In this document: positions 1 through 64,000 of the stretch, in pieces
How the letters are laid out: the number at the start of each line of letters is the position of its first letter
How positions within the stretch are numbered: position 1 is the stretch's first letter
From: an uncultured Candidatus Melainabacteria bacterium
GTDB lineage: Bacteria > Cyanobacteriota > Vampirovibrionia > Gastranaerophilales > Gastranaerophilaceae
Direction of reading: 5' to 3'
Assembly: GCA_947364235.1 (NCBI GenBank)
Contig: CANARY010000002.1
Location: 186,001-250,000, forward strand
DNA: 64,000 nt
Made by a program: the position numbers and the translations under genes
The notes under the pieces: model-generated
Seen by the model: only the letters and a program-made list of their open reading frames with translations
Database searches by the model: none
What the model was told of the DNA's origin: nothing

Positions 1-327
1 ATGAAAACGCTTGAAGAGTCTGATGATGAAACTCAAATAAAGGTTGCGCTTAACCTTATTAAAATTATCACAGAACATCATCTTTCAAGTACCGAATACG
101 AATCTGTTGAAGATATTGTTTCTGCAACAGAAGATGTCATGGATGAGTCTAAACATGGACGCTGGTATGATTTAGATGGTACCTTGAGAACTGCAATAAG
201 CTTGCTCCAAAATTGCCCTGACTCAACCAGAAGCGTTATTGCTAAAGAAATGGCTAAAAACGTTATTGAAATCATCAAAAAAGAAGAAGATGTTGATGAT
301 GTTGAAATAGAAATTCCTGAAGAGTAG
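1..327 (+). CDS. Small acidic protein of unknown function, possibly 5'-truncated by the window edge
   Basis: An open frame begins with ATG at the first base of the window and gives 108 residues, so the true start may lie upstream and the gene may be partial. The protein looks soluble and largely helical, with no signal peptide, membrane segment or recognisable motif. Its C-terminus is very acidic (EEDVDDVEIEIPEE). It ends 12 bases from the 3' end of the convergent helicase gene. I do not recognise the family. Confidence 0.6.
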   Translation: MKTLEESDDETQIKVALNLIKIITEHHLSSTEYESVEDIVSATEDVMDESKHGRWYDLDGTLRTAISLLQNCPDSTRSVIAKEMAKNVIEIIKKEEDVDDVEIEIPEE

Positions 328-339
328 GTTTTTATAATC

Positions 340-2634
340 TTAATCTATATCAATCGGGCTTCTTTGGATAAGCTCAATTGCTTCGCGTGCTGTGAATACT
401 AAATCTTCCGGGATGTTTGATATAGTGCAGAACTGGCGGAGTACATCAATTACTCGCTTAAAACTGCGTACAATATCGCCTTCACCCATATCAACTTCAT
501 CAATTATGCTGTCCCACTCAGCTCCATTAACCCACATTTCTATCAGCGGTGAATAAAAACCATTTATGTACATAGCATCTTCAACGTCATGATTTTTTTG
601 TTTTTTGTCCAGCTCGCGTTTGATATCTTTGATTTTATTTAATCTTTTTCTGACTGTTGGTGATAGCGGAAGCTGCGAGTATAAATCTGCGCGCATATCT
701 TCTGTTGTTATTGCGCACACAACGCTTGCAAGCTCGGCAGGGGTAAGTCCTTCCAGCACACCTGAAAAAATAACCTGTGCTAAGAATAATTCGTTTTCAG
801 AACGAATTTGTGAAATTATAACTCCCCTCTCTGTCGGATAATCATCTTTGAGATAGCCGTAATCCATAAGCACAGCTCTGTGTGACAGGAATTTATTCCA
901 GAATAAATCCTTTTGTTTTGCAATTTCTTTCTCTAAAGCTTTTTGCTTGGAGTTATATCTTTGAAGGACATCAATTGTTTTCATATGTTTTTTGAAAAGT
1001 TTACAAGTGTCGCATTCGTAAGAGTGCATTTTTTCAAGCATTAATTTGGTTTGGTGCCCAAACTCTTTAGCTTCCGGAGAAAGCGGACGGTTCTTTTTCT
1101 TTTCCTGTTTTTGGATTGTCTTAAAAACCCGCCTGTTTTGAACGTACATATCTTTCAATTTATTATACTCAAGCAGGTCTTCGTTTGTCTTTTTACAATA
1201 ACATTCAAAAGAATTGCATTCACAAATTTTTGAATCATACTCTTCTTTTAAAGCCAAGAATGGTTCAATACGAGAGTTTGAAGAGAAATAACCGAAACTT
1301 TTCAAAACAAGCTCTTTTGCTTCTTCCAGAGAAAATCTTTGAAGCAGGTTTAAAACCATTGAATAACTTGGAGAAAACTTGCTCTCAAGCGGATTTGCAT
1401 CGCTTAAAACCAGCTCTGCAACTTCTTCAGGAGTTTGAAAAGGTGTTCCTGCTATTACAACATAGCCTATTTCATCCATTCCGCGCCTGCCTGCACGACC
1501 TGACATCTGGAGAAATTCACTTGGAGTAAGAGTCCTGTGTCCGCTGTCTGTACGCTTGCTAATCGAGCTTATTACAGTCGAACGAGCCGGCATGTTTATT
1601 CCTGCAGCAAGAGTTTCTGTTGCAAAAACAACTTTGATTAAGCCTTTTTGGAAAAGCTTTTCTACAAGTATTTTCCAGCCGGGAAGTAAGCCGGCATGAT
1701 GCGATGCTACTCCTAACATTAAATATTCTATATGTTTGTTTTTGTAAAGGTAAGGATTTTCTGCTATATAATCGTCTATAATCTGCTTAATCTCTTCCTG
1801 CTCTTTTGGAGTTACAAGACAAAGAGATGCACATTTTTCCATTTGTTCGTCGCATTTTTTGCGAGAGAAGGTAAAATAAATTGCAGGAAGCATTTTTTGT
1901 TCGTGAAGATTACGGACAATGTCTTTAACTGTATTTCTTTTTTGAACAGCTTTTCCGCGTTTGAATTCTTTTTTTTCAGGCTTGATTTTCTTGTTAAGCG
2001 TTCCATTTGGTGTCAAAAGCGGCAGTAATGTATTAGGCTGAGATGAGTCAAAATAATAAAATCTTAAAGGTACCGGACGGAAATCTGTGTTAATAAGCTT
2101 TGTTTTTGAATGTACAGTGTTAATCCAGTCGGTTAATTTGTCTGCGTTGGCTACAGTTGCTGAAAGAGCAATTATTTGTACATTTGTCGGACAGTAAATT
2201 ATACTTTCTTCCCAAACTGTGCCTCTCTGCTCGTCATTCATATAATGAACTTCATCGAGTATTACGTATCTTACGTCTTTGAGGTTATCTGTAACAGAGC
2301 CGAAATTTGTACCGTAGAGCATGTTTCTAAAAACTTCAGTCGTCATAATTACAATTTGAGCGCCGCGGTTTATCGATGAGTCACCCGTAAGAAGCCCGAC
2401 TTTATCTGCTCCATACTTTTCCGAAAAGTCGTTGTATTTTTGATTGGAAAGCGCTTTTAGAGGAGTTGTGTAAAAAACTCTTTTGCCATCTTTTAGAGCA
2501 CAGTGTATTGCATGCTGTGCGATTACTGTTTTACCTGCCCCGGTTGGAGCGCACACAACAACACTTTTACCTTCACTGATGCAGTAGCAGGCGTCTTTTT
2601 GAAAATCATCCAGCTCAAACGGAAACTCGTACAT
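340..2634 (-). CDS. Ski2/Mtr4-like DEVH-box RNA helicase
   Basis: A superfamily 2 ATP-dependent helicase of 764 residues in the Ski2/Mtr4/ISE2-like group, which also occurs in cyanobacteria and is thought to unwind RNA during processing or decay. Visible motifs are Walker A (APTGAGKT, residues 29-36), the DEVH box (127-130), motif III SAT, and motif VI QMSGRAGRRGMD. The C-terminal third fits a DSHCT-type helical domain. Between the RecA domains and that domain is a Lys-rich coiled region with two cysteine clusters (CECNSFECYC and CDTC) that could bind a metal. The gene is preceded by the flagellin terminator, so it is transcribed separately. Exact RNA substrate is unknown. Confidence 0.9.
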   Translation of the reverse strand: MYEFPFELDDFQKDACYCISEGKSVVVCAPTGAGKTVIAQHAIHCALKDGKRVFYTTPLKALSNQKYNDFSEKYGADKVGLLTGDSSINRGAQIVIMTTEVFRNMLYGTNFGSVTDNLKDVRYVILDEVHYMNDEQRGTVWEESIIYCPTNVQIIALSATVANADKLTDWINTVHSKTKLINTDFRPVPLRFYYFDSSQPNTLLPLLTPNGTLNKKIKPEKKEFKRGKAVQKRNTVKDIVRNLHEQKMLPAIYFTFSRKKCDEQMEKCASLCLVTPKEQEEIKQIIDDYIAENPYLYKNKHIEYLMLGVASHHAGLLPGWKILVEKLFQKGLIKVVFATETLAAGINMPARSTVISSISKRTDSGHRTLTPSEFLQMSGRAGRRGMDEIGYVVIAGTPFQTPEEVAELVLSDANPLESKFSPSYSMVLNLLQRFSLEEAKELVLKSFGYFSSNSRIEPFLALKEEYDSKICECNSFECYCKKTNEDLLEYNKLKDMYVQNRRVFKTIQKQEKKKNRPLSPEAKEFGHQTKLMLEKMHSYECDTCKLFKKHMKTIDVLQRYNSKQKALEKEIAKQKDLFWNKFLSHRAVLMDYGYLKDDYPTERGVIISQIRSENELFLAQVIFSGVLEGLTPAELASVVCAITTEDMRADLYSQLPLSPTVRKRLNKIKDIKRELDKKQKNHDVEDAMYINGFYSPLIEMWVNGAEWDSIIDEVDMGEGDIVRSFKRVIDVLRQFCTISNIPEDLVFTAREAIELIQRSPIDID

Positions 2635-2675
2635 AAATTTGACCTCTATTAACTATTCTGATTTTATTTTAACAC

Positions 2676-2707
2676 AAAAGCGGAAACTTTGTGGTTTCCG
2701 CTTTTTT
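2676..2707 (-). terminator. Intrinsic terminator after flagellin
   Basis: A hairpin with arms AAAAGCGGAAAC and GGTTTCCGCTTTT lies between the 3' end of flagellin and the 5' end of the helicase, both on the minus strand. T-rich sequence is present on both sides, so it could work in either direction. Its position means it mainly ends flagellin transcription. Confidence 0.75.
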
Positions 2708-2729
2708 AGGGTAATGTATTCCAAGTTTA

Positions 2730-3617
2730 TTATAACAAGTTCAAAGCAATACTTGGAGCTTGGTTTGCAGTTGCAAGTAAAGTTGCAGAAGCTTGCTGTA
2801 AGATTTGAGCTTTAATGTATGCAGAAGATTCTTCTGCCACATCTGCGTCTCTAATAGTAGATAAAGAAGAAGTGATGTTTTCAGATTGAACTCCGATTGA
2901 TTCAATAGCTGATTCGATTCTGTTTTGAGCCGCACCTAAAGTTGTTGTTCTTGCAGAAATTTCATTTATAACTTTGTCAATTTTATCAAGCATAACATTT
3001 TGTCCGCCGGTAATCTTGCTTCCATCATAACCTGAGCATAACTGAGCAACTTTTTCGATAGTAGCATCAGCTGTGTCGCCGTAATCAGTAAATAAAGTGT
3101 CAATGTGTCCGTCTTTAAATAAAGATTTGTCAAGAGCGATTTGGCTTGAATCGTCGCTGTATAGTCCTACTTGAAGAGCTACATCAGTTCCCATTGAGCC
3201 GTCCATCATGTTTAAACCATTGAATTCACAGTTAGAAGCAATACGATCAACTTCTTCAAGTCTTGCTGTGATTTCTGATTGAATTGCTTTTAAAGAATCA
3301 GAACCGTAAGTTCCGTTTGCAGCTTGTTCTGTTAAGTCTCTTACACGCTGTAAATGAGAAGAAACAAGAGCATAAGTGTCTTCCAATGTTGTAAGCATGT
3401 CAGCTCCTGTTGCTGCGTTGTCTGCTGCAACATCCAGAGAGCTCAGCTGAGTCTGCCAGTTTGTTGCAATTGAATAACCTGCTGCGTTGTCTGATGCGTG
3501 GTTAATTTTGTACCCTGTAGTCATTCTCTCGATTGCTTTGTTCAGGGAATTTGTTGCTTTGTTCAAATTGGATTGAACAATGAGTGATGAGATGTTCGTG
3601 TTGATTGTTAGCGCCAT
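2730..3617 (-). CDS. fliC: Flagellin
   Basis: The structural subunit of the flagellar filament, 295 residues. The N-terminal D0/D1 signature is clear (MALTINTNISSLIVQSNLNK, then a TTGYKINHASDNAAGYSIA segment), as is the C-terminal helix ending SATLLATANQAPSIALNLL. The central variable region is short. The start at 3617 is chosen because an AAAGGAGTT ribosome site sits just upstream and the conserved MALTINTN begins there; a longer in-frame start at 3641 lacks this support. No other basal-body or hook genes are adjacent. A TGTAACAA box and a weak sigma-28-like site lie upstream. Confidence 0.95.
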   Translation of the reverse strand: MALTINTNISSLIVQSNLNKATNSLNKAIERMTTGYKINHASDNAAGYSIATNWQTQLSSLDVAADNAATGADMLTTLEDTYALVSSHLQRVRDLTEQAANGTYGSDSLKAIQSEITARLEEVDRIASNCEFNGLNMMDGSMGTDVALQVGLYSDDSSQIALDKSLFKDGHIDTLFTDYGDTADATIEKVAQLCSGYDGSKITGGQNVMLDKIDKVINEISARTTTLGAAQNRIESAIESIGVQSENITSSLSTIRDADVAEESSAYIKAQILQQASATLLATANQAPSIALNLL

Positions 3618-3701
3618 TTTTAACTCCTTTCTGGCTATCACATCCTACGAATGCGTCCTTGCATTTGTCTTATATTTGACTAATTCCACATTTTCTAAAT
3701 T

Positions 3702-3740
3702 GATAACGCTTGAAAGGCTGATTATTTACAATTTGTTACA
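3702..3740 (-). promoter_or_regulatory. Weak sigma-28-like promoter and TGTAACAA box upstream of flagellin
   Basis: On the minus strand TGTAACAA (3733-3740) is followed by TAAATAAT (3721-3728), an 11-base gap, and GCGTTATC (3702-3709). The layout resembles the better sigma-28-like sites at 6.4, 20.9 and 39.3 kb, but both hexamer-type elements deviate from TAAAGTTT/GCCGATAA, and the TGTAACAA box is only 4 bases from the -35 element instead of 14-15. It would give a leader of about 75 bases. Confidence 0.35.
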
Positions 3741-3794
3741 TAAGCGGTCTAAAAAGCTTGTTAATGTTATACTTTTATTGGAATAGGAGTAGTA

Positions 3795-4001
3795 ATGGGA
3801 AAGATAGTTATAGATAATAACAGGTGCAAATCTTGTTATCTTTGCACGATGACATGCCCTAAAGGACTGATTAAAAAAAGTGCTAAAACCAATCGTTTGG
3901 GCGATTATATGGTAGAATTTGATGACAAAAAAGAAGAATGCATAGGTTGTGCAATGTGTGCTAAGCGCTGTCCTGATATGGCGATTGAGGTATATAGATA
4001 A
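3795..4001 (+). CDS. 2-oxoacid:ferredoxin oxidoreductase, delta (4Fe-4S ferredoxin) subunit
   Basis: A 68-residue 2x[4Fe-4S] ferredoxin-like protein. Two cysteine clusters are visible: CKSCYLCTMTCP near residues 12-23 and CIGCAMCAKRCP near 50-61. It is the first gene of a four-gene operon, starting after a GGAG site and ending one base before the alpha subunit start. In this enzyme family the delta subunit carries electrons from the TPP active site to external ferredoxin. The start is well set by the ribosome site. Confidence 0.9.
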   Translation: MGKIVIDNNRCKSCYLCTMTCPKGLIKKSAKTNRLGDYMVEFDDKKEECIGCAMCAKRCPDMAIEVYR

Positions 4002-4002
4002 T

Positions 4003-5082
4003 ATGAAAAATAATGAAAAAGTTTTAATTAAAGGAAATTATGCAATAGCTCAAGCTGCTATTAATGCGGGATGCCAATGTTATTTTGGCTACCCAATGAC
4101 ACCTCAGACAGAGATTGGAGAATACTTAAGCTCTAAAATGCCTGAGCTTGGCAGAGGGTTTGTTTGTGCTGAAAGTGAGCTTGCTGCTATAAATATGGTT
4201 ATAGGAGCTGTTTCAACAGGGGTTAAAGCTATGACAACATCTTCTTCTTGTGCAGTAGCATTAATGCAGGAAGCTCTGTCTTATGCTTGCGGCGATGAAG
4301 TACCTGTTGTGCTTGTAAATGTTATGAGGGCAGGTCCTGGCTTAGGGTATATTTATCCTGCTCAAGGTGATTATAACCAGTCTGTTTACGGCGGCGGAAA
4401 TGGAGATTACAAAATTATTGTTCTCGCTCCTTCTACTGTTCAAGAGTGTGTAAATTATACTTACAGAGCTTTTTATTTGGCTCAAAAATATAGAAATCCG
4501 GTAATTCTTCTTGCTGACGGTTTATTAGGACAAATGATGGAGCCGGCTTCTTTTGGAGAAAATCCTTATCCGGAAGTTGACGTATCTTCTTGGGCTTTAA
4601 CAGGAGCTAAAGGCAGAGAAGGCAGAGCAATATATTCTTGCGCGCCTGATGAGAAAAAACAAATTCAACATATTTATAATTTATTCAGAAAATTTGAAGT
4701 TATTGCTGAAAATGAAACTTCTTATGATGAATTTGAAGTTGAAGATGCTGATATTATTTTAACTGCATTTGGTTCAATGACTCGTAATATTAAAGCAGCT
4801 ATGAAAGTTTTAAGAGAAAAAGGTATTAAAGCTGGATGTTTCAGGCCGATTACATTGTCTCCATTCCCTAGTAAGCGTATAAATGAGCTTGCAAAACAGG
4901 GTAAAGACTTTGTTGTTGTTGAAATGAATATGGGACAGATGCTAAAAGATGTTGAATATTCTGTAAAAGGGCAGTCTAAAGTTTCTTTAATCAACCGTCC
5001 TTGCGGTGAATGGCTGAGTGTCGAAGAAATTGTGTCTTCGGTAGAAAAAATGGTGGAGGTGAGCTATGCAGCAGGTATTTAG
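4003..5082 (+). CDS. vorB: 2-oxoacid:ferredoxin oxidoreductase, alpha subunit (VorB/KorA type)
   Basis: The alpha subunit of the CoA-acylating 2-oxoacid:ferredoxin oxidoreductase, about 359 residues from the start at 4003 (MKNNEKVLIKGN). A longer frame beginning at 3949 overlaps the ferredoxin gene and is not supported. Recognisable features are GYPMTPQTEIGEY near the N-terminus, the AESELAAINM segment, the MRAGPGLG motif and a C-terminal domain with FRPITLSPFP. The sequence resembles subunits annotated VorB (3-methyl-2-oxobutanoate substrate), though 2-oxoglutarate cannot be excluded. The operon would oxidise branched-chain or other 2-oxoacids to acyl-CoA with reduced ferredoxin, fitting anaerobic amino-acid fermentation; ilvE at 48 kb could supply substrates. 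Confidence 0.9.
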   Translation: MKNNEKVLIKGNYAIAQAAINAGCQCYFGYPMTPQTEIGEYLSSKMPELGRGFVCAESELAAINMVIGAVSTGVKAMTTSSSCAVALMQEALSYACGDEVPVVLVNVMRAGPGLGYIYPAQGDYNQSVYGGGNGDYKIIVLAPSTVQECVNYTYRAFYLAQKYRNPVILLADGLLGQMMEPASFGENPYPEVDVSSWALTGAKGREGRAIYSCAPDEKKQIQHIYNLFRKFEVIAENETSYDEFEVEDADIILTAFGSMTRNIKAAMKVLREKGIKAGCFRPITLSPFPSKRINELAKQGKDFVVVEMNMGQMLKDVEYSVKGQSKVSLINRPCGEWLSVEEIVSSVEKMVEVSYAAGI

Positions 5083-5818
5083 TATCCCAAATTCAATGAA
5101 AAAAGATTTCAAATATACTTTTTGTCCAGGCTGTGATCATGGTATTGCGGTAAGGCTGGTTGCAGAGCTTATTGATGAAATGGGGCTGAAAGAAAAAACT
5201 ATTTGCTCAACTTCAATTGGGTGTTCAGTATTTTTATATGATTTTCTTGATGTTGATTGTATAGAAGCTCCGCATGGCAGGGCATGCGCTTCTGCAACAG
5301 GGGTTAAAAGAGCTAATCCTGATAAATTTGTTTTTACATATCAGGGAGATGGCGACTTTGCTTCTATCGGGCTTGCGGAATCAATGCATACAGCGCTTCG
5401 CGGAGAGAAAGTTGCTGCTATTTGTATTAATAATACAACTTATGGAATGACAGGCGGTCAAATGGGGCCGACTACAATTATGGGGCAAATTACTACAACT
5501 TCTCCAGCTGGAAGAAATGTTGATTATAACGGATATCCTATTAAGATAGCTGAGCATATTGCACTTTGTGACGGTACAGCTTTTAGTGCCAGGGTTGCTC
5601 TTGATACTGTTCCTCATATTAATGAGGCTAAAAAAGCACTTAAAAAAGCTTTTCAAGTTCAATTGGACGGCTTAGGTTTCGGGTTTGTTGAAATTCTTTC
5701 TTCTTGTCCGACAAATTGGCATATGAGTCCTGAGGATGCGCATAAGAGAGTTCGAGAAGAAATGATGCCGGTATTCCCTCTCGGAGTGTTCAAAGACATT
5801 ACAGCGGAGGTTAAATAA
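5066..5818 (+). CDS. 2-oxoacid:ferredoxin oxidoreductase, beta (TPP-binding) subunit
   Basis: A 250-residue thiamine-pyrophosphate-binding subunit. It has CPGCDHG near residue 20, a conserved SIGCS segment, and the TPP/Mg motif region GDGDFASIG...NNTTYGMTGGQ. The start at 5066 overlaps the alpha subunit by 17 bases and is supported by a GGAGG-type site 7 bases upstream; an internal ATG at 5096 is less well placed. It works with alpha, gamma and delta in the cytoplasm. Confidence 0.92.
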   Translation: MQQVFSIPNSMKKDFKYTFCPGCDHGIAVRLVAELIDEMGLKEKTICSTSIGCSVFLYDFLDVDCIEAPHGRACASATGVKRANPDKFVFTYQGDGDFASIGLAESMHTALRGEKVAAICINNTTYGMTGGQMGPTTIMGQITTTSPAGRNVDYNGYPIKIAEHIALCDGTAFSARVALDTVPHINEAKKALKKAFQVQLDGLGFGFVEILSSCPTNWHMSPEDAHKRVREEMMPVFPLGVFKDITAEVK

Positions 5819-6342
5819 TGGAAAAGAATTTCATATTAGCAGGTTTTGGCGGTCAGGGGATTCTGCTTGCAGGTACGATTCTTGCAAATGCTTTTATGCT
5901 TGATGACAAAAATGTAACTTGGTATCCTTGCTATGGAGCTGAGATGAGAGGCGGGACTGTAAACTGCGAAATTGTAGTTTCTGATAATGAGGTAAGCTCT
6001 GTTCATAAACAAGATACAGATTATGCTCTTGTATTGAACCAGCAGTCTTTTGATAAATTTGTTCAAAGAGTTAAATCTGGCGGTACAATAATTGCAAATT
6101 CTACTCTTGTTGCAGAAAGTCATCCGAGAAACGATATTAAATATGTTTTCGCTCCAATGGGTGAAATGGCGAACGAACTTGGTACAAGCAAAGTTACTAA
6201 TGTTGTTTCTCTTGGTGTTTTAGCTTCAGTTTGTGACATTGTTAACAAAGCTTCTCTTGCTCTTGGTATTGAAAAAGTGCTTGGAGAAAAGAAAAAAGAC
6301 TTGCTTCCTTTAAACATCAAAGCGTTAAATATGTATGACTAA
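5818..6342 (+). CDS. 2-oxoacid:ferredoxin oxidoreductase, gamma subunit
   Basis: A 174-residue gamma subunit of the pyruvate/ketoisovalerate oxidoreductase family. The N-terminus FGGQGILLAGTILA and the PCYGAEMRGGTVNCEIVVSD signature are diagnostic. The ATG shares one base with the beta stop codon, indicating translational coupling. It is the last gene of the delta-alpha-beta-gamma operon. Confidence 0.92.
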   Translation: MEKNFILAGFGGQGILLAGTILANAFMLDDKNVTWYPCYGAEMRGGTVNCEIVVSDNEVSSVHKQDTDYALVLNQQSFDKFVQRVKSGGTIIANSTLVAESHPRNDIKYVFAPMGEMANELGTSKVTNVVSLGVLASVCDIVNKASLALGIEKVLGEKKKDLLPLNIKALNMYD

Positions 6343-6373
6343 TTTATTATATTTATACTTGTGATGTAAAGAT

Positions 6374-6423
6374 TTGTAACAATTTTTAAAAAACCTTAAA
6401 GTTTACAAAAAAAATGCCGTTAT
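6374..6423 (+). promoter_or_regulatory. Sigma-28-like promoter with upstream TTGTAACAA box (site 1)
   Basis: TTGTAACAA (6374-6382) is followed 14 bases later by TAAAGTTT (6397-6404), an 11-base spacer and GCCGTTAT (6416-6423). TAAAGTTT-N11-GCCGATAA is the known FliA consensus, so the -35 matches 8/8 and the -10 begins with the diagnostic GCCG. Transcription would start near 6430, giving a leader of about 38 bases before the MGMAASQ protein. The same block occurs at 20.9 and 39.3 kb. Confidence 0.8.
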
Positions 6424-6467
6424 ACATAATATAGAACAAAATAAAAAGGAAAAAGGAGTACGACACT

Positions 6468-7907
6468 ATGGGAATGGCAGCATCACAAGCAAGATTGTTA
6501 TCATTACAAGCAAGACAATCAAACCTTGAGTACCAAGGTCAACAAATAAACCAGGAGAGATCAATTTTATCTCAGCAATGTACAGCATTGTATAATAGCT
6601 TGTTGTCAATGACTGTTCCAACTCCTCCTGCTACGACAGATTTTCAAACTGTTAAGTATACAGGTGAAATGGGTGCTACAAAGTATTCATTTGACGCTAA
6701 TAGTATTAAGCCAAATGGTGGAGATACTTATACTGTAACAATGCAGGAGCAGAAGCATGGTGATTCTTTGCAGAAAAATGCTCAAATCGCTTTAGTTGAT
6801 ACAAATTCGGCTGGTGGTTTTAAAGGGATTGAGCTTAACACAGGTGCAACTCAAACTACAACTACAACTATTTCAACAGGAAAAATGCTTCCTGATTCAA
6901 ATGGTACAAAATATCTTGTACCGTTATCAGAAGCTACAATTGAAGCTGGTACTGTTGGAACATATTATAAAGCAAGCGGCAATGGTTATATAATGTATAC
7001 CGGTCCTGCAGATGCTGAATGTTATAGACTTGGTGCAAAAACAGAAAATGCTATTCAAGTATCTGAAGAAACTATAGAAGTAAAAGATGTTACTAATGAT
7101 GGCGTAGGCTTTATTCAAAGAAGTGAATTAACTGGTATTTTCATTTTAGAAAATGGCGAAGTAAGGCCGGCTACAATAAACGATTTTACTCAAGATGTTG
7201 ATATGCCAAATGTTTTAAAGTTTAAATCAGGGGTTAAATATATTCAACAGTCTTCAGATGGTAAATCTTATCAGCTAAAAGGCGATGTTGCCGGTGTAAC
7301 TGTTGGTAATAAAGGTGTTCACAAACTAACAGAAGAAGAAAAACAAAAATACGGCGATGCAATTTCAAATTGCGGTTTGAAGGATAAAGACGGAAATGCT
7401 TATGGACCGGATGACTTCATGATGTACTATGATGATAAAAACGGTGCAGTTTTTGTTCTCGAAAGTGATGTTTTTGATGGAAACAATAATGCTATTACAT
7501 ATAATTATGTTCCAAATGGTGAATTCTCTAAGAATCAAACTTATGATGAAGCAAAACTTGTATTTGACCCGACAAATGGAAGAATAACAGAGATTGCAAT
7601 TCCTAATTATGATGAAGAGGGCAATGTTACATCTTGGACTTCTATTTCAGTAAAAGCTGAAACTGTTGTAGATGAAGCTGCATATAATGATGCTTATGCT
7701 AAGTATGAATATGATACTTATATTTACGATCAGAAGAATAAAGAAATAAATGCTAAGACAGAAATGATTCAGCAGGAAGATAAGAACTTAGAGTTAAAAC
7801 TTCAAAGGCTTGATAATGAAAGAACTCAGATTACAACAGAAATCGAAGCGGTTGAAAAAGTTATCAATGATAACATCGAAGGTTCATACAAAACGTTCTC
7901 AGGCTAA
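6468..7907 (+). CDS. MGMAASQ-family protein, probable flagellum-associated or exported coiled-coil protein (copy 1)
   Basis: A 479-residue protein of unknown function. The first ~60 residues are helical and begin MGMAASQARLLSLQARQSN; the middle (about 65-420) is rich in Thr, Asn, Asp and Tyr and looks like beta-rich surface sequence; the last ~70 residues form a coiled coil ending NIEGSYKTFSG. The same N- and C-terminal plan occurs in the protein at 21017. Helical ends around a variable middle recall flagellin and hook-type axial proteins, but I see no homology to named families. There is no Sec signal peptide. A strong AAAAAGGAG site precedes the ATG, a sigma-28-like promoter lies upstream and a terminator follows, so it is transcribed alone. 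Flagellar export is inferred. Confidence 0.75.
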   Translation: MGMAASQARLLSLQARQSNLEYQGQQINQERSILSQQCTALYNSLLSMTVPTPPATTDFQTVKYTGEMGATKYSFDANSIKPNGGDTYTVTMQEQKHGDSLQKNAQIALVDTNSAGGFKGIELNTGATQTTTTTISTGKMLPDSNGTKYLVPLSEATIEAGTVGTYYKASGNGYIMYTGPADAECYRLGAKTENAIQVSEETIEVKDVTNDGVGFIQRSELTGIFILENGEVRPATINDFTQDVDMPNVLKFKSGVKYIQQSSDGKSYQLKGDVAGVTVGNKGVHKLTEEEKQKYGDAISNCGLKDKDGNAYGPDDFMMYYDDKNGAVFVLESDVFDGNNNAITYNYVPNGEFSKNQTYDEAKLVFDPTNGRITEIAIPNYDEEGNVTSWTSISVKAETVVDEAAYNDAYAKYEYDTYIYDQKNKEINAKTEMIQQEDKNLELKLQRLDNERTQITTEIEAVEKVINDNIEGSYKTFSG

Positions 7908-7965
7908 GAAAAAATGTATTATCTGGCAGTCAGAACTACAAGTCTGATAAATGAAAATCCAAAAT

Positions 7966-7992
7966 AAAAGAGTCTCAAAATGAGGCTCTTTT
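7966..7992 (+). terminator. Intrinsic terminator after the first MGMAASQ gene
   Basis: AAAAGAGTCTCA, a three-base loop, and TGAGGCTCTTTT form a hairpin with one G-T pair, followed by TTTTGTTAT. It separates the MGMAASQ gene from miaB. Confidence 0.8.
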
Positions 7993-8023
7993 GTTATATA
8001 ATATTGAAAAAAGGAAAAAGATT

Positions 8024-9331
8024 ATGAAAAAAGTTTATATAGAGACAATGGGCTGTCAGATGAATAAATCTGATGCTGAGAGAATGTATGGAATGCTTGA
8101 GCACCTTGGTTATACTCAGACAAGCGAGCCTAAAGAAGCTGATATGCTTATCATTAATACATGTTCAATCAGGCAGCTTTCTGAAGACAAAGCTTACAGT
8201 GCAATTGGCGTATGGGGTAAATGGAAAAAAAGTAAACCTGATTTAAAAATTGTTTTTGCAGGCTGTGTTGCTCAGCAAAAAGGGCAGGAGCTCTTTAGGC
8301 GTGCACCTTATGTAGATTTAGTTCTTGGAACGCAAAGGCTTTATGAGCTTCCGGAGCTTGTAAAAAGAATAGAAGCTGGTGAAAGAGTTGTTTCTTGCGA
8401 AGAAAAACCGTTTGAAGAGTCTGATATTCAGATAAATCGCGTAAAAAGTATAAATGCTTGGGTTCCGATTATGGAAGGGTGTAATAATTTTTGCACTTAT
8501 TGTATTGTTCCTTATACAAGAGGCAGGGAGCGTTCTCGTAAGCCTGAGCTTATTATTGAAGAAATCAAAAAAGCGCTTGATGAAGGTTTTAAGGAAATTA
8601 CACTTTTAGGTCAAAATGTCGATTCATACGGAAAAGACCTTGAGCCGCATCAAAATCTTTCTTGGCTTTTGCGTCAGGTTAACGAGCTTGAAGGTAAGTT
8701 TAGGATAAGGTTTGTTACTTCTTATCCTACAGATATTACCGATGAGCTCATTGATACTGTTATTGAGCTGGATAAAGTTTGTGAATATTTCCACATTCCA
8801 ATGCAGTCAGGTGATGATTATGTTTTAAAGAAAATGAACCGCAGATATGATTATGCAGAATATAAGAAGATTTGTGACCATATTAGAACAAGAATTCCAG
8901 ATGTTACTATTACAAGCGACTTTATTGCCGGTTTTCCGGGAGAAACAGAAGAACAGTTTGAAAACACGCTTAAAGCTATGACTGAGCTTGAACTTGATTA
9001 TTCAAATACAGCGGCTTATTCTCCAAGAGAAAAAACTGTTGCTGCAAAATGGGTTGATTTGTATATTCCTGAAGATGTTAAAACTGAGCGTCTGGCACGA
9101 TTAAATGAGCATAACAGAAAATGCTGCCTGGCTTCTAATAAGAAATACACTGGTAGAGAAATGGAAGTTCTTATAGAAAAGTTTGAAGAGGATAGGAATG
9201 TTATTACAGGCAGAACGCGTAATAACAAAATTGTGCACATTCCTTATGATAAAGATATTACCGGTGAGTTTGTAGATGTAAAAATTACTAATGCTCGTAC
9301 TTGGTATTTGAATGGTGAGTTGATTAAATGA
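8024..9331 (+). CDS. miaB: tRNA-2-methylthio-N6-dimethylallyladenosine synthase MiaB
   Basis: A radical-SAM methylthiotransferase that adds a methylthio group to i6A37 of tRNAs. The 436-residue protein has the UPF0004 domain with Cys11, Cys47 and Cys81 for the auxiliary cluster, the radical SAM motif CNNFCTYC (Cys153, 157, 160) followed by VPYTRGRERSR, and a C-terminal TRAM domain. The start at 8024 (MKKVYIETMGCQMN) matches the family and follows AAGGAAAAAG; an upstream in-frame start is an extension into the terminator region. Its last four bases overlap alr. Confidence 0.96.
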   Translation: MKKVYIETMGCQMNKSDAERMYGMLEHLGYTQTSEPKEADMLIINTCSIRQLSEDKAYSAIGVWGKWKKSKPDLKIVFAGCVAQQKGQELFRRAPYVDLVLGTQRLYELPELVKRIEAGERVVSCEEKPFEESDIQINRVKSINAWVPIMEGCNNFCTYCIVPYTRGRERSRKPELIIEEIKKALDEGFKEITLLGQNVDSYGKDLEPHQNLSWLLRQVNELEGKFRIRFVTSYPTDITDELIDTVIELDKVCEYFHIPMQSGDDYVLKKMNRRYDYAEYKKICDHIRTRIPDVTITSDFIAGFPGETEEQFENTLKAMTELELDYSNTAAYSPREKTVAAKWVDLYIPEDVKTERLARLNEHNRKCCLASNKKYTGREMEVLIEKFEEDRNVITGRTRNNKIVHIPYDKDITGEFVDVKITNARTWYLNGELIK

Positions 9332-10449
9332 AAAATGTAAGGCAAGCAAATATTAATATACGTAAAGATGCGTGGGTTGAAATTAATCTTGAATCTTTAG
9401 CTCAGAATATTATCGAAATTAAAAAAGGCATTCCTAAAACCAAGAGGTTGATGGCAATTGTTAAAGCTGATGCTTACGGCCATGGGGCTGCAATGCTCGC
9501 TCAAACAATGCTTGCATCAGGTGTAGATGCGTTTGGAGTTTCATCTGTTGATGAAGGTCTTGACCTGAGAGCTATAAAAATAAAAGCACCTATTCTTGTT
9601 GTCGGTGCAATTCCTCTCTGGGCAGTAGAAGCTGCTGCCAGGTATGATATTGCCTTTTCTATTTTCAATGACGAACATCTTAATGCTTGTAAAGAAGTTT
9701 TTGAAAGAACAGGGTTTAAGCCGAAAGTACACGTTAAAGTTGATACCGGCATGAATAGAATAGGTGTGCGTTCTGAATATGCAGTTGAATATATTGAAAA
9801 AGTGCGAAAAGCAGATTATTTAACTTTTGAAGGAGTGTTTACTCATCTAGCTTCTGCTGAAGAACCAGATGAAACGCAGAAACAAGTTGAACGCTGGAAT
9901 AGTGTGATTGATAATATTGACACAACAGGGCTTTTGATTCATATACAGAATACTGCAGGAACTTTTGCCTATGATTTCAAATCAAATATGGTGAGAGTCG
10001 GTATCTCACTCTATGGTATGTATCCGGATTTACCGGAAAAGATTAATTACAAACCAAATCTTAAACAAGTAATGGGGTTAAAAGGCAGAATTACAAACAT
10101 TCACGAAGTAAAACAAGGTGAAGGTGTCAGTTATTGCCACAAGTTTGTAGCGTATGAGCCGGCAAGAGTAGCTTCTATTCCTATCGGATACGCTGATGGA
10201 GTGTCAAGAAGGCTGTCTAATAAGATTTTTGCTCTGGTAAATGGTGAAAAAATTCGTCAAATCGGTAATATTACTATGGATCAGATGATGTTTGACCTTG
10301 GCGGCGTAGAAGCTAAAGAAGGCGATGTTGTTACGCTTTTAGATGATAAAGAACTGTCGCTTGATAACTGGGCAGAAATATTGGATACTATTAATTACGA
10401 GCTTACCTGCAGGTTAAAGGTTAGGTTACCAAGGATTTATGTAAGATGA
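9328..10449 (+). CDS. alr: Alanine racemase
   Basis: A PLP-dependent racemase making D-alanine for peptidoglycan, 373 residues. Lys46 in VKADAYGHG is the PLP lysine and Tyr269 in GVSYCHKF is the expected second catalytic base. It begins with an ATGA overlap with miaB and ends with another ATGA overlap with the next gene, so the three genes are probably co-translated. Confidence 0.95.
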   Translation: MKNVRQANINIRKDAWVEINLESLAQNIIEIKKGIPKTKRLMAIVKADAYGHGAAMLAQTMLASGVDAFGVSSVDEGLDLRAIKIKAPILVVGAIPLWAVEAAARYDIAFSIFNDEHLNACKEVFERTGFKPKVHVKVDTGMNRIGVRSEYAVEYIEKVRKADYLTFEGVFTHLASAEEPDETQKQVERWNSVIDNIDTTGLLIHIQNTAGTFAYDFKSNMVRVGISLYGMYPDLPEKINYKPNLKQVMGLKGRITNIHEVKQGEGVSYCHKFVAYEPARVASIPIGYADGVSRRLSNKIFALVNGEKIRQIGNITMDQMMFDLGGVEAKEGDVVTLLDDKELSLDNWAEILDTINYELTCRLKVRLPRIYVR

Positions 10450-10778
10450 AAAAATGTTTAATTTTATTTGTTATGCTTGCTCTTCCTGTTTTTGCAGGTG
10501 AGATACAAAATTTAAACCAGTATTTCGAATATCTTCCAAACGCTGTTCATAAGAATTGGACTCCTTATAAATCAAATTCAGAATACGAAGTTACTGTTCA
10601 GTTTCGGGTGAAAAAGAATGGTGAAATTTCAGCTCCTTTTATTGTAAAATCAACGAATGAAAAAGCTAATGCGTCTGTTCTTAACGCTGTAAGAGGAGCA
10701 GCTCCGTATAAACCTTTACCTGATAATTTTACAGCTGATAGTGTCAACACTCAGGTTATGCTTCAATATAAACCTTAA
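10446..10778 (+). CDS. Secreted TonB C-terminal-domain-like small protein
   Basis: A 110-residue protein with a signal peptide (MKKCLILFVMLALPVFAG) and a mature part that looks like the TonB/TolA C-terminal fold: VTVQFRVKKNGEISAPFIVKS, then a helix with SVLNAVRGAAPYKPLP and a final strand. There is no N-terminal membrane anchor or proline-rich spacer as in a full TonB, so it is probably a free periplasmic protein. It overlaps alr by four bases and is convergent with gatD, whose last bases overlap its stop codon. Confidence 0.75.
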   Translation: MKKCLILFVMLALPVFAGEIQNLNQYFEYLPNAVHKNWTPYKSNSEYEVTVQFRVKKNGEISAPFIVKSTNEKANASVLNAVRGAAPYKPLPDNFTADSVNTQVMLQYKP

Positions 10779-11479
10779 TATTTCTTGTTAACTAAAGAAC
10801 TATGAGCAAGATTTTCTATATAATCATCTAAAGGTTCGGGCTTAGAGCCTAGAGCAAGTTCTATAAGATAATCAGCAAAATGCGGGTTTTTAGGCAGGAA
10901 CGAACCGTGCATATAAGTTCCGAAAACATTCTTGTATCTTGCACCTTCACTTCCGTCTTTACCATTATTTCCGTTTCCGATAACCACTTTTCCTAAAGGT
11001 TCTGTATTTCCTTGAAGATAAGTTAAACCGCTGTGGTTTTCAAATCCGACAAGAGTATTTGGTTCAACAAGCTCTGTTTGAACAGTGACATTTCCGATAA
11101 AACGTTTATTGCCTGCAACAGTATAAGCGTCCATCAAGCTTATTCCTAAAAGCTTTTCTCCGTTGTGAGGCTGATAATAATGCCCCATAAGCTGGTATCC
11201 GCCGCAGATACCCAGGAATACTGCCATTTTGTCGCGTTCTTCAGCTAGAAAATCTTTATTCTTTTGAAGTTCTTTTGAAACTTCAATCTGCTGTAAGTCT
11301 TGACCTCCGCCGATAAAATAAATATCGTGTTCTTTTATTTTGTCGCCGGTATTTATTTCATCGATTTCAATTTCAATACCTCTCCATTCACATCGTTTTT
11401 TTAAAGCTAAAATATTACCGCCATCTCCGTATATGTTTAAAAGCTTCGGGTATAAATGCGCAAGTCTTATTTTTTTCAT
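10775..11479 (-). CDS. gatD: GatD-like glutamine amidotransferase (lipid II isoglutaminyl synthase subunit)
   Basis: A 234-residue class-I-type glutamine amidotransferase of the CobB/CobQ-like group. Cys92 in GICGGYQLMG is the nucleophile and His191 in YMHGSFL the partner. GatD supplies ammonia to MurT, which amidates the D-Glu of lipid II. MurT is normally the next gene, but here the neighbours are recO and pilT (the recO stop region overlaps the gatD start by four bases) and no MurT is present in the window. A cobyric-acid-type role is less likely given the short single domain. Confidence 0.82.
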   Translation of the reverse strand: MKKIRLAHLYPKLLNIYGDGGNILALKKRCEWRGIEIEIDEINTGDKIKEHDIYFIGGGQDLQQIEVSKELQKNKDFLAEERDKMAVFLGICGGYQLMGHYYQPHNGEKLLGISLMDAYTVAGNKRFIGNVTVQTELVEPNTLVGFENHSGLTYLQGNTEPLGKVVIGNGNNGKDGSEGARYKNVFGTYMHGSFLPKNPHFADYLIELALGSKPEPLDDYIENLAHSSLVNKKY

Positions 11480-12240
11480 ACACTCAATTCCCTGATTAAT
11501 TTTACAGACTTTTGTTTTTTGTTTGTATGAGTTTTAATATATTCATCTAAAAGGTCAAAACAAACTTGACACACTTTTTCTGTGGCTTTTCTGTCATAAT
11601 TGCTTTCGTAATCAAAATCAAACTGAAGCATTGCTTGTAGAAAATCTCGGATTTTGTTATGCATTTTAAGTTTTACTCCAAGATGTTCATTACATTCTTT
11701 GCAAATGATTCCGCCCATTGTTGATGAAAAGTACATATCTTCATCAAGTACCTGCTCTCTGCAGCAGAGGCAAGTATCAAGCTCTACGCAAAAACCCATT
11801 ATAAGCAGAATTTTTAACTGAAATTTGATTGCTGCTATGAGCATATCTTTTTTTTCTTCTGCATTTGCAATTTGGTTAAGGGCTTTATACAAAAGCTCGT
11901 AAATTTCTTCAGAAGCTGATTCTGAGCCTTCGCCAAAATTCATTACAACTTCTGAAATATAAGAAGATAAAATAAGCTTGTCCATATCTTCTCTTGTTTT
12001 TCTGAAATGGTTTACAGTTTGAGCTTGTAATATTGTATCCATAGAACGGCCTTTAAGCAGTTGTAGAGAGTTTGCAACAAGTAAATCCATTCTTGCGCCA
12101 AGCTTGCTTTTTGGTTTTTTAATTCCTTTGGCGACTCCTTTAATCAGCCCGTTTTCTTTTGAATACATTACAATAATTTTATCAGCATCGTTTAAATTGT
12201 ATGATTTTAAATTAATTGCTTCTGTTACGTAGTTATTCAT
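11476..12240 (-). CDS. recO: DNA repair protein RecO
   Basis: The recombination mediator that helps load RecA in the RecFOR pathway. 254 residues from the start at 12240 (MNNYVTEAINLKSYN); an upstream in-frame ATG at 12285 lies deep in pilT and is rejected. The N-terminal OB-fold is followed by a helical domain and a four-cysteine zinc site (Cys157/160 in CLCC and Cys180/183 in CKEC). It overlaps the end of pilT by eight bases and the start of gatD by four. Confidence 0.93.
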   Translation of the reverse strand: MNNYVTEAINLKSYNLNDADKIIVMYSKENGLIKGVAKGIKKPKSKLGARMDLLVANSLQLLKGRSMDTILQAQTVNHFRKTREDMDKLILSSYISEVVMNFGEGSESASEEIYELLYKALNQIANAEEKKDMLIAAIKFQLKILLIMGFCVELDTCLCCREQVLDEDMYFSSTMGGIICKECNEHLGVKLKMHNKIRDFLQAMLQFDFDYESNYDRKATEKVCQVCFDLLDEYIKTHTNKKQKSVKLIRELSV

Positions 12241-13330
12241 AATAACCTTTTGTTCCCAGATATACTCCTCTGAATATTTTTTCAAGCTCAGGAATATCGT
12301 TAGAGTTTTGTAAAGCTTCTTCCTGAGTAATTAGTTCACTGTTTACTAAAGAAGCCAGTGAAGTATTCATTGTTACCATATTTTCAGCGTTGCTGTCTCT
12401 TAAAACATCATAAATGGCATCAAGGTTATCTTTTGTAAGGTAATCTTTAACAGTAGAAGTAACTACCATAACTTCACATGCCGGATATCTTTTTTCATTT
12501 TTTGTAGAATATACAAGCTTCTGAGCAATGGTTGCTCTAAGAGTTTCAGCAAGCTGCTTTCTAATGATAATTCTGTTTGCTTCATCAAACATGTTAACAA
12601 TTCTGTTTATAGTCTGGACTGCGTCATTTGTGTGCAGCGTAGAAAGTACTAAGTGACCTGTCTCAGATGCTTTAAGTGCAGCTGCCATTGTTTCTTTGTC
12701 GCGTATTTCGCCGATAAAAATTACATCGGGATCTTGTCTGAGTGAAAACTTGATTCCATCAGCAAAAGATTTTGTGTCAATTCCAACCTGACGCTGAGAG
12801 ATGATACTTTTTTTACTGTCAAAAACATATTCAATCGGGTCTTCAATTGTGATTACGTGTTTGCCTCTTGTTTCGTTAATATAATCTATCAAAGAAGCGA
12901 TTGTTGTTGATTTGCCTGAACCAGTCGGTCCAGTTACCAGAATAATACCATTCTGAGCTTCTATAACAGAACTTAAAATATCCGGAAGGGATAAATCTTT
13001 CAGATTAGGTATCTGATATGGAATGTTTCTTATAACAAGAGCCGGCATGCCAATCTGTCTGTTGTAATTTATACGAAAACGTGAACATCCTTTAATTTCA
13101 TACATAAAGTCAACATCATGCAGAGTTAAAATTTTGTCTCTGATATTTGTAGGTGCAATATCTAATATAGCACTGTCAATATCTTCTTTTGTTAAAACAT
13201 TTGCGTTAGCTTTTTTGATAAATCCGTTAATTCTTAAATACGGCGCATGTCCAACCATTAAATGCTCGTCCGAAGCTCCTGTTTTTACAGCTTGTTTTAA
13301 AAACTGTATAATGCTAAAAATCTCTTCCAT
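12233..13330 (-). CDS. pilT: Type IV pilus retraction ATPase PilT
   Basis: A hexameric ATPase that depolymerises type IV pili for twitching motility. 365 residues from the start at 13330, which has GGAGG four bases upstream; the open frame extends further upstream without support. Walker A is GPTGSGKST (134-142), the Asp box ITIEDPIEY follows, Walker B is VIFIGEIRD and the His box is STLHTND. It heads a pilT-recO-gatD operon. The prepilin peptidase at 44-45 kb would serve the same pilus. Confidence 0.95.
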   Translation of the reverse strand: MEEIFSIIQFLKQAVKTGASDEHLMVGHAPYLRINGFIKKANANVLTKEDIDSAILDIAPTNIRDKILTLHDVDFMYEIKGCSRFRINYNRQIGMPALVIRNIPYQIPNLKDLSLPDILSSVIEAQNGIILVTGPTGSGKSTTIASLIDYINETRGKHVITIEDPIEYVFDSKKSIISQRQVGIDTKSFADGIKFSLRQDPDVIFIGEIRDKETMAAALKASETGHLVLSTLHTNDAVQTINRIVNMFDEANRIIIRKQLAETLRATIAQKLVYSTKNEKRYPACEVMVVTSTVKDYLTKDNLDAIYDVLRDSNAENMVTMNTSLASLVNSELITQEEALQNSNDIPELEKIFRGVYLGTKGYYE

Positions 13331-13387
13331 ATTTCCTCCAGTATACTTAAATCGTATCATTATTAACGTTTTTTGACAATAACTTAA

Positions 13388-13416
13388 CAAAAAAAATCCG
13401 GTTAAAAACCGGATTT
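13388..13416 (-). terminator. Intrinsic terminator after the cysteine-repeat peptide gene
   Basis: On the minus strand AAAATCCGG, a seven-base loop and CCGGATTTT form a strong hairpin followed by a run of T. It lies about 20 bases beyond the stop codon of the small Cys-rich gene and makes that gene a separate transcript from pilT. Confidence 0.85.
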
Positions 13417-13437
13417 TGAGTTTGAAAAAAACTTTTT

Positions 13438-13785
13438 TTAGCAGGAATAGCTGCATCCTCCTCCAGAAAATCCTCCTCCAGAAGAAACAGATACAGAAGC
13501 TGAAGCGATAGAACCGCAGGTTTCACCCCCTCCTGAATATGCTATAGAACCGCAAGTTTCTCCGCTGCCTGCATAAGCAACTGAACCGCAAGTTTCACCA
13601 AATGCCATAATTGTACTGTCTGACGGACCTGAATAGAAGCTGCAAGTGTCCATGCCGCTTTCAGAGCTCGGAGTGATTAGTGAAGTATTATTTGAAATCA
13701 AATGAGTTGCTTTTGGAGCAGAATCTGCACCGATAAACTTGAAACAAGTGCTTTGTTTTTCATCTGAAGATTTAATTGTTAACAT
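13438..13785 (-). CDS. Small cysteine-repeat peptide, possible RiPP precursor or structural peptide
   Basis: A 115-residue protein from the start at 13785, which is set by AAGGA seven bases upstream; the frame is open to 13878 but the extra start lacks a ribosome site. The N-terminal ~45 residues are polar and leader-like. Residues 63-98 are three tandem 12-residue units beginning GETCGS, which space Cys66, Cys78 and Cys90 exactly 12 apart. The tail is Ser/Gly rich and ends GGGCSYSC. Seven cysteines in total, no Sec signal or membrane segment. A short monocistronic gene with a strong terminator and a repetitive Cys/Ser/Gly C-terminus suggests a ribosomally made, modified peptide, but no maturase lies next to it. 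Function unknown. Confidence 0.65.
   Translation of the reverse strand: MLTIKSSDEKQSTCFKFIGADSAPKATHLISNNTSLITPSSESGMDTCSFYSGPSDSTIMAFGETCGSVAYAGSGETCGSIAYSGGGETCGSIASASVSVSSGGGFSGGGCSYSC
13492..13599 (-). repeat. Three 36-bp tandem coding repeats (GETCGS units)
   Basis: Three in-frame 36-base units encode GETCGSVAYAGS, GETCGSIAYSGG and GETCGSIASASV. The DNA of each unit contains a nearly identical GAAACTTGCGGTTC-type core. This is a repeat within the small Cys-rich gene. Confidence 0.85.
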
Positions 13786-13898
13786 AACCATATCCTTACA
13801 AAATTGTTTACATATATATAAAGTAAATAAAAAACATCTGATTTCAGGACTTGTTTTTTTCTTTACATAAATTAACAATTTTATAATAAATGATTAAA

Positions 13899-16409
13899 TT
13901 ATTTGCTGACTAAAGCTTTGTCGAACATTTGTTTATAATAATCCATATTGATATTCAAATTTTCGCCAATGTCAAACAGCATCACAGCTAAATCTCTATC
14001 AGCCTGGCAAGAAATCTTTTTAATAATTTCTTCCATATTTGTAACTATTTTTGAGAAATAATAATTCTGTGCTTCTGCAATATCAACTTTGATTTCCAGC
14101 TTGGAGATGCAGTCTAGAAGTTCAAGTGTTGCATCGACTTGCTGTAAATCAAGAGCGTAAGACAATCTGTTGATATTTTGTGCAATTTTTTTGCTGAATA
14201 TCTTTGAAGTCGGAGTCTTGTCGATTTCGATACCGATTCTTTTTGCTTCAAAGTTAATATCTGATGCTTGCTGTATAACGTCAGAATCTAAGAAACCTCG
14301 TGAGTCAATGAATAAATCATTGAACTGCTTCGTTAAAACATATTGAGCTGAGATTTTAAACTCTTTAGGAATTTCTAAGCCCAGTGTCTGCATCTGATAA
14401 ATAGAACCTTTGCCTTCGTTATACATTGACTCGTAAGTGTTTGCAAATACTTGCAGCTTTCCTCTAAGCATAGTTTGAAGAATTTTACGTCTTTCTTCAA
14501 TAAATATGTCTTTGAGTGTAAAGTATTCTGAGCCGAAATAATTATCCATGCTTCTGATAATTTCTGTCAAAGGTGATACTAGATAAGTTCTAATAAGTTC
14601 TTTTTGAATATCAGAGAAGTTTTCTGTGTGTTCTTTAATTGCACAATGGAAATCTCCGCCTGAGAACTGAAGCAGTGCAAAAATCATATTTGATTTTTCT
14701 AATGTAACTTTCGATTCAACTTCAATATGCCCGATGACAAGCTTTGAATTTCCTTTTGTAACTGTTTTATAAGAATGTTTTCTGATTTTGTAGCAGTAAA
14801 CACTTTCTTCATCTTCAATTTCAGTATACAAAGATGAAATTGCCCATAAGCTTGCTATTTGCTTAGTTGTAACTACAGACGGCTTAACAAACCTTTCAAA
14901 CACATCTTTGCCTGTTCCAAATTCAGGAATATTGCTTTTTGCGTCTCTAAGAATTTCCAAAAACGGAGTTTCCAAATCTTTTTTAAGGAAAGATTTTGCA
15001 AGCTGCATAACTCTTGCTGCGTATTTCATGATTTGAACAGTTTCGATGCCGGAAATTTCAGAGAAGAACCATCCACAGCTTGTATACATTAACATAGCCT
15101 GCCTTTGGATTTCCAGAAGCTCCATTGCTTTAACTTTTTGCTCATCACTAAGCCCTTCAAGAAAATATTCATCTTGATAACTTTTTACGCTCATGTCGCT
15201 TCTGTCAAGAATTACGCTTATGTAATTATCTCTGGCTTCAGCCGGGTTTTTAAAGTATTTTTTAGCTTGACGATTATATAAAACAACCATTTCGTCTCTA
15301 AGAAAATCAAGAGCGTCTCTAAGCGGCTTTCTCCATCTTTGGTTCCAACCAGCGTGTCCGCCGGTTGAGCATCCGCAGTCGTCGCACCATCTGCCGACTC
15401 CGTGGAAACAGCTCCAAGATGAAACAGGCTTGATTTCTACTTCCCAGTCGCTTCTATATTTTTCTAAGTATTCGCCGTAGTTTGTAATTTCAAATCCGGC
15501 ATCTTTTACTTTAAGCTTCATTGCATAAGCAAGCGCCATGTCCCCAAATTTTGTGTGGTGGCCGTAGCTTTCGCCGTCAGTTGCAATGTTTATCAGCTGA
15601 GGGTAATTTCTCAAATCTGAAATCCCGTCTTTAAGCCTGTTTACAAATTTATTTCCGTCTGTAAGCAGTTCATCAAAAGCAACAGAACGAGATATTGCAC
15701 CGTCATAGAAGAACAAATCAATGTATTTGCCTGGAGCAGATTTAATGTAATATCTGTAAGAACGCGCAGGGTCAATGTTGCCCCAGCTTACATCCTGCCA
15801 AGTTTTTTCATCTGCTTTTCTAATTCTTTGCGCTTGATAAGGAGAAAGAATTGTGAACTTGATGTCGTTTTCTACTAAGACTCTCAGAGTGTCATCATCA
15901 ACTGCTGTTTCAGCAAGCCAGATGCCTTCTGGTTTTCTGCCAAAACGGTATTCAAAATCTTTGATTCCCCATTTCACCTGCGTTTGCTTATCGCGTTCAT
16001 TTGCAAGCGGCATAATTATGTGGTTGTATACCTGAGCGATAGCATTTCCATGGCCTGAATGCATTCTGCGAGAGTTAATATCAGCTCTAATAACTCTTTC
16101 ATAAGCCATCGGAGCAAACTCTTCCATCCACGAAAGTAATGTCGGACCGAAATTGTAGCTAATATATTCATAATTGTTAACTACGTTTAATATCTCGTTT
16201 TTTGAATCAACAATTTTTGAAACAGAATTGGGATTGTAGCATTCTGCATTAATCCTTTCGTTCCAATCATGGAATGGCTGAGCGCTGTCTTGCTGCTCAA
16301 TAGCTTCCAGCCACGGATTTTCTCTTGGCGGCTGGTAAAAATGCCCGTGTATTGTTAAAAATACTTTTTGCTTCTCATCGTTCTTATTTTGTTCTTGCAT
16401 TGCTTCCAT
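13899..16409 (-). CDS. Glycoside hydrolase family 57 protein (DUF3536 type)
   Basis: An 836-residue cytoplasmic enzyme. The N-terminal half shows GH57 hallmarks: HGHFYQPPRENPW (the HxH/QP region), NFGPTLLSWM, and GIWLAET, whose Glu is in the position of the GH57 catalytic nucleophile. The centre carries a cysteine-rich WCDDCGCSTGGHAGWNQRW segment and the C-terminal half matches the DUF3536 extension. GH57 enzymes act on alpha-glucans (amylases, 4-alpha-glucanotransferases, branching enzymes); the exact activity is not decidable here. Start at 16409 or the second ATG at 16400, which is better spaced from AGGA. It probably works with the GH13 enzyme at 30 kb in storage-glucan metabolism. Confidence 0.88.
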   Translation of the reverse strand: MEAMQEQNKNDEKQKVFLTIHGHFYQPPRENPWLEAIEQQDSAQPFHDWNERINAECYNPNSVSKIVDSKNEILNVVNNYEYISYNFGPTLLSWMEEFAPMAYERVIRADINSRRMHSGHGNAIAQVYNHIIMPLANERDKQTQVKWGIKDFEYRFGRKPEGIWLAETAVDDDTLRVLVENDIKFTILSPYQAQRIRKADEKTWQDVSWGNIDPARSYRYYIKSAPGKYIDLFFYDGAISRSVAFDELLTDGNKFVNRLKDGISDLRNYPQLINIATDGESYGHHTKFGDMALAYAMKLKVKDAGFEITNYGEYLEKYRSDWEVEIKPVSSWSCFHGVGRWCDDCGCSTGGHAGWNQRWRKPLRDALDFLRDEMVVLYNRQAKKYFKNPAEARDNYISVILDRSDMSVKSYQDEYFLEGLSDEQKVKAMELLEIQRQAMLMYTSCGWFFSEISGIETVQIMKYAARVMQLAKSFLKKDLETPFLEILRDAKSNIPEFGTGKDVFERFVKPSVVTTKQIASLWAISSLYTEIEDEESVYCYKIRKHSYKTVTKGNSKLVIGHIEVESKVTLEKSNMIFALLQFSGGDFHCAIKEHTENFSDIQKELIRTYLVSPLTEIIRSMDNYFGSEYFTLKDIFIEERRKILQTMLRGKLQVFANTYESMYNEGKGSIYQMQTLGLEIPKEFKISAQYVLTKQFNDLFIDSRGFLDSDVIQQASDINFEAKRIGIEIDKTPTSKIFSKKIAQNINRLSYALDLQQVDATLELLDCISKLEIKVDIAEAQNYYFSKIVTNMEEIIKKISCQADRDLAVMLFDIGENLNINMDYYKQMFDKALVSK

Positions 16410-16447
16410 CCTGACTATCTTGGCTTATTTTTGTGTGCGGGTTGTAC

Positions 16448-16966
16448 TTATTTGCCCCCTTTGTTTGCTCCTTTATTTACTTCTTCCGGAGCTTTCTTAA
16501 GGACTTTAAGTTCTGAAACGTCAATCCAGGCATCGCCTAGAGCGTCAGAAAAAACTGTACCTTTGATTTCAATTTCATCGTCTGTTTTAAGCTCGATAAA
16601 TTTTTCTGCTTCACTTCGTTTTAAGAAAAGCTTCATTTCAGAAAGCGGAATGTTGTGTGCTGTATCATCGCGCTTGATTAAGAATGAAATATAATCATCT
16701 GAAGATTTAAATGCCGGCTTGTAGTCAAGTCCCAATGTTGAAAACTTGTCAAACTTTGCTTTCATTATAACTGTTTTATTTAAATAATTTTTTGGAGCGT
16801 TGACTATTGATAAAGGCTTAACCGCAATTCCTGCAGCGGGCTGAACAACAGCAGGAGCAGGAGCTGGTTCTGCTGAAACTTGTTCAACGCATACAGCGCT
16901 TGTTGTCAAAATACCTGCGCTTAAAACAACCAGTGATATCGATTTAATATATTTAATAACTTTCAT
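16448..16966 (-). CDS. Secreted OB-fold-like protein of unknown function
   Basis: A 172-residue protein with an N-terminal signal peptide (about residues 1-30), then a Pro/Ala-rich linker (EPAPAPAVVQPAAG) and a domain with alternating strands (KTVIMKAKFDKFSTLG, DDEIEIKGTVFSDALGDAWIDVSELKVL) that resembles nucleic-acid-binding-like OB folds of secreted proteins. The tail is Lys/Gly rich. It lies about 40 bases from the GH57 gene on the same strand. Function not recognised. Confidence 0.7.
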   Translation of the reverse strand: MKVIKYIKSISLVVLSAGILTTSAVCVEQVSAEPAPAPAVVQPAAGIAVKPLSIVNAPKNYLNKTVIMKAKFDKFSTLGLDYKPAFKSSDDYISFLIKRDDTAHNIPLSEMKLFLKRSEAEKFIELKTDDEIEIKGTVFSDALGDAWIDVSELKVLKKAPEEVNKGANKGGK

Positions 16967-17067
16967 TTCTCTTTCCCTCTCTATATAAAACAGTTTAACA
17001 TGTTTTAAAAATATTGTAAAATTAACCTTCTTGCATTTCTGTATTACTTTCTGATATATTATATTAT

Positions 17068-17706
17068 ATGAAGGATTTAGAAGCTATAAACAGAGAGAGG
17101 GAAGGCAGGGCTAATCTTTCCCAGTACAAAGATTTAATCGAAACTATATCCAAGGTAGAGTATAAGAAGTTTTCAAACCTTGGCTTGATAGAGCTTTCTG
17201 AAGTTATAAATCTTGCTAACTATACTGTTTATTATTTGGTTAATAGTTCAAAAAATAAAGAGCTTTATAACGCTGCTTATCTTACAAAAGCTATTAAATG
17301 GGCTATTAGAAATGAGATGCGCAGGCGTTATAAATGGTATGTGATGAAAAATCAGTCTTCTGAAGAACAAGAAAAAATTAAAGATGCTGTTTACAAGACA
17401 ATTCTTTCAATTGAAGAGATGGCTGATGCTGAAAATCCTACTTTGATTAAGGATAATGATAGAACTCCGGAAGAGAAAGCTGAAATTGTTGAGCTTAAAC
17501 ATAGAATCCAAGAGGTTATGAAAAAACTTTCGCAGCGTGAACAGGATTTGATTGAGGCTAAGTACTTTTATGATAAAAAACTTAAAGATATTTCGATTGA
17601 GTTTAATATTTCGCAGTCAAGAATTTCCAGAATTATACAAAATGCTTTGGAAAAAATAAAAAAAGAGTTATTAAAACAGGAAGAGTCGTATGGAGACAAT
17701 ATTTGA
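17068..17706 (+). CDS. Sigma-70 family RNA polymerase sigma factor (FliA-like region 4)
   Basis: A 212-residue sigma factor. Residues ~45-95 resemble a divergent region 2 (LSEVINLANYTVYYLV, then AIKWAIRNEMRRRYKW). Residues ~150-205 are a clear region 4 helix-turn-helix (LSQREQDLIEAKYFYDKK, DISIEFNISQSRISRI) close to the FliA/SigF type. Region 3 appears missing or reduced. It overlaps gcvPB by 17 bases. It is one of two candidates for reading the sigma-28-like promoters in this window. Confidence 0.82.
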   Translation: MKDLEAINREREGRANLSQYKDLIETISKVEYKKFSNLGLIELSEVINLANYTVYYLVNSSKNKELYNAAYLTKAIKWAIRNEMRRRYKWYVMKNQSSEEQEKIKDAVYKTILSIEEMADAENPTLIKDNDRTPEEKAEIVELKHRIQEVMKKLSQREQDLIEAKYFYDKKLKDISIEFNISQSRISRIIQNALEKIKKELLKQEESYGDNI

Positions 17707-19144
17707 GAGGGGTAAATCTAGAGGTAAGTATTTTCAGCCGGGTGATGAAATACCGAAAGGGAGCAAATTAGGCGATTATTTACCGGAAACGCTTTTGAGA
17801 AAAGGGGCAATCGGGCTTCCGCAATTGAGCGAGCTGGAAGTTATGCGTCATTATAAAGCGCTTAGCGACAGGAATTTTTGTATAGAAAAAGGTTTTTATC
17901 CTCTAGGTTCTTGTACTATGAAATATAATCCAAAAGTGAACGAGCTTTTAGCTTCTCTTGAAGGTTTTGCAAATCTTCATCCAATGCAGTCTGATGAAGA
18001 TTCCCAAGGCGCTCTTGAGCTTATGTATAATTTACAAGAAAAACTCAAATATATTACCGGAATGGATGCGATTACTCTTCAGCCTGCTGCAGGAGCTCAC
18101 GGTGAGCTTACCGGCATGATGATAATAAAAAAATATTTTGAAATTAAAGGCGAAACTAATCGTAAAAAAGTTATTGTTCCAGATTCAGCGCACGGCACAA
18201 ATCCTGCAAGCGCAAAGATGTGCGGATTTGATATTGTTGAAGTTAAATCAAACTCAAAAGGCCAGGTTGATATAGAAGCTTTAAAATCCTTGATTGATGC
18301 AGATGTTGCAGCAATCATGATGACAAATCCGAATACATTGGGAATTTTTGAAGAAAACGTGCTTGAAATTTCTGATTTGATGCACAAAAACGGTTCTTTG
18401 CTTTATTATGACGGTGCGAATTTTAATGCTGTTATGGGCTGGACAAATCCTGCTTTAATGGGTTTTGATGTTGTGCATTTGAACTTACACAAGACGTTTG
18501 CAACTCCGCACGGAGGCGGCGGTCCTGGTGCCGGTCCTGTTGGTGTGGTTGAAAAACTTAAAGACTTTTTACCTTCGCCTGTTATTGAAAAACAAGAGGG
18601 TAAATGTGAGGGTGGTAAATATATCAGAAGCTACAATGTTAAACATTCTATAGGTAAAGTAAGAAGTTTTTACGGCAATTTTGGCGTTCTTGTCAGAGCT
18701 TATGCTTACATTCTTATGATGGGCAATGACTTGAAATTGGCGAGTGCGGATGCTGTATTGAATGCAAATTATATCAAGGAAAAACTAAAAGGCGTGTATG
18801 AGCTTCCTTATGAAGAACCTTGCATGCACGAGTTTGTTCTTTCAGGAGAAAAACAGCATCAGCAAGGAGTTTCAACTCTTGGTATTGCCAAGAGGCTGAT
18901 GGATTTAAACTATCACCCTCCGACAGTTTATTTCCCTTTGATTGTTCATGAAGCTATCATGATTGAGCCGACTGAGTCAGAGTCAAGAGAAGTTTTGGAT
19001 GATTTTATTGAAACCATGCTCAAAATTGCGAAAGAAATCGAAGAAAATCCTGAAGAAGTTTTGAAAAGTCCTCAAACAACTCCTATAAAGAAAGTTGATG
19101 AGACTCTTGCTGCAAGGCATCCGGATTTGACATATAAAAATTAA
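17690..19144 (+). CDS. gcvPB: Glycine dehydrogenase (decarboxylating) subunit 2
   Basis: The beta half of the split P-protein of the glycine cleavage system, 484 residues. Lys268 in NLHKTFATPHGG is the PLP lysine, followed by a glycine-rich GGGGPGAGPVG loop. It needs GcvPA, GcvH and GcvT, none of which are in the window. The start overlaps the sigma factor gene by 17 bases and has AGGAAGAG upstream. A strong terminator follows the stop codon. Confidence 0.95.
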   Translation: METIFERGKSRGKYFQPGDEIPKGSKLGDYLPETLLRKGAIGLPQLSELEVMRHYKALSDRNFCIEKGFYPLGSCTMKYNPKVNELLASLEGFANLHPMQSDEDSQGALELMYNLQEKLKYITGMDAITLQPAAGAHGELTGMMIIKKYFEIKGETNRKKVIVPDSAHGTNPASAKMCGFDIVEVKSNSKGQVDIEALKSLIDADVAAIMMTNPNTLGIFEENVLEISDLMHKNGSLLYYDGANFNAVMGWTNPALMGFDVVHLNLHKTFATPHGGGGPGAGPVGVVEKLKDFLPSPVIEKQEGKCEGGKYIRSYNVKHSIGKVRSFYGNFGVLVRAYAYILMMGNDLKLASADAVLNANYIKEKLKGVYELPYEEPCMHEFVLSGEKQHQQGVSTLGIAKRLMDLNYHPPTVYFPLIVHEAIMIEPTESESREVLDDFIETMLKIAKEIEENPEEVLKSPQTTPIKKVDETLAARHPDLTYKN

Positions 19145-19148
19145 AATT

Positions 19149-19177
19149 AAAAAACGGCTAAAAGCCGTTTTTTTTTT
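19149..19177. terminator. Bidirectional terminator between gcvPB and the TPR gene
   Basis: AAAACGGCT, a three-base loop and AGCCGTTTT with T runs on the plus strand and A runs before the stem, placed between two convergent genes. Confidence 0.85.
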
Positions 19178-20816
19178 AATTAAATAAATCGTATAATCTT
19201 TCTCTAATTTCTTTATCAGAAAGTTCTTGTGTGATTTTATTTAAATCCATTGTCATCTGATAGTATTCAGCTGCAAGCGCTTTGTCTCCAATTGCTTGAT
19301 ACGCTCTTGCTAAGTTGAAATATGCAAGCGTGTAGTTTGGATTAATATTGATTGCATTTTTGAAATATTCAACAGATGATTTAGGGTCTCCGATTCCGTC
19401 AAGGTAAACGACTCCTAAGTTGTTTTGGGCGATTTCAAAATCAGGATTGAGTTCGATTGATTTGTGGAAAGCGACAATTGATTCTTCAAGGTAATCTTTT
19501 TCCCATAGTGCAAGTCCTGTTTTAGCGTAGGTCAAATAATTTTCAGGCTCAACTGCGATTGCATCGCAATAAGTTTTTATTGCTTTGTCTAAATCACCTT
19601 GAGCCATGTACAAATCTCCAAGCGAGAGTTGAATGTCTACGTTTTTAGGGTCAAGAACCATGCCGGCGTTGAAAGTTGCTTCTGCAGCTTCGAAGTTGTT
19701 TTTAACTTCTGCATAAATTGCTCCGAGAGCATGGCATACAATTGAAGTCCATTCTGCATCAGGATTTAACTTGATAGCAAGCTGATAGTATTCAATTGCA
19801 TCATCGTAAAGCTCAGCTTTGATGTAAGCATAAGCCAGTGAGTTGTTATAGTATGGATTTTCAGGATTAAGTTCTTGTGCAAGCTTGAAAGCTGATACGG
19901 CATGTAATTTATCTGATTTGTTTAAGTATAAATGTCCAAGCTCGTAATAAATTTTGTCCATGTCGATGCCGAATTCAAGCAAAGAATTGTAATAATCGAT
20001 TGTGATATCTGTATTATCAGGGAAATAAGTCTGATTAATGGTTGCAAGCTTAATCAAAACATCTCTGTCAGACGGATTAAGTTCGTACGCTTTTTTATAG
20101 CATTCAAGACTTGCTTCAATGTCGTTGCATTCAAGCGATAAGTCACCCATTTTTTGATAGAATAAATTACCTTGCGAAGTTTTTTCTAACCCTTTAGAAT
20201 ACGCTTCCAACGCTGACGGGAATAACTTCATTTTTTCAAATGTTTCACCGAGAGTCTTATATGAAAAAACAGAAAAATCGTTCGCAAGGAATTTACAAAA
20301 CATTTTAAGTGATGGACAGTCCCACATAATCATCATGCTCCCTGATAAGAAGTAGTACAAAAATTTCATGACATCTTTAACAGAGGAGTCATGGTTTTTA
20401 ATTCTGGAAAATAAGACTTTTGATAAAAATAATCTAGGCCTTGCAGAATTCTTGCCGGAGCTCGATACAGCCAGCTTAAATTCTTTTTCAGCTTCATCAA
20501 AATTCCCGTTTAAGCATTGAAAATACCCTGAATAAATATGTGCGTTTACATTCTCAGGCTCAAGAGAAATTGCGGTTTTGCACTGTTCAAGAGCGCCTTC
20601 TACTGAGATTTGACCTTTCATAAGCAGCAAACTTGCAAGTCTGTAATAAGATTCTGATATGGAAGGATTGATTTTTATTGCATCAATGTAGCATTCGATA
20701 GCTTTTTCCAGGTCTGAATCCTGCTGTTTTATTAGATAATTTTCGTGAGCAGCTCTTGCTTCTTCTAATAATATTGCGGCTTTGTCATCCATTATTATTG
20801 ATGGGGTATTTGTCAT
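19176..20816 (-). CDS. Tetratricopeptide-repeat protein
   Basis: A 546-residue protein built almost wholly of 34-residue TPR helical pairs, with repeated endings such as AIEYYQLAIKLNPDAEW, AIKTYCDAIAVEPENYLTYA and SIVAFHKSIELNPDFEIAQN. The start at 20816 (MTNTPSIIMDDK) has GGAGATTATA upstream; a longer frame to 20867 is not supported. TPR arrays are protein-binding scaffolds. It is divergent from the second MGMAASQ gene, and the sigma-28-like promoter lies between them. Partner unknown. Confidence 0.85.
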   Translation of the reverse strand: MTNTPSIIMDDKAAILLEEARAAHENYLIKQQDSDLEKAIECYIDAIKINPSISESYYRLASLLLMKGQISVEGALEQCKTAISLEPENVNAHIYSGYFQCLNGNFDEAEKEFKLAVSSSGKNSARPRLFLSKVLFSRIKNHDSSVKDVMKFLYYFLSGSMMIMWDCPSLKMFCKFLANDFSVFSYKTLGETFEKMKLFPSALEAYSKGLEKTSQGNLFYQKMGDLSLECNDIEASLECYKKAYELNPSDRDVLIKLATINQTYFPDNTDITIDYYNSLLEFGIDMDKIYYELGHLYLNKSDKLHAVSAFKLAQELNPENPYYNNSLAYAYIKAELYDDAIEYYQLAIKLNPDAEWTSIVCHALGAIYAEVKNNFEAAEATFNAGMVLDPKNVDIQLSLGDLYMAQGDLDKAIKTYCDAIAVEPENYLTYAKTGLALWEKDYLEESIVAFHKSIELNPDFEIAQNNLGVVYLDGIGDPKSSVEYFKNAININPNYTLAYFNLARAYQAIGDKALAAEYYQMTMDLNKITQELSDKEIRERLYDLFN

Positions 20817-20923
20817 TATAATCTCCGAACCAAAAATCTCGTGTATGTTCATGCATTCGGCAAACAAATAAAAATCTTTAACATTTTTTGATGTAAATCA
20901 TCCGTACGTAGGAATGTAAATTT

Positions 20924-20974
20924 TTGTAACAATTTTTCTGAAATCCTAAAGTTTTGCCATAAATTTGCCGATAT
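20924..20974 (+). promoter_or_regulatory. Sigma-28-like promoter with upstream TTGTAACAA box (site 2)
   Basis: TTGTAACAA (20924-20932), then 14 bases, TAAAGTTT (20947-20954), a 12-base spacer and GCCGATAT (20967-20974). The -10 matches GCCGATA of the FliA consensus. The order and spacing almost duplicate site 1, although the surrounding sequence differs. The downstream gene is the second MGMAASQ protein. Confidence 0.8.
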
Positions 20975-21016
20975 ATATATTAAACAAGGGAAAACTATAA
21001 AGGAAAGCGGATAAAA

Positions 21017-22504
21017 ATGGGAATGGCAGCTTCACAAGTTAGATTTATGCAGCTGACTGCTCGAAAAAATGAAATCGGGCGGAATCTTCAAAGCTTGTCG
21101 CTGCAAAAAATGTCGCTTACCAGGGATATGACAAGGATTTCAAGAGAGTATCAAAATGCTTTGAATACAAAAACTTTGAAATGGTCAAATAATGCCGGGG
21201 TTAGTTATTCTGATTTAAGTTATGGTACATTGATGAGGCCTGGAGCTGCAAATAAGAATAAGCCTTATTTAATTACAAATAATAACGAACAAGTGGTGCT
21301 GGACAGCAAATATGCAAAGTATGCTTCAATGATTTCGCCTAATGGGGCTCCTGGCGGTGACTGGGAATCTAATAGAGCAAAGATTCTTTCTGAGCTTACT
21401 GGTATTTCTCAGGATAAGATTAATGCTGCATCTGAAGCCGGTGAAGCTGTTACTGCAGCAGCAAATAAAGTTAATGCTCTTAAAGATGAAGAAGCGACAG
21501 ACAGAAGTTTGCAAGAACCTGTAAGCAGTGATACAGCATCACAATTTTTTAAACTTGCGGGTCATGTCATGGCAAACGGAGTTTCTTATGATATTGGAAA
21601 ATTGTATAATTCTGCTAACAGCTGGCAGGAGCTTGGCAGCGCTGCTGCTGCAAAATCGGCATTAACTGCTTTGTTAAATGGTATTTCTAACAATATGAAA
21701 AATTATTTGACTGATAGTGACTATGAAAATTTCAAAAAAGCTTGTGATAATTACTTGGATACAAATGGACATTATTTCGGCGGGGCAAGTGAAGCTGACA
21801 AACAAGGATTAAATACTGGTATTGCTGGTATTAAGCAAAATGGTGATAACTATTCTGTAAATATGAAAACAGTTTTAGATGCTGTATTGGGTTCTTATAA
21901 AAATAGTGCAGGTTCATCGGCTTATGGCCAAAATAGTATGGGTACGGAAGTTTTTTACACTCGTGATAAAAATACAACAGCTTGGCAAAATTGGAAAATT
22001 GCTCATGATGATTGGCAGAAGAGGTATGATGAAGCTGTTGCTGAGCATAAAGCTGCGGTAAATGCTGATAACCAAGCTTTAAATTCTGAAGAAGAAAGTA
22101 ATATTAAGTTTTATGAGCAGCTTTTTTCAGCAATAGCAGAAAAAGGCTGGGTTGAAAATTCTCAGATTGAAGATAATAGCTATTTAAATAATATGCTTCA
22201 AAATAATCAATATTTCATTACAACAATGGAAGAACAAGCAGATGACGGAAAACGATATTTTGAATACAGTACAGATATAGCTTCAAATATGAATAACGTT
22301 TACCAGGTTAATGATTCTGATATTTTAAATGAAGCTCTTGTAAAATATGAACATGAGAAATCAATAATTAACGAAAAAGAATCAAGAATAGACACTAGAA
22401 TGACAAATCTTGAAACAGAGCAGTCAGCAATCAACAATATGATGAAAGGTGTCGAAACAGTAAGGAATGATAACGTAGAGAGAACATTCAGTATATTCTC
22501 ATAG
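21017..22504 (+). CDS. MGMAASQ-family protein, probable flagellum-associated or exported coiled-coil protein (copy 2)
   Basis: A 495-residue paralogue of the protein at 6468. It begins MGMAASQVRFMQLTARKNE, has a long Asn/Ser/Ala-rich middle, and ends with a coiled coil (KESRIDTRMTNLETEQSAIN) finishing ERTFSIFS. The middle differs from copy 1, while both ends keep the same pattern. No Sec signal peptide or membrane helix. The start follows AAAGGAAAGCGG. Its promoter is sigma-28-like. I infer export or assembly through a flagellar system; the function is unknown. Confidence 0.75.
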   Translation: MGMAASQVRFMQLTARKNEIGRNLQSLSLQKMSLTRDMTRISREYQNALNTKTLKWSNNAGVSYSDLSYGTLMRPGAANKNKPYLITNNNEQVVLDSKYAKYASMISPNGAPGGDWESNRAKILSELTGISQDKINAASEAGEAVTAAANKVNALKDEEATDRSLQEPVSSDTASQFFKLAGHVMANGVSYDIGKLYNSANSWQELGSAAAAKSALTALLNGISNNMKNYLTDSDYENFKKACDNYLDTNGHYFGGASEADKQGLNTGIAGIKQNGDNYSVNMKTVLDAVLGSYKNSAGSSAYGQNSMGTEVFYTRDKNTTAWQNWKIAHDDWQKRYDEAVAEHKAAVNADNQALNSEEESNIKFYEQLFSAIAEKGWVENSQIEDNSYLNNMLQNNQYFITTMEEQADDGKRYFEYSTDIASNMNNVYQVNDSDILNEALVKYEHEKSIINEKESRIDTRMTNLETEQSAINNMMKGVETVRNDNVERTFSIFS

Positions 22505-22555
22505 TTCTGTTTTCATGATATAATCCCGGTATATCGTTGTATAAAGGGGTTATAA

Positions 22556-23929
22556 ATGTTCGATTCATTATCAGACAGGCTGCAGGATATAATAGCTAAA
22601 ACTGCAGGTCAGAAAGAGCTTACTCAAGAAAATATGCAGGACGCACTTAGAGAAATAAGACGTGCTCTTCTTGAAGCGGATGTAAACTTAAGAGTTGTAA
22701 AAGCTTTTATATCTAATATTAAAGACAAAGCTGAAGGCGAAAATGTTTTGCAGGGAGTAAATCCTTCGCAGCAGTTGGTTAAAATAGTGCATGATGAATT
22801 AATTGAGCTGCTTGGGAAAGAAGTTTCTCCTCTAGATTTTTCTGGCCATCCGAATTTGATAATGATGTTGGGGCTTCAAGGCAGCGGTAAGACAACTTCT
22901 TCTGCAAAGCTTGCTGTGAAACTTAAAAAAGAAGGCAGAAACCCTCTGCTTGTTGCTTGTGATGTTTATAGACCTGCTGCGATTATACAGCTTAAGGCTC
23001 TTGGAGAACAGATTGAATGTGAAGTTTATTCTGAAGAATCGACAGATGTTCAGTCAATTATTCAGAACGCGATAAATTATGCTAAGGATAAAGGATTTAA
23101 TACTTTAATTCTTGATACCGCGGGACGTTTACAGATTGATACTGATATGATGGCAGAGCTGCTTTTAATTGACAGAGTTTTTCATCCTGCAGAAAAATTG
23201 CTTGTAATTGATTCTATGACAGGTCAGGAAGCTGTAAATGTGGCAGAAAATTTTGATGCGCAGCTTAGTATTTCAGGGCTTGTTTTAACCAAGCTTGACG
23301 GTGATTCAAGAGGCGGAGCTGCATTGAGTGTTGTTTACTGTACGCAAAAACCTATCAAGCTTACAGGTACGGGAGAAAAGCTTAATGCTTTAGAAGATTT
23401 TTATCCGGATAGAATGGCGACAAGAATTCTTGGAATGGGAGATATTGTTTCTTTAGTTGAGCGTGCGCAGGAAGTTTTTGATGAAAAAACTGCTCGCGAG
23501 ATGGAAAAGAAAATGGAGAAAGCTGAATTTTCTTTTAACGACTTTTTAAAAATGCAGTCTCAAATGAAAATGTTTGGTTCAATGGATCAGCTTCTTGGAA
23601 TGATTCCAGGGCTTAAGATTTCGAAAGATGACAGGCAGAAAATTTCCCACGAAGGCGAAAAACAGTTTAAAAGAATTGAAGTATTTATTCAAAGTATGAC
23701 TCCGGAAGAAAGAGAGCATCCGGAGCTTATGAATTCTTCGCGCAAGAAACGTATTGCAGCAGGTTCTGGTATTCCGATACATGATTTAAACGCTTTTATT
23801 TCTCAGTTTGAGCAAATGCGCAAGATGATGAAAGGTTTTTCTGATGTCAAAAAAATGGTTGGAGGAAACCCGAATAAGGCTAAGCTTACAGCTCATCAGA
23901 TGATGAAAAACATGAGGCGTTTTAAATGA
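22556..23929 (+). CDS. ffh: Signal recognition particle protein Ffh
   Basis: The SRP54 GTPase that recognises signal sequences and delivers ribosomes to the membrane. 457 residues: N domain, G domain with GLQGSGKTT (106-114), DTAGRL and TKLDGD, and a methionine-rich M domain (MQSQMKMFGSMDQLLGMIPG). It begins after AAAGGGG and overlaps pth by an ATGA. Confidence 0.96.
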   Translation: MFDSLSDRLQDIIAKTAGQKELTQENMQDALREIRRALLEADVNLRVVKAFISNIKDKAEGENVLQGVNPSQQLVKIVHDELIELLGKEVSPLDFSGHPNLIMMLGLQGSGKTTSSAKLAVKLKKEGRNPLLVACDVYRPAAIIQLKALGEQIECEVYSEESTDVQSIIQNAINYAKDKGFNTLILDTAGRLQIDTDMMAELLLIDRVFHPAEKLLVIDSMTGQEAVNVAENFDAQLSISGLVLTKLDGDSRGGAALSVVYCTQKPIKLTGTGEKLNALEDFYPDRMATRILGMGDIVSLVERAQEVFDEKTAREMEKKMEKAEFSFNDFLKMQSQMKMFGSMDQLLGMIPGLKISKDDRQKISHEGEKQFKRIEVFIQSMTPEEREHPELMNSSRKKRIAAGSGIPIHDLNAFISQFEQMRKMMKGFSDVKKMVGGNPNKAKLTAHQMMKNMRRFK

Positions 23930-24486
23930 AACTAATTGCAGGTTTGGGAAATGTGGGAAGTAAGTATACTTTCACAAGGCATAATGCTGGTTTTATGCTT
24001 ATAGATAGTATTGCGTTGAATAATAATTTGAATTTCCGCGAAAATTCGCGATTAAAGTCGATTATGACAAATTTGCGTACGCCTTATGAAGATTATCTTT
24101 TGATAAAACCGACGACCTTTATGAATCTGTCGGGGGAGGCGGTTCGTGCTGTTATGGATTATTATAAAATCGCGTTAGAGGACGTTTTGATTGTATATGA
24201 TGACCTTTCGCTTGAAATCGGGAAAATACGCTTTCGCCCAAACGGCTCAGATGGCGGTCATAACGGAATTAAATCAGTGATTCAGCATCTCGGTACAAAA
24301 AATATTGCAAGGCTCAAAATAGGTATCGGGCCGCAGCCAAATATACCTTCTGAAGTGTTTGTATTACAGAATTTTTCTAAAGAAGAGCTTGATGTTTTAA
24401 AGTCGGCATTAAGTAAAGCCAAAGAAGGTATTGGATATTATTTTGATAACGGGATGCAGGCAGCACAGAACAAATATAATGGATAG
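23926..24486 (+). CDS. pth: Peptidyl-tRNA hydrolase
   Basis: A 186-residue enzyme that frees tRNA from stalled peptidyl-tRNA. The family signature GLGNVGSKYTFTRHNAGF carries the catalytic His, and KPTTFMNLSGEAV, DDLSL and GSDGGHNGIKS are the other conserved blocks. It overlaps ffh by four bases and is followed 21 bases later by a TPR gene. Confidence 0.96.
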   Translation: MKLIAGLGNVGSKYTFTRHNAGFMLIDSIALNNNLNFRENSRLKSIMTNLRTPYEDYLLIKPTTFMNLSGEAVRAVMDYYKIALEDVLIVYDDLSLEIGKIRFRPNGSDGGHNGIKSVIQHLGTKNIARLKIGIGPQPNIPSEVFVLQNFSKEELDVLKSALSKAKEGIGYYFDNGMQAAQNKYNG

Positions 24487-24507
24487 AACAAAAGAGGATA
24501 TACAAAA

Positions 24508-25791
24508 ATGAACTTAGCAGAACAACTTGAACAGGATGAAAAGTACGAAGAAGCTTATGCGGAGTATAAAAAACAGATGGTTAAGAATCCTTCTGATGTT
24601 GAGCTTTTGACAAAGCTTGCACATTTAGCGTTGATACTCGAGAAAAAAGATGATGCTGAGATTTATTATGGTAAAATTTTAGAAATTGACCCTGCTAATA
24701 TTCTGGCTCATGAGCAGCTCCTTGATATTTTTGTGCATAAAGATAAGTTTAAATATTATTTATTCAGGGGTAATTTGCACGCTTTGCAGCAGCAGCTGAG
24801 CCATGCTAGAAATGATTATAAAAAAGCAATTGATGCAGCAAAAGATGCTCAGGAAGCTTTACCTGCAAGGTATTTGTTTGCGGGGCTTTGCGAAGGTCAG
24901 GAAAAGTATACAGAAGCGATTGACGAGTATTTGAAGATTTCTGATTATGATGAAAAGAATCCGATAGTATTTTTAAAGCTTGCCGAGCTTTATGAAAAAA
25001 CAGAAGGACTTGTATCTGCTATACAAATTCTTGAACGCGGAAGGCAGGAGAGAGGGTTTGAGAATTTTGAAGAAATTCTTGCAGGGTATTATATTAGAAA
25101 CTCTCAGCCTGAAAAAGCGTATGAACTTGCACAAAGTGAGCTTACAAAAGCAAGAGCTTTGTTTGATATGGGCAAAAATGATGCCGGATATGAAGTTTTA
25201 ATGAGTATAAAAGGCAAATATTCTAATGAAAAGATTTTTCACTCGCTTCTTGCGCAGTATTATTTCCAGAAAGAAATGTTTGATGAAGCGTTTAAAGAGA
25301 TTGACGAGTATGCAAAACTTGACCCGAATTCGCCTTTGATTTATCAAATGAGAGCTTTAATTTATGAAGCAAAAGGAGATTCTTTTAATGAGCATTTGAA
25401 CTGGGGAAGCTATAATATTGTACGCGGTGACAGAGATGTTGCTTTGAATGAGTTTATGACAGCTTACAGATTTAATGATTCTAATGTTGATTTGATTGAA
25501 ACAATTGCAGCACTTCTTGAAGCAGAAGGCGATAAAACTAAAGCTTGTGAATTTTATGAAAAACTTGCTGATGTTGATAAGAATAATAAGCTTGCGCTTG
25601 AAAAGCTTGCTGAGTTTAGAGAATCAATTGGTGATAATTACGGAGCTTTAGAATATCTTGAAAGGTTAAAAGCTATTGACCCGAGAAATCAGTTTGTTGA
25701 AGCAAATTACGAAAAATACAAAAATCAGGCTGAAAACGGCGGTTTTGGTTCATTCTTGAAACGTATATTCGGGTCTAAAATGGGGGCTTAA
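24508..25791 (+). CDS. Tetratricopeptide-repeat protein
   Basis: A 427-residue soluble TPR protein with repeated units such as DAEIYYGKILEIDPANILA and EIDEYAKLDPNSPLIYQMRA. The C-terminus FGSFLKRIFGSKMGA is basic and amphipathic and may touch the membrane. It follows pth closely and runs directly into the U32 gene, whose start codon is adjacent to this stop codon, so all four genes probably form one operon with ffh. Confidence 0.85.
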   Translation: MNLAEQLEQDEKYEEAYAEYKKQMVKNPSDVELLTKLAHLALILEKKDDAEIYYGKILEIDPANILAHEQLLDIFVHKDKFKYYLFRGNLHALQQQLSHARNDYKKAIDAAKDAQEALPARYLFAGLCEGQEKYTEAIDEYLKISDYDEKNPIVFLKLAELYEKTEGLVSAIQILERGRQERGFENFEEILAGYYIRNSQPEKAYELAQSELTKARALFDMGKNDAGYEVLMSIKGKYSNEKIFHSLLAQYYFQKEMFDEAFKEIDEYAKLDPNSPLIYQMRALIYEAKGDSFNEHLNWGSYNIVRGDRDVALNEFMTAYRFNDSNVDLIETIAALLEAEGDKTKACEFYEKLADVDKNNKLALEKLAEFRESIGDNYGALEYLERLKAIDPRNQFVEANYEKYKNQAENGGFGSFLKRIFGSKMGA

Positions 25792-27567
25792 TTGTACACG
25801 GAACTTCTTGCACCAGCTAAAGATAAAGAAACTGCGATTGCTGCCATTGACTGCGGAGCGGATGCTGTTTATATGGGAGCTTCTGCTTTCGGAGCGAGAA
25901 GAAACGCTCCTAACTCTGTTGATGACATTAAAGAAGTTGTTGAGTATGCTCACAAGTTTTGGGCAAAAGTATTTATTACAATAAATACTATACTTACAGA
26001 TAGTGAACTTGATGAAGCTGTACAACTTGTTAAAAAACTGGATAAAATCGGAGTTGATGCTATTATTGTTCAGGATATGGGGCTGGCAGAACGCTTGATG
26101 GATGCGGGGATACCAATTCACATGAGTACTCAGTGCGATAACCGCGAGGCAGAAAAAGTTAAATTCTTTAACGATATAGGAGTTTCAAGAGTAGTACTTG
26201 CAAGAGAACTTTCTCTCAAACAAATAAAAGAAATTCACGAACAAAATCCCGATTTAGAACTTGAAGCATTTGTTCACGGTGCACTTTGTGTGTCATATAG
26301 CGGTCAATGTTATTTAAGCCAGTATATTGGCGGCCGCTCTGCAAATAGGGGTGAATGCGCGCAGCCATGCCGAAAGAAGTATACAGTAGAAACTATAGAC
26401 GGCAAAGTTATTGCAAAAGATATTCATGCGCTTTGTTTAAAAGATTTCAATGCTTCTAAACATATTAAAGAAATGATTGAAGCAGGTGTGTTTTCATTTA
26501 AAATTGAAGGCAGGCTGAAAGAGACTGGGTATGTAAAAAATGTTACAGCGTTTTACCGGCATGAGCTGGATAAATATTCTGCAAAATCTTCATCCGGAAG
26601 ATGCATTTACCCCTTTGAGCCTAATCCCGAAAAAAGTTTTAACCGAGGATTTACAGATTATTTCTTAGATAGAAGAAAAGATTGTTTTAATTTTGACTCT
26701 CCAAAATCAAAAGGTGAGTACCTTGGGAAAATTGTTGAGGTTAAGAAAAATTGTTTTAAGATAAAAACTGATAAGAAAATAAATGCGCAAGATGGTTTAA
26801 CAGATGGTGTAAATGGTTTTCTTGTTAACAAAGTAGAAAACGGGTTTATTTATCCGAATAAAGAATTTAGTCTTAAAGCCGGAGTTAAAATTTATCGAAA
26901 TTCTGACGCTGAGTTTGAAAAACTTCTTGCTCTGCCTGTAAAACGCCAAATCGGTATCAAAGCAGTTATTGATGGAAAACTTACTCTGACAGATGAAGAC
27001 GGAGTGACGGTATCCATTGAGCTGCCGAAGGGAGAAAAAGCTAATAATCCTGAAAAAATGAAAGAGACTTTTATAAAACAGTTTTCTAAAACAGGAGAGA
27101 GCGATTTTTATATTTTCAATATAAAAATCGTTGCAGAGCTTCCGTTTATGCCTGTTTCTGCAATCAATCAACTTCGGAGAGAAGCGTTTGATTTGCTTAT
27201 GCAAGAAAGATTAAAACAGTATAAACGCGAGCAGGGTAAAAAATTAGACTATACTCAGTTTTATAAGAAAAAACTTGATTACCGTGCAAATGTTCATAAT
27301 GACTCTGCAAAAACGTTTTATGATAAATGCGGTGCTGAAGTTTGTGAAATGTCTTTAGAAACTAAGCTTCCAAAAGATGAAGTTGAGTTAATGCGTACAA
27401 AACATTGTATAAAATATGCGCTTGGGATATGTAAATCTCCAGAAAGGCTTGTTTTAAAAGACGAGTTTGGAAAAGCTTATCCTTTGAAGTTTGACTGCGC
27501 TAAATGCGAGATGACAGTTATTGCGCCGCAGCCTGCTGCAAAGCAGCTGCTTCCTGCTGAGCTTTAG
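25792..27567 (+). CDS. U32 family peptidase / RlhA-like RNA hydroxylation protein
   Basis: A 591-residue U32-family protein. The N-terminus ELLAPAKDKETAIAAIDCGADAVYMG, the AFVHGALCVSYSGQCYLSQ signature, and cysteines in GECAQPCRKKY are diagnostic. The C-terminal region fits the extended RlhA/YdcP type (DUF3656-like); relatives hydroxylate 23S rRNA or tRNA rather than act as proteases. It starts with TTG directly after the previous stop codon; no later start keeps the conserved N-terminus. The last 50 bases overlap the 3' end of the convergent gene. Confidence 0.85.
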   Translation: MYTELLAPAKDKETAIAAIDCGADAVYMGASAFGARRNAPNSVDDIKEVVEYAHKFWAKVFITINTILTDSELDEAVQLVKKLDKIGVDAIIVQDMGLAERLMDAGIPIHMSTQCDNREAEKVKFFNDIGVSRVVLARELSLKQIKEIHEQNPDLELEAFVHGALCVSYSGQCYLSQYIGGRSANRGECAQPCRKKYTVETIDGKVIAKDIHALCLKDFNASKHIKEMIEAGVFSFKIEGRLKETGYVKNVTAFYRHELDKYSAKSSSGRCIYPFEPNPEKSFNRGFTDYFLDRRKDCFNFDSPKSKGEYLGKIVEVKKNCFKIKTDKKINAQDGLTDGVNGFLVNKVENGFIYPNKEFSLKAGVKIYRNSDAEFEKLLALPVKRQIGIKAVIDGKLTLTDEDGVTVSIELPKGEKANNPEKMKETFIKQFSKTGESDFYIFNIKIVAELPFMPVSAINQLRREAFDLLMQERLKQYKREQGKKLDYTQFYKKKLDYRANVHNDSAKTFYDKCGAEVCEMSLETKLPKDEVELMRTKHCIKYALGICKSPERLVLKDEFGKAYPLKFDCAKCEMTVIAPQPAAKQLLPAEL

Positions 27568-29209
27568 CTTGTGCTTTTAACTGATTCCATTGGCTTATAT
27601 CTTTGATGTCGTTTAGTGTTTTTAGTGCATCTTCAAGCTGCTTCTTTTCCTGCTCAAGCTGGTTTAAATAAGCTTCTGTCTGTTCAGGTGTCATATCAAT
27701 TATGGCACTTCCGAGTAATGGTACAGAAAATTCACGCTGCCATTGTGCTAATGTAAGCGGAGCCGGCGAAGCAGGTGATGTTAAAGCAATTTTTGTTAGT
27801 TCTCCGTATTTACCTGGATTCTTGCCTCCGATTGCTAACTGATATTCGTTTTTGCGCCAGGTTGCAGGTTTCCACCAGTGTTTTTCAACGTTTGGAGACG
27901 GAATATAATCAGAAAGTTCTGATGCATATTTATCCGGCTTTGCTGCTTTTACACGCATAACGCATTCGCGAAGTTCAATTAGTTCTTTGAAGTCTTTGCT
28001 GTAAGTTTCTTTTAAAACATCAAGCTCTGCTTTAGATTTTATGTTTTTGAATTTTTGTAAAGCTTTACGCTGTTTTACAAGTGCTTTTCTTTCATTCCAT
28101 AAATTTTTTAAAGTAGTTCTGTCTGCTCGATTTGTATTTTTAATTTGTCTATTAAGCTCAGTGATTCTTTGCTGTGTTGACTTCTCCATTTGGCTGTATT
28201 TGTTTTCGTATCTTTTTTCCCAGCTGTTAAAGTTTTCCCAGGCATTTACCGCTTTATTTTTCCAGGCTTTGAAGAAACCTGATGTACCTCCGCCTTTCGC
28301 TGTTATTAGCGCAGCATCTGTTTTCATTGCCTGTGCTGTACCTTTTACAGCGTTTACTGTCATGTCTTTAGTGAAATTAGATACGGCTCTTGTTACTCTG
28401 CCGCCTATACTTGCAGAAGTCGAAGCTGTAGAAGCTCCTGATGTTCTGAATGCTTTACCCAGGCCTCTCATGCCGGCAGCTGACGCAATTCCGACAAATG
28501 CTCCTGAACATATATCTTGTCTAGCTTGTTCTTTTTCTTCTTCTGTTGCTGCATTATTTAATTTTTTAGCACCTTTGTATACTCCGACAGCTCCGCTTCC
28601 AATTCCATAAGCAAGCAGACTGTAACCTATCGCAGGGCCTGCGAAAGGTATAAAGCAGGCGCCGATTGCTGCTGCTGTTATAGCAACATTAGTGAGACAT
28701 TTTTTTAGACTAAATTTCCCATCTTTATCGTAGCCGGCAAGGCTCTTACCCATATTTGCAAGTGCTGTTCCTGCACTTGCAGCCCACTCTCCGGCTTTTT
28801 GCCAGAATCCTTTTTTCTTAGGTTTCAAGGCTTCAGTATCAACTGTTCCGTCTTCTTTAAGTTTTACGCCTTCAAGTTTTGCAGATTCTACAATACTGCT
28901 TCCGTCAGATTTTTTACCTTCTTTAATGGTTTCAATCATTTTTGATTGTTCTGTAATTAAATCTCTTGTTTTACTTATTTCTTTAGATTTTTCTCGTATA
29001 AATTCTATATTTGTTTGAGTATTTTCACTTTCTTTGTATTTTTCTTTTATCCATTCTTCATAAGAGTCTGGAGTTGAAACAGAGCTTGCTGGAGCTTGCC
29101 AAATAGGCATTTGAAAACCATTGAACATATTTGGACTCCAGAAGTTGTTGTTCATTGTAAAATTGTTTGGATTCCATAGCGGTAATTGAAAGTTAAAACT
29201 TAATCCCAT
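27518..29209 (-). CDS. Large protein of unknown function with Gly/Ala-rich hydrophobic core and coiled coils
   Basis: A 563-residue protein. The N-terminus is unusual, rich in Asn, Phe, Trp and Pro (NFQLPLWNPNNF, NNNFWSPNMFNGF). Residues ~50-95 are a charged helix. Residues ~165-210 are hydrophobic and Gly/Ala rich (VAITAAAIGACFIPFAGPA). The rest is basic helical sequence, ending with an Ala/Gln-rich coiled coil. No Sec signal. The plan of coiled coil plus Gly/Ala-rich hydrophobic segments resembles the protein at 37661 and, loosely, type III translocators, but no family is recognised. The upstream region has A/T tracts and a TGTAAACATTTGTAAAT sequence but no sigma-28-like site. Confidence 0.7.
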   Translation of the reverse strand: MGLSFNFQLPLWNPNNFTMNNNFWSPNMFNGFQMPIWQAPASSVSTPDSYEEWIKEKYKESENTQTNIEFIREKSKEISKTRDLITEQSKMIETIKEGKKSDGSSIVESAKLEGVKLKEDGTVDTEALKPKKKGFWQKAGEWAASAGTALANMGKSLAGYDKDGKFSLKKCLTNVAITAAAIGACFIPFAGPAIGYSLLAYGIGSGAVGVYKGAKKLNNAATEEEKEQARQDICSGAFVGIASAAGMRGLGKAFRTSGASTASTSASIGGRVTRAVSNFTKDMTVNAVKGTAQAMKTDAALITAKGGGTSGFFKAWKNKAVNAWENFNSWEKRYENKYSQMEKSTQQRITELNRQIKNTNRADRTTLKNLWNERKALVKQRKALQKFKNIKSKAELDVLKETYSKDFKELIELRECVMRVKAAKPDKYASELSDYIPSPNVEKHWWKPATWRKNEYQLAIGGKNPGKYGELTKIALTSPASPAPLTLAQWQREFSVPLLGSAIIDMTPEQTEAYLNQLEQEKKQLEDALKTLNDIKDISQWNQLKAQAKAQQEAAALQQAAAQ

Positions 29210-29326
29210 AAATATTTCCTAATTTAATATCCCTTATTAATATAAAGTGTTCTTTTTTTTAGTTATTGCTTTTTATTTACAAATGTTTACATTTATAAGA
29301 AAATTTTTTTGCTGTATAATTAATTT

Positions 29327-30223
29327 ATGAAGTGTGGATTTGTGACAATATTAGGTCGTCCTAATGTTGGAAAGTCGACTCTTTTGAATCAGATACTGGG
29401 GCAAAAGATAGTAATTACAACAGACAAGGCGCAGACAACAAGAAAACGTATCAAAGGGATTTTGACTGACGATAAAGGTCAGATAATCTTTGTGGATACT
29501 CCCGGGGTTCATCGTCCTTTAAATAAACTTGGCGAATTTTTGCTGGATGAAGCAAAAGTGGCTGTTCCTGATGCGGATTTGATATTGTTTCTTGTAGATG
29601 GTTCTGAGCCTGCAGGAAAAGGTGACAAGTGGATTGCAGAGAATATTTTGAAAGAGTCTAAAGTTCCTGTAATTCTTGTTATGAATAAGGTTGATAAAGT
29701 TAAAAATCAGCAGAAAATTGAAGAGAATTTGATTTCTTATAAATTACTATTTGATGAAAATGTTCCTGTTGTCAGGGTTTCTGCTAAAACAGGAAGAAAT
29801 AAAGATACGCTTTTATCGAATATTTTAAAAAAACTGCCTGAAGGTGAAAAGCTTTATCCTGATGATGTTGTGACCGAAGAGAGTATGCGTTCGGTTGCAG
29901 AAGAAATTATTCGCGAGAAAGTTTTATTAAATACGCAGGATGAAATTCCTCATTCTGTTGCAATAAAAGTTGATAGGTATGAAGAAAAAGAAGATATAGA
30001 TAGAATTTATGCTGTTATTTATTGCGAGCAAAAAAGCCAGAAGGGAATTTTGATAGGCAAAGGCGGCTTGCTGCTTAAAAAAATTGGGACAGAAGCAAGA
30101 ATTGAGCTGGAAGAAATTGCTGATAAAAAGGTGTATTTGGCTTTGGAGGTAAAAGTCGAAAAAGATTGGCGTAAAAAAGACAATATTCTCAAAAATTTCG
30201 GGTATAAATCTGAAGAAGGGTAA
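29327..30223 (+). CDS. era: GTPase Era
   Basis: A 298-residue ribosome-assembly GTPase that binds 16S rRNA. G1 GRPNVGKST, G2 KAQTTRKRIKGI, G3 DTPGVH, G4 NKVD and G5 SAK are present, and the C-terminus is a KH domain with GILIGKGGLLLKKIG. A TGCTGTATAAT extended -10 lies about 15 bases before the ATG, and no clear ribosome site is visible, so the transcript leader may be very short. Confidence 0.95.
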   Translation: MKCGFVTILGRPNVGKSTLLNQILGQKIVITTDKAQTTRKRIKGILTDDKGQIIFVDTPGVHRPLNKLGEFLLDEAKVAVPDADLILFLVDGSEPAGKGDKWIAENILKESKVPVILVMNKVDKVKNQQKIEENLISYKLLFDENVPVVRVSAKTGRNKDTLLSNILKKLPEGEKLYPDDVVTEESMRSVAEEIIREKVLLNTQDEIPHSVAIKVDRYEEKEDIDRIYAVIYCEQKSQKGILIGKGGLLLKKIGTEARIELEEIADKKVYLALEVKVEKDWRKKDNILKNFGYKSEEG

Positions 30224-30285
30224 ATAGCAAAAATTATTTTTATAGGTTTTAATATAGTACGAAGTGTGTGTAAGGGGAAAGAAAG

Positions 30286-32553
30286 ATGCGAGTTCAAAGT
30301 ATAAACTCTGGATTAACAACGAATAATTACAAACAAACAAACAAACAAACAGCGTTTAAAAGGAATTGGTCAGAGCATGTAAGCTGGGGTGCAAATTATA
30401 TAAAAGAAACGGGAAGAACTAATTTTAAATTGTTTTCTTTTCCGGATGCCAAAGCTGTTTTTGTAGAAGTAGCTTCGCGAGCAGCAGCAGAGCTTGGAAG
30501 CATTAAAGAAAGAGTTGTTCAGGTACTTGCAACTGCAGGTGCCGGGCTGACTATTGAAAATATTATTTCAAAAGACAAAGATTCGGCTGTTTATCCAATG
30601 AAACATCAAGGAGAAGGTGTATTTGAAGCCAGCGGTATTCAAGCTGAACCTGAGGATAGATACAGATATATTGTTGTTGATAAAGATAACAATGTAAATC
30701 TTGTGAAAGATCCTTATGCAAAACGTCAGGAGAGTATTCATGGCTGGAGTTCTGTTTATAATGCTGATAATTATAAGTGGCAGAATACAGATTGGCTTGA
30801 AGGAAAAGATGATAGAAGAATAATAAGAAAAACAGACGAGCCTTTCAGGGGATTGGACAGGCTGATTATTGATGAAATAAATATTCCTACATTAAGCAAA
30901 GAGGGTACTTTCGATGCTGCTAAATCAAGAATTGATGTTATTGCAGATAGAGGTATTGCAACTGCGATAGAGATTTTACCGGTGGAAAATACTTATTCTA
31001 TGCAATGGGGATATGACGGGGTAGATAAGTTTGCGGTAAGCGAAAAACTTGGCGGACCTGCAAAGTTAAAAGAACTTATTGATTACGCTCATGGTAAAGG
31101 GCTTAACGTAATTATGGATATGGTTCCAAACCACATGGGACCAGATGGTGATTATCTTTCTCAGACAGGACCTTATGAAAAAGGTTCTGGAGAATTTGGC
31201 GGCGAGTTTAATTATGAAGGTAAAAATAACCGATATGTAAGAGATTGGATGGCGAATGCTGCTTTATGGTGGGCTAATGAGTTTAAGGTAGATGGTATTC
31301 GTTTTGATATGACTAAATTATGCGGGTCTGATTATTTGCTGAAACAAATTGTTACTGAGCTGAATGAACATAATCCGCATGTATTTACTATTGCAGAAGA
31401 CGGACGTGAAAATAAAGAGTCTATTACAAGATATGAAGATAATAAAATAAGTCATCTTGATGATTTAGATTTTATTGATACTCAGGTGAATTTTATTTCT
31501 GAGCGCGGCTGGCATTCAACTCCAGGTAATATTGGATTTGATTCAGAATGGGATTTCAGGTTTATGACAACTGTAAAAAATGCAATTATTGCTTCCGGTG
31601 AAAATCTTCTGGACGATTTAGATAATAAAATAAAAGGGTCTCATCACAGAGTTAAATATGTAATGAGCCATGATGAAATTGGAAACTGGGATGGAACAAG
31701 GCTTATTCCTAAAGTTCTGGTAAGACATCTTGATTTATTTATGAAGGCTAATGGAAGTTCTGATGCTGAAAAAGGGCAAAGAGCTGCACATGCCGGTCAA
31801 ATTCTTGCAGAGCTTATTGTTTCTGATAAATTTGCGTCAATGACTGAAGCTGATTTATCAAAAGCTGAGAAAGAAATGGGGTTGAATACTTTTATTTCTA
31901 AAGATGCTTTGATTGATGCGTTTAAAACAGCAATCGCAAAACATAAACTTGCAATGGGTACTGTAATGACAATTCCTGGACCGAAAATGTATTTTCAAGG
32001 AGATGATGAAGCGGACTTATCATATTTCAAATTCTTTAGAGAATTCTCTAGTGAAAAAAATCAAAGAGCGCAATCTGATGATTTGAAGAGAAGTATTGTG
32101 GCAAGAAAAGGATATGATACTCTTGAAGAAGCTGCACGTCCAGACTCTATTGTAGGCAGGGTCAAACCTGAAGGAATGTTCAAAAACTTACCTGAGCAAA
32201 TAATTGCTTTGACTGCAGACTTGCGTGATATTTTAAAACACTTGCCAGTGTTAAAATGCGGAGAGTTTGCCGGTACATACAAGGATAATAATCATAATGT
32301 GCATGTCCATCATTTGAGACTTGGCAGCGATGAACTGCTTATTATCAAAAATTTTGGACAAGGTTTCCATGATAAAAATTATTCTTACTATGGGTTCCCT
32401 CAAGGCAGCCAGTGGGAAGAAATAATGAATAGTGATGCTGAAAAATACGGCGGCGCGGGATATTCAAATGCAGGCAGAAAAGATATCAATAATATGAATC
32501 AGAACCTGTCATTAGCTCCGAATAGCTTTTTGATTTTAAGAAAAGTAAAATAA
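30286..32553 (+). CDS. GH13 alpha-amylase family enzyme (branching enzyme / trehalohydrolase-like)
   Basis: A 755-residue glucan-active enzyme. An N-terminal CBM48-like region is followed by a (beta/alpha)8 barrel with nucleophile Asp341 (GIRFDMTK), acid/base Glu371 (IAEDGR) and Asp463 (SHDE). The DMVPNHMG motif is also present. The fold order resembles glycogen branching enzyme GlgB or trehalohydrolase TreZ; I cannot choose between them. The first ~25 residues are an odd Asn/Thr/Gln-rich tail (MRVQSINSGLTTNN) ahead of the enzyme domain. Acts in the cytoplasm on storage glucan, probably with the GH57 enzyme. A strong hairpin follows the stop. Confidence 0.88.
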   Translation: MRVQSINSGLTTNNYKQTNKQTAFKRNWSEHVSWGANYIKETGRTNFKLFSFPDAKAVFVEVASRAAAELGSIKERVVQVLATAGAGLTIENIISKDKDSAVYPMKHQGEGVFEASGIQAEPEDRYRYIVVDKDNNVNLVKDPYAKRQESIHGWSSVYNADNYKWQNTDWLEGKDDRRIIRKTDEPFRGLDRLIIDEINIPTLSKEGTFDAAKSRIDVIADRGIATAIEILPVENTYSMQWGYDGVDKFAVSEKLGGPAKLKELIDYAHGKGLNVIMDMVPNHMGPDGDYLSQTGPYEKGSGEFGGEFNYEGKNNRYVRDWMANAALWWANEFKVDGIRFDMTKLCGSDYLLKQIVTELNEHNPHVFTIAEDGRENKESITRYEDNKISHLDDLDFIDTQVNFISERGWHSTPGNIGFDSEWDFRFMTTVKNAIIASGENLLDDLDNKIKGSHHRVKYVMSHDEIGNWDGTRLIPKVLVRHLDLFMKANGSSDAEKGQRAAHAGQILAELIVSDKFASMTEADLSKAEKEMGLNTFISKDALIDAFKTAIAKHKLAMGTVMTIPGPKMYFQGDDEADLSYFKFFREFSSEKNQRAQSDDLKRSIVARKGYDTLEEAARPDSIVGRVKPEGMFKNLPEQIIALTADLRDILKHLPVLKCGEFAGTYKDNNHNVHVHHLRLGSDELLIIKNFGQGFHDKNYSYYGFPQGSQWEEIMNSDAEKYGGAGYSNAGRKDINNMNQNLSLAPNSFLILRKVK

Positions 32554-32560
32554 AATAGAT

Positions 32561-32594
32561 AAATGGGTACGATTTATATAAATCGTACCCATTT
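32561..32594 (+). terminator. Perfect 15-bp hairpin after the GH13 gene
   Basis: AAATGGGTACGATTT, loop ATAT, and the exact complement AAATCGTACCCATTT. There is no long T run after it (ACTTTGTCTTT), so it may be a terminator or an mRNA-stabilising end. Confidence 0.7.
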
Positions 32595-32641
32595 ACTTTG
32601 TCTTTATTCATGTTAACATAGTTACAAAGGACGAAAAATTG

Positions 32642-32722
32642 ATGACATATTATTTTAACGCAAAACATCATCATACTCATACAATCCCGAAAGGGCTTGG
32701 AGTTTTGCGTTTTCTTAGTTGA
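32642..32722 (+). CDS. His-codon-rich leader peptide
   Basis: A 26-codon ORF, MTYYFNAKHHHTHTIPKG then LGVLRFLS, preceded by AAAGGA ten bases upstream. Four His codons occur within five codons (32666-32680). The arrangement resembles the leader peptides of histidine attenuators such as E. coli hisL. It is too short for ordinary ORF calling. The stop codon lies inside a set of alternative RNA stems (next feature). The following gene, however, is an unknown membrane protein and not a histidine gene. Confidence 0.6.
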   Translation: MTYYFNAKHHHTHTIPKGLGVLRFLS

Positions 32723-32791
32723 AACTCTCAGGGGAATTAGTTTTGGCGTTTTACTTTTAACCAAATTATTTACCCCCGGCTCTTTCGGGAT
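32657..32791 (+). promoter_or_regulatory. Attenuator-like leader RNA with mutually exclusive stems
   Basis: AACGCAAAAC (32657-32666), immediately before the His codons, pairs perfectly with GTTTTGCGTT (32702-32711). A second stem pairs ATCCCGAAAG (32684-32693) with CTTTCGGGAT (32782-32791) and extends inward by about four more pairs including two G-T pairs. The two stems cross, so they compete. A ribosome stalled at the His codons would cover the first arm and favour the second stem. No run of T follows the second stem, so control could act on translation of the gene at 32839 or on transcript stability. Confidence 0.55.
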
Positions 32792-32838
32792 ATAAGCAGA
32801 GAATGTAAAGAGTACGGTGAAAAGGAGAATTTAAAAAA

Positions 32839-34086
32839 ATGTCATTAACAGGTATAATATCAGCAATTGGTAATAATTCCAGTGTTTACCCTTTGATAGT
32901 ACGTGATTGCGGTATCGAAGTTCCTGCAAAAGCTGCTATGACTTATAATCAGAATTTAAAAGATTCTAAACAAATGGCGAATAATGCACTTAGAGAAAGG
33001 CTGATTGATGAGTACGGAACTTCAATTGTCTGGCTTGGCGGAATTCCTTTGATGAATAAGTTTGGTGACTGGATAATTAAAAAACTCGGTTATGATCCTA
33101 ATGTAAATATAACTTTATTGAAAGAAGATAATAAACAAGGGTTAAAATACAATATTGAGAAGTTTAAAAAAATTGCGCCGGAAGAAGTTAAGAGCATGGA
33201 AAAGGTTTTGAAAAATAAATCTGCTTATCAAAAACTTCTTGCGGGTAAGTTTATACTTTCTACAGCAATTCCTGTTGCGGTGATGGGTTATTTCCTGCCG
33301 AAAGCTAATTTTGCTCTGACAGACAAGCTTAAAAAGAGGCAGGATGCTGTTAAACCGATTGTTCAAGATACTTATGAAGCAAAAGGGGTAAATATAATTA
33401 CTTTCTCTTCCTCCCCTAGTCCTTCTTTCAAGGGGCTTTCTGCTTCCTTAGCAAATATGTCAACTGTGAATAAAATGGCTCTGACAGACGGCGGATTGAC
33501 TGTCGGCAGAGTTGGAACAGCAAGAAATAAGTATGAAGCTATGGAAAACGGTTTTAAAATGTCCATGATGATGTTTTTAAACTTTGTTGCTCCGATTTGG
33601 ATAGCAAAAGGGCTTGATAATTTGTCAGGAAGACTTTTTAATACGAATGTAAATCTTGACCCTAATCTTTTAGATGACAAAACTTTCTTAAAAGAGATTA
33701 AAGATGGAACTCTTAATATTCCTGAAAATAATTTTATTGAGTATCTTGATAAAAATCCGGATTCTAAAGTTTCTAAACTATGTGAAAAATATTGCGGCGT
33801 AAAGTATTTGAAAAACAGGATAAGAGATCCGCGTGAGTTTGTAGATGAAAAGAAAATAGGAAGCTTTTTAGACGAAGTCAGAAAATTTGCTCGTGATACT
33901 AAGGCTTCAAATAATGTTGAAAAATATGCTAAAAAAGCGCTTAGAGTAAAATCTGCAAATATTTTAGCAAATGTTGCTATCAGCAGCTTCCTACTTGCAA
34001 TGGTACTTCCAAAGGTAACATTTATATTAAGGAAAAAAGTTACAGGCTCTGATGCAGAACCGGGATTAATGACGAAGCAGGCTTAA
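32839..34086 (+). CDS. Predicted membrane protein of unknown function
   Basis: A 415-residue protein. Hydrophobic stretches lie near residues 135-160 (LSTAIPVAVMGYFLP), 243-262 (MSMMMFLNFVAPIWIA) and 373-398 (ANVAISSFLLAMVLPK). The rest is basic and helical, with an internal SPSPSFKG segment. An AAGGAG site precedes the ATG. It follows the His-leader RNA, which may control it. The last 21 bases overlap the convergent radical SAM gene. I do not recognise the family and see no link to histidine metabolism in its sequence. Confidence 0.7.
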   Translation: MSLTGIISAIGNNSSVYPLIVRDCGIEVPAKAAMTYNQNLKDSKQMANNALRERLIDEYGTSIVWLGGIPLMNKFGDWIIKKLGYDPNVNITLLKEDNKQGLKYNIEKFKKIAPEEVKSMEKVLKNKSAYQKLLAGKFILSTAIPVAVMGYFLPKANFALTDKLKKRQDAVKPIVQDTYEAKGVNIITFSSSPSPSFKGLSASLANMSTVNKMALTDGGLTVGRVGTARNKYEAMENGFKMSMMMFLNFVAPIWIAKGLDNLSGRLFNTNVNLDPNLLDDKTFLKEIKDGTLNIPENNFIEYLDKNPDSKVSKLCEKYCGVKYLKNRIRDPREFVDEKKIGSFLDEVRKFARDTKASNNVEKYAKKALRVKSANILANVAISSFLLAMVLPKVTFILRKKVTGSDAEPGLMTKQA

Positions 34087-35460
34087 TCCTGCTCTGAAAT
34101 AATTTTTAAACTCGTTGAAGCTTCTTAAAGAAAACAGAGTTTTTAGAATAAACTTAGGTCTCAGATAAAAACGTTTTACAGCAAGTTTATGAAGCTCAAA
34201 AATTCTTTCTTTGCTAAGTTCATGAGATTTTACAACAGGTGCATAATAAGCGCTTTTGAAATCAAGATTTCCTTCCATAAGATAATTTAACATCACATAA
34301 GAGAAAAATTTGGTTCCAGGAAGTGGTGTTGCAGTATAAAAGCTTATAAAATTGCTGTCAAGCTCAATTGCGAATTTGATGGTTTCTTCAACAGTTTTTT
34401 CTGTTTCCCATGGAAGCCCGATAACAAAATAGTTGTATATTTTGATTTTATTTTTTTTAAGTATTTTTACTGTATTCCTAATATTATCCAGCGTAATTTT
34501 TTTCCCGATATGGTTAAGCATTTCCTGCGAGCCGCTTTCGACACCTATACTAACAAGCCTGCATCCGGACTTGTACATTAAAGCTGCCATTTCATCGTCC
34601 ATTGTATCGGCTCTAGTATTAGAAGACCAGGTTATTTTCAATCCGCTTTCAATTATTTTTTGACACAAATTCATTGTCCATTCACGGTTAAAGTTAAAAA
34701 TATCAGACCAGAATAGAAAATTTCTAATGTTGTATTTTTCTACACATTCTTTAATTTCTGCGATAATATTTTCAGCAGAACGAACTCTGACTTTTGAGCC
34801 TGAAACCGGAGTTGCAAGGCAGAAGAAACAATGAAACGGGCATCCTCTGGCAACTTTTATTACTGCTTGTACTTTTCCATTATCCGGGCGTATGTATTTT
34901 GAGTTATCAACAAGATGCCTTGCTGGAAATGGTATCAAATCAAGGTTTTCAATAAACGGACGGTTCTCATTTTTTACAGCTTGAAAGTTTTCCCTATAAC
35001 AAATTCCTAAAATTTCATTGTCAGGAACTCCGTTTAAGATATCTTTCAAAGTGAACTCAGGCTCACCTATTATTACGTAATCAAGAAAAGTATTTTCGTA
35101 AACAGCGTTTGTATTATAAGTTAAAAACGGCGCTCCTTTTACTATTGTTTTAAGCGCAGGAAGAACTTCTTTTGCTTTTTTTACCCAGTCCATATCAGCT
35201 AAGAAAGTCGGAGTTGCAATATTTACTACAAGATAATGCGGATTAAATTCTTTTAAATCTTTTAAGAAATCACCGCCTTGAGAGTAGTCTTTTATTAGAG
35301 CTTCAAACTCGCATTCTTCTGCTATTGCTGCCAAGTACATCAAATCTGTAGGAGGCAGAGGAGGAATCACAAGCAAATCTTCTGTTGGCTGCTGGCACCT
35401 GTCTTCTCTGTTTAAAACAGGTGACGGCGGATATATAAGAAAAACTTTGCCTTTTGACAT
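34066..35460 (-). CDS. B12-binding-domain radical SAM protein
   Basis: A 464-residue enzyme. An N-terminal cobalamin-binding-like Rossmann domain starts KVFLIYPPSPV and is followed by a radical SAM domain with Cys207, Cys211 and Cys214 (CPFHCFFC). Later motifs (SIGVESGSQEMLNHIGK, FVIGLPWETEKTVEETI) are typical of the class B/Elp3-like radical SAM fold. The lack of the DXHXXG cobalamin motif in what I can read leaves B12 binding uncertain. Substrate unknown. It is separated from the MFS transporter by 6 bases, so the two may be co-transcribed. Confidence 0.85.
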   Translation of the reverse strand: MSKGKVFLIYPPSPVLNREDRCQQPTEDLLVIPPLPPTDLMYLAAIAEECEFEALIKDYSQGGDFLKDLKEFNPHYLVVNIATPTFLADMDWVKKAKEVLPALKTIVKGAPFLTYNTNAVYENTFLDYVIIGEPEFTLKDILNGVPDNEILGICYRENFQAVKNENRPFIENLDLIPFPARHLVDNSKYIRPDNGKVQAVIKVARGCPFHCFFCLATPVSGSKVRVRSAENIIAEIKECVEKYNIRNFLFWSDIFNFNREWTMNLCQKIIESGLKITWSSNTRADTMDDEMAALMYKSGCRLVSIGVESGSQEMLNHIGKKITLDNIRNTVKILKKNKIKIYNYFVIGLPWETEKTVEETIKFAIELDSNFISFYTATPLPGTKFFSYVMLNYLMEGNLDFKSAYYAPVVKSHELSKERIFELHKLAVKRFYLRPKFILKTLFSLRSFNEFKNYFRAGLSLLRH

Positions 35461-35466
35461 TTTTTT

Positions 35467-36837
35467 CTATACCTTTTTGTCTTTTACTCTAGATGCAATA
35501 ACAGAAGCGGTGATTAAACAAACTGCACCGATTAAGAATGTGTATTCCCAATGATAGTTTACTCCGCCTGCTGTGCTGAAACTGCATTTATTGATAATCC
35601 AGGAAACAAGAGTGCAGACAAAAACTTGCGGACCTGCAATAAAGATGTTGAAAATACCCATTACAGAACCTTCTGTACCCGGTTTTATGTATTGAGAAAG
35701 CATTGCGAATGGAAGAGCGCAGATACTTGCCCAGCCTATACCTGAGATTGCCATAAGAAGCGCAACAACTTTTACATTTGAAGTAAAGAAAGCCATTCCC
35801 AAGAAAGCTAATGCCATTGAAAGCATTGAAATTATGTGAACTTTTTTGTTACCATATTTTACTGATAAAACTCCTATAGGAATTGCAACAATAAAGCATA
35901 CAAGGTTAAATATTGCAAAACAGATTGAAGAGAAGTTTGTACCTGCTAAAACCGCAGAATCGTAGCTTGATTTGATAACTTCTGATACTCCTGATAAATC
36001 AGGAACTCCAAACACAGTGTGGATACAATACTGAGTGAAATAAATCATCATGCACATATTACCTATCCAAGTAAAAAATTGCATCCAGCAGATTTTTCCT
36101 ACTTCAGGAGACAGTGCAAAAAATTCTTTAAGAGATTTTATGAAATTGAATTTTTCTGATTTTTCTTCTTCTTTTGGCTGATATCTGCGTTCTTTAATTG
36201 CTATACAAGTCCAAATCATACCAAGAGAAAATGCAAGAGCAGCCATTATGAACTGTGCATTGATTGACATCTGGTAGTTAAACGCCCATTTAAGGAAAGG
36301 CGCTGTACCTGCAGCAACAACTGAACCCAAGCCGATAGCTAAACTTATGTAAGAATTTGCAATTGAATGCTGTTCTTGAGGAACTACATCTGGAACGAGC
36401 GCTCTGTATGGACCTTGAGCGATGTTAACGCAAGCGTCAAGTATCCAAATCATAACAGCAGCAAAACATAAAGCTGCAAGTGCCGGTAATTTTATATGCA
36501 GGGTTGAAGAAATAAAGTTTGTAATAAGTTCAGAGTTTGGAAGCGCCCAGAGAGCAAGAGCTGAAAGCAGAGCTCCGCCGAGAAGATAAGGTCTTCTGCG
36601 TCCGAACGGAGAAGTTGTTTTGTCGCTTAAAGCACCGATTAAAGGCTGGACTACCATGCCGGTGAACGGTCCGGCAAGCCAGATTAAACCGAATAAAAAT
36701 GGAGAAGCACCAAGATTTTCAGTAACAGGCCCTGATAAGATAATTCTCATCTGCCAGGCAAACTGAAGCCCGAAAAATCCGAGAGCAAAACTTAAAAATT
36801 TTGCAGTGTTAAACTTTTTCAAAACATTTTCTTCCAT
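35467..36837 (-). CDS. MFS sugar transporter, GPH/SLC45-like
   Basis: A 456-residue transporter with about 12 membrane segments. The start at 36837 has GGGGAG upstream. The DKTTSPFGRRRPYLLGG motif in the first intracellular loop and the N-terminal FGLQFAWQMR are typical of the SLC45/sucrose-type branch of the major facilitator superfamily, which moves sucrose or maltose with protons. The loop between halves is short and charged (KEEEKSEKF). Substrate is inferred only from family. Confidence 0.85.
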   Translation of the reverse strand: MEENVLKKFNTAKFLSFALGFFGLQFAWQMRIILSGPVTENLGASPFLFGLIWLAGPFTGMVVQPLIGALSDKTTSPFGRRRPYLLGGALLSALALWALPNSELITNFISSTLHIKLPALAALCFAAVMIWILDACVNIAQGPYRALVPDVVPQEQHSIANSYISLAIGLGSVVAAGTAPFLKWAFNYQMSINAQFIMAALAFSLGMIWTCIAIKERRYQPKEEEKSEKFNFIKSLKEFFALSPEVGKICWMQFFTWIGNMCMMIYFTQYCIHTVFGVPDLSGVSEVIKSSYDSAVLAGTNFSSICFAIFNLVCFIVAIPIGVLSVKYGNKKVHIISMLSMALAFLGMAFFTSNVKVVALLMAISGIGWASICALPFAMLSQYIKPGTEGSVMGIFNIFIAGPQVFVCTLVSWIINKCSFSTAGGVNYHWEYTFLIGAVCLITASVIASRVKDKKV

Positions 36838-36899
36838 ATTATCTCCCCTCAACACATATATAATTAAGTTTACAGATAAAACAGGGCTGTGTCAATAAA

Positions 36900-37595
36900 T
36901 TAGTATTTATCTATAATTTCGTTAATGCCTGCTTTTGCGATATTGAATAGCTCAATCATTCTGTCAAATTCGTACGGTTCGCCTTCTGAAGTTGTTTGAA
37001 AGTCTACTATCTTACCGCTTTTTGTTAAAATTACGTTTGAATCAACCTGTGCGTGTGAATCTTCTGAATAATTTAAGTCGAGCTTAATTTCTCCATCAAC
37101 AATTCCTATAGAGATAGCTGCAATAGGTTCAATTATCGGGTTTTCTGCCAGATTGCCTGATGCAATTAATTTGTTTACAGCGTCTTTAAGAGCTAAAAAT
37201 CCGCCGCAGATACTTGCAGTACGGGTTCCGCCGTCAGCTTGAATTACGTCAGCATCAATTGTAATCGTCATATTAGGCATTTTTTCTAAGTCAACACAAG
37301 CACGCAGGCTCCTTCCAATTAAGCGTTGAATTTCTTGTGTTCTGCCTGAAACTTTTTCCCTTTCGCGTTTGCAGCGTGTGTTTGTAGAAGCAGGAAGAAG
37401 TGAGTATTCTGCTGTAACCCAGCCTCGATTGTCGTCATCAGCCATCCATTTAGGTTTTTTTAAGTCAACAGATGCTGTTACGATTACTTTTGTGTCGCCA
37501 AATTCTACCAAAACAGAACCTAGTGCGTGTTTTGTGAAATCGTGTGTAAATTTTATTTCTCTAAGCTTATTATTTTCTCTTCCGTCAATTCTCAT
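36900..37595 (-). CDS. rph: Ribonuclease PH
   Basis: A 231-residue phosphorolytic 3'-5' exonuclease that trims tRNA precursors. Family hallmarks are the RIDGRENNKLREI N-terminus, GDTKVIVTASVDL, the ERERE-like KREREKVSGRTQEIQRLIGRS block, DADVIQADGGTRTASI and the phosphate-binding SEDSHAQVDSN region. The ATG has AAGGAG upstream. Confidence 0.95.
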   Translation of the reverse strand: MRIDGRENNKLREIKFTHDFTKHALGSVLVEFGDTKVIVTASVDLKKPKWMADDDNRGWVTAEYSLLPASTNTRCKREREKVSGRTQEIQRLIGRSLRACVDLEKMPNMTITIDADVIQADGGTRTASICGGFLALKDAVNKLIASGNLAENPIIEPIAAISIGIVDGEIKLDLNYSEDSHAQVDSNVILTKSGKIVDFQTTSEGEPYEFDRMIELFNIAKAGINEIIDKY

Positions 37596-37624
37596 ATTTA
37601 TCTCCTTAATCCAATTATATAATA

Positions 37625-37656
37625 AAAATACCCTTTCTATTCAGAAAGGGTATTTT
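37625..37656 (-). terminator. Intrinsic terminator after the translocator-like gene
   Basis: AAAATACCCTTTCT, a four-base loop and the exact complement, followed on the minus strand by TTTTTATT. It lies immediately after the stop codon of the Ala/Glu-rich gene. Confidence 0.85.
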
Positions 37657-37660
37657 CAAT

Positions 37661-39247
37661 TTATTTTTCGTCTTCTTTTTCTTCTTTTTCAGGTTTTTCT
37701 GTCTGGTTAGCTGCAGGAGGTTTCGGATTAAGTGCAGTTTCAGAACCTTCTTCAAGATTTTCTGTGACTTCATCCATATCTTCAAGGTCTTTTGGAATAA
37801 GTATTTCGTAGTCTTCAATTTCGTCCATCATTCCATCAAAATTTTCTATTGATTCATCATAAATATCGTTTGTGAATGATTTTAAATCTTGTGTATCTTT
37901 TCTCATACCTATTTCAGTTCCGATGTCGCCTGCCCAGCTAAATTGTTGTGCTGCACCGATTCCGCTTTGAGCAGCTCCAGCGGCGCCCATTGCTGCAAAT
38001 CCCCATGCCCAAGCTGTAAACATGCCGCCAGAAGCTGCAAATTTGCCCGCTTGTAATGCTGCTTTACCTCCGGAAGCTGCGTTTAATGTTTGTGCTCCGG
38101 CTTCTACATAGCACATTGTTCGTGCAGCGTTGTCAAAGCTTTCTGCATAATCAGTAAGTCCTTCGACTTCAGCAACAGTTCCTGCTGCGTTGTCGTAAGT
38201 GTCTTGGTAAGTACCCATTTCGTCATAAATATCACCGGTAGTGTCAGTCGCATCTTCTTGTGTTTCTTGTATTCTAATTCCAAGTTCCTGCATAAGTGGT
38301 ACAAGTTCTTTTAATAATTCTTTTTCATCTTCTGTTAATGTTTCTCCGGACTTGACTTTTTCCATTAATGCATCATAAGAAGCTTTGTACATATCATATT
38401 CAGATTTTTTATCTTCTATTTCGCTGTTAGCATCTTCGTTAGTCATTTGAGCTTCGTCTGCAAGTGAAGTTAACTCATCTCCAGCAGCGCTCATATCACC
38501 TTGTGCTTCGCTTAAAGCACCTTGCGCATTCATCATTTCATCTTGAAGCGCATCACACGCTTCTTTTTGTTCTTTATTTGGTTTTTTGATAGAATAAGCT
38601 GTTCCTGTTGCAAGAGCTAATGGCGCCGTGATTATCCAGCCAACATTTTGACTTGCAATTTTGTCACCTGCTTCTTTGCCTGCTGCATCTCCAATTGCTT
38701 TTTTACCGGCTTCTGCTACAGCTTCTTCTGTTGCAGTTTCTGCAGCTTCTCCCAAAGCTTTTTTGCCAGCCTCTGTGATTGCTTCTTCTGTAGCTCCTTC
38801 AATAGCTTTTGTTGCAGCTTTACCGGCTACTTGTTTAACGCTGTTATTTATAAGGCCGCCACCTAACGTAGAGCCGAGTTTACTTGCAACATTCTTACCT
38901 ATTGTTGAGCCTAATACTCCGGCAGCACCTGCTGCTGCATCAACAGTGCCCCTTGTAATCATTCCTGCTTTCCCGCCGTCATAACCAGTCTGCTCTTTTG
39001 CTTGATTTTTACCGTTGTTTTTGTACATTGAGTAATCATCATCTTCTATTTCATAAGCATTCTCATCATCTAGTGCCGTAGCCTGCCAGTTATTCAGCTG
39101 ACCATTCCAAGTCTGGGTAATTTCACCCATATCTCTTGCGGAAATACCCATTGTATTATTGCCGTAATTATAGTTATACCAGCATTTATACGCATAAGCC
39201 TGCGAGTTTAATGCATTTGATAAACAGAATGAATCTTGAATTGCCAT
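37661..39247 (-). CDS. Ala/Gly/Glu-rich coiled-coil protein with hydrophobic segments, translocator-like, sigma-28-type promoter
   Basis: A 528-residue protein of unknown function. In order: a Tyr/Asn-rich N-terminus (~1-40), an acidic stretch, a Gly/Ala-rich segment (~90-130), a tandem repeat of about 20 residues built on TEEAITEAGKKALGEAA (~150-200), a hydrophobic stretch (WIITAPLALATGTAYSI), a long coiled coil (~225-370), a second hydrophobic Gly/Ala/Trp stretch (MFTAWAWGFAAMGAAGAA), and an acidic, Pro/Lys tail. No Sec signal. Two hydrophobic parts flanking coiled coils resemble type III secretion translocators in plan only. The promoter matches those of the two MGMAASQ genes, so flagellar co-regulation is likely. 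Confidence 0.72.
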   Translation of the reverse strand: MAIQDSFCLSNALNSQAYAYKCWYNYNYGNNTMGISARDMGEITQTWNGQLNNWQATALDDENAYEIEDDDYSMYKNNGKNQAKEQTGYDGGKAGMITRGTVDAAAGAAGVLGSTIGKNVASKLGSTLGGGLINNSVKQVAGKAATKAIEGATEEAITEAGKKALGEAAETATEEAVAEAGKKAIGDAAGKEAGDKIASQNVGWIITAPLALATGTAYSIKKPNKEQKEACDALQDEMMNAQGALSEAQGDMSAAGDELTSLADEAQMTNEDANSEIEDKKSEYDMYKASYDALMEKVKSGETLTEDEKELLKELVPLMQELGIRIQETQEDATDTTGDIYDEMGTYQDTYDNAAGTVAEVEGLTDYAESFDNAARTMCYVEAGAQTLNAASGGKAALQAGKFAASGGMFTAWAWGFAAMGAAGAAQSGIGAAQQFSWAGDIGTEIGMRKDTQDLKSFTNDIYDESIENFDGMMDEIEDYEILIPKDLEDMDEVTENLEEGSETALNPKPPAANQTEKPEKEEKEDEK

Positions 39248-39284
39248 AATTCCTCCAAAGACACTATTGTTTTATTATTATTTA

Positions 39285-39332
39285 CGGCATTTTTAGAGGA
39301 AAACTTTAGGATATGAAAAGAAATTGTTACAA
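39285..39332 (-). promoter_or_regulatory. Sigma-28-like promoter with upstream TTGTAACAA box (site 3)
   Basis: On the minus strand TTGTAACAA (39324-39332) is followed by 15 bases, TAAAGTTT (39301-39308), a 12-base spacer and a GCCGTAAA-type -10 whose GCCG occupies 39285-39288. It lies just after the rqcH stop codon and drives the Ala/Glu-rich protein. Same layout as sites 1 and 2. Confidence 0.8.
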
Positions 39333-39340
39333 TTCTTAAC

Positions 39341-40732
39341 TTATACAAGTATTTCTTTTTCGTTTTTATAAGTTACATAACCTAAAGGAGCAGCAGGCGG
39401 TTTGCGTAAATTTTTTGCTTTTGTGTAAATTACTCCGACTTTTGAAGGCTGGGAAGCTGAAGAATATTCTCTTGCAAGCTTGCAGCATTCAAATAAAATT
39501 TCTTCATCAGGTTCTTTTTCTTTGACTTTTAAAAGTACATGCGAGCCGGCGCAAAGTCTTGTATGGAACCAATAATCGTTATCTTTTGCAAGTTTTGAGA
39601 CAATAAAATCATTTTGTTTATTATTACGTCCGATGAAAATATCAAAGCCTTTAAACTCAAGTTTCATTATTTCTGACTGTTCTTGTTTTTTAGGTTTTTT
39701 CTCATCAGGGAGGATTTCGGATTTAATATCTTCAAAATCACTTATTGATCCGGCTTTATTAATACTATATAGAACGTTTTCAAGGTATTCTTTTTCGATA
39801 GTTAAATTGCTGAGCATTTCTTCTGACTTTTCTTTTGTGGCTTTAGATTTTGCATAAAGCTTAAAATACCTTTGCGCATTTTCGTTCATTGTTTTTGTAT
39901 CATCAAGTTCAATTGTAATATTTTGATTGTTAATGTAATCGAAAACTTCAATTTCTGTTTTATAATCAGCTTTCAGGTAAGAATAAGCTGTAAGAAGTTC
40001 GCCAAAAAGTTTGTATTTTTCAGTCTTGCTGCGTTTATTGAGCAGAGCTGAAATTTTATCAATTGAGCTGTTAACTTTTTTTAATTTTGGGGAAATAATT
40101 GCAGTTAACCGTGCTTTTTCATTTTTTATATTTATTTCCTCTTGAATATTTGCAAAGTAGTCGTCAATATTTATACCTTCAAGCTGAGATTTAACAGGAG
40201 GGCAGGGAGATGTCGGGGGATATATATATTTCAAACCTCCTTGCAGTTCTCTATAACGGCTTTTTTCTGCTCCGACATTATGTGCGCAGCCGATTATGAT
40301 TGAAGTTTCTCTATCATATAAAATTACGTTAGAATGTTTGCCCATAAGCTCAATACACAAACAGAGCGAGCGGTTTTGCGAGAGCTCATCCATAGTATCA
40401 AAATGAAGCTCTAAAATTCGTTCGTTGTCGATAACTCTTGCGTCTGCTGCTCTGCAGCCTTCAAGGTATTTTCTTAAGAGCATGCAAAACATAGGAGGCT
40501 GTTTAGGGATTTGCAAATTTCTTTTCTTTTCATTTATCTCTGACATAAAGCAAAGATGGTAAGTTTGCGGGTTTATATTTACATAAAGTTTTCGTCCTTC
40601 TCCGTTATTTCTTAGAGAAAATACAAAATCGCGCCTTGTAGGCTGCTGAATTTTTTGAAATCGTGCACCTATTAAAAAATCAATATTTTCTTCGAAAAAA
40701 GATTTAAGAGCAATGCAGTCAATATTTATCAT
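39341..40732 (-). CDS. rqcH: Ribosome quality-control protein RqcH (NFACT family)
   Basis: A 463-residue NFACT protein, related to Rqc2 and bacterial FbpA, which adds C-terminal alanine tails to peptides on obstructed 50S subunits. The NFACT-N domain ([16 protein letters not shown]..., [27 protein letters not shown]), a coiled-coil middle and the C-terminal NFACT-R domain ([35 protein letters not shown]) are all present. It is shorter than typical ~570-residue members, the reduction lying in the helical middle. Four-base overlap with rmlA. Confidence 0.9.
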
Positions 40733-41622
40733 ACGCCTAGTGCAACCAAATCAGGATTTTCTATAACTGTGCGAACATAATTGTAGTAATCGTTTTTTGT
40801 ACCGAATTTTTCAATTTTCTTTAAAAGTTCATCTTTTTGAATAAAGCCTTGATTAAATGCAATTTCTTCCAAGCAGGAAATCTTCACGCCTTTATTAAGT
40901 TCCATTGTTTGAACAAAAAGGCTTGCTTGAAGCATAGAATCGTGTGTGCCGGTATCCAGCCATGCAAAGCCGCGTCCTAGTATTTCTACATTTAAGTCTC
41001 CAAGTTCAAGGTACATTTTGTTTAAATCTGTGATTTCAAGCTCGCCCCTAGCTGACGGTTTTAAGAGTTTTGCGAATTTACACACTCTGTTATCGTAGAA
41101 ATATAAACCTGTAACAGCATAGTTTGATTTAGGCTTAGCAGGCTTTTCTTCTAAAGAAACTGCTTTGTTATTTTTATCGAACTCAACTACGCCAAATCTT
41201 TCAGGATCTTTTACTGTGTATCCAAATACAGTTGCTCCGCATTTTTTCTTCAAAGCTTCTTTCATAATTGTTGAAAAGCCTTGACCATGGAAAATATTGT
41301 CGCCTAAAATTAGAGCAACATCATCTCCATCAATGAAATCTTCTGCAATCAGAAAAGCGTCAGCAATACCTTTTTGGACGTATTGAATTCTATATTGTAA
41401 GTTAAGTCCGAACTGCGAGCCGTCTCCAAGAACTTTGATGAAATTATCGTAGTCAGATTCGTTTGTTATGATTAAAATATCTTTAATCCCAGCTAACATA
41501 AGTGTAGAAAGCGGATAATAAATCATCGGTTTATCATAAATTGGAAGCAAAATTTTTGAAATCGGCTGTGATGCCGGATATAATCTTGTTCCTGCTCCTC
41601 CTGCTAATACGATACCTTTCAT
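40729..41622 (-). CDS. rmlA: Glucose-1-phosphate thymidylyltransferase
   Basis: The enzyme joining dTTP and glucose-1-phosphate to make dTDP-glucose, the first step to dTDP-rhamnose. 297 residues, with GGAGTRLYP (8-16) and [16 protein letters not shown] near the N-terminus, and [19 protein letters not shown] in the middle. No rmlB, C or D genes are adjacent. It overlaps rqcH by four bases. Confidence 0.95.
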
Positions 41623-41634
41623 ACTAATCCTTTC

Positions 41635-42006
41635 TTACCCTTTTCTAAAAGCTTTCATTTCTGTTTCTAAGCACACGTTATCCATAAGACATGCCGGCGG
41701 TATGTGAAGAGCTTCTTTCTTTTTGCCGTTTATTAATACAACATAAGGTACATAAGTTCCTCCAAATTCGTACATCAAACCGTGTCCGTACTTTGTTGTT
41801 GTATCTACTTTAAAAAACGAATACTGACCGTTGTAAACTTTCGAAAGCTTGTTATATCTGGGAGCAAACAATACGCAGTATTTGCAGGATGGAGAGTATA
41901 AATACAAAAATACGTTATCTCCTTTAGCAATCGCGTTTTCAACTTCTCCCGCATAAGCCGGCATAACCAATCCCAGCAATAGTAACATTAAACACTTTTT
42001 TAACAT
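41635..42006 (-). CDS. Secreted thioredoxin-like protein
   Basis: A 123-residue protein from the start at 42006 (MLKKCLMLLLLGLVMPAYA, a signal peptide); the longer frame to 42042 adds an unlikely N-terminus. The mature part has a thioredoxin fold with active-site CKYC in YSPSCKYCVLFAPRY and the cis-Pro region GGTYVPYVVLI. Two more Cys near the C-terminus may form a structural disulphide. Probably an extracytoplasmic redox protein. Confidence 0.82.
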   Translation of the reverse strand: MLKKCLMLLLLGLVMPAYAGEVENAIAKGDNVFLYLYSPSCKYCVLFAPRYNKLSKVYNGQYSFFKVDTTTKYGHGLMYEFGGTYVPYVVLINGKKKEALHIPPACLMDNVCLETEMKAFRKG

Positions 42007-42069
42007 ACACAAAATAATACCATTCTCAGAAAGCTTTTTCAATAGTTAATAAGATTAGACAGAAATATG

Positions 42070-42098
42070 TTGACAAATATTTACTAATCATTAAATGT
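42070..42098 (+). promoter_or_regulatory. Promoter abutting the DnaJ-like gene, possibly leaderless
   Basis: A perfect -35 TTGACA (42070-42075) with the -10 region about 17 bases on (around 42092-42098, TAAATGT). Transcription would start at or within a few bases of the ATG at 42104, and no ribosome-binding sequence is visible before it. Confidence 0.45.
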
Positions 42099-42103
42099 AG
42101 TGT

Positions 42104-43054
42104 ATGACTAAAGATTACTATAAAATTTTAGATATACCGGAGTTTAGTACATCGGAAGAAATCAAAAGCGCATATAGAAAGCTTGCACGCAGATGGCATC
42201 CTGATGTTGCTGGAAGCTCTGCTGATGTTATTTCGAAGTTTAAAGAAATCAACGAAGCTTATGAGATTCTCTCAAACAATTCAAAAAAAGCTGATTATGA
42301 TAAAGCAAGAAGATTCTATGCTTATGGAGCTTCTGCTCAAAAAACTTATGATAAAACAACTACAAACCCAAACTTCAAAGATACTTATAAAGAAGAAAGA
42401 AAGTCTTATTTCTGGGATGAGTTATTTGCGCAAAAAAACGAAGCTAAAGTTCCAAAAAAAGGAGAAGATATTTATTCTGACGTAGAGATTTCGGTATTTG
42501 AAGCTATGAGTGGAGCTGTAAAAGTTATTAATATGCTCCAGACTCAAATCTGTCCGAAATGCGGAGGCAGAAAATTTGTTAATGGTGCGAAATGTACTTG
42601 CTGCAGCGGTAAGGGAGAAACTTCTACATACAAGAGATTTAGTGTTAAGATTCCTGCAGGAATCAAGCACCTTTCAAAAATCAGGTTAGCGGAAGAAGGG
42701 GAAAAAGGGCTTAATGGGGGAAAAAACGGAGACTTGTATTTGACAATACATATTCGCGAGCCTAAAAACTACAAAACAGAAGGGCTTAATATTCTTAAAA
42801 CTGTGCAGATTACTCCTTATGAAGCTGTTTTAGGAGCAGATGTAAATGTTCCGACTCTTTTAGGAAATATTTCAATGAAAATTTCTCCAAACACAAGAAA
42901 CGGGCAAAAAATTCGTTTGTCAGGATGCGGAATAGAGCAAAATAATAAAGTTGGTGATATGATAGTAACTGTAGAAATTCAAATTCCTGATAATTTGACG
43001 GAAGAAGAAATTAATCTTTATAAACAATTGCGAGAAGCTGCAATTAGGAGATAA
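42104..43054 (+). CDS. DnaJ-like co-chaperone with a reduced zinc region
   Basis: A 316-residue J-domain protein. The J domain (1-70) has HPD at 32-34. A Ser/Tyr/Lys-rich linker (70-120) and two DnaJ C-terminal substrate-binding domains follow. Instead of the four CXXCXGXG repeats of DnaJ there is a short segment with Cys150, 153, 164, 166 and 167 (CPKCGG and CTCCSGKGE), enough for one zinc site at most. This makes it intermediate between DnaJ and zinc-free CbpA types. Stimulates DnaK ATP hydrolysis; dnaK is not in the window. Confidence 0.88.
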   Translation: MTKDYYKILDIPEFSTSEEIKSAYRKLARRWHPDVAGSSADVISKFKEINEAYEILSNNSKKADYDKARRFYAYGASAQKTYDKTTTNPNFKDTYKEERKSYFWDELFAQKNEAKVPKKGEDIYSDVEISVFEAMSGAVKVINMLQTQICPKCGGRKFVNGAKCTCCSGKGETSTYKRFSVKIPAGIKHLSKIRLAEEGEKGLNGGKNGDLYLTIHIREPKNYKTEGLNILKTVQITPYEAVLGADVNVPTLLGNISMKISPNTRNGQKIRLSGCGIEQNNKVGDMIVTVEIQIPDNLTEEEINLYKQLREAAIRR

Positions 43055-43068
43055 TAAGGTTTAATAAC

Positions 43069-43719
43069 ATGGTAAAGATAAGAGAAATTTTCGCATCAAT
43101 TCAAGGTGAAGGTCCTTATATTGGATACAAACAGCTGTTTATAAGGTTTTGCGGATGCAATCTTCACTGCGAATACTGTGATACTGAATTTGATGTAAAG
43201 AATTCAAAAGAATATTCAGCAGAAGAGCTTGCAAAAATTGTAAATAAGAATTTAGATTGTCATTCTGTCTCTTTAACAGGAGGAGAGCCGCTTTTAAACG
43301 TTGAGTTTTTAAAAGAATTTTTGCCGGAATCTACTCTTCCGGTCTACCTTGAAACAAATGGAACTTTACCGGATAAGCTAAAAGAAATAATAGATTTCGT
43401 TGATTATGTATCAGCAGACATTAAGCTTCCAAGCTGTACAGGGTTAAAACCGTTATGGGAAGAGCACGACAAGTTTTTTGAAATTGCCTCTCAAAAAAAA
43501 TTATTTGCTAAAATGGTTTTTGATAATAATGTAACAGATGAAGAAATAAAACAAGCGTGTGATTTATGTGCTAAATATGATATTGAGCTTATTTTACAGC
43601 CAAAAATGAACGGAAATATTCCGTCTGTATCTTCAGATTTTATGCAGGAAGTTTTGAATAAATCTTATGGCAAAGTGCGTTTGATACCACAGGTGCATAA
43701 GTTTATAAATGTGCAATGA
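43069..43719 (+). CDS. queE: 7-carboxy-7-deazaguanine synthase QueE
   Basis: A radical SAM enzyme converting carboxytetrahydropterin to 7-carboxy-7-deazaguanine in queuosine synthesis. 216 residues with Cys30, Cys34 and Cys37 in CNLHCEYC, preceded by IREIFASIQGEGPYIG and followed by LTGGEPLL, all typical. It follows the DnaJ-like gene by 14 bases. Other queuosine genes are not in the window. Confidence 0.94.
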   Translation: MVKIREIFASIQGEGPYIGYKQLFIRFCGCNLHCEYCDTEFDVKNSKEYSAEELAKIVNKNLDCHSVSLTGGEPLLNVEFLKEFLPESTLPVYLETNGTLPDKLKEIIDFVDYVSADIKLPSCTGLKPLWEEHDKFFEIASQKKLFAKMVFDNNVTDEEIKQACDLCAKYDIELILQPKMNGNIPSVSSDFMQEVLNKSYGKVRLIPQVHKFINVQ

Positions 43720-44103
43720 TTAAACTAAATAATCCAGAATTGCACCGCCGATTTCTTCATTTGCATCAAAGCCCGCTTTTTGCGGCGGGTTCACGGCATT
43801 TCTTATAAGCATAGCTATTAAAGGTCCGAATGCATCGGGTACTTTTATCTTACGGTAGATTCCAGCTAAAAATGTTTGTATGTTGGGCGAGTCTGTTTGG
43901 TTGTATTTTGATAATGCCGGGTAAATTTTTGCAACATCTTTGTTCCCTTCATCAAGCATAAGGTTTAGCTCATACAAATCTTCAATTACTGTATCTTCTG
44001 ATTCAGGGTTCTCAAGAGAAGTTTTAATCTCATCAAGATTACGCCTTTTAGGAAGGTCAATAACGCAGTAATTTCTATATTGATTTGGATACGATACACT
44101 CAT
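43720..44103 (-). CDS. Small protein of unknown function in the sigma factor-pilD operon
   Basis: A 127-residue soluble protein, helical, with no signal peptide or recognised motif (segments LDEIKTSLENPESEDTV and IEDLYELNLMLDEGNK). It is the last gene of a minus-strand operon with the prepilin peptidase and the sigma factor, 14 bases after pilD. Its stop codon directly adjoins the convergent queE stop. Confidence 0.65.
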   Translation of the reverse strand: MSVSYPNQYRNYCVIDLPKRRNLDEIKTSLENPESEDTVIEDLYELNLMLDEGNKDVAKIYPALSKYNQTDSPNIQTFLAGIYRKIKVPDAFGPLIAMLIRNAVNPPQKAGFDANEEIGGAILDYLV

Positions 44104-44117
44104 AAGTTAATTATATC

Positions 44118-45017
44118 TCAAGTAAAAAAAGTTATATATAATGCGCCTGCAGCAAGTGCCGGTACATAAGGCAGATAGTTCCTGTTTTCGGCATTCTTAA
44201 TTCCGCGCAAAACTGAGAACGCAAGCCAGAGACCAATAATTAACATTATTGCAAGCGTCAAATAATTTTGCCATACTGTTTCAAATACAACAACAGAAAG
44301 TGCAAATAAAACTCCTAAAATGCATACAAGTTTGTTATTTGCTTTAAACTGATTATAGAAAAACACAGGCAGAATAAAAATCATTGATGCAGCCAGGCTC
44401 AACAAAAGAACCATGTGAATTGATAAACCAAATAGTCCGCCTAATGCTCCTGCTACATAAGTATCAGCTTCTCCCATCGCACGAGTTCCGGCAAAAATGT
44501 ATCCAAGTCTTGCGATTGCTTCCAGAACAATAACTCCAATCAAAATACCGATAAATGATGTTATAAATCCGTACCAGCCGGCATGGAGTGTGTTAAAAAT
44601 AATACCGGTAATCCCCATTGCAATTGCGATATTGCAGTCAACAAGTTTTTCTTTTATATCTGTGCTGGTCATAATAACAAGGCAAGAGCACCAAAATAGA
44701 AGAAAAATAGTGTCCAAATTTAAACCATATCTTAAATATGAAGCTCCAAACAGAATCATTGTCACAATTTCTACAATCGGGTATTGAATGCTGATTTTTT
44801 CTTTGCAGAATCCGCATTTGCCTTTTAACAGAATGTAAGAAAGTACAGGAATATTATGCCACCATTTAAGCTTATTGCCGCATTTAGGGCATTTTGAAGG
44901 CGGAAAAACTATGCTTTCGTTTGAAAGCGAGCGTAATATTACAACATTAAAAAAGCTTCCGAAACATAGACCAATTATACATATCCAAAAGAAAATATAC
45001 CAATAAGTATCAATCAT
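44118..45017 (-). CDS. pilD: Prepilin peptidase (type IV leader peptidase/methylase)
   Basis: A 299-residue membrane protease that cleaves and N-methylates type IV prepilins. Two CxxC pairs (Cys43/46, Cys68/71) form the cytoplasmic zinc site. The aspartates in TSTDIKEK and MGEADTYVAGALGG are the catalytic pair. About eight membrane segments. The start overlaps the sigma factor stop region by eight bases. It would serve the pilus driven by PilT at 12-13 kb. Confidence 0.93.
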   Translation of the reverse strand: MIDTYWYIFFWICIIGLCFGSFFNVVILRSLSNESIVFPPSKCPKCGNKLKWWHNIPVLSYILLKGKCGFCKEKISIQYPIVEIVTMILFGASYLRYGLNLDTIFLLFWCSCLVIMTSTDIKEKLVDCNIAIAMGITGIIFNTLHAGWYGFITSFIGILIGVIVLEAIARLGYIFAGTRAMGEADTYVAGALGGLFGLSIHMVLLLSLAASMIFILPVFFYNQFKANNKLVCILGVLFALSVVVFETVWQNYLTLAIMLIIGLWLAFSVLRGIKNAENRNYLPYVPALAAGALYITFFT

Positions 45018-45813
45018 TTAAAACCTCTTCAGATTTATCAGCTAGCATTTTGTATAGAAGGCTGAAAGCTTTTTTCATTTTTCTTGAAACCTGCATTTGT
45101 GTAAGGTTGAGCATTTCAGCAATTTCTTTTTGACATAAATCTTGATTATAATACATTCTAACCAGTTTCTGGGATTCATCAGGAAGTTTTAAAATAGCAT
45201 CTTCCAGATTTATTTTAAAATCTTCTACGTCTCTGTATTCTTGATAGCTTCCGCCTGATAATACTTCTTCATATCCGAGATTGTCGTTGTCAGCTGCAAA
45301 AATTTCATCAAGAGAGACGGTTGATTTTCTGCGGTTTACCTGTAGAACAAAGTCTACTTCTTGTTTTGATACGTTCAATGCTTCGGCTACATCATCATTG
45401 GTAAGCTCGTTAACTTCTTCAATTGTCAGCGTGCTGATAAAATTGTTTATACGGAATGAAAGTTCTTGAATATGTCTTGGTACTCTGATTGTGTTCAGCT
45501 TATCACGAAGATAATGTTTCATTTCTCCGATTATTAAATATCCGGCATAGATTTTAAAATTATCGTTTATGTTTTTTGAATAGCTGTCAATTGCTTTAAG
45601 CAGCCCTATTGAACCTGCTTGAACCATGTCTTCAATAGGGTCATAAGAACGCCTTGCAATGGTCTTTGCAATTTTTTTAATAACAGGAAGCATTCGGGTT
45701 ACAATTAAAGCTTTTGCTTTAGCCCTTTTGTAACGGTTTGAAGCAGAGTGGTATTCTTCAAGCCACTCTGTAACAAGTTCATAAGTTGTTTGCTCGCTGC
45801 TATTCTCTATCAT
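45010..45813 (-). CDS. Sigma-70 family sigma factor, group 3 (SigF/FliA-like)
   Basis: A 267-residue sigma factor from the ATG at 45813; a TTG start at 45852 is possible but unsupported, and no strong ribosome site is seen for either. Region 2 (YDPIEDMVQAGSIGLLKAID, FKIYAGYLIIGEMKHYLRD), region 3 (RVPRHIQELSFRINNF, TNDDVAEALNVSKQEVD) and region 4 (LPDESQKLVRMYYNQDL, QKEIAEMLNLTQMQVSRKMK) are all visible. The type matches cyanobacterial SigF and FliA. It is co-transcribed with pilD, suggesting a role in surface-appendage genes, and is the second candidate reader of the sigma-28-like promoters. Confidence 0.88.
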   Translation of the reverse strand: MIENSSEQTTYELVTEWLEEYHSASNRYKRAKAKALIVTRMLPVIKKIAKTIARRSYDPIEDMVQAGSIGLLKAIDSYSKNINDNFKIYAGYLIIGEMKHYLRDKLNTIRVPRHIQELSFRINNFISTLTIEEVNELTNDDVAEALNVSKQEVDFVLQVNRRKSTVSLDEIFAADNDNLGYEEVLSGGSYQEYRDVEDFKINLEDAILKLPDESQKLVRMYYNQDLCQKEIAEMLNLTQMQVSRKMKKAFSLLYKMLADKSEEVLND

Positions 45814-45855
45814 AATTAAGGATATAGTAGCATGATTTTTGTTGTTTATCAATTT

Positions 45856-46272
45856 CTAATTAGATTTTTGTATTTGCCTTTCAAGTGTTAATAATTCCTT
45901 TTTAACAGCTCTGGCATATTTTTCTTTAAGCATTTCAACGAGCTCCATTGCGCCTTCAAGGTGTGATTTTAATGTTTCTACGCTTAAATCTTTTACAGGT
46001 TCAAGTGTGCTGGCAATTTCTTTAACACTTTCAGTGCAGCTGTAGCCTTCATTATATGTGGTTGTTTTTTTTGTAATTTCAATAAAATCATCTTTTCCGT
46101 CATTAAGAACTGTTCTTATGTTATCAGCAAAGTTTTTTGCAAAATCAATGTCTTTTTTAAAGCTGCGGCTTGAAGTATCTTTTGCAAGTTTAAAGCCTTC
46201 TTTTAATGTTTGGTTGTATCTGATTTTAGAACCAAATGTATTGTTATTGTTTGTGATTGGGTTGATTTTCAT
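45856..46272 (-). CDS. Small helical protein of unknown function
   Basis: A 138-residue protein from the start at 46272; an ATG three codons upstream (46281) is too close to the ribosome site. It begins MKINPITNNNNTFGSK, an Asn-rich tail like that of the GH13 enzyme at 30286. The remainder is charged and helical (AKDTSSRSFKKDIDFAKN; LEGAMELVEMLKEKYARA). No signal peptide or known domain. Confidence 0.65.
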   Translation of the reverse strand: MKINPITNNNNTFGSKIRYNQTLKEGFKLAKDTSSRSFKKDIDFAKNFADNIRTVLNDGKDDFIEITKKTTTYNEGYSCTESVKEIASTLEPVKDLSVETLKSHLEGAMELVEMLKEKYARAVKKELLTLERQIQKSN

Positions 46273-46295
46273 TTTACACATATCCTTTCTTGTAG

Positions 46296-47027
46296 TTATA
46301 AATAAAAAATTAAATTAATTAAAAAATCAGCTATCAGCATATAAACAGTAGAAAGAACCGCAGCTTTAGTTGTCGATTCTCCGACGTCTTTTGCTCCTCC
46401 TTTTGTTTCATATCCTTGAGTAGCACATACTAGTGAAATAAGAATTCCAAAAATTAAACCTTTTAATAAGCTTATGTAAATATCTCTTGTGCTGAGCCAG
46501 AGCCATACAGAGTTGATGTATCTTGCCGGATGAAGATGAATAGTTGCGTTAGATACCAGCATTCCGCCTGTAATGCCTATGAATTCTGCTATAATCACTA
46601 CCATGGGAACCGTAATTGCTGCAGCCAGAATTCTTGGTGCAAAATAATACCCGACAGGATCGACTTTAAGTGTTTTTATCGCATCAACCTGTGAAGTTAC
46701 CTGCATATTGGCAATTTCAGCAGAAATAGCGGTTCCTGCCCTTGCTCCGATTGCGAGAGCAACAAACCCCGGTGCAATCTCACGTATCATTACAACTGCA
46801 ATAGAACCGCCTACGTAAGCTTCTCCGCCTGACATAAGAAATTGTTTTGAAACCTGAATGGCAATTACTGCAGCTGATACAAATGCAATTACAAGTGAAA
46901 TTAGAAGTGAATCATAGCTTATCGCTGCAGCTTGAGCTAAAACATGGGAAACTCTGGAACGTCCTGTTAACATATAACAGGTGCTTTTGTACAAATTTGT
47001 CATACATTTCCCGAAAAAACTAATCAT
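46296..47027 (-). CDS. MlaE-family ABC transporter permease
   Basis: A 243-residue permease of the MlaE/YrbE family, which moves phospholipid or similar lipids between membranes. The start at 47027 (MISFFGKC) is chosen over 47075. About five to six membrane segments, with family-typical SGGEAYVGGSIA, IREIAPGFVALAIGARAGTA and DAIKTLKVDPVGYYFAPR. MlaF (ATPase) and MlaD partners are not in the window. Supports a diderm envelope. A perfect inverted repeat lies upstream. Confidence 0.88.
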   Translation of the reverse strand: MISFFGKCMTNLYKSTCYMLTGRSRVSHVLAQAAAISYDSLLISLVIAFVSAAVIAIQVSKQFLMSGGEAYVGGSIAVVMIREIAPGFVALAIGARAGTAISAEIANMQVTSQVDAIKTLKVDPVGYYFAPRILAAAITVPMVVIIAEFIGITGGMLVSNATIHLHPARYINSVWLWLSTRDIYISLLKGLIFGILISLVCATQGYETKGGAKDVGESTTKAAVLSTVYMLIADFLINLIFYL

Positions 47028-47047
47028 CTTTTTTATTCTATTATAAA

Positions 47048-47087
47048 TGTAACAAAAAATTAATAGGGAACGCAATTTTTTGTTACA
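47048..47087. promoter_or_regulatory. Perfect 14-bp inverted repeat in a divergent promoter region
   Basis: TGTAACAAAAAATT (47048-47061), a 12-base loop, and the exact complement AATTTTTTGTTACA (47074-47087). It lies between the start of the MlaE permease (47027, minus) and the EF-hand gene (47125, plus), so it looks like an operator. The core TGTAACAA also occurs before the sigma-28-like promoters and flagellin. It is too AT-rich to be a strong terminator. Confidence 0.6.
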
Positions 47088-47124
47088 TTATGTTTTTATA
47101 TAAATATAGTGTGGAGGTCATTCT

Positions 47125-47769
47125 ATGTTTGAAGTGAACAATGGTATGGTTAATATTAATGGCGCTAAAGGCAAGTACGATGGGAAAGTTACAGACCCAT
47201 CCGAACGTTATGGAAGGAATGCGGTCGAAAATTATTATACTTATGCTGAACATCCGATTGTTACTGATAATATGAACGTTCCGCCGATTCTTGGGGTAAA
47301 TGAAAATATAAATAATGTAGATGCCAAGTTAAACAAATTTTTGAAAGCTAACGATGAGTATTTGAAGGCTCTTCCGCCGTTGGAGTTTGAATATAGATAT
47401 ATGCCTCAAATGCCGAAAGGGCAGATTGATAAGAAAGCCGTTTTAGGAGCAGCTTATGAGGAAATGGGTAAAATAAATGAATTATCAGTAGAGGAAATGG
47501 ATTATAGGTTTGCGCCGGATGATAGTTTTAGCTCGCGTGCTCTTGATATAAATAAAGACGGAAAAATTGATAACGGTGAATATGCAGCGAGTATTCTCGC
47601 TGCTGATATGCTGAGTAAATCTGATACACCTGACCCTGCAAATATTGACGGAACAATTAATAAGAAAGGGTTTGATGCTGTTTTAGCTTATACACAAAAA
47701 AGCAGAGCCGAAGCTGCTGCTAAATTGTATTCTAATATTTATAATACCTATAATTTAGGTGAAAATTAG
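47125..47769 (+). CDS. EF-hand-containing protein of unknown function
   Basis: A 214-residue protein. A complete canonical EF-hand loop DINKDGKIDNGE (near residues 152-163) has Ca ligands at the expected positions, with a second degenerate loop in NIDGTINKKGFD about 30 residues later. The N-terminal half is Asn/Pro/Tyr rich with no Sec signal. GGAGG precedes the ATG. Likely calcium-binding; a structural or surface role is possible. It overlaps the convergent next gene by four bases. Confidence 0.78.
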   Translation: MFEVNNGMVNINGAKGKYDGKVTDPSERYGRNAVENYYTYAEHPIVTDNMNVPPILGVNENINNVDAKLNKFLKANDEYLKALPPLEFEYRYMPQMPKGQIDKKAVLGAAYEEMGKINELSVEEMDYRFAPDDSFSSRALDINKDGKIDNGEYAASILAADMLSKSDTPDPANIDGTINKKGFDAVLAYTQKSRAEAAAKLYSNIYNTYNLGEN

Positions 47770-48230
47770 TCTTCAAAATACGTAGGACATGCTCTTGCAA
47801 AATCACCTAAGTTTTTGGAAGCTTTATATCTTGCTTGAGAAACATCATGTATATTCCAAAGTTCATCATCAGGAATTTTATTAGCAACCTGTTTCATGTT
47901 TCTGTACGGATAACTGTAATTATCAAGCAATGATGCGTTATTAATAATTCTTTCGTAAAAATCTGTGCCTAAATTCTTTGGATAAAACTTATTAAGAGAA
48001 TCAAGTTCTTGTTTAAATTCAATTTTAGCTTTTTCTCTTTTTAACTCAGCAACATCATATGTTAATGAGTCAATTTTAGAATTTTTTTGAACAAGTTCTA
48101 TGCGCAGTTTATTATTTTCTTCTGATAATCTGTCATTCTTTTTAGAGCCGCTGACAGCCAAATAAGTAACAGCAGGTAAAGCTGCTGCGAGTATTGCTGT
48201 TGCTGCTATTGTGTTCTTAAATGTTTTCAT
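47766..48230 (-). CDS. Membrane-anchored coiled-coil protein of unknown function
   Basis: A 154-residue protein with an N-terminal membrane anchor or signal (TIAATAILAAALPAVTYLAV), a coiled coil (about 30-80; NNKLRIELVQKNSKIDSL) and a C-terminal helical domain. It is convergent with the EF-hand gene, stop codons overlapping. No family recognised. Confidence 0.68.
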   Translation of the reverse strand: MKTFKNTIAATAILAAALPAVTYLAVSGSKKNDRLSEENNKLRIELVQKNSKIDSLTYDVAELKREKAKIEFKQELDSLNKFYPKNLGTDFYERIINNASLLDNYSYPYRNMKQVANKIPDDELWNIHDVSQARYKASKNLGDFARACPTYFED

Positions 48231-48251
48231 GTGTTTACCTCCGAATATAAA

Positions 48252-48290
48252 AAAACTCCTAAAAATATTTTTTGCTACTTTTAGGAGTTT
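48252..48290 (-). terminator. Intrinsic terminator after ilvE
   Basis: AAACTCCTAAAA and its complement TTTTAGGAGTTT enclose a 14-base loop, with a T run on the minus strand, just after the ilvE stop codon. Confidence 0.75.
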
Positions 48291-48297
48291 AAATTTT

Positions 48298-49332
48298 TTA
48301 TGCGATTTCTTTTATCCACCCTTCAGGAGCTTCAATTCTTCCAAGCTGAATACCGAGAAGTGTATCATAAAGTTTTTTCGTAATTTCTCCCATTCCGTTT
48401 GAACCTTCTGGGAATACGATTTCATTTCCGTGGTCAACAACTCTTGCAACCGGAGATATTACAGCTGCTGTTCCGCAAAGAGCACATTCTTTCATATCTT
48501 TAACTTCGCTGAATAAAACTTCTCTTTCTTCTGTTTTTAATCCGAGATAATGCTCAGCTGCATACATCAAAGAACGTCTTGTAATTGAAGGCAAAATAGT
48601 GTTTGATTTTGGAGTAACAACAGTGTTGTCTTTTGTAACAAAAATTATGTTAGCTCCGCCTGTTTCTTCAACCTTAGTTCTTGTTGCAGAGTCAAGGTAC
48701 ATGTTTTCATTAAATCCTTGGTTATGCGCATCAACTATTGCGTGCAGGCTCATCGCGTAGTTTAGACCTGCTTTAACATGACCTGTTCCTTGAGGAGCTG
48801 CTCTGTCAAAATCAGGAACTCTTAATGAAATGCCTTTTGTTTCGCCTTTAAAATAAGGACCAACTGGAGAAGCAAATACTCTAAACTGGAATTCGTTTGC
48901 AGGTTTTACGCCCATTACAGGGTTTATACCAAACATATAAGGTCTCAAATAAAGTGAAGCACCTGAGCCGTAAGGCGGAACAAAATCGAGGTTGTTTTTA
49001 ACCGTTTCAACAACTGCATTAATAAATTTTTCTTCCGGAAGAACGGCCATTTCTAATCTTTTACAAGTATCAGCCATTCTTTTTGCGTTTAAATCAGGTC
49101 TGAAACAAACAACGCGGTCATCAACAGTTCTATAAGCTTTCATTCCTTCAAAACAAGTTTGTGCATATTGAAGAACGCAGGCACATTCGTTCATTACAAT
49201 GTTTTCATCCGTTGTCAAAGTACCTTCATCCCATTTTCCGTTTTTGTAATTATAAACATAACGGTAGTCAGTTTTCATATATCCAAAACCAATATTTGCC
49301 CAATCAATGTTATTCTTTTCCAAAGTTGTCAT
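48298..49332 (-). CDS. ilvE: Branched-chain amino acid aminotransferase
   Basis: A 344-residue PLP class IV aminotransferase interconverting Leu/Ile/Val and their 2-oxoacids. Lys187 in GHVKAGLNYA is the PLP lysine, with CFEGMKAYR and EETGGANIIFV also typical. The ATG has GGAGG upstream. The 2-oxoacids it makes are possible substrates of the VorB-type oxidoreductase at 4-6 kb. Confidence 0.95.
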   Translation of the reverse strand: MTTLEKNNIDWANIGFGYMKTDYRYVYNYKNGKWDEGTLTTDENIVMNECACVLQYAQTCFEGMKAYRTVDDRVVCFRPDLNAKRMADTCKRLEMAVLPEEKFINAVVETVKNNLDFVPPYGSGASLYLRPYMFGINPVMGVKPANEFQFRVFASPVGPYFKGETKGISLRVPDFDRAAPQGTGHVKAGLNYAMSLHAIVDAHNQGFNENMYLDSATRTKVEETGGANIIFVTKDNTVVTPKSNTILPSITRRSLMYAAEHYLGLKTEEREVLFSEVKDMKECALCGTAAVISPVARVVDHGNEIVFPEGSNGMGEITKKLYDTLLGIQLGRIEAPEGWIKEIA

Positions 49333-49370
49333 ACTTCACTCCTCCTTAATCTTACAGTTATTATATCATA

Positions 49371-49400
49371 AAAAAAGAGGTTCATCGAACCTCTTTTTTT
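49371..49400. terminator. Strong terminator between the symporter gene and ilvE
   Basis: AAAAAAGAGGTTC, a loop of about four bases and GAACCTCTTTTTTT. It lies after the symporter stop codon on the minus strand and could act in both directions. Confidence 0.85.
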
Positions 49401-50726
49401 CTAATTAATAATATCTCCATACGATTCTGGATTGTTCAACAAATCGTAATTGATTTCATTTTCATTATCAGCGATTGCTGCACATACAACTGCATCTGAT
49501 GTGACATTAAGCAATGTGCGCATCATATCTGTAATTCTCTCGATTGTGAATAAGAATGCAAAACCTGCAACCAGCTGTTCAGGACTTAATCCCATACCAT
49601 TGAGAACAAGCGCAATTGTAATTAATCCTGCCCCAGGAATACCTGCACAAGTTGAAGATGCAACGATTGCTAGCAAAGCAATTTGAACAACAAGAAACGG
49701 AGTTAATGCGACACCGTAAGCTTGAGTTAAGAATATAACAGCAATTGTCTGAAGCATTGCTGTACCGTCCATATTAAGCGTTGCGCCTAAAGGAAGCACA
49801 AAACTTGAAACTTTATGGGAAATACCGCGTTTTTCACAGCAAGCGATTGTCAAAGGCAGTGTAGCAGATGAGCTTGCAGTTCCAAAAGCTACCATCATAG
49901 CTTCTGCCATAGCTGCGTAAAGCATCAAAACTGGTACTTTTGAAAATATTTTTAAAAATGCAGGGTAAACTATAAAGAATTGGATTGCAAATCCCAGTGC
50001 AAGCACTCCTAAGTATTTGGAAATACTCATAAATATATCAATACCGAAAGATGAAACGGCAACTGCTGTAAGCGCAAATACTCCGGGTGCTGCAAAACAC
50101 ATAATCCAGTCGGTGATTTTCATTGTAGCTGCAAAAATTGATTCAAAGAAGCCGACAAAAGGTCTGTTGATTTCGCCGACTTTTGCAAGTGCGATTGAAA
50201 ACATAACTGCAAACACAATAATTGGAACCATGTCTCCGCTTGCGATTGAAGCAAGAGGGTTTTTAGGTATAAAACCTAAAACTATATTAAGCAGGTTTCC
50301 TTTTTGAGCTTCTATTGTTGCTGCAACCTGCGCTTGGATATCTGCGGCTGTGTCAATATTTATATAATGCGCAGCTCCGAGTCCGGGTTTCATAATCAGA
50401 GCAAGAGCTGCGCCGATTGAAACAGCAATAACAGTAATAATACCATAATACAAAATCATTTTTGAGCCGAGTTTCCCGATTTGCTTGCTGTCGCCAACGC
50501 TAGTTATTCCTATTACAATGGCAGAGATTACCAGCGGGATAACAACCATTTGTATTAACCTGATAAACATTTGGCCTATAAAAGTTAAAGTAGTCATAAC
50601 AACAGGGCTCGGTTCGTTATGAAGCCAGATACCTACCAGCACGCCGAGAACAAGACCTGCAAAAATATGCCAGTTACGCTTCAAGCCCAGCCCTAAAGCA
50701 ATTAACACCTGCATGTGAAATTTCAT
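49401..50726 (-). CDS. Dicarboxylate/amino acid:cation symporter
   Basis: A 441-residue transporter of the DAACS (GltP/DctA/SLC1) family, taking up C4-dicarboxylates or glutamate/aspartate with H+ or Na+. Eight membrane segments, a serine-rich re-entrant loop GTASSSATLPLT, the MDGTA motif and the second loop GIPGAG are present. GAGGATTTATAT precedes the ATG. Substrate cannot be fixed from sequence alone. Confidence 0.92.
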   Translation of the reverse strand: MKFHMQVLIALGLGLKRNWHIFAGLVLGVLVGIWLHNEPSPVVMTTLTFIGQMFIRLIQMVVIPLVISAIVIGITSVGDSKQIGKLGSKMILYYGIITVIAVSIGAALALIMKPGLGAAHYINIDTAADIQAQVAATIEAQKGNLLNIVLGFIPKNPLASIASGDMVPIIVFAVMFSIALAKVGEINRPFVGFFESIFAATMKITDWIMCFAAPGVFALTAVAVSSFGIDIFMSISKYLGVLALGFAIQFFIVYPAFLKIFSKVPVLMLYAAMAEAMMVAFGTASSSATLPLTIACCEKRGISHKVSSFVLPLGATLNMDGTAMLQTIAVIFLTQAYGVALTPFLVVQIALLAIVASSTCAGIPGAGLITIALVLNGMGLSPEQLVAGFAFLFTIERITDMMRTLLNVTSDAVVCAAIADNENEINYDLLNNPESYGDIIN

Positions 50727-50776
50727 ATATAAATCCTCTCATATACTTATATAACTAGACTATTGTACAATTTTTC

Positions 50777-50841
50777 GGGGTAAATGTAAAGGATTGGATT
50801 TAACACTACTAATTGGGCGTGTCGTTGAAGGGGTAAATGTA
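50777..50841. repeat. Short direct repeat GGGGTAAATGTA in an otherwise uncharacterised gap
   Basis: GGGGTAAATGTA occurs at 50777-50788 and again at 50830-50841 within the 189-base gap between the symporter gene and the secreted-protein gene. The stretch from 50860 to 50915 is richer in G/C than other gaps (CGGCAGTGCGACGGC). It has no ORF and I recognise no RNA family. Confidence 0.45.
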
Positions 50842-50915
50842 GAGATAATTTTCGGCAGTGCGACGGCATTGTCTAGCTCGTAAGTTCGATAGAACCCGAA
50901 TAATTCTCCGGCTAA

Positions 50916-51410
50916 TCACTTATCTAAAATACTATCTCCTGAAATTTTTTCGCCTTTTATTGCGTATCTTGCGTTTTCTGATTTCATTAAATGATTATCT
51001 ATAAGCGAGTAAGAATCCAGACTTAGTGTATTAATTCCTGTAAAAGTATTGTCTGAAAGCCTTATTGTTATTGTGTCTGTTAAAACTTTGTTGTCATAAG
51101 GAGCTTTTTTAGAAAACACAATCAAGCTGCCTTCTACTGTCCTTATTGAAACTTCAGCGTTTGCTCCGCTAAATGGATTTGATAAAGTTACTTTGTCACC
51201 GACTCTTGATAAAGTCCAAAAATCGACGCTTTGAGGTTTGAAAGTTCCGTAACTATTTGTGTCTTCAAGCTTTGCATTAACTCTCCAGCTTCCGTATAAA
51301 GCTTTTGGAACATCATCAATCGAAACTCCTGCTTTTAAAGTAAATTCTTCAGCGGGGGTAAATAGCTGACAAATTAAAAGTGTTAAAATTGTTACAAAAA
51401 ATTTTTTCAT
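50916..51410 (-). CDS. Secreted beta-rich protein of unknown function
   Basis: A 164-residue protein with a signal peptide (MKKFFVTILTLLICQLFTPA) and alternating strands in the mature part (GSWRVNAKLEDTNSYG, SVDFWTLSRVGDKVTLSNP), suggesting a small beta-barrel or lipocalin-like fold. No lipobox. It is divergent from valS. Family unknown. Confidence 0.7.
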   Translation of the reverse strand: MKKFFVTILTLLICQLFTPAEEFTLKAGVSIDDVPKALYGSWRVNAKLEDTNSYGTFKPQSVDFWTLSRVGDKVTLSNPFSGANAEVSIRTVEGSLIVFSKKAPYDNKVLTDTITIRLSDNTFTGINTLSLDSYSLIDNHLMKSENARYAIKGEKISGDSILDK

Positions 51411-51479
51411 GAGTTTATTATAGCACTTATTTTTATGCTATTCTATAATTATATTTATTTACACGAGCGAGGGATTATT

Positions 51480-54131
51480 ATGACAGAAACAAAGATTAAA
51501 ATCGAAGATTTACCTACTGTTTATGATGCGCAGTCTACAGAAGAAAAGATGTATAAATTCTGGGAAGACGGAGGATATTTTAAGGCAGATTCACATTCAG
51601 ACAAACCGCCTTACACAATAGTTATCCCGCCTCCAAACGTCACAGGCGTTCTGCACATGGGGCACGCTCTTGATGAAACTTTGCAGGATATTTTAATCCG
51701 TTATCACAGAATGAGCGGATATGAAGCTCTCTGGATTCCGGGTACTGACCATGCCGGGCTTGCTACTCAGGCGGTAGTTGAGCGTGAACTTAAAAAAGAA
51801 GGGCTTACACGCCACGATTTAGGCAGAGAGAAGTTTGTTGAAAAAACATGGGAATGGACAAATAAACATAAGAGCAGAATTCTTGACCAGTGCAAAAAGC
51901 TTGGAGCTTCTTTTGACCGTTCAAGAGAAAGATTTACTTTTGATGAAGGATGTTCGGAAGCTGTCAAAGAAGTTTTTGTAAGACTTTATAATAAAGGCTT
52001 AATATACAAAGGAGCTTATATTGTTAACTGGTGTCCTCGTTGTCAGTCTGCGATTTCAGATATTGAAACAGAATACGAAACAGAGCAGGGGCATTTATGG
52101 GAAATTTCTTACCCGCTTGTCGGTGAAGCCGGTGCAATTATTGTTGCAACTACTCGTCCTGAGACTATCTTTGGAGATGTCGCGATTGCTGTTCATCCTT
52201 CAGATAAAAAATATTCCGAACTAATCGGCAAAACTGTAATGATTCCGCTCAGCGGACGACAGATTCCGATTATTGCAGACGAATATGTTGATAAATCATT
52301 TGGAACCGGAGCTGTTAAGATTACTCCTGCTCACGACTCTAACGATTATGAAGTTGGAAAACGCCATAACTTAGGACCAATTTGGGTTATTGATGAAGAA
52401 GGCAAGATGAAATCTTGTGCGGAAGTTCCGCTTGATTATCAAGGGTTAGAAAGATATGAAGCTCGCAAAAAAGTTGTTGATATGCTGAAATACAATAATT
52501 TCTTGCTGCGTGTTAAAGACCACGAGCATAATGTAGGCAAATGCCAGAGATGTAATACAACAATTGAGCCGCTTCTTTCAGAACAGTGGTTTGTAAAAAT
52601 GGAGCCGCTTGCAAAAGAAGCTATTGCTGCTGTAAAAGACGGCAGAATTAAGTTTATTCCTGACAGATGGGAAAAGAATTATCTGGGATGGATGGAAAAT
52701 ATACGAGACTGGTGTATTTCCCGTCAAATCTGGTGGGGACATCAAATTCCTGCGTATTATCATAAAACAACAGGAGAAATGGTTGTAGCGAAGGAAAATC
52801 CGGACCCTGAAAATTACGTTCAAGATACTGACTGCCTTGACACCTGGTTCTCATCAGGTTTATGGCCGTTCTCTACAATGGGATTTCCTAACTCTGAAAC
52901 TGATGATTTCAAAAAGTTCTATCCTACAAGTACTCTTGTAACAGGTTTTGATATTATTTTCTTCTGGGTTGCCAGAATGATTACGATGGGCTTGGAGTTC
53001 ACAGGCAAAGCTCCTTTTAATACTGTATACATTCACGGATTGATAAGAGATGAAAAAGGTCAGAAAATGTCCAAGTCTAAAGGCAATACTATTGACCCTG
53101 TTCAAATTATTGAAAAATACGGATGTGATGCGCTTCGTTTTACGATGACTTCGCTTTGTACTTACGGCGGTCAGGATATTAAAATCTCTGACGATAGATT
53201 TGAATACGGCAGAAACTTTGCTAATAAGATTTGGAATGCATCAAGGTTTGTACTTATGAACTTAGAAGGCGTTGATGACAAACCGATTGATATGAGTAAA
53301 CTGACTCTTGTTGATAAATGGATTTTAAACCAGCTTAACGAAACGGCTAAAACTATTAATAATAATATGAAAGAGTTTAGAATTGGCGAAGTTGCTCATA
53401 CAATTTATGATTTCTTTAGAAGCGAATACTGTGACTGGTATGTAGAAATTGCTAAAATTCAGTTACAAGACCCTGATTTGAAGCTGAATACTCAGAGAGT
53501 TCTAAAATATGTTCTTGACATGTCTCTTAGAATGCTTCATCCGATTATGCCGCATATTACTGAAAGTGTTTACGGCTTGATTCCGGGTAAGAAGGATGCT
53601 GATGCAATTATTATTTCTAAGTTCCCTGTCTATGAAGCTTCTTTGAACTTCCCTAAAGAAGCAGAAGAAATGAAGCTCGTGTTTGAAACTATTACTTCAT
53701 TGAGAAATGTAAGACAAAGTTTTAATATCCCGACTTCTGCTACTGTAGATGTTGAAGTTAGAGCCGAAGGCAAAGAGAAAGAAATCTTTAAGGAAATTGA
53801 AGCTTATATTCACAGGCTGGCAAAAGTTAATAATATTACTTATGCTGAAATGAATGCTGCGACTCCTCCTAAATCAGCAACAGCTGTTGTTTCTGCTTCT
53901 AAGCTGATTGTACCTCTTGCAGATTTAATCGATTTGGACTCAGAAATCAAACGTCAGGAAAAGAAGCTTGAAAAACTTACTAATGAGAAAAATTCTTTGC
54001 TCGGCAGAATGAAGAATGAGAAGTTTGTAGCTAATGCTCCTAAAGAGCTTGTAGAACAAACAAATGCTAGAATCGCAGAAATTGAGACACAGGAAAATGT
54101 AATCAAAGATTTGATTGAGTCTTTAAAATAA
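51480..54131 (+). CDS. valS: Valine--tRNA ligase
   Basis: A class I synthetase of 883 residues from the start at 51480, which has GAGGG upstream; an earlier in-frame start adds an unconserved tail. HMGH (59-62) follows PPPNVTGVL, KMSKS lies near 529-533, the CP1 editing domain between them is intact, and the C-terminus is the usual coiled coil (KRQEKKLEKLTNEKNSLL). No T-box is visible in the short upstream region. A GC-rich terminator follows. Confidence 0.97.
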   Translation: MTETKIKIEDLPTVYDAQSTEEKMYKFWEDGGYFKADSHSDKPPYTIVIPPPNVTGVLHMGHALDETLQDILIRYHRMSGYEALWIPGTDHAGLATQAVVERELKKEGLTRHDLGREKFVEKTWEWTNKHKSRILDQCKKLGASFDRSRERFTFDEGCSEAVKEVFVRLYNKGLIYKGAYIVNWCPRCQSAISDIETEYETEQGHLWEISYPLVGEAGAIIVATTRPETIFGDVAIAVHPSDKKYSELIGKTVMIPLSGRQIPIIADEYVDKSFGTGAVKITPAHDSNDYEVGKRHNLGPIWVIDEEGKMKSCAEVPLDYQGLERYEARKKVVDMLKYNNFLLRVKDHEHNVGKCQRCNTTIEPLLSEQWFVKMEPLAKEAIAAVKDGRIKFIPDRWEKNYLGWMENIRDWCISRQIWWGHQIPAYYHKTTGEMVVAKENPDPENYVQDTDCLDTWFSSGLWPFSTMGFPNSETDDFKKFYPTSTLVTGFDIIFFWVARMITMGLEFTGKAPFNTVYIHGLIRDEKGQKMSKSKGNTIDPVQIIEKYGCDALRFTMTSLCTYGGQDIKISDDRFEYGRNFANKIWNASRFVLMNLEGVDDKPIDMSKLTLVDKWILNQLNETAKTINNNMKEFRIGEVAHTIYDFFRSEYCDWYVEIAKIQLQDPDLKLNTQRVLKYVLDMSLRMLHPIMPHITESVYGLIPGKKDADAIIISKFPVYEASLNFPKEAEEMKLVFETITSLRNVRQSFNIPTSATVDVEVRAEGKEKEIFKEIEAYIHRLAKVNNITYAEMNAATPPKSATAVVSASKLIVPLADLIDLDSEIKRQEKKLEKLTNEKNSLLGRMKNEKFVANAPKELVEQTNARIAEIETQENVIKDLIESLK

Positions 54132-54133
54132 TA

Positions 54134-54173
54134 AAAAAAAGGGGCGGACGCGCAGCGTCCGCCCCTTTTTTTT
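54134..54173 (+). terminator. GC-rich intrinsic terminator after valS
   Basis: GGGGCGGACGC, loop GCA, and GCGTCCGCCCC flanked by A8 and T8. Unusually GC-rich for this genome, and symmetric enough to act both ways. Confidence 0.92.
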
Positions 54174-54182
54174 ATCTCCTGC

Positions 54183-54210
54183 TTGAATAATTCAAAAAAT
54201 ATGCTATACT
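54183..54210 (+). promoter_or_regulatory. Extended -10 promoter for the giant FliD-like gene
   Basis: TTGAAT (54183-54188), a 16-base spacer and TATACT (54205-54210) preceded by TGC, an extended -10. Transcription would begin near 54217, leaving a ~97-base leader. Unlike the MGMAASQ genes, this gene shows a sigma-70-type rather than sigma-28-type promoter. Confidence 0.55.
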
Positions 54211-54234
54211 ATTTATATAAAGTAACGATGTAGT

Positions 54235-54250
54235 GCTTTCTGTGGAAAGC
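54235..54250 (+). promoter_or_regulatory. Leader hairpin upstream of the giant FliD-like gene
   Basis: GCTTTC, loop TGTG and GAAAGC form a small hairpin in the 5' leader. A second weak stem, CCTTG (54282-54286) with CAAGG (54301-54305), would place the ribosome site in a stem and the C8 tract in its loop. Confidence 0.35.
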
Positions 54251-54293
54251 AAAAATTATTGTGCGTAAATATTTGGTTCGAGCCTTGTATTTA

Positions 54294-54301
54294 CCCCCCC
54301 C
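54294..54301 (+). repeat. C8 homopolymer immediately upstream of the ribosome-binding site
   Basis: Eight consecutive C, directly followed by AAGGAT, the ribosome site for the GTG start at 54314. It is outside the coding frame and is striking in an AT-rich leader. Confidence 0.8.
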
Positions 54302-54313
54302 AAGGATAGAATA

Positions 54314-57300
54314 GTGAGCATATCATTCAGCGGATTAGCGTCCGGACTAGATACTTCATCATGGGTCGAATCTCTGGTAGCATTGAAGCAGGCGAAAGTC
54401 GACACTTTGGAAGAACAGAAAGAAACTGTTCTGCTTTCGCGTGAGACGCTGAATAATATTAAATCGTTTTTTAATTCTTTCCGTTCAGTTATTGAAAAAG
54501 TTACTGATGCAAAATACGGCGTGGTTTCAATGGATATTTTTGCTCAGAAGCTTGCAGTTTCTTCTAATCTAAATGTGCTTACGGCAAGTGCTGCTACTGA
54601 TGCAGAAGAAGCAACTTATACAGTACTTGTTGATAATCTGGCAACGAGCACTGAGGCTATGAGCGGTTTAAAATCTTTCAATACTATTATCCAAACTGAG
54701 ACTGCTGCAGCAGACACAAAACTTTTGGATTTGGGTGTTAAGGTTGGTAATATCGGAATAAATAATAACGGTGTTTATAATATTATAGGGATTGAGGAGA
54801 ATGATACGATTTCAAGCTTCATTGCTAAACTTAGAGATATCGGGGTTGATGCTTCTTATAATCCTAATACAGGTATTTTCGGTATAAATTTAGATAATGA
54901 CTGTATTGATGATACTTTGACTGTACATAAAGACGGAAGTGTCGGTACGGGGATTTTGGATGTTTTTCATCTTGAGGAAAAAGGCGGGTACGAAAGTACG
55001 TTTTTGCAGGTAACCACTTCTAAAACAATTGTTACAACAGCTACAGAAGATACAAAATTATCGGAAATAGGGAGCATAGGTACTGGTAATATTCAGGTTA
55101 ATACAGGCGGAGGTTCGCACACCGTATCTGTAAACGGAGATAAAACTCTTGGCGAGCTGATTGAAGATTTGCGTAATCTTGGTATTGATGCAAGCCTTTC
55201 AGAAGACGGTTCACTTATAATAAAAGATGCGGAAATCGTTGATAGCGGGGGAACGGGAATATTAGATTCTCTTGGCTTAGAATCTGAGGTCGGCTCAAAA
55301 ACTCAGACTACAGGCGGGCTTACTACTGTTGAAGTTACAACAACGACTTCTGCTGCAACCGGCGATACAAAACTTTCCGAGCTTGGGACTATTACGAATG
55401 GAAATATGCTTGTTAAAGCAAACGGCACTACTTATACTATAGGTGTAAGCGGCTCTACTACATTGTCTCAGTTAATTTCTGCTTTAACTTCAAAAGGTAT
55501 AGATGCAAGCCTTTCGGAAGACGGTACGCTTACGATTAAAGATGCGGAAATTATTGATAATGGAACCGGAATACTTGGTGCTCTAGGCTTAGAAGGCAGT
55601 GTTGATTCTAAGAATCAGACTTCTGTAGATTTAAAAACTGTCCAGGTTACGACTACGGCTTCTGCAGCTACAGGTGCGACAAAGCTTTCAGAGCTTGGAA
55701 CGATAAAATCCGGCAATGTTCTGGTAAAGGCAAATGGCACAACTTATACTGTTGCTGTAAGCGGAACAACAACTCTTTCTCAGCTCGTATCAGCTTTGAC
55801 GTCTAAGGGTATTGATGCAAAACTTTCTTCTGACGGAGTTTTGACGATAAAAGATGCAGAAATTGTTGACAGCGCAGGCACTGGGATTGCAAATGCTCTG
55901 GGGCTTCAAACTGAGATTAATTCCAAGACCCAGACTGCAAATAATTTAAGCTATAAATCTGTAATAACAACAGAGACGAGTGCAACCGGCGCAACTAAGC
56001 TTGGCGAGCTGGAAACTTGGAAAGGAACGAGCCAGACACTTGTTGCTAAGAGTGCAGCAGGCAAGCTGACTACAATTACTGTAACTTCAACTACGACTAT
56101 TAATGATGTAGTATCTAAGATTAATTCTGCAGGATTGAGTGCTGCATTAAGCTCCAGCGGGGTGCTTGCGGTAACAGGAGGTCAAGTTACAGGTGTTGGA
56201 GCAGAAATACTTGGAATTGTAAGCGGTTCAGAAAATACAAACAGCGTATGGGCAAATGGCAATACTTTGTATACTCAGGGTGTTAAATATGCAGTTGCTT
56301 CGAATACTCTGGGAGAGCTGGGAATTAGTACTACAAAGCCTGCCGGCGGTTATGCTTTGGCAGTGTTTAATTCTTCAAATGCGCTTGTCAAAGAAATAGC
56401 TGTAACTGCTAATACACGTATAGATGATATTTTTAAATCATTAGGCTCTTATGGAATATCTGGAACAATTGCAGATGGCAGAATTACATTAGAATCCGGA
56501 AATGGTAATTATATCAAAGGTGTTGTTGCAGAAGGATTAGGAATAACAACAAAAACTTCTGTTATTGTGAATAGTACCAGTGCTTCTTCAACGTCTGCAA
56601 TAAAATACACAGTAACTCAAATGGTGAGCGGAACAACGACTTTTGCTCAGGCAGGATTGAATGCTGCAGGCAAAGTAATGAATGTCAAAACAAAAGAAAA
56701 CGGTGTAATTAAGGCTTCAATAACTATAGATAGTAACGCTAAGACATTTGACAATTTGTTTACTCAGCTTAGCGCGCAAGGTGTTAGTGCATCTATTAGC
56801 AATGGTGTGATTACTTTTTCTTCAAATCAGTATTATGTAGATGGCAGCCTTGCTGATTTGCTGGGAGTTGAGGCGTATTCTACAAGCAACGCTTACACGG
56901 TTGGTCAATCTACAACGTCTACGGCGCAGCTAATGTATACTACGGCAATTCTTGCGACCGGTGCTGCTCTTATTAAAGATTATATAACTCTTGATTCTAA
57001 TGTTTCAAAAAATACAATACGAATTTACGCGAACAATAATACCAGTTATAAAGATTTTACCATCACATCGTCAACAACATTTGACCAGATGATGACTGCT
57101 ATGAGAAATCAAGGAATCAATGTTACTCTGGCACTGACAGGTATTTTAAGTTTTGGGACTCCGACAAAAGGGGCATACGCAGCGGATGTTGCAGCCGGCG
57201 GTGTTTTGTCTAAACTGGGTATAGGTGCAAACAATACCGGTGTCATTACATTGGCAGTCTCTCAGACTTCATCAAGCGCATTGACTTATAAGTCAGAAAA

Positions 57301-60300
57301 TAAGACTTATTTTAGTTGTAATAGTGACGTGACTTTACAGAATACTAAACTGGGTGATATTTTGAGCATGGATGCCGGTAAAGATTATTATATCGTTAAG
57401 AACCAAGGAAGTTATTCTCATAAATATTTGACCGTTAGTCCCGGTAATACTATATCTTATCAAGAAATAGAATATCGTCCTACAGTAACTGTGACTGTAA
57501 ACTCCACAATGACGATATACCAATTACAAAATGCATGTAATTATAGAGGTATTGACTTTGACTATTATTTAGGTCAACAGGTAGGTTTTTACTTTAATCT
57601 TGATAATATTCTTGAATTTCTTAGCGGTTCTTTTATGAAAGATGTTTTACATGCTGAAAATTCTGGTCATATGGCGGTTATTGATAATGACTATCATCAT
57701 GCCGGGGTAACCGAGAGAACCGTGACCAGCAGGGAATCTTTAAATCTAAGTGCAGGTAGTCGTTTTTCTGATTTGGGCTTAGGTGGTAACGGTTCAATTG
57801 ATTTTAGTTATGCTTTTCAAGAAATATCTCGTGTTTACAACGGTATTACTGTTTACTCTCAATCAACAAGCAGTGCTGCATTTTATTTTGATTTGAATAC
57901 AACAGTACAAAATTTTCTTGATTTCTTAAATAATACTATTGGGGTTTCAGCTGCTTTAAGTGGAGGAAAGCTTACTATAAAACAAGGCAGTGGAACCAAA
58001 AAATCAATTCTGATGAGTGCAGATAGCCGCGGAAATCATGCAGAGGAATTGTTAAATATATTTAAGATTTCTTTAGGAAGCGGAGTTTCTTATACACAAG
58101 GTGCTACAAAAGGATATTCTATGAACTACTACAATAGAGTTGTTTCAACCCCTGTTTATAAAGTAAGCACAGTGTTAGCTCAGGCAACTACTTCAACAAA
58201 GCTTGTTGATATGGGCATACAAGAAGGTGAATATACTATGTTTTCGTACATAGACCGTTCTGGAACGGAAGCAGCGAAAAGAAACTTTATGCTGACAGTG
58301 AATGCCTCTACAACAGTACAAGATATGCTAAATCGAATTAACAGCTCATCAAATCTTTTGAATGCTTCATTTGCAAACGGAAAATTGACGATTACCGGCA
58401 AGCAAACTGATAATGACCATAATGCTTATATTACAAGATTTAGTTCTTTATTTAAAAATGTATTTAAACTTGGTGATGCTGGTTTAGATAAAACATATCA
58501 GACAACAACTCTTAAAAAGAATACAAATTCTGCAGTTCAAACAAGGCAAGGAGCGGTTCCAATTGGAAATATTGATGGTAATACAAGTGGCTCTAATGAA
58601 GCTTCTAAAACACTGCGTCAGGTTGGCTTGACTTCTAATGCGACAATCTCCATGAATAACACTGATGGAAAATTAACCTGGAAAATTATTACTCCTAACA
58701 TGAGGCTTGAAGATTTTAAGAAAATCTTAACTGATTATGGTGTTTCAGTATCTTTTGGCAATTCAAAGGTTACCATTGGTTCTCTAAATGATTCAGAATG
58801 GATTGAGACAATGTCTGATAATTTGAGAAATGTGCTCAAATTAAAAAATATCGGCACCGGATTTACGTATGAAATCATCGGAAATGCTGCTTATGAAAAT
58901 ACGTCGTCACGTACTATCAAAACAATTACAACTCATACAGCATCCGGCACAACCCGCTTGGAACAAATCGACGGATTTAACGGCGGCAATGGTAATATTA
59001 TCATTCATAATGAAGCCGGGGTAATGGAAACCGTATACATTAACTCAACATCTACTTTAAACGAGTTTTTCAGTCAAATTGCTGCTTACGGGCTTACCGG
59101 CAGTGTAAACGCATCCGGCGTAGTAACCATTAACGGCAAAGGCAGGGCTTCAATCTCTACAGCATCAGGAGGTTCAAATCTTGTTTCACTCCTCAAGCTT
59201 TCTCAATCAAAAGCTTCTAAAACTGTTACAGTAAATACAACTACTGCAGCGATAAGCTCTACAGCGCGAATATTTGCATCAGATGATACGCAGCTTGGAA
59301 ATCTTGAGTATTCAAACGGTACAAAGCTTACTTTTGATTCCAACGGATTTGCTGCGCTTGTATTGCAGACAAAATCGCATGACGGGCTGTTAAAAAACAT
59401 GACTGTTAATTTCACGAAAACTTCAACTTTGGGCTCTGTTATTCAAACACTTGCTGGTCAAGGGCTAAACGCATCAATTGAAGCTTCCGGCCTGTTCTCA
59501 ATAAACACTGATAAGCTTTCAGATTTCAGTGTCTCAGGTACTCTTGGTGCTTATTTGATGGGTGCAAATTACAACAAATGTTATGAGACAAGAGCAAGCG
59601 AACCGCTAATGTCGGTTAAGACTTCGACTTTGACAGCTGCTGCAACGAGAGAAACAAAGCTTTCTGACCTTGGAGTTACTGCTGGAGAGTATAATATTTA
59701 TAAAAATGGCGTAAAATACACCGCGCTTATTTCCTCTGATGAGACAGTAGGTACTTTTATGGATACGCTTGCAGCTTTTGGTATTCAAGCAGGTCTTGTA
59801 AATAACGGTACTTCATCAAAACTTGTTCTCCAAGGTTCCGGAGATTCTTATGTTGCAAAATCAAACAGTGTTTCAAATACTTCCAATGTTGTAGAAAAGC
59901 TGTTTGGTACAGGCGCTCCGTCTGCTTCATACAGCTACGTCGGTTCAGAGCTTGTTTCAAAAACATCAACTTCAACTATTGCTGCAACAGGAGCAACTGC
60001 GCTTTCTAACTTCGGCATAACTACAGGCGAGTTTAACATATTTGAAAACGGTGTTAAATACACAGAATATATTTCTGCAGATGATACTCTCGAAAGCTTC
60101 ATGAATAAGCTTCAAGCTCACGGTATACAAGCTGCTCTTATTAACCAGGGCGGAAGTGCAAAGCTTATGCTTACAGGTAATGGAAATTCTTATGTTGCAA
60201 AATCAAACAGCGTGTCAAATGTTTCTAATGTTGTAGAAAAGCTTTTTGGAACAACTTCTACGGTTAATAATATGACTTACACAGGTTCGCAGCAGACAAC

Positions 60301-62509
60301 AGTTGTATCCACTTCAACAGTTTCAGCGACTGGTGCAACTTCGCTTTCTTCGCTGGGTGTAACTTCCGGTGAATACTACATTTACAAAGACGGAGTTAAA
60401 TACACAGCGTTAGTTGCTTCGAATGAGACGCTGGGCTCACTGATGGATACGCTTAAGTCGTTTGGTTTCCAGGCTGCTTTAGTAGATGACGGCGGAAGCT
60501 CTAAGCTTGTTGTGATAGGTTCTGGAGATTCTTATATTGCAAAATCAAATAATGCTTCAAATGCTTCTAATATTGTTGATAAGTTATTTAGCGGCAGCGC
60601 TGTTTCAGCAGCTCCAGCGCGTTCAATGATGCGTGCAAGGGCAGCTGCTCCTGCTCCGGGAGCTCCTGATACTTCTTACAATTATGCCGGCGGAATGTTG
60701 ATTTATACTACAATCACTCATACTTCTACTGCAACAGAAGATACTTTACTGAGCGCGTTTGACACTCCTTGGGGCGGTACAATGCTTAAATCTGCAGGAG
60801 ATTTGGTCTTGAGTGTTGACGGCAAGAACAGGCTTGTGAAAATTTCTGAGACAGAAACTTTCGGTTCTTTGATTGATAAGCTTAATTCTATTGGTGTAGA
60901 AGCTCAGATTATAGGCGGGAAGTTCTATATCAGCGAGATGAACAATGTTTCAATCGTAGCAAGCGGAACTACTTCAAGTATTATTAATCCGAATGCTAAT
61001 ATTCATTTGAATTACAAGAGTTCAATGGACATGTTTATGGAAAGTACTGCAGCAATCGAAAAAACAACCACGATAGTAGAAGAAGCCACTCTCTCTGCTT
61101 CGAATTATGCTGACTTAAACACAACTCTCGAAACTTTGAATATTACAGGCGGTACGTTCTCTGTGTATAGAAACGGTCAGAAAGCAACAATAAATATAAA
61201 CTCAGATAGTACATTCTCAGATTTACGTTCACAGATTTCATCAAGATTTTCTGATATCGATTTGAAATTTGATAACGGAAAGCTTGTAATATTTTCAAAA
61301 ACAGACGGAGTTGAAGTTAAAGCAGGTTCGACAACAGATACTTCTAATATGCTTTCTGTAACAGGGCTGGCTATGAATGAAGAGGGGCAGGCTGTGAGTG
61401 CAAGGCAGTTATTTAGTGTAAATGAAAATTCTGTATTGACTCAAGCTGGATTATTCAGAAAGGCTGATATCAAAGCAGGTACTTTCTATGTTGGAGAACA
61501 GGTAATTAATATTACTGACAAATCAACTTTGAATGATATAATTACGCAGATTAATTCATCTGACAAATCTAATGCAACTGCTTGGTGGGATAGTATTAAC
61601 GGCAGGTTTGTAATAAAAGCCAGGACAACAGGGGCTGCGCTTATAAATATTGAAGCTGGAACAAGTAATTTTACGGATGTAATGGGTTATACTGAAACTG
61701 AATGGTATGCTGACGGTTCTGTTAAATTTAGCAGAATGATGACTGAGCAGCAGAAAATTGGTGATAATGCAAGATTTTCTATTAATGGAACGTCTTTTAC
61801 TGCAACTTCAAATACTTTAACAAGCGATATTACAAGGATTAAAGGGCTTACAGTAAATCTTACCGGGCTTACGAACGGCGCTGCTGTTACTGTTAAAGTT
61901 GAAAAAGATAAAGAAACTGTTGCAAAATCTTTATCTGAGATTGTTGATTCTTATAATAAGCTTATGAAAAATGTTGATGAAGCTGTAGCAAGAAGCGGGG
62001 CTTTGCATAATCAGTCTATGCTTAAGATGCTAAGAAATCAGATACGAAATGCAATGACAGCATCTATCGGCGGTGACAGTGTGTTTAAAAATTTGCATGC
62101 AATCGGAGTTTCGGTATCTTCTGCTAATGCGAATAATATTTCAACTTCTAACGAAAGTATTATTAATCTGAGTTTTGACAAAGACAGTTTCTTGAAAGCT
62201 TATAGTGCTGATGCTGAAGCTGTGAGAGAATTGCTTATCGGTAAAGGGCTCAAAGGTGCAGCAGGAGCAACAGAAGGTGTATTTACCAAGGTTGAAAGTA
62301 TTGTTGAAAACGCACTTTCTTCTGTTATTGGATATTTTTCAATAGCTGATGAAGCTTATGCAAGAGAGATTAAGAAAATTGATAATAAGATTGTTAAAGG
62401 AACGGAAGCTATAGAAAAATATCGTGCAAGACTGAATAAAAAGTTTAATTCTATGGATATGTTAATTTCTAACATGCAGAATCAGTATAGTTCGTTTTTA
62501 GGTGCTTGA
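54314..62509 (+). CDS. fliD: Giant FliD-like flagellar hook-associated (cap) protein with about 20 internal repeats
   Basis: A 2731-residue protein; ordinary FliD has roughly 450-700. Residues 1-115 match FliD_N (GLASGLDTSSWVESLVALKQ then a coiled coil). Residues ~2490-2731 match FliD_C (LSEIVDSYNKLMKNVDEAV ... IEKYRARLNKKFNSMDMLIS). Between them lie about 20 units of 90-125 residues resembling the flagellin hook-IN motif: a TKLSELG opening, a short strand pair, a TTLSQLISAL-like helix, GIDASLSEDGTLTI and a closing LGL. Three consecutive N-terminal units (~240-565) are very similar to each other, and so are three near ~1770-2100. An Ala/Pro/Arg linker lies near residue 2100. GTG start after AAGGAT. 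FliD caps the filament and can bind host surfaces; here it may be a long adhesive cap. Frame intact throughout. Confidence 0.88.
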   Translation: MSISFSGLASGLDTSSWVESLVALKQAKVDTLEEQKETVLLSRETLNNIKSFFNSFRSVIEKVTDAKYGVVSMDIFAQKLAVSSNLNVLTASAATDAEEATYTVLVDNLATSTEAMSGLKSFNTIIQTETAAADTKLLDLGVKVGNIGINNNGVYNIIGIEENDTISSFIAKLRDIGVDASYNPNTGIFGINLDNDCIDDTLTVHKDGSVGTGILDVFHLEEKGGYESTFLQVTTSKTIVTTATEDTKLSEIGSIGTGNIQVNTGGGSHTVSVNGDKTLGELIEDLRNLGIDASLSEDGSLIIKDAEIVDSGGTGILDSLGLESEVGSKTQTTGGLTTVEVTTTTSAATGDTKLSELGTITNGNMLVKANGTTYTIGVSGSTTLSQLISALTSKGIDASLSEDGTLTIKDAEIIDNGTGILGALGLEGSVDSKNQTSVDLKTVQVTTTASAATGATKLSELGTIKSGNVLVKANGTTYTVAVSGTTTLSQLVSALTSKGIDAKLSSDGVLTIKDAEIVDSAGTGIANALGLQTEINSKTQTANNLSYKSVITTETSATGATKLGELETWKGTSQTLVAKSAAGKLTTITVTSTTTINDVVSKINSAGLSAALSSSGVLAVTGGQVTGVGAEILGIVSGSENTNSVWANGNTLYTQGVKYAVASNTLGELGISTTKPAGGYALAVFNSSNALVKEIAVTANTRIDDIFKSLGSYGISGTIADGRITLESGNGNYIKGVVAEGLGITTKTSVIVNSTSASSTSAIKYTVTQMVSGTTTFAQAGLNAAGKVMNVKTKENGVIKASITIDSNAKTFDNLFTQLSAQGVSASISNGVITFSSNQYYVDGSLADLLGVEAYSTSNAYTVGQSTTSTAQLMYTTAILATGAALIKDYITLDSNVSKNTIRIYANNNTSYKDFTITSSTTFDQMMTAMRNQGINVTLALTGILSFGTPTKGAYAADVAAGGVLSKLGIGANNTGVITLAVSQTSSSALTYKSENKTYFSCNSDVTLQNTKLGDILSMDAGKDYYIVKNQGSYSHKYLTVSPGNTISYQEIEYRPTVTVTVNSTMTIYQLQNACNYRGIDFDYYLGQQVGFYFNLDNILEFLSGSFMKDVLHAENSGHMAVIDNDYHHAGVTERTVTSRESLNLSAGSRFSDLGLGGNGSIDFSYAFQEISRVYNGITVYSQSTSSAAFYFDLNTTVQNFLDFLNNTIGVSAALSGGKLTIKQGSGTKKSILMSADSRGNHAEELLNIFKISLGSGVSYTQGATKGYSMNYYNRVVSTPVYKVSTVLAQATTSTKLVDMGIQEGEYTMFSYIDRSGTEAAKRNFMLTVNASTTVQDMLNRINSSSNLLNASFANGKLTITGKQTDNDHNAYITRFSSLFKNVFKLGDAGLDKTYQTTTLKKNTNSAVQTRQGAVPIGNIDGNTSGSNEASKTLRQVGLTSNATISMNNTDGKLTWKIITPNMRLEDFKKILTDYGVSVSFGNSKVTIGSLNDSEWIETMSDNLRNVLKLKNIGTGFTYEIIGNAAYENTSSRTIKTITTHTASGTTRLEQIDGFNGGNGNIIIHNEAGVMETVYINSTSTLNEFFSQIAAYGLTGSVNASGVVTINGKGRASISTASGGSNLVSLLKLSQSKASKTVTVNTTTAAISSTARIFASDDTQLGNLEYSNGTKLTFDSNGFAALVLQTKSHDGLLKNMTVNFTKTSTLGSVIQTLAGQGLNASIEASGLFSINTDKLSDFSVSGTLGAYLMGANYNKCYETRASEPLMSVKTSTLTAAATRETKLSDLGVTAGEYNIYKNGVKYTALISSDETVGTFMDTLAAFGIQAGLVNNGTSSKLVLQGSGDSYVAKSNSVSNTSNVVEKLFGTGAPSASYSYVGSELVSKTSTSTIAATGATALSNFGITTGEFNIFENGVKYTEYISADDTLESFMNKLQAHGIQAALINQGGSAKLMLTGNGNSYVAKSNSVSNVSNVVEKLFGTTSTVNNMTYTGSQQTTVVSTSTVSATGATSLSSLGVTSGEYYIYKDGVKYTALVASNETLGSLMDTLKSFGFQAALVDDGGSSKLVVIGSGDSYIAKSNNASNASNIVDKLFSGSAVSAAPARSMMRARAAAPAPGAPDTSYNYAGGMLIYTTITHTSTATEDTLLSAFDTPWGGTMLKSAGDLVLSVDGKNRLVKISETETFGSLIDKLNSIGVEAQIIGGKFYISEMNNVSIVASGTTSSIINPNANIHLNYKSSMDMFMESTAAIEKTTTIVEEATLSASNYADLNTTLETLNITGGTFSVYRNGQKATININSDSTFSDLRSQISSRFSDIDLKFDNGKLVIFSKTDGVEVKAGSTTDTSNMLSVTGLAMNEEGQAVSARQLFSVNENSVLTQAGLFRKADIKAGTFYVGEQVINITDKSTLNDIITQINSSDKSNATAWWDSINGRFVIKARTTGAALINIEAGTSNFTDVMGYTETEWYADGSVKFSRMMTEQQKIGDNARFSINGTSFTATSNTLTSDITRIKGLTVNLTGLTNGAAVTVKVEKDKETVAKSLSEIVDSYNKLMKNVDEAVARSGALHNQSMLKMLRNQIRNAMTASIGGDSVFKNLHAIGVSVSSANANNISTSNESIINLSFDKDSFLKAYSADAEAVRELLIGKGLKGAAGATEGVFTKVESIVENALSSVIGYFSIADEAYAREIKKIDNKIVKGTEAIEKYRARLNKKFNSMDMLISNMQNQYSSFLGA
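55030..56010 (+). repeat. Near-identical hook-IN-like repeat units in the N-terminal part of the giant FliD
   Basis: Three consecutive units share the pattern TKLSE(L/I)G, VKANGTTYT, TTLSQL, SALTSKGIDA and TIKDAEI-D with a terminal LGL. Aligned units differ at many synonymous codon positions while keeping the protein sequence, so the DNA repeats are older than they look at protein level. Confidence 0.75.
59620..60600 (+). repeat. Second group of near-identical repeat units in the giant FliD
   Basis: Three consecutive units share a Gly-Glu-(F/Y)-x-I opening, NGVKYT, a (T/S)FM or SLMDTL helix, GxQAALV, and a long conserved SYVAKSNSVSN-x-SNVVEKLFG ending. This type is distinct from the 55-56 kb units, indicating two separate expansions within one gene. 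Confidence 0.75.
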
Positions 62510-62571
62510 TAGAGCCATCTCTGTTCAAATGTTTTAATTTATGTTAAAATAAACTCAATGAGAGAGGGTTT

Positions 62572-64000
62572 ATGAATAAAATTCAGATTAAAGCGGAAAT
62601 TCTTGCGACTTTGACTGCGCTGATGACTTCCAGCATGCCTCAAGCATCGCTAATCACTGATTTGAAAAAGGTTGAAGATAAAAAAACTGTTTTGGATGTT
62701 TTAATACGCGAGCTTGTAAATGCAAATGAGCAAAAAGCTGTTATGATTTGCTGGCTTTTGATGGAGCTTATTGATAAAGAGACTTTAAATGATGAGCTTT
62801 GGAATGTGATTAAAGCGCCTGAATATAATGACCATGTTAAGATGATTGCTTTTAATATGCTCAAAGACTTAGGCAATAAAATCGACTATGAGGTAATCAG
62901 CGGGTATTTTGAGCAGTTTAATGAGCTCATAAACCGTGAAACTAAGCAGCTTTTAGAAACTGCAATTATGAATCCAGAAGCTCAAATTGATTTTATGGAT
63001 TTTTTAAACGCTCTTAATGACGAAGATAAAATTACGCTTATTAAATCTCTTGAAGAAGATTATGCATTTGATGCATTGGCAAATATTCTTATTCCTGTAT
63101 TTTTATATTATATTAATTCGGAAGTTGGAGGGGTTGCTTTAGAAATCCTCGGGCGTTCAAAATCTCAGCTTGCTTATCATGCTTTAGAGACTGCTAAATC
63201 TTTTGCTCCTGATTATTTGGAGACAAAAATTAATAAATCTCTCTCAGAGCTTAAGATGGCGGGTATCAGGGTTGATAATACAGAAGAGTTTTACAAGAAT
63301 ATTCTTTCTGAGACGAGACCGTATAAGGTTTATACTTCTTATCCTGACGGGCATGGGAATATGGCGATTATTTTTTCGAGAATCAGGCCGAATAGAACTT
63401 TGCAGTTTCTTGCAATTGTTACTAATCCGAGGTTTGGTATTTTAGATTCTTTTGGGTTTAATTCAATGACTCAGAATGATTTTTATAAAATAGTTGATAA
63501 GTTTTATAATTATCAGGAAAAATATGAAATTGCTCCTGGAGTTGCAAAATATCTTCTTGAACAGGCTGAAAACAATTCGCATTCTAACGGAGAGCAAATT
63601 CCTTATGAATACATCTGCTGGCAGAGTATTCTTCTGGATATTGAAGCTCAAAAACCTGAGCTTGACCTTGAAAAAAAAGAGCTTAGCCAGAAGGATATTG
63701 ATAAGCTTTGTATGAGCGAGTATGTTCAGAACTGGTTCTTTGATGAAATTACTTCTGATGCGTTTAAAGGGTTTATTGAAAAACTTTCTTTTGAGTTTAA
63801 AAATAATAACTTTAGCGTGGATTTAGATAAGTTTATTGCAGATAATTTTAATAGTGTTTATAACGCAAAAGAGCTTGCTTATAAGCTTATTACTTTTAAT
63901 ATTTCTGCTTATTTGAGAATGCAGAAAGGTGATGAAGAGCTCGCTCTGCTATTGTACTCGCTTGGAACGAATTACAGCTTTTTAACTAATATTTTGAGAA
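62572..64000 (+). CDS. Large helical protein of unknown function, truncated by the window end
   Basis: An open frame beginning with ATG at 62572, after GAGAGAGGGTTT, runs 476 codons without a stop to the window edge. The first ~240 residues are Leu/Lys-rich helical repeats that look HEAT-like (TVLDVLIRELVNANEQKAV, ELIDKETLNDELWNVIKAP). Residues ~245-330 form a distinct domain (RPYKVYTSYPDGHGNMAIIF, RIRPNRTLQFLAIVTNPRFG). More helices follow. No signal peptide. It follows the giant FliD by 62 bases and may be co-transcribed. Family not recognised. Confidence 0.75.
   Translation, partial: MNKIQIKAEILATLTALMTSSMPQASLITDLKKVEDKKTVLDVLIRELVNANEQKAVMICWLLMELIDKETLNDELWNVIKAPEYNDHVKMIAFNMLKDLGNKIDYEVISGYFEQFNELINRETKQLLETAIMNPEAQIDFMDFLNALNDEDKITLIKSLEEDYAFDALANILIPVFLYYINSEVGGVALEILGRSKSQLAYHALETAKSFAPDYLETKINKSLSELKMAGIRVDNTEEFYKNILSETRPYKVYTSYPDGHGNMAIIFSRIRPNRTLQFLAIVTNPRFGILDSFGFNSMTQNDFYKIVDKFYNYQEKYEIAPGVAKYLLEQAENNSHSNGEQIPYEYICWQSILLDIEAQKPELDLEKKELSQKDIDKLCMSEYVQNWFFDEITSDAFKGFIEKLSFEFKNNNFSVDLDKFIADNFNSVYNAKELAYKLITFNISAYLRMQKGDEELALLLYSLGTNYSFLTNILR

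What the first reader, a model, noticed from the sequence alone, without database searches (positions are those of the whole stretch)
6374..6423. Three unlinked unknown genes share one compound sigma-28-like promoter: TTGTAACAA, 14-15 nt, TAAAGTTT, 11-12 nt, GCCG
Sites at 6374-6423, 20924-20974 and 39285-39332 (minus) keep order and spacing closely while the flanks differ. TAAAGTTT and GCCG(A)T(A) fit the FliA consensus. The upstream TTGTAACAA box, itself a short palindrome (TTGT-A-ACAA), is not part of the known sigma-28 promoter and may be a second regulator's site. This defines a regulon of undescribed proteins presumably made late in flagellar assembly.
Basis: partly seen in the sequence, partly recalled or inferred. 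Interest (0 to 1): 0.82.

Follow-up and report, generated by a model that had tools for sequence, protein, structure and literature searches.

The report
Cyanobacterial light-response box at sigma-28 promoters
In a non-photosynthetic gut relative of cyanobacteria, about two dozen promoters for the flagellar sigma factor carry an upstream DNA box that matches the site cyanobacteria use for their light-response regulator RpaB, which gives that regulator a first testable job in these dark-living bacteria.

Summary
The three sites are real. The core is a sigma-28 (FliA) promoter: 26 exact cores (spacer 11 or 12) were collected genome-wide, and 21 carry TGTAA exactly 22-23 nt upstream of TAAAG. The stricter TTGTAACAA composite occurs 11 times, with none for the reversed pattern.

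The upstream box is not a palindrome. It is the promoter-proximal half of a tandem repeat, TGTAA-N5-TGTAA (10-bp period). On the other strand this reads as the cyanobacterial HLR1 element, the site of the OmpR-type regulator RpaB. In same-genus genomes 43 of 63 sites have the second TGTAA exactly 10 bp upstream; no other offset exceeds 3. Flanks and period fit HLR1, not the WalR box. The genome encodes RpaB and a true FliA, both outside the window.

The regulon is mostly unnamed proteins: MGMAASQ family, EF-hand, LysM, transglycosylase-like. 'Late flagellar' is doubtful: the flagellin sigma-28 promoter lacks the box, and 70 of 95 relatives without a flagellar-type FlhA keep composite sites.

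Best reading: RpaB and sigma-28 jointly control a regulon of probably exported proteins. RpaB binding and activation are inferred, not shown.

The parts
6363..6380 (+).
   Evidence: exact TGTAA-N5-TGTAA; matches the reverse complement of the published HLR1 consensus
6397..6423 (+). sigma-28 core of site 1: TAAAGTTT, N11, GCCGTTAT
6468..7907 (+). MGMAASQ-family protein, 479 aa, downstream of site 1
   Evidence: no NCBIfam or confident Pfam match
20913..20930 (+). HLR1-like box of site 2: left TGTAA 20915-20919, right TGTAA 20925-20929
20947..20974 (+). sigma-28 core of site 2: TAAAGTTT, N12, GCCGATAT
21017..22504 (+). MGMAASQ-family protein, 495 aa, downstream of site 2
   Evidence: AlphaFold2 is confident only for the N- and C-terminal helices
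39326..39343 (-). HLR1-like box of site 3: intact right half, degenerate left half (AGTTA)
   Evidence: locus L004
39281..39308 (-). sigma-28 core of site 3: TAAAGTTT, N12, GCCGTAAA
37661..39247 (-). unknown protein, 528 aa, starting MAIQDSF, downstream of site 3; same-genus relatives have MAIQDSF starts behind the same composite
   Evidence: L222, L239
3726..3740 (-). TGTAA-N5-TGTAA repeat upstream of a flagellin gene (2730-3641, minus), without a good sigma-28 core
29277..29291 (-). TGTAA-N5-TGTAA repeat upstream of an unknown gene (27518-29209, minus), without a sigma-28 core

Best explanation
These are composite promoters. RNA polymerase with the flagellar-type sigma factor sigma-28 (FliA) reads the core TAAAGTTT-N11/12-GCCGATA. 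About 50-70 bp upstream of the expected transcript start lies an 18-bp tandem repeat, WWTGTAAM-NN-WWTGTAAM, which is the cyanobacterial HLR1 element on the opposite strand. The most likely binder is RpaB, an OmpR-type response regulator, as a tandem dimer. It probably helps recruit sigma-28 polymerase, so the genes need two inputs: free sigma-28 and phosphorylated RpaB. Shown here: the promoter architecture, its fixed spacing and orientation, its conservation across the genus, the match to HLR1, and the presence of RpaB and FliA genes. Inferred: that RpaB binds, that it activates rather than represses, and that the proteins are exported. The signal is unknown; the organism is presumed to live in the gut without light.
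For: Of 26 exact sigma-28 cores in the genome, 21 have TGTAA at exactly -23/-22 from TAAAG. In 63 same-genus sites chosen without regard to the left half, 43 have a second TGTAA exactly 10 bp upstream; no other offset exceeds 3. Letters that HLR1 predicts around the core hold: A/C after the right half in 63 of 63 and after the left half in 58 of 63. With up to 2 mismatches over 16 positions, 84-92% of sites fit HLR1, against 7-8% when the left half is shuffled. The HLR1 consensus is from PMC11633204. Period 10 against period 11 (the WalR box) is 16:0 in this genome and 46:1 in relatives. Where the box is not at -23 it often sits at -33/-34, one helical turn further up. RpaB equivalog NF045944: 354.4 bits, cut-off 330; the two other OmpR regulators score 214 and 201. 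Its DNA-binding domain is 72% identical to that of a Synechococcus sp. relative, with the stretch DTRVVDVHISRLRSKLE unchanged. FliA: 231.7 bits, cut-off 189.6. TGTAA-N5-TGTAA occurs 72 times in the genome against 14 for the reversed control. Precedents: RpaB sites ~50-100 nt upstream of the start activate (PMC11633204); an HLR1-like region at -45 to -60 was essential for promoter activity (PMC9241938); CRP activates sigma-28 promoters from -49.5 (PMC2859248).
Against: No binding, transcript-start or expression data exist for this organism. Related OmpR/PhoB regulators read similar TGTnA repeats, so the binder's identity rests on motif plus orthology. RpaB clears its cut-off by only about 24 bits. 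Site 3 in the window has a degenerate left half. Some sigma-28 promoters lack the box altogether. Many relatives have few composite sites, and whether they keep RpaB was not checked genome by genome. No HLR1 box coupled to sigma-28 was found in the library.
Confidence: 0.72

Rival explanations
1. The box is read by another OmpR-type regulator of the genome (the products at L075 or L076), not by RpaB.
For: The genome has three OmpR-type DNA-binding proteins, and many members of this family bind direct repeats.
Against: The other two share only 28-31% of the DNA-binding domain with the genome's RpaB and lack its recognition stretch. The repeat fits the RpaB site in spacing and flanks.
Confidence: 0.13
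2. RpaB binds but represses: it holds the sigma-28 promoters silent until it is dephosphorylated.
For: RpaB represses many cyanobacterial genes, and repression dominates where HLR1 overlaps the core promoter (PMC6331805; PMC11633204).
Against: Here the box lies upstream of the -35 element, the placement linked to activation (PMC11633204, PMC9241938), and its phase to the core is nearly invariant.
Confidence: 0.1
3. There is no second protein: the box is an UP element or an extended sigma-28 promoter element touched by polymerase itself.
For: The region is AT-rich and close to the -35 element.
Against: A strict TGTAA repeated at exactly 10 bp in one orientation, the A/C preference after each half, and placements displaced by one helical turn are not what a simple AT-rich UP element predicts. 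The same repeat also occurs away from any sigma-28 core, in the window at 3726 and 29277.
Confidence: 0.04
4. One reading: a palindromic TTGT-A-ACAA site and a regulon of late flagellar proteins.
For: The core is a sigma-28 promoter, and this genome has flagellin and a flagellar-type FlhA.
Against: The ACAA half varies. The flagellin sigma-28 promoter lacks the box. The composite persists in genomes without a flagellar-type FlhA.
Confidence: 0.01

Closest known systems
HLR1 element and RpaB of cyanobacteria
   Same: [quoted passage not shown] upstream placement as at RpaB-activated promoters; an RpaB above the NCBIfam equivalog cut-off is in the genome
   Different: Coupled to sigma-28 promoters of unnamed, probably exported proteins in a lineage reported to be non-photosynthetic; no light input expected; binding not tested
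CRP-activated sigma-28 promoters aer and trg of E. coli (PMC2859248)
   Same: An activator site upstream of a sigma-28 core
   Different: CRP acts at only two E. coli sigma-28 promoters and is centred at -49.5; here a different activator family appears on most sigma-28 promoters of the genome
WalR/VicR box, TGTWAH-N5-TGTWAH (PMC4168254)
   Same: Tandem TGTWA half-sites read by a related OmpR-type regulator
   Different: WalR repeats have an 11-bp period; here the period is 10 (46:1 and 16:0)
Classical FliA regulon
   Same: TAAAGTTT-N11-GCCGATA core; FliA present; flagellin under a sigma-28 promoter
   Different: The boxed promoters drive mostly unnamed proteins and persist in relatives without a flagellar-type FlhA

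Membership tests
HLR1 element | two direct TTACA-type half-sites, 10-bp period | tested here: met
   43 of 63 exact at -10 in relatives; period 10 versus 11 is 46:1 and 16:0; window site 3 has only one good half
HLR1 element | flanking consensus letters (G/T before, A/T after each half-site) | tested here: met
   58-63 of 63 at each flank position in relatives
HLR1 element | bound by RpaB | not testable with these tools
   needs EMSA, DAP-seq or ChIP
RpaB | NCBIfam equivalog NF045944 above its cut-off | tested here: met
   354.4 bits against 330
NblS (partner kinase of RpaB) | NCBIfam equivalog NF045911 above its cut-off | tested here: not met
   NblS is the best family for the L306 kinase, but 329 bits lies far below the cut-off of 1000; not filed as NblS
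sigma-28 (FliA) promoter | TAAAGTTT-N11-GCCGATA consensus upstream of genes | tested here: met
sigma-28 (FliA) promoter | a FliA-family sigma factor in the genome | tested here: met
   TIGR02479 231.7 against 189.6
sigma-28 (FliA) promoter | mapped transcript start downstream of GCCGATA | not testable with these tools
   no transcript data
WalR box | TGTWAH half-sites with an 11-bp period | tested here: not met
   1 of 47 in relatives, 0 of 16 in this genome
late flagellar (class 3) regulon | includes flagellin and is confined to flagellated relatives | tested here: not met
   flagellin sigma-28 promoter is boxless; 70 of 95 relatives without flagellar-type FlhA have composite sites (tally)

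The most novel reading that the evidence does not exclude
RpaB with its HLR1 box predates oxygenic photosynthesis. In gut Gastranaerophilales it survives as the standing co-activator of sigma-28 for a regulon of exported proteins, possibly substrates or axial parts of a second flagellum-like type III export system that remained after many lineages lost the flagellum.
Probability: 0.3. Interest if true: 0.88.

Novelty: new variant of a known kind. Interest (0 to 1): 0.74.

Why it matters
Non-photosynthetic relatives of cyanobacteria are known to keep rpaA, rpaB and nblS homologs, and the authors could say only that these 'may have another function' (PMC3787301; also PMC4040986). This work names a concrete set of candidate target promoters for RpaB in such an organism, so the question becomes directly testable. 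It also suggests a sigma-28 regulon in which most promoters carry an activator site, whereas activator control of sigma-28 promoters is described in only a few cases (PMC2859248). It points to a shared regulon of unnamed, probably surface or exported proteins in common gut bacteria.

Tried and rejected
Palindrome reading of TTGTAACAA: rejected, the ACAA half varies. WalR box: rejected on its 11-bp period. The window's own sigma factors (45010 and 17068) as the FliA: both below the FliA cut-off. The other two OmpR regulators as RpaB: below cut-off. L306 as NblS: best match but far below cut-off, left open. Flagellar-only regulon: not supported. Pfam and NCBIfam gave no confident family for the MGMAASQ proteins. 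The AlphaFold2 model of the 21017 protein has mean pLDDT 42, so no fold search was run. Literature searches found no paper linking RpaB or HLR1 to sigma-28; the library is open-access only.

Full report
What was checked. The three sites exist at the stated coordinates and spacings. The window is part of a 1.93-Mb genome in 12 contigs; RpaB hits place it next to Candidatus Gastranaerophilales, a non-photosynthetic sister lineage of the cyanobacteria. The strict composite TTGTAACAA-N12..17-TAAAG-...-GCCG occurs 11 times in the whole genome and the reversed control never.

The core. TAAAGTTT-N11-GCCG has 20 exact copies and the N12 form 7. Of the 27 promoter-like cores examined, most overlap no ORF, and the rest overlap only marginally or with a doubtful ORF; most have an ATG within about 25-110 nt downstream. 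One exact core drives a flagellin (L016). The genome encodes one sigma factor above the FliA/WhiG cut-off among those scanned, at C2:143.7k, outside the window. The two window sigma factors do not pass it. I take the core as a sigma-28 promoter.

The box. Of 26 exact cores, 21 have TGTAA at -23 or -22 from TAAAG. This number is not biased by the box, because exact cores were searched for without it. Many sites have a second TGTAA 10 bp further up. As a replicate I took 63 sites from seven other genomes of the genus. They were selected for the core and right half only. The left half is exact at -10 in 43 of 63, while no other offset between -55 and -14 exceeds 3. Among same-genus cores that lack TGTAA at -23, 8 have it at -33 or -34, one helical turn higher. 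This fits a protein that contacts polymerase from one face of the DNA. The orientation is fixed.

Identification as HLR1. The published HLR1 consensus is (G/T)TTACA(T/A)(T/A)NN(G/T)TTACA(T/A)(T/A) (PMC11633204; same in PMC9241938). Its reverse complement differs from a bare TGTAA repeat in the letters it predicts around each half; I scored it as WWTGTAAMNNWWTGTAAM. Those outer letters were not used to select the relatives' sites, yet they hold at 58 to 63 of 63 per position; two or fewer mismatches occur in 84% of sites, against 7% after shuffling the left half. The WalR/VicR box, TGTWAH-N5-TGTWAH (PMC4168254), is similar but has an 11-bp period; here period 10 beats 11 by 46 to 1 and 16 to 0. 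In this genome's own set, 11 sites were first found with TTGTAACAA, so the base after the right half is biased there; the relatives' set is not.

The regulator. Three OmpR-type regulators are encoded. One scores above the RpaB equivalog cut-off, 354.4 against 330; the others score 214 and 201. Its DNA-binding domain is 72% identical to that of a Synechococcus sp. relative, 81% to Vampirovibrio, and about 30% to the other two own regulators. The kinase L306 matches NblS best but far below cut-off, so the partner stays open. Retention of rpaA, rpaB and nblS homologs in this lineage is published, with function unknown (PMC3787301; PMC4040986).

The regulon. Boxed promoters precede MGMAASQ-family proteins; long proteins that begin with EF-hand motifs; a LysM protein; a protein with a weak match to lytic transglycosylase, just under the Pfam cut-off; a locus whose later gene reads as an AMIN/amidase-type protein by eye (not tested by profile); and conserved small proteins. 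The MGMAASQ proteins share N- and C-terminal motifs around a variable middle. AlphaFold2 is confident only for the two terminal helices. That layout resembles flagellar and type III axial proteins; this is a resemblance, not a test. One MGMAASQ gene and the transglycosylase-like gene lie within about 10 kb of the second FlhA-type gene at C6.

Flagellar or not. Every one of 146 order members has a FlhA-type gene, but in two main score classes: about 860-890 bits (flagellar type) and about 715-735 bits. By my hand tally, 51 genomes have the first class and 95 do not; 70 of those 95 still have at least one composite site, against three control matches in all 146 genomes. The naming of the two classes is mine, from scores, and no tree was built. 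Box coupling is strongest in this genus (12-29 sites) and in g15 (9-18). A member of g20 has nine sigma-28 cores and no composite, so the pairing varies between lineages.

Mechanism and limits. The repeat spans roughly -50 to -70 relative to the expected start, which is itself placed by the usual distance from the -10 element and not mapped. In cyanobacteria RpaB activates from about that region and represses near the start (PMC11633204). CRP activation of E. coli aer and trg shows that sigma-28 polymerase can be helped by an upstream activator (PMC2859248). I therefore favour co-activation by RpaB. Binding, direction of control and signal are untested. Relatives are not independent samples, so the small P-values overstate the case; the pattern itself does not depend on them.

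Noticed in passing
G000 C5:17468-19459 and C6:51752-53728; 146 genomes of the order: Two score classes of FlhA-type proteins: one near 870 bits in only some genera, one near 720 bits in nearly all, suggesting a widespread second flagellum-like export system.
   Followed up: partly
window 2730-3641 (minus) with repeat at 3726-3740: A flagellin gene whose upstream region has a perfect TGTAA-N5-TGTAA repeat but no good sigma-28 core.
   Followed up: no
window 27518-29209 (minus) with repeat at 29277-29291: An unknown 563-aa gene with a perfect HLR1-like repeat and no sigma-28 core; part of a genome-wide excess (72 against 14) of the repeat.
   Followed up: no
L282:5584-5916 (C2, minus): A 110-aa relative of the MGMAASQ proteins, almost only two helical ends, in an operon behind a sigma-28 core with the box shifted upstream.
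   Followed up: partly
window 54314-62509: A 2731-aa ORF whose start resembles the flagellar cap protein FliD; unusually long. Read by eye only.
   Followed up: no
G000 C5 ends (L047, L048): The same sigma-28 core sits at both ends of contig C5, with different upstream flanks, so it lies in a repeat that breaks the assembly.
   Followed up: no
L012, L286, L294, L299: An HD-GYP-like protein has a boxless sigma-28 promoter with its own conserved upstream AACTAAAGTATAA in four genomes of the genus; HD-GYP is read by eye.
   Followed up: no

Follow-up and report, generated by a model that had tools for sequence, protein, structure and literature searches.

A leader ORF rich in histidine codons, accompanied by mutually exclusive RNA helices, precedes a nearly histidine-free membrane protein in Gastranaerophilales, and the gene for this protein is nearly confined to species lacking the histidine biosynthesis pathway. 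We propose that the leader is an attenuator that senses charged tRNA-His and that the protein serves histidine acquisition; taken as a whole, this proposal appears fairly likely, with parts that differ in strength. Histidine-specific ribosome-mediated attenuation is very probable, as judged from the leader sequences and their covariation. Given attenuation, our assessments of the acquisition role range from a nearly even call to a good one.

A histidine-rich leader ORF upstream of a membrane protein gene

The analyzed stretch of DNA, hereafter the window, spans 64 kb (G000:C2:186001-250000) and is part of a 1.93-Mb Gastranaerophilales-type genome, the closest named relatives of which are MAGs of Candidatus Gastranaerophilales and Melainabacteria. 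The leader ORF (MTYYFNAKHHHTHTIPKGLGVLRFLS) lies on the plus strand at positions 32642-32722, including the TGA stop; its coding part (32642-32719) consists of 26 codons, and a ribosome site, AAAGGA, is located upstream at 32626-32631 on the same strand. The cluster of His codons, CAT CAT CAT ACT CAT (HHHTH, 32666-32680, plus strand), is the proposed sensing element. The putatively controlled gene (32839-34086, plus strand) encodes a helical membrane protein of 415 aa. On the other side, a strong, perfect hairpin of 16-17 bp (32560-32595, plus strand), with T-rich tails and a terminator-like appearance on both strands, sits between an upstream amylase-like gene and the leader and thereby separates the two. 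Among the ATG-initiated ORFs of 8-45 codons in the window, no second one combines a comparable His cluster with a ribosome site.

The RNA of the leader contains two helices that cross and therefore exclude each other. Arm A (AACGCAAAAC, 32657-32666, plus strand), which lies before the His codons, is perfectly complementary over 10 bp to arm B (GTTTTGCGTT, 32702-32711, plus strand). Arm 1 (ATCCCGAAAGGGCT, 32684-32697, plus strand), made up of the codons that follow the His run, forms 14 pairs, including two G-U pairs, with arm 2 (GGCTCTTTCGGGAT, 32778-32791, plus strand), and this 1:2 stem is the proposed ON structure. When each region is folded alone, the z-score is -3.95 for the 1:2 region (32684-32791) and -3.24 for the A:B region. 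The first-pass annotation of this DNA had described a 26-codon ORF with a ribosome site encoding KHHHTH, an arm just before the His codons with a perfect 10-bp partner downstream, and a crossing stem of 10-14 bp; the ORF and the A:B pairing are borne out by the sequence, and the crossing stem reaches the full 14 pairs.

The OFF structure is the weakest link for the window genome. No T-run terminator was found in the window leader, and the segment 32698-32845 does not fold better than its shuffled versions (z +1.37). A candidate anti-ribosome-site segment (CTTTTAACC, 32754-32762, plus strand) can pair with GGTGAAAAGGA (32816-32826, plus strand) in the ribosome-site region of the membrane protein gene, a weak helix of 8 pairs with one mismatch, where a near relative (L034) has a helix of 12 pairs.

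Conservation and covariation of the leader

Orthologs of the 415-aa gene, whose products are about 41-77% identical to the protein of the window, are present in 65 of the 117 sampled genomes of the family, and a second collection, which overlaps the first, provided 78 usable loci. All 65 orthologs have, 119-251 nt upstream, a short ORF that contains a His cluster, and a His-rich leader ORF is likewise present at each of the 78 loci. The number of His codons per leader ranges from 3 to 7 and is mostly 4 or 5, and their positions shift between species. Among related leaders, changes are distributed over codon positions 1, 2, and 3 as 1188, 1000, and 1048, and of 862 His positions compared, 791 remain His, with 25 CAT/CAC exchanges among them. 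Thus, the leader peptide drifts but His stays, which points to reading of the codons rather than of the peptide.

The helices are conserved as well. In an alignment of 28 leaders, changes on both sides are seen for 13 of the 15 pairs of the 1:2 stem. The ON structure gathers 59 compensatory cells, compared to 17.3 in shuffles (none of 500 as high) and to 9-18 when the structure is slid by one to three columns. The alternative structure, which combines a 2:3 terminator with an anti-ribosome-site helix (TTCAATTC/GAATTGGA), gathers 36 cells compared to 13.6 in shuffles (again, 0 of 500). The arms of a given species also outperform arms swapped in from other species (1:2, 65/65; A:B, 58/65; 2:3, 61/65; anti-ribosome-site helix, 47/65), in a comparison that favors own arms because these were chosen by best pairing in each species. 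The column-based compensatory counts are the firmer test, with the structure likewise taken from one member of the family.

Many relatives possess a U-tailed terminator, a helix masking the ribosome site of the gene, or both, and T-rich tails follow arm 3 in many of them (e.g., AAGAGGCTATTT+TATTTGTT in L077). From these sequences, termination of transcription and masking of the ribosome site both appear to be in use within the leader family, either singly or together. The position of the leader stop codon also differs: in some relatives it falls at the end of arm 1, and in the genus of the window it lies past this arm.

A covariance model of the leader matched 55 of the 117 genomes, with a single match in each, always directly in front of the ortholog, and with zero matches in genomes that lack the gene. 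In each of these matches, what follows the leader, a question raised along with the first reading, is an ortholog of the gene at 32839. The attenuation logic recognized in that reading holds up in the relatives, given that the His codons are conserved and the arms covary and exclude each other; loss of the His codons or of the complementary arms in close relatives, the outcome that the annotation had named as speaking against it, was sought, and what we found was the His-rich ORF at 65 of 65 and 78 of 78 loci together with the 13 covarying stem pairs.

Searches for other copies and for known RNA families

With both gathering and permissive thresholds, Rfam gave only chance matches in the window and in 11 loci of relatives, mostly of microRNA models to the upstream terminator hairpin. 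The histidine operon leader family of Rfam has no match in the window or in these 11 loci, and the T-box family has none on the plus strand of the window, with 10.4 bits on the minus strand against a cut-off of 93. A DNA-level search of the same genome detected no further copies, and among the inspected matches to the His-codon pattern in this genome, none stood out as another convincing His leader in front of an unrelated gene. Nor was such a leader seen among the inspected matches from 29 genomes searched for a pattern of Shine-Dalgarno (SD) sequence, ATG, and His codons, where matches were judged by the matched letters; one divergent paralog in G031 has a His leader. In the open-licence literature, we found no paper that describes a leader of this kind in Melainabacteria or Gastranaerophilales.

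A membrane protein depleted of histidine

The window protein contains 0 His among 415 aa, and the 78 orthologs together contain 13 in 32,029 aa, with 65 of the 78 devoid of any. Based on the background frequency, which is 1.26% in long frames of the window and 0.79% in the paralogs, 250-400 His would be expected over these orthologs. In a tree built from 22 His-leader proteins together with 21 relatives, the former group as a single clade (support 100/100), and the remaining members carry 1-8 His. Elsewhere in the window, a 528-aa protein (37661-39247, minus strand) also has zero His, and the product of its neighbor (27518-29209) has at most one.

Searches of Pfam, NCBIfam, and PDB sequences yielded no credible relative, and no profile of a known histidine or amino acid transporter scored above the cut-off. 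An AlphaFold2 model is all-helical, with four long helices and a mean pLDDT of 82. In a fold search of the PDB, the hits to solved structures did not rise above noise (Foldseek E of 1.4 or worse), and in the comparison with transporter folds such as the helices of ABC exporters the best structural match, Z 7.0 (rmsd 7.2, 120 aligned residues), is within the range of unrelated helical bundles. Examination of synteny showed no neighboring gene conserved beyond the near relatives.

Link to the loss of histidine biosynthesis

The window genome lacks hisD, hisG, and hisB. Among 184 genomes of the family, hisD is present in 3 of the 117 that have the gene, compared to 38 of the 67 that do not, and this computational association extends to hisG and hisB in a subset, both agreeing with hisD in 26 of the 26 genomes tested. 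Because the genomes are related, the raw Fisher p of 1e-17 overstates their independence. The exchange of the gene and hisD recurs, however, within genera g6, g22, and g41 (within-genus permutation p 0.003); for example, in g22, three genomes (G021, G084, and G264) have hisD without the gene and four (G057, G107, G244, and G251) have the gene without hisD. Thus, the earlier statement that the gene has no evident histidine role no longer holds, since its presence tracks the loss of histidine biosynthesis. The same annotation had offered that the gene product could be a histidine transporter component, for which the searches gave no family or fold match, or a sensor of charged tRNA-His, the latter a description that fits the leader and not the protein.

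In G278 (G278:C10:29015-32376), hisG, hisD, and hisB are located close together and have Pfam scores above those of the scattered copies in relatives, which suggests that a his cluster was acquired from elsewhere and the His-leader gene was retained. Conversely, 29 of the 184 genomes (e.g., G024, G240, and G261, the first of which belongs to the genus of the window) have neither hisD nor the gene, indicating that the gene is not the sole solution to histidine auxotrophy. Such genomes must obtain histidine by another route.

Proposed mechanism and alternative explanations

We infer the following order of events. When charged tRNA-His is scarce, the ribosome would stall at the His codons and cover arm A, leaving arm 1 free to pair with arm 2 as the latter emerges. 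With 1:2 paired, the OFF structures, whether the 2:3 terminator found in many relatives, the ribosome-site helix, or both, would be blocked, and the membrane protein would be made. When His-tRNA is charged, the ribosome would run on, A:B would re-form, arm 2 would be free, and expression would be off. In those relatives where the leader stop falls at the end of arm 1, a ribosome at the stop codon would cover this arm and thus lead to the OFF state; given that the stop in the genus of the window is past arm 1, the ribosome positions there should differ from the textbook scheme.

Being nearly free of His, the protein could be made under histidine starvation, and because the gene occurs almost only in species without the histidine pathway, it most likely serves histidine acquisition, through uptake or salvage. 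This assignment is derived from three indirect lines, namely the reading of histidine by the switch, the avoidance of histidine by the protein, and the distribution of the gene, and not from homology.

The alternative that survives best retains attenuation by charged tRNA-His and regards the protein as a general starvation or envelope protein, for which low His-tRNA would stand in as a signal that nutrients are short. The lack of transporter similarity would fit such a protein, as would the different conserved leader of the distant paralogs, which implies that the family overall is not histidine-specific. Yet the gene is all but confined to genomes that lack hisD, and the two replace each other within genera, whereas a general starvation role should not depend on histidine synthesis; we consider this explanation unlikely.

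Much less plausible is that the His-rich leader acts as a metal-binding or arrest peptide, i.e., as a nascent-chain sensor of, for example, Zn or Ni, rather than as a codon counter. HHxHH motifs are able to bind metals, which speaks for this possibility. However, the peptide drifts outside its His residues, changes are spread about evenly over the codon positions, and across the family no conserved residues other than His were found at fixed positions. Furthermore, the stop position and the spacing vary, the A:B and 1:2 helices are kept species by species in attenuator geometry, and metal sensing would leave both the His depletion of the protein and its tracking of his gene loss unexplained.

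We give even less credence to the idea that RNA pairing (CATCATC with GATGATG) is the reason for the His codons, which would then be a mere by-product: in several relatives the His codons themselves do pair with arm B, but in the window, where arm A precedes them, the His codons are kept nonetheless, CAC occurs alongside CAT, and the His positions shift while 3-7 codons are retained. Finally, the notion that an AT-rich intergenic region produced the His-rich ORF and the stem by chance is refuted by conservation before every ortholog, with covariation, and is left without support after comparison of the relatives.

Paralogs and a possible origin of the His leader

Upstream of paralogs of the controlled protein, the conserved short ORF is a different one: it ends in NLxWGL followed by the stop codon and often has IRR near the start. 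This leader was observed at loci L063 (G000:C12, before 5667-6845), L221-L224, L226-L232, L235-L239, and L298; examples are MDKHSKKLMNLKWGL, from the window genome, and MKNIRRSLQINKGVQRFMNLIWGL. A homolog in G248, from another family of the order, also has the NLxWGL leader. This leader looks like an arrest-type peptide. Given its presence in the distant paralogs and in G248, it seems that, in one branch that arose by duplication, the His leader took the place of an older one.

The divergent paralog from G031 (L233, G031:C93:1450-3400) has 1 His in 461 aa and a His-rich upstream ORF of its own (MFLIYNLHFNHHHHCEHHC...), which runs into the start of the gene without a spacer of attenuator length. 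Possibly, this is a second route to the same control.

Tentatively, and with less than even confidence, we propose that these membrane proteins of Gastranaerophilales are a new family that acquires scarce nutrients under leader-peptide control, and that one duplicate took on a His attenuator in place of the arrest-like NLxWGL leader of the older members, purged its own His, and replaced the lost pathway as a new type of histidine importer.

Relationship to known systems and implications

Leader attenuators of his operons occur in Proteobacteria and in some Firmicutes, where newly described ones contain runs of three to five His codons; some hide the ribosome site, and the attenuators there control his operons (PMC9413887). 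The leader described here shares with them a short ORF with His codons, exclusive arms, the proposed logic of stalling, and, in many relatives of the window genome, a terminator or a sequestered ribosome site. Unlike the leaders of PMC9413887, it belongs to a different lineage and precedes a membrane protein without a family match rather than his enzymes or a known transporter; in addition, it often has an HHxHH-type arrangement, its main helices, A:B and 1:2, cross, and it has no match in Rfam. Histidine T-box riboswitches precede his genes and hisXYZ transporters (PMC9413887). By analogy with these, the charging of tRNA-His would be sensed on behalf of histidine-supply genes, but in the mechanism proposed here sensing would proceed via translation of the leader.

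Leaders of the TnaC and SpeFL kind, which encode arrest peptides, likewise control a downstream gene through a short ORF. The NLxWGL leader of the paralogs resembles them, whereas the His leader, although it too is a short ORF before the controlled gene, keeps only its His codons and no fixed peptide motif. With respect to the protein, one study concerns a bias of amino acid biosynthetic enzymes against the cognate amino acid (PMC4209129). The present protein similarly avoids the amino acid that is scarce when the protein is needed, but the avoidance is nearly complete and concerns an uncharacterized membrane protein of auxotrophs. The case thus works like the known his attenuators combined with an extreme form of cognate bias, in a new lineage and on an uncharacterized gene.

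These observations add a lineage to ribosome-mediated His attenuation as described for Proteobacteria and some Firmicutes, and provide an example from nature of a protein whose composition is adapted to its synthesis when the very amino acid that its switch would sense is lacking. For an uncharacterized protein family of a major uncultured gut lineage, they suggest a concrete and testable role, the signal for which needs no homology: the regulator appears to read His, the protein avoids it, and the gene is found where the pathway is gone.
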